DNA of 33,902 nt, taken from assembly GCA_008017065.1 (NCBI GenBank), contig SSGT01000021.1, positions 1 through 33,902 on the forward strand, given 5' to 3'. Position 1 is the stretch's first letter; the number at the start of each line of letters is the position of its first letter. Below the pieces are notes generated by a model. That model saw nothing but the letters and a program-made list of their open reading frames with translations, was not told the origin of the DNA and made no database searches. A program made the translations under genes and the position numbers. The DNA is from Crocinitomicaceae bacterium (GTDB lineage Bacteria; Bacteroidota; Bacteroidia; Flavobacteriales_D; Crocinitomicaceae). Of this stretch, positions 1 to 33,902 are shown piece after piece.

Positions 1-161
1 ACCTCCTGTTCATGCGGAGCTAAGTGTTGCGTAACGGTTAAGCAACGGATAAGATCGCCGTTTCCCCGAGAAGCAAAACGCTGCGTAATTCGAGGTATCA
101 TTCTCGTTAAAACCTCCTGTTCATGCGGACCTAAGTGTTGCGTAACGGTTAGGCAACGGAT
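1..161 (+). repeat. Two copies (1-50 and 112-161, offset 111 bp) of ACCTCCTGTTCATGCGGAsCTAAGTGTTGCGTAACGGTTArGCAACGGAT
   Basis: Direct reading: the two 50-bp segments differ at about 2 positions; each contains an imperfect inverted repeat GTTGCGTAAC-G-GTTArGCAAC (26-46, 137-157). The array may continue upstream of the window. Confidence 0.9.
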
Positions 162-326
162 CACACCAACAACTATCCGACGCACGCAAAACATATCCAG
201 CGAATTTTGACCCCATAAACCCAAATAATCATTTCTGTTTTGTAATTTCGTGTTTCATTTATGATTCGACCAAAAAGTTCTTATTTTTCTTACAATCCAT
301 GGAACTTTTAAACAAAAATGTAGCAC

Positions 327-1283
327 ATGAAAAATAGAATTACACACTTATTTAACATAAAATATCCAATTATTCAGGCAGGGATGATTTGGTGCTCGGG
401 CTGGGAACTCGCAGCCGCTGTTTCAAATGCAGGAGGATTAGGAATAATCGGTTCCGGATCGATGTATCCAGAAATTTTGGATCAGCACATTCAAAAATGC
501 AAAGCAGCAACCGACAAACCGTTTGCAGTTAATCTACCCATGTTATATCCTGACATCGACAAGCACATCGAAACTATTATCAAATACCAAGTTCCAATTG
601 TGTTTACTTCCGCAGGAAATCCGAAGACATGGACCAAAAAATTGCAAGAGCACGGGATCGTTGTGGTGCACGTTGTTTCGAGTGTAAAGTTTGCATTGAA
701 AGCACAGGAAGCGGGCGTGGATGCTGTTGTTGCTGAAGGCTTTGAAGCGGGTGGTCACAATGGACGCGACGAAACAACCACTTTCTGCCTCATCCCAATG
801 GTAGCCGAAGCGATCGACATTCCGTTAATTGCCGCAGGTGGTATCGGAACAGGAAAAGGAATGTTAGCTGCCTTAAATCTCGGTGCTGATGCCGTCCAAA
901 TTGGTAGTCGATTTGTGGCGACACCTGAATCAAGTGCTCATACCAATTTCAAACAATGCGTCATAGAATCAAACGAAGGAGACACGTTGCTCACGCTGAA
1001 AGAGCTTACTCCAGTGCGACTCTTGAAAAATCCATTCTTCGACCAAGTTCAGGAAGCGTATCAAAACGATGCAACGGTCGAGGAGCTAACCGCTTTACTC
1101 GGACGAGGTAGAGCAAAAAAAGGAATGTTTGAAGGCGACTTGATCGAAGGAGAATTAGAAATCGGCCAAGTGGCAGGATTAATCAAAGAGATCAAACCCG
1201 CAGCCGATATCGTTTCGGAAATTATTACAGAATACAAAGAAGCAATTGCATTACAAACCTCTGAAAAATTTACATTTGAATGA
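327..1283 (+). CDS. Nitronate monooxygenase / FabK-like enoyl-ACP reductase II family flavoprotein
   Basis: N-term YPIIQAGMIWCSGWELAAAVSNAGGLGIIGSGSM; AEGFEAGGHNGRD; PLIAAGGIGTGKGMLAALNLGADAVQIGSRF, all typical of the NMO/FabK family. Confidence 0.9.
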   Translation: MKNRITHLFNIKYPIIQAGMIWCSGWELAAAVSNAGGLGIIGSGSMYPEILDQHIQKCKAATDKPFAVNLPMLYPDIDKHIETIIKYQVPIVFTSAGNPKTWTKKLQEHGIVVVHVVSSVKFALKAQEAGVDAVVAEGFEAGGHNGRDETTTFCLIPMVAEAIDIPLIAAGGIGTGKGMLAALNLGADAVQIGSRFVATPESSAHTNFKQCVIESNEGDTLLTLKELTPVRLLKNPFFDQVQEAYQNDATVEELTALLGRGRAKKGMFEGDLIEGELEIGQVAGLIKEIKPAADIVSEIITEYKEAIALQTSEKFTFE

Positions 1284-2521
1284 TTGAATTCGAACGATTT
1301 ACACTTGAAAATGGATTAAAAGTAATTTTCCACAAAGATCCCACCACTCCACTCGCTGTAGTGAACACATTATATGATGTCGGCGCGCGCGACGAAGATC
1401 CATCAAAAACGGGATTTGCGCATTTATTTGAGCATTTGATGTTTGGCGGTTCCGTTCATATCCCCGACTTCGATGCGCCACTGCAACATGCAGGAGGAGA
1501 AAGCAATGCATTTACGTCCAATGACATAACAAATTACTACGACGTACTTCCTGCACAAAACATCGAAACTGCTTTGTGGCTCGAATCGGATCGGATGCTT
1601 TCGCTGGCCTTTACTCCGAAAAGTCTGGAAACGCAGCGCAACGTGGTGATCGAGGAATTCAAACAGCGCTATTTGAATCAACCGTATGGGGATGTGTGGC
1701 TCAAACTTCGTCCATTGGCGTACCATGCTCACCCATATCAATGGGCAACAATTGGGAAAGAAATCAAACACATTGAAGACGCTCAAATGGAAGATGTGAA
1801 AGCATTTTTTGCCAAGTACTATAATCCTAGTAATGCTATTTTATGCATCGCGGGCAATTTTGAGTTGGAGCAAGTAAAAACACTCGTCAACAAATGGTAC
1901 GGCGATATTCCATCAGGTTTAAAACCAGCACGAATTCTTCCTGCTGAGCCACAACAAACGGAATTTAGAGAGCAAATTATCGAGCGGAATGTTCCTTCAG
2001 ATGCATTTTATTACGCATTCAAAATGCCTGAACGAAAATCCCCCGACTACTACATCGCCGATATTTTGTCGGACGCCTTGGGGAGAGATAAATCGTCGCG
2101 ACTGTATGTGAAAATCCAAAAAGAATTGAAATTGGTTACTGAAATCGGCGCATACATTACGGGGTCACTCGACGATGGCTTGTTAATCATCAGTGGAAAA
2201 TTAAGTCCGGATGTGACCTTCCAGCAATTGGACGACGCACTTTGGATTGTTCTAAATGAAATCAAAGAAACAACAATTTCGGACATTGAATTGGCGCGAC
2301 TTAAAAACAAAATCAAAACAGCAAAGGCGTTTCAAGAGCAAGGTCTATTGAACAGGGCAATGAATTTGTGTTTGTTTGAATTATTGGGAGACGCAGAAGG
2401 TGTCAACCAAGAAGCACTCATCTATTCAGAAATCGAACCAAAACACATACAAACGGTTGCCAAACAAGTATTAAATCAGTCCAATTGTTCCTTATTAAAA
2501 GTAAAAACGACCCAATCATGA
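1280..2521 (+). CDS. M16 family zinc peptidase (catalytic subunit type)
   Basis: HxxEH motif in GFAHLFEHLMFGGS; overlaps the upstream stop by 4 bp. Confidence 0.93.
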   Translation: MIEFERFTLENGLKVIFHKDPTTPLAVVNTLYDVGARDEDPSKTGFAHLFEHLMFGGSVHIPDFDAPLQHAGGESNAFTSNDITNYYDVLPAQNIETALWLESDRMLSLAFTPKSLETQRNVVIEEFKQRYLNQPYGDVWLKLRPLAYHAHPYQWATIGKEIKHIEDAQMEDVKAFFAKYYNPSNAILCIAGNFELEQVKTLVNKWYGDIPSGLKPARILPAEPQQTEFREQIIERNVPSDAFYYAFKMPERKSPDYYIADILSDALGRDKSSRLYVKIQKELKLVTEIGAYITGSLDDGLLIISGKLSPDVTFQQLDDALWIVLNEIKETTISDIELARLKNKIKTAKAFQEQGLLNRAMNLCLFELLGDAEGVNQEALIYSEIEPKHIQTVAKQVLNQSNCSLLKVKTTQS

Positions 2522-3789
2522 CGTTGAGAAACATAGCTCCACAAATACATCCTCTCCAAAAAATCGATTTTATCGAACCAAAGATTTTTGATATTACACC
2601 GGAAGTTCGGCTGTATTGGATGGCTACCATACCCGACGAAACTACGCGCATTGAATTTCACTTCGATGCAGGTACCATTCGAGGAAATGAAAAAGTAGCT
2701 GGTTTTGTAAACAGTCTGCTCCTCTCCGGTACCGCACAGAAATCGACGACGCAAATTCACGACGAATTGAACGGGTTGGGTGCATACATCGATCAAGAAA
2801 TTGGTCAAGAAACCGCAATCATCAGTTTGTATTGCTTGCGCGAGAACGTTGAAAAAGCAGTCGAGATTTTAGCAGATGCCATTCAACACGTTGTTTTTTC
2901 AGAACAAGAGGTGAATGATATGCTCCGCGAAAAACGACAAAATTATTTGGTTGCTTCCGAAAAAGTAGGCGTTTTGGTGCGACGGGCTTTTCAACAACAA
3001 CTGTTTAGTAATTCGGAAAGATACAGTCGACAACTCGTATTTGAAGACCTCGAACACGTATCGCCGTTGACCTTGAAACGATTTCATCAAGATTTCTATT
3101 TAAAAGGACTGTGCAAAGTAGTTGTCGTGGGAAATCTCGAAGCTGCTTACATCGATCGTTTGATTGATACCGTGGGCGGTTGGTCAAAATTAGGCGAGCC
3201 GCAATTTGAATCCGAATTCATCAACATTCCCGGACATACACACGTAGAAAAGGCAGATGCTGTGCAGAAAGCAATTCGACTTGGAATTCCATTGTTCAAC
3301 AAAACGCATGCGGACTTCTTAGATTTCCAGATCATGCAAACCATTTTTGGAGATTATTTCGGAAGTCGCTTGATGTCCAACATTCGTGAAGACAAAGGAT
3401 ACACGTATGGTATTGGTTGTGGTGTAGCAGAATCCAACAAAACAGGCTATTTTATCATCTCAACGGAAGTCGGAAAAGAAGTAGCTGAAGCAACTTTGAA
3501 AGAAATCAAATTTGAAATGGACCGACTGAAAACGGAAGCCGTTCAGCAAGAAGAATTGGATTTGGTGAAAAACTACTTGCTCGGACAAATTCTGAAAAGC
3601 GCTGATGGGCCAAATGCGATGATGGATTTATTTATGGCAACGCAACGCCACGGCAAAGGATTTGAATACTACAACGAAGCGATACAACACATTCAGCAGA
3701 TCGATCAAAAACGCATTTTGGAATTGGCAAACACCTATTTGAATTGGGATCAATTTTCAATCGTTACGGCAGGAGCTACTTCTATCTAA
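2518..3789 (+). CDS. M16 family peptidase-like protein, non-catalytic partner (ORF track gives 2485; ATG at 2518 overlaps the upstream TGA as ATGA)
   Basis: M16 fold signature (NIREDKGYTYGIGCGV) with no HxxEH motif; ATGA coupling to the preceding M16 gene. Confidence 0.88.
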   Translation: MTLRNIAPQIHPLQKIDFIEPKIFDITPEVRLYWMATIPDETTRIEFHFDAGTIRGNEKVAGFVNSLLLSGTAQKSTTQIHDELNGLGAYIDQEIGQETAIISLYCLRENVEKAVEILADAIQHVVFSEQEVNDMLREKRQNYLVASEKVGVLVRRAFQQQLFSNSERYSRQLVFEDLEHVSPLTLKRFHQDFYLKGLCKVVVVGNLEAAYIDRLIDTVGGWSKLGEPQFESEFINIPGHTHVEKADAVQKAIRLGIPLFNKTHADFLDFQIMQTIFGDYFGSRLMSNIREDKGYTYGIGCGVAESNKTGYFIISTEVGKEVAEATLKEIKFEMDRLKTEAVQQEELDLVKNYLLGQILKSADGPNAMMDLFMATQRHGKGFEYYNEAIQHIQQIDQKRILELANTYLNWDQFSIVTAGATSI

Positions 3790-3877
3790 CTAATAATCAA
3801 GTCAAAAAAAATACACAACGTATTCAAAATAAAGCAAGAAAAGGAGCATACAGGTAACTGCGTTTTAATGAATTCGC

Positions 3878-3885
3878 TATTTTTG
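3878..3885 (+). promoter_or_regulatory. Putative Bacteroidota -7 element TATTTTTG
   Basis: Exact TAnnTTTG match 24 bp upstream of the 3909 ATG; no clear -33 TTG. Confidence 0.4.
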
Positions 3886-3908
3886 TTCAAAACAAAATAC
3901 GTAAAAAA

Positions 3909-4889
3909 ATGAAAAAAGTCTTACTAATTCTGAGTCTATTTCTTGCATCAAGTGGGATTCACGCGCAATCGTACACGTTCTTGGTAGGTCCTTCGACACC
4001 TTACCAAGAGTTAGATGCTCCAACTGTGTTAACCAATTCTTCCGAAGTATGGGACGATCCCGGTTTGACAATTCCGGTGTCGTTTCCTTTTCAGTTTTTT
4101 GGAAATAATGTGACCGCTTTTTATACACACCTCGGTTTGGGTAGTGATTTGTATACGGAGGAAAGTCCAGATGTTGCTAGTTCACCAATGATCAGCGCCG
4201 GCTTGTTAGATATTGCCGATCGAGGATTCCCGAGTGGTCCTTCCGTATCTTCTATTTCCTACCAAGTAGTGGGTGCAGCAGGCAGTCGTATTTTAAAAGT
4301 TCAATGGAAAAATGTTGGGTTGCTTGACGACATCGAACAAAATGAAACGTCGACCGACTTTTTGAACTTTCAAATCTGGTTCTACGAAACATCAAACAAA
4401 ATTGAAATGCATTACGGAACCGGACAACTTCAAGACTTCAGTTTTTACGGAAATTTTCCCGTTACTTTAGTAAAAGCAGTTGGATATCAAAGTCAACTAA
4501 TTGAAGACATTCACTACCTGACCGGATCGCAAACCAATCCGTCGATGGTTGTTTCAGATGATATTGATCAATTTATTGAAAATTCATTGACAGGCTTACC
4601 TTCGTCAGGAACAGTTTATGTGTTCAATCCAATTTCATCGGTAAACGTCGGCGAAATAGCATTCAATGATGACGTTTTGATGTTCCCAAATCCAAGTACC
4701 GATTTTGTAACCATACAATCAGATGTTACAATCAAGAATATCGTGATTCGTGATGTACTTGGCAGAGAAGTTCTCAACACTGAAATTGCTAGTGCACCGA
4801 TCTCGGTTGCGTCCTTACCAACAGGAAACTACCTTGTTGAACTAACAACGGAATTTGGAACGCTGCGCAAATCCTTGATTAAAAAATAA
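3909..4889 (+). CDS. Secreted protein with T9SS type A C-terminal sorting domain
   Basis: Signal peptide MKKVLLILSLFLASSGIHAQ; C-term VLMFPNPSTDFVTIQS...IRDVLGREVL...LPTGNYLVELTTEFGTLRKSLIKK. Confidence 0.85.
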   Translation: MKKVLLILSLFLASSGIHAQSYTFLVGPSTPYQELDAPTVLTNSSEVWDDPGLTIPVSFPFQFFGNNVTAFYTHLGLGSDLYTEESPDVASSPMISAGLLDIADRGFPSGPSVSSISYQVVGAAGSRILKVQWKNVGLLDDIEQNETSTDFLNFQIWFYETSNKIEMHYGTGQLQDFSFYGNFPVTLVKAVGYQSQLIEDIHYLTGSQTNPSMVVSDDIDQFIENSLTGLPSSGTVYVFNPISSVNVGEIAFNDDVLMFPNPSTDFVTIQSDVTIKNIVIRDVLGREVLNTEIASAPISVASLPTGNYLVELTTEFGTLRKSLIKK

Positions 4890-4941
4890 AGCACTCATTT
4901 TTTTTGCAGAAAGTCGATCAACAAACAAACTGTGTAAAAAA

Positions 4942-4984
4942 GCATGCAAGAACATCTTCGATTGAACGTTGTGTTCTTGCATGC
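4942..4984. terminator. Bidirectional intrinsic terminator between convergent genes
   Basis: Perfect 13-bp stem GCATGCAAGAACA / TGTTCTTGCATGC, 17-nt loop; A6 on the left gives a T6 tract for the minus strand. Confidence 0.75.
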
Positions 4985-5053
4985 CTTTATGTAACCTGTA
5001 TTATTCGAGCGTATTTACCCCCAACTACAAACCATTTTGGTCGAAATGAGTCA

Positions 5054-6310
5054 CTAAATCGCTTCTAACGCTTGCGCAATATCCGCAATAATATCCCCGT
5101 GGAATTCAACCCCAACCGATACGCGGACCAATTTTTCGGTGATGTGCATCGCATTTTTATCTGCCTGTGGCACATCGGCGTGCGTCATCGTTTGCGGATG
5201 TTCTGCCAAACTCTCTGTACCACCTAAACTCACCGCAAGTTTGATTAACTTCAAATTATCCAAAAATGCAAATGCTTCTTTTTCGCCTCCTTTTACATCG
5301 AAGGCAATCATTGCACCAGCTGAAAGGTATTGCTTGTGGTAGATCGCTTTTTCTACATCCGTCCCCACCTCATCGATAAAGCCAAGGAAATACACTTTCT
5401 CCACTTTTGGATGATTTCGCAAGTAATTTGCAACTTCAACCGCATTCTTAGCTTGTTGATCCATACGTACTTTCAACGTTTCCAAGCTTCGCATCAACAT
5501 CCACCCGGTGAACGGCGCTGCCATGTTTCCGAAAAAAGTACGCAATCCTTTGATACGTGCCATCAGTGCTTTTGATCCCAAACATGCGCCGGCAATTACA
5601 TCCGAATGTCCTCCGATGTATTTCGTTGCCGAGTACAATACCAAATCAGCACCGTGTTTCAACGGATGTTGCCACAAGGGTCCCATATACGTGTTATCCA
5701 CAGATAAGATCACCGTTTTTTCACCGGTTGAGAAATATGCTTTGATCTCCGCACACATTTCGATGTCAATCAACGCATTGGTTGGATTGGCGGGCGTTTC
5801 AATATGAATCATTGCCAATTTATCTCCCTTGCCAGTTGCCTCGATGCGCGCGATGATTTCAGCTTTCGAATCCGTTGCTAAAAATCCAACGGCATCGATT
5901 TGCATTTTTTTCAAAAAGTGGTTGATAAAATGATCCGTACCACCATAAACCGGACGAGAATACAAGAGCAAATCGCCAGGCGACATGAATTCCAAGAGTG
6001 CCGTTGAGATCGCAGACATCCCGCTTTCAAAAACAGCACAATCCTCTGCCCCGTCCCACAAGCAAAGTCGATTCTCCAAAATCTCCAAGTCGGGATTATT
6101 CAAACGCGAATAAATCAACCCCATTTCTTCGTCTTTTCCTTGCTCTCTCAATCCGTAGGCAACCTCAAAAAAGTTTTTACCTTCTTGCGCATTCTGAAAC
6201 ACAAATGTAGATGTTTGAAAAATCGGGCACTTCAACGCTCCTTCTGATAAAGCAGGTTTATACCCATAACTCATCATTAAACTCTCTGGACGCATGTCTT
6301 TATAATTCAT
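5054..6310 (-). CDS. Cys/Met metabolism PLP-dependent enzyme (methionine gamma-lyase / cystathionine gamma-synthase family)
   Basis: Lys-PLP motif LVLYSATKYIGGHSDVIAG; SVDNTYMGP; SRLNNPDLEILENRLCLWDGAEDCAVFESGMSAIS. Confidence 0.92.
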   Translation of the reverse strand: MNYKDMRPESLMMSYGYKPALSEGALKCPIFQTSTFVFQNAQEGKNFFEVAYGLREQGKDEEMGLIYSRLNNPDLEILENRLCLWDGAEDCAVFESGMSAISTALLEFMSPGDLLLYSRPVYGGTDHFINHFLKKMQIDAVGFLATDSKAEIIARIEATGKGDKLAMIHIETPANPTNALIDIEMCAEIKAYFSTGEKTVILSVDNTYMGPLWQHPLKHGADLVLYSATKYIGGHSDVIAGACLGSKALMARIKGLRTFFGNMAAPFTGWMLMRSLETLKVRMDQQAKNAVEVANYLRNHPKVEKVYFLGFIDEVGTDVEKAIYHKQYLSAGAMIAFDVKGGEKEAFAFLDNLKLIKLAVSLGGTESLAEHPQTMTHADVPQADKNAMHITEKLVRVSVGVEFHGDIIADIAQALEAI

Positions 6311-6432
6311 CGTTTCCTCTTTAAATTTTCTCCAAATTAGAAAAATAAACTAGTAGGCTAAATTCAACAGAAAATAAAACTATAATAAAAACAATCAGTA
6401 GATTTTATATCTTTACAACCAAAGTCAAAAGA

Positions 6433-6909
6433 ATGGAAAAAGAAAATTATTCGTTCGATTATCAATTGGATCACATCGACGAACACATTTTAGCACTGTT
6501 GGTTGAGAATGCGAAACTCGGCTCAAAAGAAATTGCTTCATCCGTTGGATTGACTGTAACGCCAACCTATGAGCGGATTCGACGGCTCGAAAAACGCGGA
6601 TTTATCAAACGGTATAAAGCGGTTCTCGACAAGAAAAAAATGGGAAAAAATCTCCGGGTTTTGTGCAATGTACAACTCAAATCACACGCTGCCGAATTTA
6701 TCGAATCATTTGAATCGCAAGTAATAGAACTCTCGGAGGTCACAAGTTGCTTTCACATCGCTGGAAATTTCGATTATCTATTAATCATCGATATAGTAGA
6801 CATGGACGAATATGCTGAATTTTTGAAGGAAAAATTGGCATCGATTCCGCATATCGCAACTGTTCAGAGTTCTTTTGTCATGCATGCACTGAAGGACAAC
6901 GATTTTTAA
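6433..6909 (+). CDS. Lrp/AsnC family transcriptional regulator
   Basis: N-term HTH (LDHIDEHILALLVENAKLGSKEIASSVGLTVTPTYERIRRLEKRGFIKRYKAVLD) plus RAM-like domain; divergent from the PLP enzyme. Confidence 0.93.
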   Translation: MEKENYSFDYQLDHIDEHILALLVENAKLGSKEIASSVGLTVTPTYERIRRLEKRGFIKRYKAVLDKKKMGKNLRVLCNVQLKSHAAEFIESFESQVIELSEVTSCFHIAGNFDYLLIIDIVDMDEYAEFLKEKLASIPHIATVQSSFVMHALKDNDF

Positions 6910-6910
6910 G

Positions 6911-7708
6911 TTACCACTTATTCATTTCCAAAATATAGCGATATCCGGTTGAATCGATACATACCGCTTTGCTGTAGTCCAAGTAACTCGATGAATTAAC
7001 TCCGTAGTGTGTTTCAAATTTCTGCGTTCCAACAAAGATATTTGCCACTCCGCCGAGGAAAAAGGGTGTGTGGTAGGGCTGTGTCCACGAATAATTCCCC
7101 TCGTGTTCTAACGAGTTGACAATTTGCAGTTGAACAGCTTCTCCAAAAAGTGAACTCATTAAAAAACCGCTGGTTTTGAATTTTTGTTGTGCTAAGAAAC
7201 TCGAAAATTCACCGTTCAAATAGTACGTTGTTCCTTTGTGTGCAACAGCAAGATTCGATAAAATTATTTTTTGAACAGATGTTGTAAAATTAACGTTACT
7301 CAAATAAATCGCTTTCAATTCCCCATTAAAAACGTGTCCATTGGATTTAAAATCAATGTATTTCACGGTCACTGTATCGAGTATATCTCCGTAATTTATT
7401 GCAAAGCGCACTTGAATCGTACCGTCAGTTGAATCGCTGTAAAAATCACAGAAATTGTCCTTTTGAAAATGGATCGTATGTGTAACAACGTCAGAAACAG
7501 TATCGCTTTCTACATCAAAGCAATCCGCTTGATCGTAAAATTCTTGTGTGCAAAATTTATCCACCAATGATTGCGAAAAAACCAAGGTATTCAAATCGCT
7601 ACTTATCCACTGAATACTCTCACTTAGGTTTCTCTCAAGCAAATTCTCTGAGTTCTTTTTGCAAGAAAACGCAATAAACAACCAACTTACAATAACTAAA
7701 TACCGCAT
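6911..7708 (-). CDS. Hypothetical lipoprotein
   Basis: Lipobox-like MRYLVIVSWLFIAFSCKKN; fourth gene of a tight minus-strand cluster. Confidence 0.65.
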   Translation of the reverse strand: MRYLVIVSWLFIAFSCKKNSENLLERNLSESIQWISSDLNTLVFSQSLVDKFCTQEFYDQADCFDVESDTVSDVVTHTIHFQKDNFCDFYSDSTDGTIQVRFAINYGDILDTVTVKYIDFKSNGHVFNGELKAIYLSNVNFTTSVQKIILSNLAVAHKGTTYYLNGEFSSFLAQQKFKTSGFLMSSLFGEAVQLQIVNSLEHEGNYSWTQPYHTPFFLGGVANIFVGTQKFETHYGVNSSSYLDYSKAVCIDSTGYRYILEMNKW

Positions 7709-7714
7709 CTTTCT

Positions 7715-8548
7715 CTACTTTTTAGTGGCGTAATTCAAATTCAAATGTGCTCCAAATTTGAAAGTCAGATTCACATCATTTTCAGTTCCTGTGCTGAATT
7801 TCACTCCCGGAAGCATTCCCAGTTCGGCTGAAAAACCAATTTTCATATACGGTGTATACATAAACCGGATCAAAAAACCGATTCGTTGCTTTTTATACTC
7901 CTGATTGAGATACAAATCTTTCGGTACAAACAACCCGTAGGGTGAATAAACAATACTCGTGTCGTACTCTATTTGGGGTGCAAACAGCAACTCCATGTCC
8001 ATTTTGAGAAGTGAGTAAAACTTCTTTCGCTTCAGAAATTTGAGATCAAATGCATCAGCGAAATTTTCCAATTTGTCTTGTTTTTCTGTCGAATAGGAAA
8101 TAAACTTAAATCCAATGGAAAATTGCTGCGTCCGAGAATGGATAAAAACTTTGTCGATTTCATACCTGTTCCCGCCTAAATCATAAGGATACAATGCTGC
8201 GTCATCAATTCCAACACGTTTGATTCTATCCTCATTCACATACCCAATTGAAAAACCAAGATGACGAAATCCTGAACCGGTTTCAGTCGATTTCAGTAAG
8301 CCAACTTTTCCTCCAAAAGTTTCCGTTGAACTGATCAATTGATGTTCTGTACGCATCAAGTTGTTGTATTTGTAATTCCCTTCGATGTACAAAGGTCCCA
8401 ACTTGACAAGGGATGAAAACGTGTATGGAAAGTAAGTCGAATTCAAATCGACTTCTTTTCCAGCGGTTGCATCAAGCATGAATTTTTGCTGACCAAAAAC
8501 AGACGCAACGCCAAAAACAACCACGATTAGGAAGCATATTTTTTTCAT
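7715..8548 (-). CDS. Hypothetical secreted / outer-membrane protein
   Basis: Signal peptide MKKICFLIVVVFGVASVFGQQ; alternating hydrophobic/aromatic strands; 4-bp overlap with upstream gene. Confidence 0.65.
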   Translation of the reverse strand: MKKICFLIVVVFGVASVFGQQKFMLDATAGKEVDLNSTYFPYTFSSLVKLGPLYIEGNYKYNNLMRTEHQLISSTETFGGKVGLLKSTETGSGFRHLGFSIGYVNEDRIKRVGIDDAALYPYDLGGNRYEIDKVFIHSRTQQFSIGFKFISYSTEKQDKLENFADAFDLKFLKRKKFYSLLKMDMELLFAPQIEYDTSIVYSPYGLFVPKDLYLNQEYKKQRIGFLIRFMYTPYMKIGFSAELGMLPGVKFSTGTENDVNLTFKFGAHLNLNYATKK

Positions 8549-9990
8549 TTTTGATTCGATTTATAGGCTTTGATTGCTTTGTATTTTTTAATAAAGCGAG
8601 CATACGGAAATAGATATGCAATTGAAAAATTGGTCGTATTCGCAAGATTTGCTTGAAAGTAACGCGAAGTTTCGACGGTATACACCAATGCACCCGCTTC
8701 AATACTCGCATACAACGTGAAGAATGCGCCACTTTCACCAAATTTTGCATGATTTCTAGAAGTAGAAAGCAACGTTAAATCTGCTTCAAAAGCGGCATCT
8801 GCTCGTTGCAGCCCATCGTTTGCTTCGTATTCAAATCCTTTTATGTGTGCGTAACCGAGTCCTAAACCAACCGCACAACGGGTAAATTTAGTATCGTTGA
8901 TATCAACTCCAGCGTGTTGCCCTGCAAACACCTCAAACAAATCGATACCAAATCTACCGTAAAAACGATTCATTCGGTATTGTCCTGCCAACTCATTTGC
9001 TTCCTTATTCACTTTAAAAAATGGCCCTGGCTGGTAATTATCTATCGTTTGTTTTTCGGATGCTTCGGATGCAAATCCTACTTTTCCGGTTTCAATTAAG
9101 AAATCGGAGTACAAAAATCCAGAACGAATGTAGTATCCCAAACCAATCATTTTTGTCTGGCCTGCATATCCGTAATTCCGAAACGCGTAGTGCGGAGCAA
9201 TGGCTGTAAATGTTCCAACAATCGTTGTATTTCGTTCCCATTTGTAAGGAATTGTCTCGATGCAAATGAGATTGTATTCGATACCGTTTATACGGGTTGT
9301 CCCACTGGTAAGTTTATTGTAAACGCCCGTACCGTTTGCAACAGTCATTCGTTCCGCATCCATCATGTTGTACAATCCATCGATTTTTATTCCGATTTCG
9401 GGATAAAACGAAACGTTTTTTGCTGCTTCCAATCCTTTGTTTTGCAGGGAGAAATTCGTATTCAAACGAAAGTCAATCCCCACAAACGGAAATTGAAAAG
9501 AAATGGAGGGTGCTAGTTTAAAAACCGATTGCGAAGCGTTGTTGTTGAGCCTTCGAAACCCAAATCCACCCGAAAGAGCAGGTACCATCAACGCACCTTT
9601 TATATCGAAAATTCGTCGCCCTTTGATTAACTTCTGGATCGGGAAGTGAGCCATGAACGCCGTTTCACGCATCGATAAAGTATCTCTCTTTCCCAAGTAA
9701 TTTTGAAATTGAGCTTTCCCAAATCCGTATTCGAATTGAAACCACTGCGAATTGTAGGTGATTTGTCTCCAATCTGAACCTGCGTCGAATTCTTTTTTGA
9801 TCAACGGATTTTTGAAATGATAGTAAATCGTAGCGGATGCCATCATTTGGTCTTTGGATTTGAATAAATCGGGAGTTTCTTGGGCAAAACTTACCGACGT
9901 AACCATACCAAGTGCTGCAAAAAAAAGCCTTTTTTTACGCCATTCGATTCGAAAGATGTGATTCATGCGCATGCGTCTAAAACTTGTCAT
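8545..9990 (-). CDS. Hypothetical outer-membrane beta-barrel-like protein
   Basis: Signal-like KRLFFAALGMVTSVSFAQ; long beta-strand-rich body; 4-bp overlaps with both neighbours (true start may be an internal Met). Confidence 0.65.
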   Translation of the reverse strand: MTSFRRMRMNHIFRIEWRKKRLFFAALGMVTSVSFAQETPDLFKSKDQMMASATIYYHFKNPLIKKEFDAGSDWRQITYNSQWFQFEYGFGKAQFQNYLGKRDTLSMRETAFMAHFPIQKLIKGRRIFDIKGALMVPALSGGFGFRRLNNNASQSVFKLAPSISFQFPFVGIDFRLNTNFSLQNKGLEAAKNVSFYPEIGIKIDGLYNMMDAERMTVANGTGVYNKLTSGTTRINGIEYNLICIETIPYKWERNTTIVGTFTAIAPHYAFRNYGYAGQTKMIGLGYYIRSGFLYSDFLIETGKVGFASEASEKQTIDNYQPGPFFKVNKEANELAGQYRMNRFYGRFGIDLFEVFAGQHAGVDINDTKFTRCAVGLGLGYAHIKGFEYEANDGLQRADAAFEADLTLLSTSRNHAKFGESGAFFTLYASIEAGALVYTVETSRYFQANLANTTNFSIAYLFPYARFIKKYKAIKAYKSNQK

Positions 9991-10858
9991 TCGTGTAATT
10001 CGGTTCTGTAAATTCGTGTATCACTCAAATCGACTAGCGCCCCAAGCACGAGCAGAGCATCTTTAGCGGGTAGTTTATCAAAATGAACTGAATGAATTTG
10101 ATATCCATTGAGGTTGATGTTCTTTTTAAATTCCATTTCAGCAACTTGTCGAATGCGCTGCTCGGATCTCGTGTCTTGCTCGTCGTACACTTCAACGAAA
10201 GCAGCACTGTAATACACCGCAGAAGAAATAAAATTGGAACTAACTTTGCGAAGTATATATGTAACAGTGTACGTCTTTTGTATGCGTTCTGCAGCAAGTG
10301 CGTCCTGCTCCATTTTCAACGCCGCTTGTCTCGCTTTTTCAGCATTTATCCTCTCCAAATCTGCTTTGGTCACTACTGCTACGTTCGATTTTAAGTCTGC
10401 TTTACTTTTTACACTCATCCGATGCATAATGATGTAAAATCCATTTTTATCCGTAGGCTTCAAACCATCCACTTGATTTTGATTTTCCGAGTACGGTATC
10501 CACAACAATTTGTATTTCAACATCTTGTTTTCGGGGACATACAGACTTGAAAAACTAGCAATTTCCTTCACATGAAAATTGTGAAAATGATACTTATTTG
10601 CAAAAAACAATTCGGGTGAATTGAGGTGAATAGGGTAATTTTCAACCTTCGTTAAGCGCGCAATTTCTTGGATGTCGGCATCTGAGTATTTTTTCGCTTT
10701 CAAGACTTTCTCGAGGTCTCCATTCCATTCCAAATAGCCATAAATACCGCCCCAAATGGCTCCGATGTAGACCTGCTTAGCCTTTTTATGTTCAACAACT
10801 TGCGCAGATAAAGCACACGTTATTACTAAAAAAACAAAGTGATTATACGTTTTTTCAT
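9987..10858 (-). pseudogene. Hypothetical secreted protein with apparent frameshift in its signal peptide (track ORF 9987-10733 is the downstream part, TTG start)
   Basis: ATG at 10858 gives MKKRIITLFF* ending right after a T7 run (plus-strand A7, 10828-10834); one extra T restores MKKRIITLFFLVITCALSAQVVEHKKAKQVYIGAIWGGIYGYLEWNGDLEK..., continuous with the 248-aa ORF. Confidence 0.7.
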
Positions 10859-11124
10859 ACGCTTAAGAAAAACAAAAACAACTTGAACTAAAAACCCAAT
10901 TCCGTGAAAAAAGGATTCTTTGTAGTCAAATGTAAATTAACTTTTCTAATAAAAAAACGACATCTTCCATTTTACTGCAAATGCGTTATATGGAAAACTG
11001 AAACCACATCAAAAGACGCGTTCTATGCTCCCAAACATCAAAACCCAGCGAATTCGAAACGAAGTCTTCAACGCCACTATGAAACGGGAATAATACGGAA
11101 AAGTGAGTATGCGCCTGATAGTCG

Positions 11125-12369
11125 TTATTTGTCTTCGTCAATTTCGAAAATTAATTCAGAGATGGTGGTTTCGTCAAAATATTTTTCAGCGATTTCCTGC
11201 AACTCATTGGTTGTCAATTTATCAATCGCACTGTAAATCTCTTGAATTGAATCGATTTGATTGAAAAGCAACAAACTTTTTCCTAAACCGAGCATAATCC
11301 CTGAATTGCTATCGAGTGAAAGTGCCAAATGTCCTTTCAATTGTTCTTTGGCTTTTTTGAGTTGAATTGCGTTTAGCGCTTGCTCACGCATGATTTTCAA
11401 TTCTTTATACACCAATTTCAAGGTCTTGTCCAAGTATTTTTGGTCAGTTCCAAAGTAGATTGTCCAATAACCGATATCAGCATACGGCGAATAATTCGCT
11501 TCGATATTGTAGGAATAACCGTACTTTTCTCGAATCGATAAAATCAACCGTGAATTCAACGCAGGTCCGCCCAACACATTGGTCAACAACGTCATTCCTC
11601 TACGTGCTTCATCGTTATAACCCGGTGCTATCCCACCGATAACGGCATGTGCTTGAAAATTTGCTTCTTTGGAACGGATTTTAAACGGTTCGTATCCCGT
11701 AAAAGGTTTTGGTTGAACCATTTTCGAAGAATGCTTTAACGGACCATAATCCGCTTCCAACCGTTTTACCAAGCGATCGAGCGGAATGTCGCCAACAAAC
11801 GAAATCACAATGTTTTCAGCGAAGAAAAAGCGGTTGGTATAGTTCAGCAGATCATTTCTATGAAAACTAGAAACGGAATCTTTTGTGCCTAAAATATTGG
11901 TTCCAAGTGGATGATTTTTAAATAGAAGCGCTTCGAAATCATCAAATATTTTATCGCCCGGAGAATCGAGATACGAATTGATTTCATCCAAAACGATTTC
12001 TTTTTCCTTTTGGATTTCCTTCTCGGGGAAATTCGAATTCAAGACGATATCTGCCAACAATTCGGATGCACGATTCAAATGTTCTTTGGTAAATGAAGCA
12101 TACACACAAATTTCTTCTTTTGTCGTGTAAGCATTCAACTCTCCCCCTACAGAGTCCAAGCGTGAGAGGATGTGCAACGAGCGTCGTTTGTGCGTTCCTT
12201 TGAATATACAATGTTCGAGAAAATGTGCCAATCCCTCTTCATTGCTCTCTTCGTAACGCGAACCCGCAAGAATCGTGACGCCTAAATGTGCAACTTGCGC
12301 AGGCGCATGCATATAAACCAATCGGATTCCATTACTCAAGGAAACAATACTCGGTGATAATTCTATCAT
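11125..12369 (-). CDS. M16 family zinc peptidase (single-subunit processing-peptidase type)
   Basis: HxxEH in GLAHFLEHCIFKGTHKR plus the Arg/Tyr signature SIREKYGYSYNIEA in the same chain. Confidence 0.93.
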   Translation of the reverse strand: MIELSPSIVSLSNGIRLVYMHAPAQVAHLGVTILAGSRYEESNEEGLAHFLEHCIFKGTHKRRSLHILSRLDSVGGELNAYTTKEEICVYASFTKEHLNRASELLADIVLNSNFPEKEIQKEKEIVLDEINSYLDSPGDKIFDDFEALLFKNHPLGTNILGTKDSVSSFHRNDLLNYTNRFFFAENIVISFVGDIPLDRLVKRLEADYGPLKHSSKMVQPKPFTGYEPFKIRSKEANFQAHAVIGGIAPGYNDEARRGMTLLTNVLGGPALNSRLILSIREKYGYSYNIEANYSPYADIGYWTIYFGTDQKYLDKTLKLVYKELKIMREQALNAIQLKKAKEQLKGHLALSLDSNSGIMLGLGKSLLLFNQIDSIQEIYSAIDKLTTNELQEIAEKYFDETTISELIFEIDEDK

Positions 12370-12377
12370 GCTTGCAA

Positions 12378-13025
12378 TTAAGGATTTTTTCTAAAAACAG
12401 CCCACGAATCGTTTTGTTTTTCAAATACAATTCGATCGTGTAAACGAGACGGTCTTCCTTGCCAAAACTCAATTTTTTCGGGAACCAAGATATATCCGCC
12501 CCAATGTGGTGGGCGCGGTACTTCCTCCGGAAAACGTTCGTTCAATTCAAGCAAACGAGTTTCCAAGAGTTCACGCGATTCTAACAATTCACTCTGCTGC
12601 GAAGCCCAAGCTCCTAACTGGCTTCCACGCGGACGAGAAGCGAAGTAAGCATCACTTGTTGCTTCGTCTACTTTCACTGTGATTCCTTCGATCCGGACTT
12701 GTCTCTCCAAGACATTCCAAAAAAACAACGCACACGAGTTTGGGTTCTTCAACAAATCTTTGCCTTTTTGGCTCGCATAGTTGGTGTAATAAACAAAACC
12801 CTCGTCAATCAATTCTTTCAAATAAACGATTCGTGAACTCGGTTTATGCAACTCGTCCACGGTTGTGATTGACATCGCATGCGGCTCCGCTTGTGTTGAA
12901 TCGAACGCCTCTTTGTACCAAATTCGAAAAAAGGCAAGAGGATCATTTCCTACATGATCGGATAAAATTCCTTTGTCAAAATTATGGTGATCATCTCGGA
13001 TTACTTGTAAAAAATCTTCCATCAC
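12378..13025 (-). CDS. pdxH: Pyridoxamine 5'-phosphate oxidase
   Basis: DPLAFFRIWYKEA, GFVYYTNYASQKGKDLLKNP, RPRGSQLGAWASQQSE, PPHWGGYILVPEKIEFWQGRPSRLHDR. Confidence 0.96.
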   Translation of the reverse strand: MMEDFLQVIRDDHHNFDKGILSDHVGNDPLAFFRIWYKEAFDSTQAEPHAMSITTVDELHKPSSRIVYLKELIDEGFVYYTNYASQKGKDLLKNPNSCALFFWNVLERQVRIEGITVKVDEATSDAYFASRPRGSQLGAWASQQSELLESRELLETRLLELNERFPEEVPRPPHWGGYILVPEKIEFWQGRPSRLHDRIVFEKQNDSWAVFRKNP

Positions 13026-13028
13026 TTC

Positions 13029-13652
13029 TTATGCTTCTTCCGTAAATTCATCTTCAAATTCACTGTCAACATCTGTGTCGTCGAACGTTTCATCGTCTTC
13101 ATCCTCGTCTTCAAGTTCATCATCTAAATCGGAGCCTGGAGCTGAATATACGCGTTTCCCTGTTTGAATAATTGGTTCATCCTCCAACTCGATCAGTGGT
13201 TTTCGAGAGATTTCTCTATCTAGATCTTCGACGTATGGAAAAATATCTACGATTGGAGAAACGGTAATTGATGGAATCAAAAAATCTACCAACATCGTGG
13301 ATAAACTTTCATGCATTCGATCGTATGCTTCTTTTACGGAATGTGCTCCGATCAGGAAATTCTGCGAAACTTTCTTCGGTTTGTCTGAATCTTCTGTCGC
13401 ACCCTCAAAGGAAATTTTACATTTGTACCACGTGTCGCTGTCTTCGTACTGGAAAATATCATGAAAGTCTGTTCGCGCTATATTTGTTACTGTAAATTCG
13501 CCTCGAATAATTGAACCTAACTCTTCGTAAATCCGAGCTTCAGCGTCTGTAAAAGTCATAGCAGCCAACAAATAAGGCTCAGAAACGCGCTTAAACGCCC
13601 CGTTTTCCAGTTGTTTTGTATATTTTACTTTTACGGTAAACCAATTGTTCAT
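13029..13652 (-). CDS. DUF4494-type protein with strongly acidic C-terminal tail
   Basis: N-term MNNWFTVKVKYTKQLENGAFKRVSEPYLLAAMTFTDAEARIYEEL resembles DUF4494; tail DDELEDEDEDDETFDDTDVDSEFEDEFTEEA. Confidence 0.75.
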   Translation of the reverse strand: MNNWFTVKVKYTKQLENGAFKRVSEPYLLAAMTFTDAEARIYEELGSIIRGEFTVTNIARTDFHDIFQYEDSDTWYKCKISFEGATEDSDKPKKVSQNFLIGAHSVKEAYDRMHESLSTMLVDFLIPSITVSPIVDIFPYVEDLDREISRKPLIELEDEPIIQTGKRVYSAPGSDLDDELEDEDEDDETFDDTDVDSEFEDEFTEEA

Positions 13653-13882
13653 ACTGTGTATTTTTATTCAAAATCTGAACTGATTTTGAAGGATTATAAA
13701 CTCATTTAATTGTGGTACAAAATTACACAAATGATTTGTGAATTACTTGCTTTACGAATTGTTATTTCGCTTCATGAAGTCAGTTTGATAATTCACCTAG
13801 CGGAAGCGATTTGATGATAAATCGACTTGGAATCGGAATGCTGGCGCGCTGGATACCTGACTATTTATTTAGTGGAATAACG

Positions 13883-13903
13883 GTTGCGTAACCGTTACGC
13901 AAC
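13883..13903 (-). repeat. Perfect 10-1-10 inverted repeat GTTGCGTAAC-C-GTTACGCAAC
   Basis: Direct reading; same core as 14167-14187 and (1 mismatch) 26-46, 137-157. Confidence 0.9.
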
Positions 13904-13964
13904 ACTTAGACCCCCTATTTTAGCCGATTTCCGAAAACACCAACCAAAATATCCGCAAAAAAAA

Positions 13965-14086
13965 CTACAATTGAAATAGGCATATCCAAATTGTTCTCGC
14001 GTAGCGAAAATTGAAAAAACGCAACAACAACAATCCTGAAATCAGCACCAGAAAGAGCAAGTCAAACGAAAGGAACGGAAAACAAA
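13965..14086 (-). pseudogene. Duplicated 3'-terminal fragment of the DUF983 gene
   Basis: Minus-strand reading gives LCFPFLSFDLLFLVLISGLLLLRFFNFRYARTIWICLFQL* versus intact gene CICFPFLSFEMLFLVLILGLLLLSFFNFRYARTIWIYLFQL*; no N-terminal part present. Confidence 0.85.
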
Positions 14087-14162
14087 GCTACCAAATTGAT
14101 TTCGAAGTATATTTTAACTACGAATCGCAATACTGGATACCTGACTATTTATTTAGTGGAAT

Positions 14163-14187
14163 AACGGTTACGTAACCGTTACGCAAC
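14163..14187 (-). repeat. Perfect 18-bp palindrome AACGGTTACGTAACCGTT (14163-14180) overlapping the 21-bp inverted repeat (14167-14187)
   Basis: Direct reading. Confidence 0.85.
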
Positions 14188-14248
14188 ACTTATACCCCCT
14201 ATTTTAGTGGATTTTCGAACTCACCGAACAAAATAACAGCAAAAAAAA

Positions 14249-14590
14249 CTACAATTGAAATAGGTATATCCAAATTGTTCTCGCGTAACGAAAATTGAAA
14301 AAACTCAACAACAACAATCCCAAAATTAGCACAAGAAAAAGCATTTCAAATGAAAGGAACGGAAAACAAATGCAAAAAAGAAAAAGCATTTCTGCAACCG
14401 CAAGTGCGTAACTCACATACAACGAACCAATAAAATAGCCTGGTTCTTTCTCAAATTTGTATCCGCAACTTGAACAAACTGCATGCATTCTGGGTGCTCG
14501 AAGCACAAACACATTTCCATTATCCTCAAAAATTTTTCCGGTCTTACATTTTGGACATTTACAGCGAACGATACCTTGAAAATTGGTCAT
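14249..14590 (-). CDS. DUF983 family small membrane protein
   Basis: Zinc-ribbon-like CxxC pairs (CKCPKCKTGKIF ... CSSCGYKFEKEPGYFIGSLYVSYALAVAE) followed by two hydrophobic helices. Confidence 0.88.
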   Translation of the reverse strand: MTNFQGIVRCKCPKCKTGKIFEDNGNVFVLRAPRMHAVCSSCGYKFEKEPGYFIGSLYVSYALAVAEMLFLFCICFPFLSFEMLFLVLILGLLLLSFFNFRYARTIWIYLFQL

Positions 14591-14685
14591 TTTTTTGTTG
14601 TAAAATTACGGTCTACATGTAGATTGGCGAAATACAAAAAACTCAATTAACAGGACAAAAGGCACATTTTGTGTATTTTTACAGC

Positions 14686-15594
14686 ATGAAGAAAACAACG
14701 ATTCTTGATATTAAAGCCTTTGAAGACAAAGCGACACTCGAAGAATTTTACTGTAATCGCTTTGACAGACACTTGGAAAAGAATCACCGCGAAATTTCAA
14801 TTCCACACAAACACAACTTCTATCTCGTTGTATTATTTACAGCGGGAACAGGTTTCCACGAAATCGATTTCATTCGCTTCGACGTACAACGAGGAAGCGT
14901 ATTCTTTTTGTCGCCTGGGCAAACGCATCATTGGGAATTCAGCACTCCGGCAAATGGCTTTATTTTCTTTCATTCAGATACATTTTTTGAGCTCAATTTT
15001 ACACAACAACGCCTTTCACAATTTCCGTTCTATTACTCTTCGCAAAATGTCCCGATGGTTCTACTTTCTGAACATCAAACGGAAAAAATGGAGAAAGAAT
15101 TCAGTGCTCTTTTCCACGAAACAACCCAAATTCAACTTTACAGAAAACAAAAAATCGTCCAACTAATGGATGGTATTTACATCGACTTAGCGCGAATTTA
15201 CTTATCGGAAACGCAAACGAAACAAGCCGTAAAATCCAACTATTCACAACAGATCAAAATGCTTGAAAACCATATAAACCGGCACTACAAACTTCAAAAA
15301 TCGCCCTCGTTTTATGCGGATCAAATGCATGTTTCAACCAAGCATCTCAATCGAATTGTCAACGAATCGATTGGCAAGACAACCTCTACCCTCATTTCTG
15401 AACGAATTTTGTTGGAAGCAAAACGTTATCTATGCAACCCATCCATGAATATCGTTGAAATTGCAACCGAATTGGGATTTGAGGACAGTGCCTATTTCTC
15501 GCGCTTTTTCCGAAAAAACGAAGGGATGCGACCAACAGAGTTTAGATCCAAATACATCACTGTCTCGTCCAAACACGCTGTGGAAAACGAGTAG
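14686..15594 (+). CDS. AraC family transcriptional regulator (track start 14671; ATG 14686 MKKTT also plausible)
   Basis: N-term cupin-like segment; C-term HTH HVSTKHLNRIVNESIGKTTSTLISERILLEAKRYL...IVEIATELGFEDSAYFSRFFRKNEGMRPTEFR. Confidence 0.95.
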   Translation: MKKTTILDIKAFEDKATLEEFYCNRFDRHLEKNHREISIPHKHNFYLVVLFTAGTGFHEIDFIRFDVQRGSVFFLSPGQTHHWEFSTPANGFIFFHSDTFFELNFTQQRLSQFPFYYSSQNVPMVLLSEHQTEKMEKEFSALFHETTQIQLYRKQKIVQLMDGIYIDLARIYLSETQTKQAVKSNYSQQIKMLENHINRHYKLQKSPSFYADQMHVSTKHLNRIVNESIGKTTSTLISERILLEAKRYLCNPSMNIVEIATELGFEDSAYFSRFFRKNEGMRPTEFRSKYITVSSKHAVENE

Positions 15595-16180
15595 AAAACT
15601 GAACCAATCCTTCGTTGGCAGCACAAACAAATTGTTTCACATTGGCGCTGGTGTTTGACATCGTATCCATCGCAACGACAATCGCACTTTCATACGTTGT
15701 CCCGTTCAAAACAAAATCCGAAAAATAAGTCGTATTCTCATTTTGAACGCGAATCGAATCTAACTCTGATAAATAATCAAACTCGCCAATTGCATCGCCA
15801 ACATTTACGCTGAAAAAGAGTTGTGTGGGCTTGTTGACATAAAACGCATTTTGCTTAAAACTCCCTGCTTCCGACGAAGTGACCCGAATATGAAAAAATT
15901 CATCCTCACTCACCACATGCTGCTCGTGTTGACAAACAACTTGCTTTTTTAAAAAAGTTCCCTTTTGAATTGCTGTATACGTGGGAGAATTGTAATACGT
16001 CGAAATCACAATCGAAGTGTCATTGCCTAATTGATCAACGAAATGTAAGGTATCGTACAGTTCGTGTACACGCCATTTCTGAGCGAGCGTACCAATTTCC
16101 ACGCATTGAATTTCTCGGTCTTTACAACTGGCAATCAAAATTGCACTTACTCCAAAAAGCACCCATTTCTTAATTCTCAT
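15557..16180 (-). CDS. Hypothetical lipoprotein
   Basis: Lipobox MRIKKWVLFGVSAILIASCKDRE; convergent overlap of 38 bp with the AraC gene. Confidence 0.7.
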   Translation of the reverse strand: MRIKKWVLFGVSAILIASCKDREIQCVEIGTLAQKWRVHELYDTLHFVDQLGNDTSIVISTYYNSPTYTAIQKGTFLKKQVVCQHEQHVVSEDEFFHIRVTSSEAGSFKQNAFYVNKPTQLFFSVNVGDAIGEFDYLSELDSIRVQNENTTYFSDFVLNGTTYESAIVVAMDTMSNTSANVKQFVCAANEGLVQFSTRFPQRVWTRQ

Positions 16181-16204
16181 TTTACTTGTTTTCCTCTTTG
16201 ATGA

Positions 16205-17926
16205 CTATTTTGTCAAAGGGTTGGAAAATCGTTTCTTGAGAAGATAGCTAAAATTCAAAAGTAAAGCAATTAGCATAACCAAGAGGCAACCGATCACATT
16301 CAAAAGCATGTAACTAATTTGTTCAGATTGATATACCCAGAAATAGTAGATCCAAATGACGAGTAATTGCGTGACTAATCCGCTTATAAAAACAACATTC
16401 CCATTGACGCGTCGAAAGAAAAATGCCAACAAGAAAATCCCCAACACATTGCCGTAAAAAATAGAACCTACGATATTCACCAACTGAATCAAATTTTCAA
16501 ACAAACTGGCTATTCCTGCAAACGCAATTGCAATCACTCCCCACAACACGGTAAACCATTTAGAAGCATTTACAAAGTGCTTGTCCGTTTTTTCCGACTT
16601 CACAAACCGTTTGTACAAATCCATCGATGTGGTTGAACCTAATGCATTCAAGGCTGAGGCCGAAGAGGACATCGCCGCAGAAAGTATCACTGCCAACAAC
16701 AATCCGATCACTCCTGTCGGCAAGTAATTCAAAATAAAATGAATGAAGACATAATCTTTGTCGTTTGCCTCTTGACTTGGATCCGCTCGCTCGATAATTT
16801 TCTTGGCTATCTCTCGGTTTTCACGGTCCTGTTGATTCAGCTGTTGAATCGAAGCAACCAATGATTGATCTTTCTTCCCGCCATCTAGTGATTTTGCAAA
16901 CTGAAGTTGCATTTCCTCTTTCTGCGCGTGCAACTGTTGTTGTTCCAACTCCAAGGCATGATATTCTGCGGCAAAACGCGAGTTTTCGACTTTTTCTACT
17001 GCTTTTGGATTGAAATTCAATGGCGTTTGATTGAACTGAAAAAAAACAAAGACCATAACTCCCACTAGCAAAATAAAAAACTGCATCGGTATTTTGAGTA
17101 GACCGTTGAAAATCAGCCCCAATTGACTCTCACGAACCGACTCACCCGACAAATATCTGCCCACTTGAGATTGGTCCGTTCCAAAATACGATAAGGAGAG
17201 GAACAAACCGCCAAGTAGTCCACTCCAAAATGTGTAGCGATTGCTTGGATCAGTCGAAAAGTTTAGTACTTCCAATTTATCATTGATTCCTGCAATATGC
17301 AATGCTTTACGAAATGTAATCTCAGCTGGTAAATAGTGTAGTATCAAGAAAAAAGCCAAAAACATACCAGACATAATGATAAACATCTGTTGCTTTTGCG
17401 TCACATTTACAGCTTTTGTTCCACCGGAAACGGTGTAAATGATAACCAATCCGCCGATGACAAAAATCAACAAATTGAGATCCCATCCCAGGATCGACGA
17501 TAAAATAATAGCTGGCGCAAAAATGGTTAATCCGGTTCCCAAACCGCGCTGAATCAAAAACAATACAGCTGTCAACGTTCTGGTTTTGACATTGAATCGC
17601 TCTTCCAAAAATTCATACGCCGTGAAAACTTTCAAGCGATGAAAAATGGGAATAAAAACGATGCAAATAATAATCATCGCCAACGGTAAACCAAAGTAAA
17701 TCTGAACAAATCCCATTCCATCGTGGAATGCCTGTCCAGGAGTTGACAAAAAGGTAATTGCACTTGCTTGCGTTGCCATTACCGACAAACCGACTGTCCA
17801 CCACTTTGCTTCGTTGTTCCCCAAAATAAAATCCGTGACATTCTTGCTTCCACGTGTCTTTAATGTCCCATAAACGACAATAAACAGAAGCGTTCCGCAC
17901 AAAATGATCCAATCGATTAATTCCAT
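16205..17926 (-). CDS. Sodium:solute symporter (SSS) family transporter
   Basis: MELIDWIILCGTLLFIVVYG...GLSVMATQASAITFLSTPGQAFHDGMGFVQIYFGLPLAMI; YFGTDQSQVGRYLSG; multiple TM segments. Confidence 0.94.
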   Translation of the reverse strand: MELIDWIILCGTLLFIVVYGTLKTRGSKNVTDFILGNNEAKWWTVGLSVMATQASAITFLSTPGQAFHDGMGFVQIYFGLPLAMIIICIVFIPIFHRLKVFTAYEFLEERFNVKTRTLTAVLFLIQRGLGTGLTIFAPAIILSSILGWDLNLLIFVIGGLVIIYTVSGGTKAVNVTQKQQMFIIMSGMFLAFFLILHYLPAEITFRKALHIAGINDKLEVLNFSTDPSNRYTFWSGLLGGLFLSLSYFGTDQSQVGRYLSGESVRESQLGLIFNGLLKIPMQFFILLVGVMVFVFFQFNQTPLNFNPKAVEKVENSRFAAEYHALELEQQQLHAQKEEMQLQFAKSLDGGKKDQSLVASIQQLNQQDRENREIAKKIIERADPSQEANDKDYVFIHFILNYLPTGVIGLLLAVILSAAMSSSASALNALGSTTSMDLYKRFVKSEKTDKHFVNASKWFTVLWGVIAIAFAGIASLFENLIQLVNIVGSIFYGNVLGIFLLAFFFRRVNGNVVFISGLVTQLLVIWIYYFWVYQSEQISYMLLNVIGCLLVMLIALLLNFSYLLKKRFSNPLTK

Positions 17927-17929
17927 TTA

Positions 17930-18055
17930 TCAGGTAAAGTTTAGTGTGAAAAAATAAAAAAATAAAAACAGACAAATGTTGAATACCACAACCAACGTAT
18001 AGGATTTTTTCCAGATGAATGGTATTTTTTGCGGTGGATCTTTTTCTACGTTCAT
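17930..18055 (-). CDS. 41-aa single-TM small protein (not in ORF track)
   Basis: ATGA overlap with the PIG-L stop and 3 nt before the SSS ATG; translation MNVEKDPPQKIPFIWKKSYTLVVVFNICLFLFFYFFTLNFT*. Confidence 0.7.
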   Translation of the reverse strand: MNVEKDPPQKIPFIWKKSYTLVVVFNICLFLFFYFFTLNFT

Positions 18056-20556
18056 TTCCCAATCGAAATTAAATTTGCAAAAATGCGATATGCGCCCGGT
18101 ACTCCTGCTGGAAATTCACGAAACCAACTGTATCCGGTATAGATGTAATATCCTTTTCCGTATGGTGCCACCAACAATCCTCCCGATTTAGAAGTCTCGT
18201 TGGCATCATTGCACGCCAAAATCGGTGTAAAGGCAGCGTCCCACTGACCAGCAAAATACAACCCTCGTTCTTGCTCCCAACCTTTGAAATCATCCTGCGT
18301 AATTTTATTTGGATAATTTAAGACGGAATGATCTGGAGCTAGAAATTGAACTGCTGCGTTTTCCTCCGTTACGCGATCGCGAGAAAGTTGGATCGGAAAA
18401 GGTGCTAAACTGTCAACGACCAATTTGCCGTTCGTATTGTATTGAACAATCACTGTTCCTCCGTTTTTAATGTACTTAAAAATTTCCGTTTGCTTAAATT
18501 TCAGCGCATCGATCGTATTGTAAGCACGAATTCCAACGACCAACGCGTCGTACTTGGCAAGTAACTCGGCAGAAATTAACTCGGGTTTCAAAACCGTCAC
18601 TTTGTACCCAATTTGCTCCAAACTCGCCGGAATCACATCGCCCGCTCCTTCGATATAGGCAATGGACTCTCCCCGCTTCTGGATATCGAGTTTGACCAAT
18701 TTGGCTACCGCTGGCAATAAAACGGTCTGGAATGGAATGTGGCTGTAATTGATGGAAATACGTTTCTTGTCAAAGCGTTCACCACTCACTTGTGCAAACG
18801 GTACAATATTCCCTTCAGACGAAGTGGTCGGTGGTTGAACGGTAAATAAAAACGCTTGCTCCATTTCTTTTCGCGGAATACTGAATGCTTGCTCAGTTGG
18901 AGATATTTTCCATCCCGCAGGAACGTCCAAGGAAACAGTACCACTAACTTGGTTGGCAGCCGCTTTCACTCGCACTTTGACTTGTTTTGAGGCGGATGAA
19001 CTAAAAATAAAAACATCTTCTTCCATCTGCAATGTAACTTTCGGAACTACTTCAAAAGGCCGATATATTTCCCCAATTTCAGGGCTGTTTTCCTTGTACA
19101 CAATCGGTTGAAGATATGTAATATCAACGCCGTTAATTTTCAATGTAATTGCAACTGAATTGTAAACGGGAGTTAACGGAAGTCCGATCTTCTCTTGCTG
19201 ATCTACGGCATACATCCCCAAACTCCAGGGTTGATTCAGCCAGTATGCGGATGTATATTCAGCGTTTTCATCCAAGCGAATTGTATCCTTGAACTGCACA
19301 CGCAGGTTGTTTTTCAATACAGTCGACTCGCCTATCGCTTGGTTTGCACCAACTACTTGCATTTTTTCGAGTGAAATGGCAACCGAACTTCGAACAATCA
19401 CCTCCGAATTCAAGACCACGGTCGATCCGCGCGTTGCAAGATGTTCGGAAGAAGCAACTTCCAGAAAAAGTCCGGAACAAGCTGCGATAATTGCTTTTAT
19501 TTCTTCGGTCTTTATTGCTCTCCAATGTGCGTCTTCCAACCTCTGAATTAAGGCGTATGCTTTTACCAATGCAGGCACACTCGCCGCTGGATTTTTGAAA
19601 TCAAACTGCTTTTCGACTTGCCCTAAAATCTTGCCGATCGCCTCTCCTCCTTTCACCCGCGACCACGTCGTATTGATGCCCTCGAACAAATCTTGGTTGT
19701 TTTTGGGCAACGTTCCTTTCAATAATTCTAAATACTCAATTTCTTCGCCTCGCGCACCAGTGGTACCGAAACCTTGCGACTGATGTTTACTTCGACTCAA
19801 GGCTGAAATTTCACTATTTGACAATCCGGACGTTGGATCGAACACACCCGTTTTCAGTGAGATGTAGTTGGATTTATCGGCAGCATCAAATTTTTCTTGA
19901 CTCCCGAAAAACCACCACGACGTGTTGAAAAAGATACGTTTTGCCTGCCATACTTGCACATAATTCAATTGCGAGGCGTATCGGGTGTTATCGGCAGCCA
20001 AATCAAACGCTTCCAAACTTAGCATTGCAGATGCAGTATGGTGTCCGTGAGTTGTGCCCGGTGATCGATGATCAAATCGGTTGATGATCACATCCGGTTG
20101 AAATTTTCGAATCGCCCAAACGACATCCGCTAACACCTGTTCTTTGTCCCAAATTGACAATGTTTCGTCGGGAACTTTCGAAAAACCAAAATCATTTGCC
20201 CGCGTAAAAAGCTGTTCCCCACCGTCTACTTTTCGAGCTTGAACGAGTTCGTTGGTGCGGATGACACCCAACAATTCACGAATTTCTGCACCGATCAAAT
20301 TTTGCCCTCCGTCTCCACGCGTTAACGATAAATACGCAGTACGCGCATGTACGTGATTTGCAAAATGCGCGATCATTTTTGTGTTTTCATCATCTGGATG
20401 CGCTGCGACATACATCACCGAGCCCAAAAAATTTAACTTTTGAATGGATCTATAAATATCGGTAGAATTGGGTTTTGCAGGTTGTTGTGTCCAAGAAATC
20501 AACGGAAAAGCAGCTGCTAACACAACAAAAAATACATGGGAAAGTCGATCAAACAT
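18052..20556 (-). CDS. PIG-L/LmbE family deacetylase with large C-terminal extension
   Basis: SVMYVAAHPDDENTKMIAHFANHVHARTAYLSLTRGDGGQNLIG...LLGVIRTNELVQARKVDGGEQLFTRANDFGFSK; HRSPGTTHGHHTAS. Confidence 0.93.
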   Translation of the reverse strand: MFDRLSHVFFVVLAAAFPLISWTQQPAKPNSTDIYRSIQKLNFLGSVMYVAAHPDDENTKMIAHFANHVHARTAYLSLTRGDGGQNLIGAEIRELLGVIRTNELVQARKVDGGEQLFTRANDFGFSKVPDETLSIWDKEQVLADVVWAIRKFQPDVIINRFDHRSPGTTHGHHTASAMLSLEAFDLAADNTRYASQLNYVQVWQAKRIFFNTSWWFFGSQEKFDAADKSNYISLKTGVFDPTSGLSNSEISALSRSKHQSQGFGTTGARGEEIEYLELLKGTLPKNNQDLFEGINTTWSRVKGGEAIGKILGQVEKQFDFKNPAASVPALVKAYALIQRLEDAHWRAIKTEEIKAIIAACSGLFLEVASSEHLATRGSTVVLNSEVIVRSSVAISLEKMQVVGANQAIGESTVLKNNLRVQFKDTIRLDENAEYTSAYWLNQPWSLGMYAVDQQEKIGLPLTPVYNSVAITLKINGVDITYLQPIVYKENSPEIGEIYRPFEVVPKVTLQMEEDVFIFSSSASKQVKVRVKAAANQVSGTVSLDVPAGWKISPTEQAFSIPRKEMEQAFLFTVQPPTTSSEGNIVPFAQVSGERFDKKRISINYSHIPFQTVLLPAVAKLVKLDIQKRGESIAYIEGAGDVIPASLEQIGYKVTVLKPELISAELLAKYDALVVGIRAYNTIDALKFKQTEIFKYIKNGGTVIVQYNTNGKLVVDSLAPFPIQLSRDRVTEENAAVQFLAPDHSVLNYPNKITQDDFKGWEQERGLYFAGQWDAAFTPILACNDANETSKSGGLLVAPYGKGYYIYTGYSWFREFPAGVPGAYRIFANLISIGK

Positions 20557-20776
20557 AAATTAAAACGAATGGATGTTGAAACGTAAAAATACGGATTAAA
20601 ATCAAAGCGGTATCTCGGAAATCCGAAATTCAACTACTCAACACCTGATTGGGGGGATTGTTTAGCAGGTAATCAAGTTTGCTGTTTCCTGCGTTTATTG
20701 TTACGAACACAAAATCGGACAAGCTAAAAACAGACGTTAATTTGCGCTCCTTACTGCCAACTAAATTTTAAATGAG

Positions 20777-21352
20777 TTATTGCAAATGAAACGGCTTCTT
20801 GCGTTCATTTCCATTTTGTATCAATTCGTCTATTCGCTTTTGCTTGGTTTCCGGTCGTTTGGCAAGTAAAACCCAATGCAATATTGACTTTCGAACGGAT
20901 TTACTCAACCCTTCGAAAAACTCCATCGCCACCGGATTTTTGAGCAACACGACTTCTAGATCAGGTGGTACCGTCAGTGTCTCCACTTCGTCTAAACTCT
21001 CCCACGATCCATTTTGCTTCGCCCGTTCCACACAAGCGATACCCGCGGGAGCCATTAATCCAGCTTCGAGCAGCACCTGTATCTTCTCCTTGTTGATTTT
21101 TGACCACGTCCCCTTCGGTTTTCGAGGTCCGTAAAACTGAATAAATCGATCGGCATCGATTGTCTTTCGAACACTGTCTATCCATCCAAAACACAATGCA
21201 ACATCCACTGCATCTGTCCATGAAAGTGTCGGACCAGCCGACTTCTTTTTGTGGCAAATCAACCAAACTCCCTGTTTTGTGAGGTGATTCTCCATCAACC
21301 AAGATCTCCAATCGTCCTTGCTCGTCGGACAAAATTCACCAACAACTTTCAT
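20777..21352 (-). CDS. YdeI/OmpD-associated family protein
   Basis: SKDDWRSWLMENHLTKQGVWLICHKKKSAGPTLSWTDAVDVALCFGWIDSVRKTIDADRFIQFYGPRKPKGTWSKINKEK typical of this family. Confidence 0.85.
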   Translation of the reverse strand: MKVVGEFCPTSKDDWRSWLMENHLTKQGVWLICHKKKSAGPTLSWTDAVDVALCFGWIDSVRKTIDADRFIQFYGPRKPKGTWSKINKEKIQVLLEAGLMAPAGIACVERAKQNGSWESLDEVETLTVPPDLEVVLLKNPVAMEFFEGLSKSVRKSILHWVLLAKRPETKQKRIDELIQNGNERKKPFHLQ

Positions 21353-21356
21353 TCAA

Positions 21357-22433
21357 TTATGCCTCGAATTTCTTTCCATCCTTGAAAACAAGAAATGATT
21401 TGTTGAATAGTTCAACCAATACCAAATTCCCATAAATTGCATAAATCGCATCGGGTTGATTGGTAAGTTCTGTCAATTTTCCATTCATGAACACACTTAC
21501 TCCACCCATCAAATTTCGAAACGCAAAAACGTTGTTTTTCAGCTGATAATCTTTCGGCATGTAAGTTGTCAATCGTGTTTTTTCGCCGTTGCTAAATGTG
21601 TAAACCATGGTATTTTCGCCCCACACAACGATGTCGTCTTTTACTTCCCAAAACGAAGCCGAAAAATTGGTCAACGCTGTTTTTGTACCATCCTTGTAAT
21701 GCCACAAATTGCCGTTCAAATCCTCATACACGGCAAATCCTCGTCCCGACTTGTAGCTTTTGACGAAGAACGTTTCAACATCCAGAAACTCGCCGTTCTC
21801 AAAAATGGCAAACGTACGGTGTGTCGGATCGTTAAAGGTCAGCATATCAGTTCCCGCATTAAACGTAATCCCTTGCATCCAAACGCCCAAGTCATATATT
21901 TTACCGCGCCAAAAAACTTTGTAAAAATCGCCATTATCTCGAAACGCGATGATATTATCACCGATCACTTCCGGCATGTACAATTCGCCGGTAACTTGAT
22001 ACAACGGATACACATTTCCCTGATAAACTGCATTTACCGTGTTGAAACGTGTATCTTCAAATACGATCAAACTGTCGGAAACAGCGTAATTTCGGCCAAA
22101 TGTCGTCAGCAGCTTTTTTTCTCCTTTATCCAAGTAAAAAATCCCGGGACCGATGTTCCAAGCAAGCTGAAAATCCGACATTTTGTATTCGACATTCATG
22201 TTGGTAAGTGCAATTTTATTTTCGCCATCGTACACTTTAAAATCTCCGCGATTATCAATGTATGCGACTAAATTGTCACCCGCTTGAAATGATTGAATTC
22301 GCTGAAACTCGATTTGCCGAAAATTATTCATGTAAAAAGTTCGAAAATACCCATTGAAATCGACAAACGGAGCAATCTGCGCTTGCGACGAAGCGGTAAT
22401 TATCAGCAGGAATAAACAAATTATCAAGCGCAT
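21357..22433 (-). CDS. Hypothetical secreted protein, possible beta-propeller (track start 22484; Met at 22433 begins the signal peptide)
   Basis: MRLIICLFLLIITASSQAQ signal; recurring short beta motifs (..FENGEFLD.., ..FSNGEKTRLT.., ..FMNGKLTELT.., ..FKDGKKFEA). Confidence 0.65.
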   Translation of the reverse strand: MRLIICLFLLIITASSQAQIAPFVDFNGYFRTFYMNNFRQIEFQRIQSFQAGDNLVAYIDNRGDFKVYDGENKIALTNMNVEYKMSDFQLAWNIGPGIFYLDKGEKKLLTTFGRNYAVSDSLIVFEDTRFNTVNAVYQGNVYPLYQVTGELYMPEVIGDNIIAFRDNGDFYKVFWRGKIYDLGVWMQGITFNAGTDMLTFNDPTHRTFAIFENGEFLDVETFFVKSYKSGRGFAVYEDLNGNLWHYKDGTKTALTNFSASFWEVKDDIVVWGENTMVYTFSNGEKTRLTTYMPKDYQLKNNVFAFRNLMGGVSVFMNGKLTELTNQPDAIYAIYGNLVLVELFNKSFLVFKDGKKFEA

Positions 22434-22623
22434 AAAATGGAATTGTAAATTATCAGACTTTAAAAATAGCAAAAAACTCGCCATAAATCCACGACGGAAG
22501 AAACTGACGATGCGTTTTGTTTTATTTTCAATTCGGCCCTCTTACGGAGTTGATGTGAGCGTGCTCCTTTAATCCTTGGATTTCGATCTTTCATCCCAAT
22601 GAATAGCCTATAATCATTTTGCG

Positions 22624-22631
22624 TATATTTG
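22624..22631 (+). promoter_or_regulatory. Putative -7 element TATATTTG
   Basis: Exact TAnnTTTG match 51 bp upstream of the M16 gene ATG. Confidence 0.45.
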
Positions 22632-22681
22632 TTTCAAATAAAAATTGAACTTTGTTCTGAATATAAATCAATCAAATAAAC

Positions 22682-24148
22682 ATGAAAAAACAACTTTTTG
22701 CCATCGCAGCACTTGTCATCACAGGCAATGTCTGGTCTCAGCGCAAAATTGAGTATGTAGAATATGATTTACCAAACGGTATTCACGTTATTCTACATGA
22801 AGAACACGCTACTCCAATTGTTGCAGTTTCCATCATGTACCACGTAGGTTCAAAAAATGAAATCCCAACGAGAACAGGATTTGCACACTTTTTCGAACAT
22901 TTGTTATTCGAGGGCTCTACAAACATCGGACGAGGTGAGTACAGTGAACTTGTTGAGAAAAACGGTGGTGCATTGAACGCAAATACTTCGCAAGACCGCA
23001 CGTATTATTACGAACTACTTCCTTCCAACCAATTGGAATTGGGATTGTGGTTAGAAAGTGAGCGTTTGTTGCATGCAAAAGTTGATAACACAGGAATTGA
23101 AACACAACGCCAAGTTGTCAAAGAAGAAAAAAGACAACGCGTCGACAACCAACCGTACGCATCCTTCTTGACTGAAATGTTTGTGCGCATGTATCAAAAA
23201 CACCCTTACCGTTGGCAGCCAATTGGTAGCATGGAACATTTGGATGCTGCCCAAGAGGAAGATTATATAAACTTTTACAAGACGTTTTACGTACCTTCGA
23301 ATACCGTTTTATCGATCGCTGGCGACATCAACATCGAGCAAACCAAAAAATGGATTGAAAAATACTACGGAAGTATTCCAAAAGGACAAGCAATCAATTT
23401 GTTTCGCGATTTCGAAAACCTTTCGGATGAAGCGTTTTTGAAAGCGTATGGAGTTGAAAAATCAAAATTTGATGCAAAAAACTTCATGGGTTCAAAAAAT
23501 CCTGAAGCGGTTAAATTGATCAAAAAATACGAGTCCACACCAACGATCATCCCACGACCTGCGCGCGACGAGCCTGCGTTCAAAGGTGTAGTAACCGACA
23601 CGATCTATGACAACATCGAGTTACCTGCGGTATTCATTGGCTACAGAATTCCGGAGCAAACACACCCAGATGCTTATGCACTTGATATGTTGAACACGAT
23701 TTTATCGGGAGGAACAAGTTCACGCATGAACAAAAATATCGTTGAGAAAAAACAATTGGCAATTGCTGCGTTTTCGTTTGCGTTTCCATTGGAAGATCCA
23801 GGACTCGGGCTTGTAGCTGCGATCGGATCGGCAGGTGTTGAATTAGCGACCTTGCAAGCTGCTCTTGACGAAGAAGTGAAAGCAATTCAGAATGAATTAA
23901 TCTCTCAAGAAGAGTTCGAAAAACTGCGAAACACGAAAGAAAATGACATTATTTCGGCTAACAGTTCTGTGGCTGGAATTGCAGAAAACCTGGCTCAAAA
24001 CCGCATGTACATGGGCAACACTGCTTTGATCAATAGCGAATTAGCAAAATACATGGCCGTGACGCGCGAAGATATCCAACGCGTTGCGAAACTTTACTTT
24101 ACACAAAGTGACCGTGTGATTTTGTACTACTTACCCAAAGCGAAATAA
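22682..24148 (+). CDS. M16 family zinc peptidase, secreted (catalytic subunit type)
   Basis: Signal peptide MKKQLFAIAALVITGNVWSQ; HxxEH in GFAHFFEHLLFEGS. Confidence 0.93.
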   Translation: MKKQLFAIAALVITGNVWSQRKIEYVEYDLPNGIHVILHEEHATPIVAVSIMYHVGSKNEIPTRTGFAHFFEHLLFEGSTNIGRGEYSELVEKNGGALNANTSQDRTYYYELLPSNQLELGLWLESERLLHAKVDNTGIETQRQVVKEEKRQRVDNQPYASFLTEMFVRMYQKHPYRWQPIGSMEHLDAAQEEDYINFYKTFYVPSNTVLSIAGDINIEQTKKWIEKYYGSIPKGQAINLFRDFENLSDEAFLKAYGVEKSKFDAKNFMGSKNPEAVKLIKKYESTPTIIPRPARDEPAFKGVVTDTIYDNIELPAVFIGYRIPEQTHPDAYALDMLNTILSGGTSSRMNKNIVEKKQLAIAAFSFAFPLEDPGLGLVAAIGSAGVELATLQAALDEEVKAIQNELISQEEFEKLRNTKENDIISANSSVAGIAENLAQNRMYMGNTALINSELAKYMAVTREDIQRVAKLYFTQSDRVILYYLPKAK

Positions 24149-24162
24149 TTGATTCGAATTCG

Positions 24163-24179
24163 GTTGGAAATTTTCCAAC
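24163..24179. repeat. Inverted repeat GTTGGAAA-T-TTTCCAAC between the two M16 genes
   Basis: Perfect 8-1-8 palindrome in a 58-bp gap. Confidence 0.6.
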
Positions 24180-24206
24180 GTTTACATTCAAAAAAATTGA
24201 AACAAA

Positions 24207-26294
24207 ATGAAAAAAATAATTTTATCTGGTGCACTGATTTTGATGGCGACAGCGAGTTTTGGTCAATTAGACCGCTCTGTTCGTCCGCAAGCAGCAACGC
24301 CACCAACAATTAATATCAAAGATTCGGAGGTATTTAAAACAGCCAATGGCATCACTGTAATCCTATCCGAAAATCACAAATTACCGAAAGTTTCCATCCG
24401 ATTGGTCATGGGATCAGATCCATTTTTAGAAGGACCAAAAGCAGGACTTTCAGCAGTTGCCGGACAATTAATCATGTCGGGTACAACGAACCGAACGAAA
24501 GACAAATTGGATTCGGAAGTGGATTACATCGGTGCAACGTTGACAGCTGATGGTAATTCAATGTTCTTATCTTGCTTGACAAAGCACATCGACAAAGGCT
24601 TAGGACTAATGACCGACGTGTTGTACAATGCAAATTTTCCAGAATCAGAATTCAACCGCATCATCAAACAAAATGAATCTGGCTTGCTCTCGGCAAAATC
24701 AAATCCAGATCAAATGGCTGACAATGCGGAACGCAAGGCAAATTTCCCAGCAGGACATCCGTACGGTGAAATTATGACCGAAGCAACATTGGCTGCCATC
24801 AAGAAAGCGGACGTCGAAGCATACTTCAAAAAAATGTTTACGCCCGATGGAAGCTACTTGGTAATCGTTGGAGATGTAACCAAAGAACAAGCAACTAAAA
24901 TGGTTGACCAATACTTTGCTTCGTGGAAAGGCGGTCCTGTTTTCAAGTCAGATTACGGACAAGGTCAATTCAACAAAGGAAACCGCGTCATTTTTGTCAA
25001 AAAACCAGGCGCAGTTCAATCCAAAGTTTCCATCTCGTTTCCAGTAAAAATGAAACCAGGAGAAATGAATCAAATTCCACTTACGGTTACCAACGGAATT
25101 CTTGGAGGTGGAGGTTTTGGAACACGTTTGATGCAAAACTTACGTGAAGACAAAGCCTACACGTATGGATGCTATTCTGCGTTGGACATTACCGACAATG
25201 GAAGCTGGTTTTCAGCAGCAGGTAACTTCCGAAACGACGTAACAGACAGCGCGATTGTTCAAATTCTGAAAGAAATTGAAGGAATTGGAAATGCGTATGT
25301 GAAAGATTCTGAATTGAGTTTGACGAAATCAGCAATGGCTGGAAATTTTGCACGTTCGCTAGAGAGTCCGCAAACAATCGCTCGATTTGCATTGAATATC
25401 ATCCAAAACAACTTGCCAAAAGATTACTACCAAACATACTTGAAACGCCTAGAAGGAGTTGACAAAGATGCGGTTCTTGAAATGGCTCAAACATTCTTCA
25501 CAGCAAAAAACTGCAACATTGTGGTGGTTGGAAATGAAGAGATTTTGGAGAAATTGAAAGTATTTGATGCGGATGGAAAAATTGAAATGTTTGACGCTTT
25601 CGGAAACGAAGTAAAAGAAATGAAAAAAGCAGATATTTCGAAAGAACAATTGATTGAAAAATACATTTATGCAGCGACTGCGACTACTTCGATGAAAGCG
25701 GCTACTAAAAAGATCAAAAAAATCAAATCGCTCAAACAAGTGATCGAACTATCAAACCCACAATTTCCAGCTCCGTTGTTGATGACAAGCTACTTCGTTG
25801 CACCCAACAAAGAAGCTATGAAAATGGAAATGCAAGGAATGATGATTCAAAAAGAATGGTTTGATGGTACAAAAGGTGCATCTTCCAACATGCAAACGGG
25901 TAAAAAAGACTTGACGGCAGAAGAAATCGCTAAAAAGCAAAAAAATGCAGGTTTATTTCCAGAGTTGACCTATGCAACATCCGGTGTAAAAACGGAATTG
26001 ATGGGAATTGAAAACCAAAACGGTGTAGATGTGTACGTACTGAAAATCGTGGACGGAGACAACCAATCATTTGACTACTTCGACGTAAAAACGTTCCAAA
26101 AAGTAAAATCGGTTTCGATCCAAAAACAAGGAGACGATGTCGTAGAAGTAACGCGAACTTATGGCGATTACAAAGATGTAAGCGGTATCCAAGTTGCTCA
26201 CAAAACCTCATTGATGTTGGGAGAAATGGGCTTGGAAGGAAAAGTTACGACCGTAGAAGTAAACGGAAAAATTGAAGAAACCGTTTTCCAATAG
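24207..26294 (+). CDS. M16-like non-catalytic subunit with ~200-aa C-terminal extension, secreted
   Basis: Signal peptide MKKIILSGALILMATASFGQ; LREDKAYTYG signature without HxxEH; long extra C-terminal region. Confidence 0.88.
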   Translation: MKKIILSGALILMATASFGQLDRSVRPQAATPPTINIKDSEVFKTANGITVILSENHKLPKVSIRLVMGSDPFLEGPKAGLSAVAGQLIMSGTTNRTKDKLDSEVDYIGATLTADGNSMFLSCLTKHIDKGLGLMTDVLYNANFPESEFNRIIKQNESGLLSAKSNPDQMADNAERKANFPAGHPYGEIMTEATLAAIKKADVEAYFKKMFTPDGSYLVIVGDVTKEQATKMVDQYFASWKGGPVFKSDYGQGQFNKGNRVIFVKKPGAVQSKVSISFPVKMKPGEMNQIPLTVTNGILGGGGFGTRLMQNLREDKAYTYGCYSALDITDNGSWFSAAGNFRNDVTDSAIVQILKEIEGIGNAYVKDSELSLTKSAMAGNFARSLESPQTIARFALNIIQNNLPKDYYQTYLKRLEGVDKDAVLEMAQTFFTAKNCNIVVVGNEEILEKLKVFDADGKIEMFDAFGNEVKEMKKADISKEQLIEKYIYAATATTSMKAATKKIKKIKSLKQVIELSNPQFPAPLLMTSYFVAPNKEAMKMEMQGMMIQKEWFDGTKGASSNMQTGKKDLTAEEIAKKQKNAGLFPELTYATSGVKTELMGIENQNGVDVYVLKIVDGDNQSFDYFDVKTFQKVKSVSIQKQGDDVVEVTRTYGDYKDVSGIQVAHKTSLMLGEMGLEGKVTTVEVNGKIEETVFQ

Positions 26295-26321
26295 CACAAT
26301 AAAAACAAAAATACCCCTATC

Positions 26322-26355
26322 AAATCCCGTGTCGCTGTGGCACGGGATTTTTTTT
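26322..26355 (+). terminator. Intrinsic terminator
   Basis: AAATCCCGTG-tcgctgtgg-CACGGGATTT followed by T-tract. Confidence 0.88.
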
Positions 26356-26396
26356 GAATACAACAGAATAAACGAACTACAAAAAGGGACGTCAGT

Positions 26397-26431
26397 TAAC
26401 CGCGGTTATCTGTTTCCTTTTTTTATTTTTG
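26397..26431 (+). promoter_or_regulatory. Palindrome TAACCGCGGTTA (26397-26408) upstream of -7 element TATTTTTG (26424-26431)
   Basis: Perfect 12-bp palindrome 15 bp upstream of an exact TAnnTTTG; ATG at 26448. Confidence 0.55.
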
Positions 26432-26447
26432 CAAAAAAATTAGAACT

Positions 26448-27221
26448 ATGTCAGAAGCTATTAATCAAGGACACGTCACTTATACAATCAACGAAATCGG
26501 TATTGCAACGATTGAGTTTGGACACCCGATGAGCAATTCGTTGCCGGGAAAAATACTTCAAAAATTAGCCGACACCATTACCGAATTAGGAAGCAATCAG
26601 GAAGCGAAAGTACTTGTTTTACGCTCAGCTGGAGAAAAAGCCTTTTGCGCAGGTGCAAGCTTTGATGAATTGATTTCGATTCAAGATTTAGAAACTGGAA
26701 AAAAATTCTTCTCTGGTTTTGCAAATGTGATCAACGCTTGTCGTAAATGTCCGAAACTAATCATCGGGCGCGTGCAAGGAAAAGCAGTTGGCGGAGGAGT
26801 TGGAATGGCTTCTGCAGTTGACTACTGTTTTGCGACAACCAATGCGGATGTCAAACTATCCGAATTAGCCGTTGGGATTGGACCATTTGTGGTAGGACCT
26901 GCGGTCGAGCGCAAGATGGGTACAGCTGCAATGAGTCAATTGGCGATCAATGCCACTGAATGGCAAACCGCTGAATGGGCGGCCAACAAAGGATTGTATG
27001 CCGATGTTTTTGAAACCGCAGAAGAAATGGACCAAGCGATTGAGAAACTAGCAACCACCCTTTCTACGTCAAATCCAGAGGCCATGTCGATGCTGAAATC
27101 TATTTTTTGGCAAGGGACCGAGAATTGGGATACCTTATTGGCAGAACGCGCAGGAATGAGCGGGAAATTAGTATTGTCTGATTTTACCGTCAATGCGATC
27201 AACAAGTTTAAAACCAAATAG
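26448..27221 (+). CDS. Enoyl-CoA hydratase/isomerase family protein
   Basis: VLVLRSAGEKAFCAGASFDEL...IIGRVQGKAVGGGVGMASAVDYCFATTNADVKLSELAVGIGPFVVGPA. Confidence 0.92.
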   Translation: MSEAINQGHVTYTINEIGIATIEFGHPMSNSLPGKILQKLADTITELGSNQEAKVLVLRSAGEKAFCAGASFDELISIQDLETGKKFFSGFANVINACRKCPKLIIGRVQGKAVGGGVGMASAVDYCFATTNADVKLSELAVGIGPFVVGPAVERKMGTAAMSQLAINATEWQTAEWAANKGLYADVFETAEEMDQAIEKLATTLSTSNPEAMSMLKSIFWQGTENWDTLLAERAGMSGKLVLSDFTVNAINKFKTK

Positions 27222-27260
27222 GAAATTTTCATTGAAAGGCATTGAATCGAATTACGTTCA

Positions 27261-28238
27261 ATGCCTTTACACAAGTACCAATTTCCGATGAGAGATTTTT
27301 TGTACCTCGCTCCGCTGCAAAGCTTTACGGACCACCACTTTCGGAACGCATTCCAGCAAGTATTGGGCGATGTAGATCGATTTTATGCGCCGTACTTGAA
27401 AATGTCAAACGACGGAACGATTAAATCAGGACCAAAAATCGACATACTTCCAGCAAACAATCCTTTTGAAACGGTTGTGCCACAAGTAATGGCTTGCAAC
27501 ACTGCCGACTTTTTGCTAATGGCAGATTACATTACTGACTTGGGCTACACCGAAATCAATTGGAATTTGGGTTGCCCCTATCCGATGGTAGCAAAACGCG
27601 ACTTGGGCTCCGGAATTTTAGACAAGCCCGAAAAAATCATTCAAATCATCGAAACAGTGCTTCCCAATATGAACTTGAAATTGGGAATCAAAATGCGGAT
27701 GGGATATGAATCGACCGAAGACATCCTTACCCTGCTGCCCCAACTAAATGCCTACCCATTGACCGAGATCATCGTACACGCACGCTACGGGAAACAACTG
27801 TACACCGGAAGTTGCGACCACGATCGCTTTGAAGAGATTATCCCGCTGTGTAAACACCGATTGGTCTACAATGGCGACATCGAAACGGTACAAGATTTTC
27901 AAACACTCAAAAAACGTTTTCCAACAATAACGGATTGGATGATTGGTCGCGGTGCGATTGCAAATCCATTTTTGTTTGAAATGATTCAGGAAAACAGTCC
28001 CGAATTTCCAATGGATTGGCAAACGGTATTCGGTGAATTTCTTGCGTTGTTGTTGGATAGTCACCTACAAGCAAGTTCAAACGATGGAAACACGCTTTTG
28101 AAGATGAAACATTATTGGGAATATTTCGCAACGGGGATTGAAGATGGGAGTTTTCACTACAAGCGATTCAAAAAAATAAAAACAATTGCAGCCTACCAAA
28201 ATTTTATAAGCGAATTTTCAGAGATCGAAGCAGAATAA
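27261..28238 (+). CDS. tRNA-dihydrouridine synthase family protein (start could be 27288, MRDFLYLAPLQS)
   Basis: LAPLQSFTDHHFR; EINWNLGCPYPMVAKRDLGSGIL; LGIKMRMGYES; EIIVHARYGKQLYTG; VYNGDIET; MIGRGAIANPFLF. Confidence 0.92.
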   Translation: MPLHKYQFPMRDFLYLAPLQSFTDHHFRNAFQQVLGDVDRFYAPYLKMSNDGTIKSGPKIDILPANNPFETVVPQVMACNTADFLLMADYITDLGYTEINWNLGCPYPMVAKRDLGSGILDKPEKIIQIIETVLPNMNLKLGIKMRMGYESTEDILTLLPQLNAYPLTEIIVHARYGKQLYTGSCDHDRFEEIIPLCKHRLVYNGDIETVQDFQTLKKRFPTITDWMIGRGAIANPFLFEMIQENSPEFPMDWQTVFGEFLALLLDSHLQASSNDGNTLLKMKHYWEYFATGIEDGSFHYKRFKKIKTIAAYQNFISEFSEIEAE

Positions 28239-28270
28239 TTCAGAATAAATGGAATTATTTCAAAATTCGT

Positions 28271-28301
28271 TTGTTAATAAAATGTTTAAGTTATATCTTT
28301 G
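28271..28301 (+). promoter_or_regulatory. Bacteroidota-type promoter TTG-N20-TATCTTTG for the rplM operon
   Basis: TTG 28271-28273 and TATCTTTG 28294-28301; matches the TTG-N(17-23)-TAnnTTTG consensus. Confidence 0.8.
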
Positions 28302-28345
28302 CACCCCCAAATTAGGGGAATTGTCTTATTTAATTAATATTTATT

Positions 28346-28804
28346 GTGGATACATTAAGTTACAAAACGAAGTCTGCTAACACAGAAACCTCTGGAAAGA
28401 AGTGGTTGTTGGTAGATGCCGAAGGCCAAACAGTTGGTCGCTTGGCGAGTGAGGTAGCGAAGTTGATACGTGGGAAACACAAACCAAACTTCACACCACA
28501 CGCAGACTGCGGAGATAACGTAATTGTTATTAATGCAGAGAAAGTATCATTTTCTGGTACTAAATTAGTGAACAAGGAGTATGTCCGTTACACGGGATAC
28601 CCAGGTGGGCAAAGAATTTTGACTGCACAAGAAATTTTACAAAAACACCCTCAACGTTTGATTGAGAAAGCTGTAAAAGGAATGTTGCCAAAAAATACTT
28701 TGGGACGTAATTTATTTACTAACTTGAAAGTTTACGTAGGTCCTGAGCACAAACAAGAAGCTCAAAAACCTGAAGTAATTACTTTTAGCTCATCTAAAAA
28801 ATAA
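28346..28804 (+). CDS. rplM: 50S ribosomal protein L13 (GTG start)
   Basis: [64 protein letters not shown]. Confidence 0.97.
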
Positions 28805-28806
28805 TT

Positions 28807-29193
28807 ATGGAAATTATCAACACATTAGGAAGAAGAAAAACTTCCGTTGCCAGAGTTTACATGAAAAAAGGTACTGGTAAAGTTATCGTAAATAAAAAAG
28901 AATACAAAGAGTTCTTTCCAGTTGCGATGTTGCAATCAAAAATTCAGCACCCTTTCCAATTGACAGATACAGTTGATCAATACGATGTAACTGTAAACGT
29001 TATGGGTGGAGGTATCAACGGACAAGCAGAAGCGATCCGTTTGGGTATTTCAAGAGCACTTGTGAAAGTATCTGAGGATTTGAAACCAGCATTGAAGGCA
29101 GAAGGTTTGATGACGCGTGACCCACGAATGGTTGAGCGTAAAAAACCAGGTCAGCCGAAAGCACGTAAGAAATTCCAATTCTCAAAACGTTAA
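28807..29193 (+). CDS. rpsI: 30S ribosomal protein S9
   Basis: GRRKTSVARVYMKKGTGKVIVNKK; GGINGQAEAIRLGISRAL; C-term RKKFQFSKR. Confidence 0.98.
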   Translation: MEIINTLGRRKTSVARVYMKKGTGKVIVNKKEYKEFFPVAMLQSKIQHPFQLTDTVDQYDVTVNVMGGGINGQAEAIRLGISRALVKVSEDLKPALKAEGLMTRDPRMVERKKPGQPKARKKFQFSKR

Positions 29194-29215
29194 TATTAAA
29201 ATATTTTGGCGGTTG

Positions 29216-29281
29216 TTTAGTATCCAAGCGAGTAAGCATTGTTCGTCAGTTGACGAATCCCTCATTCCGCTGATTACTAAA
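29216..29281 (+). promoter_or_regulatory. Nested-hairpin 5' leader upstream of rpsB
   Basis: Nested complementary segments: TTTAGTA/TACTAAA, AGCG/CGCT, GAG/CTC, TTCGTC/GACGAA, apical loop AGTT. Confidence 0.6.
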
Positions 29282-29312
29282 GGAACGTAAACAATTAAAA
29301 AACAATACTAAA

Positions 29313-30077
29313 ATGTCAAAAGTAGGTTTTCAAGAGTTATTAGACGCAGGTGTTCACTTTGGACACCAAAAAAGAAAGTGGAATCCAGCAATGGCGCCAT
29401 ACATCTTCGATGAGAAGAAAGGTATCCACATTATCGATCTAAATAAGACAATCGCTCATCTTGACCAAGCATGCGCAGCGATGACACAAATCGCAAAATC
29501 AGGTAAGAAAGTTCTTTTCGTAGCAACGAAGAAACAAGCAAAAGAAATCGTAGCTGAGCGCGTTAAAGCTGTAAACATGCCGTTCGTAACTGAACGTTGG
29601 TCTGGTGGTATGTTGACCAATTTCCAAACGACTCGTAAATCGATTCGTAAAATGGCTTCTATTGATAAAATGAAGACAGACGGAACATGGGATACACTTT
29701 CTAAAAGAGAGCGTCTATTCAAAACTCGTCAACGTGAAAAACTAGAAAAGAACTTTGGTTCAATTGCTGATATGACTCGTCAACCAGCAGCTATTTTCTT
29801 AGTAGATATCTTGAAAGAGAATATCGCTATGCACGAAGCAAAAAGATTAAACATTCCGATCTTTGCAATGGTTGATACGAACTCAAACCCGAAAATGGTT
29901 GATTTCCCAATTCCTGCAAATGACGATGCTACAAAATCAATTTCAATCATCTTGGATGCGATTTGTGATGCAATCAAAGTTGGTTTGGAAGATCGCAAAA
30001 ACACAAAAGACAAAGTTGCAGACAAAACTGAAGTTGCAGAAGAAGCAGCTACAGCAACTGAAACTAAAGAAGATTAA
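29313..30077 (+). CDS. rpsB: 30S ribosomal protein S2
   Basis: LLDAGVHFGHQKRKWNPAMAPYIFDEKKGIHIIDLNKT; TERWSGGMLTNFQT. Confidence 0.98.
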   Translation: MSKVGFQELLDAGVHFGHQKRKWNPAMAPYIFDEKKGIHIIDLNKTIAHLDQACAAMTQIAKSGKKVLFVATKKQAKEIVAERVKAVNMPFVTERWSGGMLTNFQTTRKSIRKMASIDKMKTDGTWDTLSKRERLFKTRQREKLEKNFGSIADMTRQPAAIFLVDILKENIAMHEAKRLNIPIFAMVDTNSNPKMVDFPIPANDDATKSISIILDAICDAIKVGLEDRKNTKDKVADKTEVAEEAATATETKED

Positions 30078-30101
30078 TCATTAAATAATAATTTTACGAT
30101 C

Positions 30102-30932
30102 ATGGCAATTACAGCTGCAGATGTAAATAAATTGCGCCAACAAACAGGCGCAGGAATGATGGATTGCAAAAATGCATTGGTTGAATCAAACGGTGATTTT
30201 GAAGCGGCAATCGACATTCTTCGTAAAAAAGGTCAAAAAATCGCTGCTAAACGTGGTGAAAATGAAGCAAAAGAAGGTTTGATCTTCGCACAAGCTTCCA
30301 ACGACGGAAAAACAGGTGTGATCTTGGCGTTGAACTGTGAAACGGATTTCGTTGCAATGAACGATAACTTCCGTGGATTCATGCAATCATTGGTTGATAT
30401 CGCATTGGCAAACATGCCTGCTTCTATCGACGAATTGAAAGCACTTCCTTACGACGACAAATTGTCTGTTGAGGAAAAAATCACAGAACACGTTGGTGTT
30501 GTTGGTGAAAAATTAGATCTTTCTAAATACGCAACAATTATTGCTGCTCAAGTATGTGCTTACAATCACCCAGGAAATCAATTGGCGACGTTGGTAGGTC
30601 TTTCTGACGCTTCTGAAGCTGCTGAAGAAGCTGGTAAACAAGTGGCGATGCAAGTTGCTGCGATGAACCCATTGGCGTTAAACAAAGATGGTATCGATCA
30701 AAACACGATCGATCGCGAGTTGGAGATTGGAAAAGAATTAGCGATTCAAGAAGGTAAACCAGCTGATATGGCTGAGAAAATCTCTCAAGGTCGTTTGAAC
30801 AAATTTTTCCAAGAAAACACGTTGTTGAGCCAACCGTTCGTTCGTGACAACAAATTAACGGTTGCTGAGTTCTTGAATACAGCAGGAAAAGGATTGACAG
30901 TTACTTCATTCGAGCGTTTCGCAATGAAATAA
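30102..30932 (+). CDS. tsf: Translation elongation factor Ts
   Basis: ITAADVNKLRQQTGAGMMDCKNALVESNGDFEAAIDILRKKGQKIAAKR; NCETDFVA. Confidence 0.98.
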   Translation: MAITAADVNKLRQQTGAGMMDCKNALVESNGDFEAAIDILRKKGQKIAAKRGENEAKEGLIFAQASNDGKTGVILALNCETDFVAMNDNFRGFMQSLVDIALANMPASIDELKALPYDDKLSVEEKITEHVGVVGEKLDLSKYATIIAAQVCAYNHPGNQLATLVGLSDASEAAEEAGKQVAMQVAAMNPLALNKDGIDQNTIDRELEIGKELAIQEGKPADMAEKISQGRLNKFFQENTLLSQPFVRDNKLTVAEFLNTAGKGLTVTSFERFAMK

Positions 30933-30956
30933 GAACTTTCCGAATGGAAAATAGAC

Positions 30957-30990
30957 AAAGAGGTTGGAGTTGATCCAGCCTCTTTTTTTT
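30957..30990 (+). terminator. Intrinsic terminator of rpsB-tsf
   Basis: GAGGTTGG-agttgat-CCAGCCTC followed by T8. Confidence 0.88.
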
Positions 30991-31325
30991 GTGCACTAAA
31001 GTCGCACAGCCGACACGAAACAACAATTGAATCCTCACCAGTGTCGGAAAAGAAAACAATCGAATCTAGCGCGTTTTACGTACGAATTGAACGAAACATA
31101 AAACAACCAACGAATGGCCCCCTATTTCAGCAAACAGGGACGTACACAAACCAACAACTATTAAAACATGTATGACGGCGACAATTCGCCAACGGATTCA
31201 TCGCAATCGAATATTTTCGGAACAAACGTCCATACGATCAATCTAGAAACTTGCTGGCTAAAAAATCAACCAATCAGACGATGATATATTTAAAGGGAAT
31301 GTAAAGCAATGATCAACAAACGGTA

Positions 31326-31395
31326 TAAAAGAACAAGAGCTTTAGACGGGCGTCTAAAGCTCTTGCTACACTAATCAACCTAACCTACTACTACT
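31326..31395 (-). ncRNA. Candidate small RNA (about 65-70 nt) with own promoter and intrinsic terminator
   Basis: Minus strand: TTG (31429-31427)-N19-TACCTTTG (31407-31400); then CCCAGTAGTAGTAGGTTAGGTTGATTAGTGTAG; then perfect 14-bp hairpin (31334-31365) followed by TTCTTTT. Confidence 0.5.
31334..31365. terminator. Perfect 14-bp stem, 4-nt loop hairpin CAAGAGCTTTAGAC-GGGC-GTCTAAAGCTCTTG
   Basis: Direct reading; U-rich 3' flank on the minus strand. Confidence 0.7.
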
Positions 31396-31670
31396 GGGAC
31401 AAAGGTAAGGCTTTTTTCCGTTTGCACAAGCATTCAAGCGTGTTAAAATATGTAAACAAAAAGCTCAGGATTCCTATATTATTCACTTGCGCTAATCAAC
31501 TAATTCAGATTTTATGGATGAAAAAGAGCGATTTACGGATTGAAGTGTTTATATTTAGAGATTATTTGTTTCAAATATAAAATCTACTGGAAACAATTCA
31601 GTGAATAAGATTCCAATAAAAAGCCTATTTTCGTAATCAAAATTGCTTTAAAATTCCGAATATCGCTCAT

Positions 31671-32354
31671 ATGAACTCAATATTAATCATAGATGACGAA
31701 GAAGATATTTTAGAAATTCTAAAATACAACTTGTTAAAAGAAGGCTTCGAAGTCGCTGTCGCAAACAATGGTTTGGATGGAATTGAAATTGCAAAAACGT
31801 TCAAACCTGATTTGATCATTCTAGACGTGATGATGCCTCAAATGGACGGCATCGAAGTATGTGAAGTGCTCCGGAAAATGCCTGGATTCGAAACCACACT
31901 CATTTGCTTTTTGACCGCTCGAGGTGAGGACTACAGTCAAATTGCAGGATTAGACGCTGGAGCGGATGACTACATTTCGAAGCCTGTAAAGCCACGTGTA
32001 TTGGTTAGTAGAATTAACGCAATGCTACGCAGAAAATCAAATCCAGAACATTCCAAAGAAGAAATCCCTTCCAACGAAGAATTGATCATCAACCGCGAAA
32101 AATACCTTGTATATAAAAGCGGTGAGGCCTTGCATCTACCCAAAAAAGAATTTGAATTGCTCGCATTGCTTGCCTCTCGACCCGACATTGTGTTTGAGCG
32201 GGAACAGATCTTGGAAAAAGTATGGGGCTCAGATATCGTTGTAGGAGATCGAACGATTGATGTACATGTACGCAAACTACGTGAAAAAATTGGCGATAAA
32301 TACATCAAGACCGTAAAAGGAATTGGCTATAAATTTGAATCCTCTCCCAAATAG
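31671..32354 (+). CDS. OmpR/PhoB-family response regulator
   Basis: Receiver domain (IIDDEEDILEILKYNLLKEGFEV...DLIILDVMMPQMDG...LTARGEDYSQIAGLDAGADDYISKPV) plus winged-helix domain (EREQILEKVWGSDIVVGDRTIDVHVRKLREKIGDKYIKTVKGIGYKF). Confidence 0.96.
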   Translation: MNSILIIDDEEDILEILKYNLLKEGFEVAVANNGLDGIEIAKTFKPDLIILDVMMPQMDGIEVCEVLRKMPGFETTLICFLTARGEDYSQIAGLDAGADDYISKPVKPRVLVSRINAMLRRKSNPEHSKEEIPSNEELIINREKYLVYKSGEALHLPKKEFELLALLASRPDIVFEREQILEKVWGSDIVVGDRTIDVHVRKLREKIGDKYIKTVKGIGYKFESSPK

Positions 32355-32371
32355 AGCGGATTCAAATTTTT
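32331..32371. terminator. Terminator overlapping the 3' end of the response-regulator CDS
   Basis: 12-bp stem AAATTTGAATCC (32331-32342) / GGATTCAAATTT (32358-32369); stop codon in the loop; convergent genes on both sides. Confidence 0.65.
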
Positions 32372-32381
32372 ATGATTCAAA

Positions 32382-33644
32382 TTAAATCCCCAACTCGACT
32401 TGAAAAATTGCTCCCAACTGGTTTGCTTGTTTGTCGTTTCTCAAATCTTGCTCCGATTGGTACGTTAAATTCCCTTGCAACTTCACCCGGTGCCCGTAAA
32501 CATATTTGGTAACACCCAAATGGATATGTTGTTGTGCTTTTTTGTTCACATTCAAGAAAATCGGATTATTGTAAATCGATGAAAAAGGCGTTATAAACGC
32601 ATAGCGAACTGCAATTTCATAGTTGTTTTTAAATAAATAACTTGCTTGCGTTAAATTTCCATATCCCACGTAGCTACTTTTCGTTTCGGTTGGATCTGCT
32701 GACAATACAGTGATTGGTTTATTTGATTTTCGAGTACAAAACTCGTTGTAAAACGCGAAGCCTTTGAATTTAAAAACCATATCCACCGAGAGATTCTGCA
32801 GGTCTGCAAACTCATACAAGTCATTCCCTAATTGTCCCGCCTCCCGTTGTGCTCTCGAATTAAAATTGTACGTTCCAGCAAGCGACAACTTCGGTTTAGG
32901 CTCCCGAGCCAAATCTCCTTCAATGTAATCGTTGTTGTTGGTAAATCTTCCAAAAGGCAACAATTCAATTCGACCCGTGTAAGATAATCCTTTATCCGAT
33001 CGGTTGGTATTTCTTCCTTCTCCGGAAGTGATTGCACCTTTCAATGAATAGTATGGTTTATCAAAACTAGCATGAAAACCAAAGTCACGATCCAATGTAA
33101 ATGTTGCATTGACGATCGAACGATCTGCAAACTGTAAATCTCCCGATGATACCACACGTTGTCTGTTGCCAGGCAACTTCGTTTGACCAATACTCACTTT
33201 CAACGCTTTAGTAAATTGATAACTTATCGTTGCGTCCCGCACCGCGTTTGGACTCGAATTTATACTATCATTTTGTGTTCCATCCCAGTCCATGTCGCCT
33301 CGAGAAAACGATAGCTGTACATAATACGTCAATTTCGGTGAATACGCAAAACCTTTCAATTTCATTCGCAATCGGCGCGTTCTAAATTCAAACGTTTCGG
33401 GCGTAAAATCGCTTTCACTCGTCGACTGATACGCCGCACGATTCTGCATCCGAAACTGAAATTGAGTCGAAAACAAACTATCTTTCTGTACAAACTCAAT
33501 ACCGCGATCGTTTTTCATGTATTTTTTAAAAAACTCAGTGGAAGATTTGCGTTTATCAATGGTTTCAGCTTGTTGCTGAGCACACACATTTCCGATTGCA
33601 CAAACCGCTAGCATACTAATTAAAGAGGTTTTCATATTCTTCAT
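32382..33644 (-). CDS. Porin, phosphate-selective OprO/OprP-like family (start may be the second Met, 33635)
   Basis: Signal MKTSLISMLAVCAIGNVCAQ; FEFRTRRLRMKLKGFAYSPKLTYYVQLSFSRGD; VSIGQTKLPGNRQRVVSSGDLQFADRSIVN. Confidence 0.82.
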   Translation of the reverse strand: MKNMKTSLISMLAVCAIGNVCAQQQAETIDKRKSSTEFFKKYMKNDRGIEFVQKDSLFSTQFQFRMQNRAAYQSTSESDFTPETFEFRTRRLRMKLKGFAYSPKLTYYVQLSFSRGDMDWDGTQNDSINSSPNAVRDATISYQFTKALKVSIGQTKLPGNRQRVVSSGDLQFADRSIVNATFTLDRDFGFHASFDKPYYSLKGAITSGEGRNTNRSDKGLSYTGRIELLPFGRFTNNNDYIEGDLAREPKPKLSLAGTYNFNSRAQREAGQLGNDLYEFADLQNLSVDMVFKFKGFAFYNEFCTRKSNKPITVLSADPTETKSSYVGYGNLTQASYLFKNNYEIAVRYAFITPFSSIYNNPIFLNVNKKAQQHIHLGVTKYVYGHRVKLQGNLTYQSEQDLRNDKQANQLGAIFQVELGI

Positions 33645-33666
33645 TTTGAGAGCGCAAAGTAAATGG

Positions 33667-33685
33667 ATTAATATTGAATTAATAT
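33667..33685 (-). promoter_or_regulatory. 11-bp-period direct repeat (ATTAATAT twice) upstream of the porin; candidate response-regulator box
   Basis: ATTAATAT at 33667-33674 and 33678-33685, close to the porin promoter region. Confidence 0.35.
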
Positions 33686-33825
33686 AAACAACGATGAATG
33701 GTAATATTAACTTAATAGAATAGTAATTTTTAAATATAGTTTTTATTTGTGCTTATGCTCAAATCGTTAGCGTAATTTAACAGCAGTTAAAAATGAAAAA
33801 AAGACATTACATGAATACAAAAGAC

Positions 33826-33842
33826 TTAACATTCCCTTAACA
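33826..33842 (+). promoter_or_regulatory. Pho-box-like direct repeat TTAACA-N5-TTAACA
   Basis: TTAACA at 33826-33831 and 33837-33842, exact 11-bp period. Confidence 0.4.
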
Positions 33843-33902
33843 TTCAACTGGTGTTCTTACTGCTAAAAATTACAAAAACACAGTAAATCAATCGTTTACA
33901 AA

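Follow-up and report, generated by a model that had tools for sequence, protein, structure and literature searches.

Repeat copies and neighbouring genes

The stretch of DNA analysed here, referred to as the window, comprises the 33,902 nucleotides of contig C63 in the draft genome of a Crocinitomicaceae bacterium (2.4 Mb in 211 contigs, 73% complete). The window contains 4 matches to CTAAGTGTTGCGTAACGGTTANGCAACGG, compared to 0 expected by chance (100 dinucleotide shuffles). These matches and the features surrounding them are as follows:

1..161, + strand: end of a tandem array with a 111-bp unit; contig C188 opens with the same unit on the opposite strand
20..48, + strand: repeat copy 1; core palindrome at 26-46 with one mismatch (G/A)
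131..159, + strand: repeat copy 2, the last copy of the array; core palindrome at 137-157 with one mismatch (G/G)
327..1283, + strand: nitronate monooxygenase-family gene, downstream of the window-start array
13029..13652, - strand: DUF4494 gene, neighbour of copies 3 and 4 on the side opposite the zinc-ribbon gene
13849..14370, - strand: tandem duplication of 238 nt at 91% identity, 284 nt from start to start, carrying copies 3 and 4
13881..13909, - strand: repeat copy 3; core at 13883-13903 with a perfect 9-bp stem and a 3-nt loop
14165..14193, - strand: repeat copy 4; core at 14167-14187 with one G-T pair and A rather than C as its first base
14249..14590, - strand: intact gene for a 113-aa zinc-ribbon membrane protein, neighbour of the locus, without a Pfam name

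The core matches at 26-46 and 137-157 (+ strand) and at 13883-13903 and 14167-14187 (- strand) agree with the first-pass annotation, which had placed 2 cores at the window start, at a distance of 111 bp, and 2 on the opposite strand near 13.9-14.2 kb, the last of them with a changed first base. Its description of the cores as palindromes also holds: that at 13883 is perfect, while each of the other 3 carries a single mismatch. Its remark that the flanks differ is correct between the 2 loci, but not within either of them, where the flanks belong to a longer repeat. Positions 1-50 and 112-161 are 96% identical over 50 bp, with a start-to-start distance of 111 bp, while positions 13849-14086 and 14133-14370 are 91% identical. 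Each of the 284-bp units includes the 3' end of the gene for the zinc-ribbon membrane protein, positions 13968-14096 representing a decayed copy of that 3' end. The 113-aa protein presumably resembles DUF983. The gene content, with DUF4494 and a ribosomal neighbourhood, would fit a Flavobacteriales-like member of the Bacteroidota. A strong hairpin, CAAGAGCTTTAGACGGGCGTCTAAAGCTCTTG, is located at window positions 31334-31365 between tsf and a response-regulator gene, and falls outside the repeat family.

Dispersal of the repeat in the draft genome

A search of the organism's own draft genome, allowing up to three mismatches, identified at least 9 full copies and 1 cut-off copy, distributed over 3 contigs and 3 intergenic clusters:

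C63: full copies at 26, 137, 13883 and 14167
C188: full copies at 105 and 217; cut-off copy at 1-20
C103: full copies at 6894, 7044 and 7246, a cluster upstream of pyrH

The first-pass annotation would have settled for a local duplication had the genome held only the 4 copies in the window; the 5 additional full copies and the cut-off copy on C188 and C103 remove that objection. All 9 full copies lie between genes at the 3 loci, as do REP sequences, and within each cluster all copies share the same orientation. The 3 copies on C103, which precede pyrH, separate it from a divergent 156-aa ORF. Since C188 and C63 both start inside the 111-bp array, in matching orientations, they are probably the two sides of one assembly break that splits the array between them. 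The copies at the C188 and C63 ends differ, and an array spanning the break would therefore have at least 5 units.

We also noted that tsf (window 30932) and pyrH (C103:7437) are separated in this genome, while they are adjacent in 3 same-genus relatives. We considered whether the repeat copies mark a gene-order breakpoint at this split, but did not rely on this reading because gene order varies freely among members of the genus, and because the menA-like/second nitronate monooxygenase neighbourhood is common to this genome and that of relative G003.

Organization of the repeat unit

Between loci, 24-26 of 27 core bases match, whereas the 24 bases to the left and the 28 to the right are at background level. 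As delimited by these comparisons, the conserved unit is therefore about 29 bp in length, corresponding approximately to CTAAGTGTTGCGTAACGGTTANGCAACGG. In the unit, the conserved 5' flank CTAAGT leads into an imperfect hairpin (the 21-bp core) with a 9-bp stem, which tolerates a mismatch at its middle, and a 3-nt loop. It is asymmetric, 8 of the 9 copies retaining TAAGT of the 5' flank, and in 5 of the 9 the bases at the central stem position do not pair. When the 8 distinct copies were folded as single-stranded DNA (z-scores of -1.0 to -3.8), 7 formed a stem-loop covering most of the stem; that at C103:7246 folded weakly, with a 5-bp stem only. The stem displayed no covariation, a test that says little either way with 5 invariant pairs. 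Neither 1-400 nor 13600-14700 contained a terminator-like site (a G+C-rich hairpin followed by a T run), and no Rfam family matched the window at the gathering threshold.

Distribution outside the genome

With up to two mismatches allowed, the repeat was absent from 4 same-genus genomes and from the rest of the 58 genomes searched, and 240 family and 393 order genomes yielded single, chance-like matches only. A one-mismatch match in G134 (a single copy) and a two-mismatch match in G364 (a single copy inside a coding frame) were both read as chance. Exact scans of genome contigs and viral contigs returned 5 single matches in distant taxa, with unrelated flanks and none of them locally repeated; this is approximately the number expected for an 18-base pattern, and these were likewise set aside. 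Nucleotide searches of plasmids with both regions, searches of phages with the window-start region, and a literature search for the repeat sequence gave no match. Judged by sequence comparison, the repeat is species-specific.

The first-pass annotation had proposed that absence from relatives would also point to a local duplication. The repeat is indeed absent from them, but species specificity is also what has been reported of REP families (PMC6006769), and 3 unlinked loci are not accounted for by local duplication. As far as the alignments can tell, simple local duplication cannot explain the dispersal of the repeat, because the clusters have only ~29 bp in common, within otherwise unrelated flanks.

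Comparison with REP/BIME sequences and IS200/IS605 elements

The repeat shares several properties with REP/BIME sequences and their RAYT (TnpA-REP) enzymes: it is a short imperfect hairpin within the 20-40 bp size range (a 21-bp core in a ~29-bp unit), it is intergenic, species-specific and clustered, and it has conserved unpaired bases at its 5' foot. It nevertheless departs from them in copy number, with about ten copies (9 of them full) in 2.4 Mb compared to dozens to hundreds, and in its 5' flank, which reads CTAAGT rather than the GTAG/GTGG or CGTC reported as REP 5'-foot tags (PMC3733652, PMC6006769). Its pairs are direct, with a single orientation in each cluster, instead of inverted as in BIMEs and REPINs, and searches of the 73% complete genome revealed no Y1/RAYT gene. 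What stands of the REP/BIME-like assignment in the first-pass annotation is a dispersed, extragenic hairpin family of at least 9 copies at 3 loci with unrelated flanks between loci; a proven REP/BIME assignment is not supported. Since copy number and tag both differ from those of REPs and the cognate gene was not found, the window repeat should not be filed as a REP, albeit it may still work like one.

Enzymes of the IS200/IS605 class act on a hairpin with a short 5' flank that is recognised as a single strand (PMC6006769). The window repeat, also a hairpin with a short 5' flank, resembles the subterminal hairpins of these elements in this respect, but neither an insertion sequence body nor a transposase lies between the window copies.

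Hairpin arrays at Y1 transposase genes of relatives

Neither Pfam PF01797 nor an alignment of 9 relatives' proteins (E<=1) identified a Y1 transposase in the organism's own 73% complete genome. Two of the three repeat loci are contiguous in the assembly, and neither contains a Y1 gene. The same-genus relatives possess two to four Y1 transposase genes each. The relatives' Y1 proteins that we inspected, among them one from an interrupted ORF (L013), carry D-H-[ILV]-H, mostly W-Q, and Y-I-x-N-Q-x-x-H-H. These motifs together match the published signature of TnpA-Y1 subclass 1.2, which a survey of that family lists without REP sequences (PMC6006769). NCBIfam models scored 4 of the Y1 proteins as IS200/IS605 transposases, below the RAYT cut-off.

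We defined an array as two or more similar short hairpins within 900 bp of a Y1 gene. Such arrays were found at 9 of 22 Y1 loci from the genus, family and order compared to 0 of 59 control windows taken from relatives (Fisher P 2e-6), although the control windows were mostly coding, and part of the excess may reflect intergenic sequence. Within the genus, 4 of 12 Y1 loci had an array; over the full set, 13 of 22 had none. Each species has its own hairpin sequence: in G003, CGATGGGCTAACACCCATCG flanks the Y1 gene on either side at intervals of ~73 bp, with 15 of its 16 copies there and one elsewhere, and in G001, TTAGCCCTGCTAGGGCTAA is found only beside the Y1 gene. These arrays resemble the window repeat in consisting of short hairpins in direct tandem units (tens to ~100 bp) with a sequence of the species' own, the 73-bp array of G003 being comparable to the 111-bp array of the window. 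In contrast, the 2 relatives for which copies were counted keep their hairpins beside Y1, while 3 clusters without Y1 are present here, and the stem sequences of the relatives are unrelated to that of the window repeat.

Several further observations concern the Y1 genes of the relatives. In the arrays at L012, L095 and L024, the stems differ and pairing is kept (CGACCC/GGGTCG, TGACCC/GGGTCA, CAACCCC/GGGGTTG); since stems within one array vary yet still pair, this suggests that the hairpin form is maintained in these Y1-flanking arrays. Two related Y1 genes from different genera sit between hairpins of a second, longer type, TTAACATAGGGTGCAGCCCTATGTTAA in G003:C24 (L096:1453-1479 and L096:2623-2645) and ATTAACAATGGGTGAAGCCCATTGTTAAT in G019:C130 (L019:801-823 and L019:1734-1762); these longer hairpins look like IS-type ends. 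At L097, L099 and L016 (G003, G004 and G002, respectively), the Y1 genes are accompanied by single long perfect palindromes instead of arrays, with arms of up to 26 bp, on one or both sides of the gene.

Origin of the repeat

We favor the view, at a probability of roughly 0.45, that the repeat is a species-specific, low-copy, REP-like hairpin family whose enzyme is encoded in the unassembled part of the genome or has been lost. The ~29-bp unit would have reached 3 intergenic sites by copying, after which further direct copies would have arisen locally at each. An IS200-like Y1 HUH nuclease of the subclass 1.2 type would recognise the hairpin of this unit in single-stranded form, with copying taking place during replication or repair of the nuclease cuts. 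This putative nuclease may be encoded somewhere in the 27% missing from the assembly, the C188-C63 break being one possible place, or its gene may no longer be present. Ordinary slippage or unequal exchange could account for the local multiplication just as well. In favor of such a REP-like hairpin family are the 9 copies at 3 loci, the identity of the core against background flanks, the folding as single-stranded DNA and the species specificity, to which the relatives add an analogy, their Y1 genes often being flanked by similar short hairpin arrays. Against it are the failure to find a Y1 gene in this genome, where the repeat is dispersed without one, unlike in the 2 relatives counted; a stem without covariation and with its central pair unpaired in 5 of 9 copies; the lack of a hairpin sequence in common with the relatives; and the 13 of 22 Y1 loci without an array.

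The main rival, to which we give distinctly less weight, holds that the repeat is not mobile and has no dedicated enzyme: recombination or gene conversion would have dispersed it in the past, with slippage and unequal crossing-over raising its copy number. Local multiplication at every locus, including the 284-bp unit that copies the 3' end of a gene, fits such a history, as do the lack of a detected transposase in the 73% complete genome and of relatives with the repeat. It does not, however, account for only ~29 bp sitting in 3 unrelated flanks, nor for the comparable arrays at the Y1 genes of relatives. We consider it unlikely that the copies are instead operator-type binding sites of a dimeric regulator, upstream of the neighbouring genes. 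The palindromic core is of operator size, and, read directly from the sequence, copies lie ~80-230 bp upstream of the starts of the nitronate monooxygenase-family, mnmD-like, pyrH, ORF156 and DUF4494 genes. This explanation loses ground because conservation extends beyond the palindrome on one side only (CTAAGT) and because, in relatives, the regions preceding pyrH and the nitronate monooxygenase gene lack the site; operators would also not usually be spaced in tandem units of 111 and 284 bp.

A recombination site, e.g. integron attC-like or Xer-type, is highly improbable. A single orientation, variable spacing and a folded hairpin would be in keeping with one. However, attC sites carry RYYYAAC at the 5' outer end and GTTRRRY at the 3' outer end, and on inspection this layout is reversed or absent in the cores. 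Moreover, with a spacing of 111-284 bp, the copies enclose no cassette genes, and no integrase gene is present among the neighbouring ORFs inspected.

Returning to the REP-like hairpin family with a Y1 enzyme, a broader proposal, which we regard as tentative and rather doubtful, is that subclass 1.2 Y1 nucleases of the family and order have cognate hairpins, arranged in direct arrays around their genes and changing completely from one species to the next, and that the window repeat is one of these, dispersed from its enzyme. Taken alone, the window repeat is a small unnamed repeat family, which behaves like a small, fast-changing member of a class of hairpin repeats already known from bacteria. 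Should its link to subclass 1.2 Y1 proteins hold, the repeat would represent a candidate DNA substrate for domesticated-looking transposases, and a low-copy, direct-array form would be added to the known lifestyles of hairpin repeats in bacteria.
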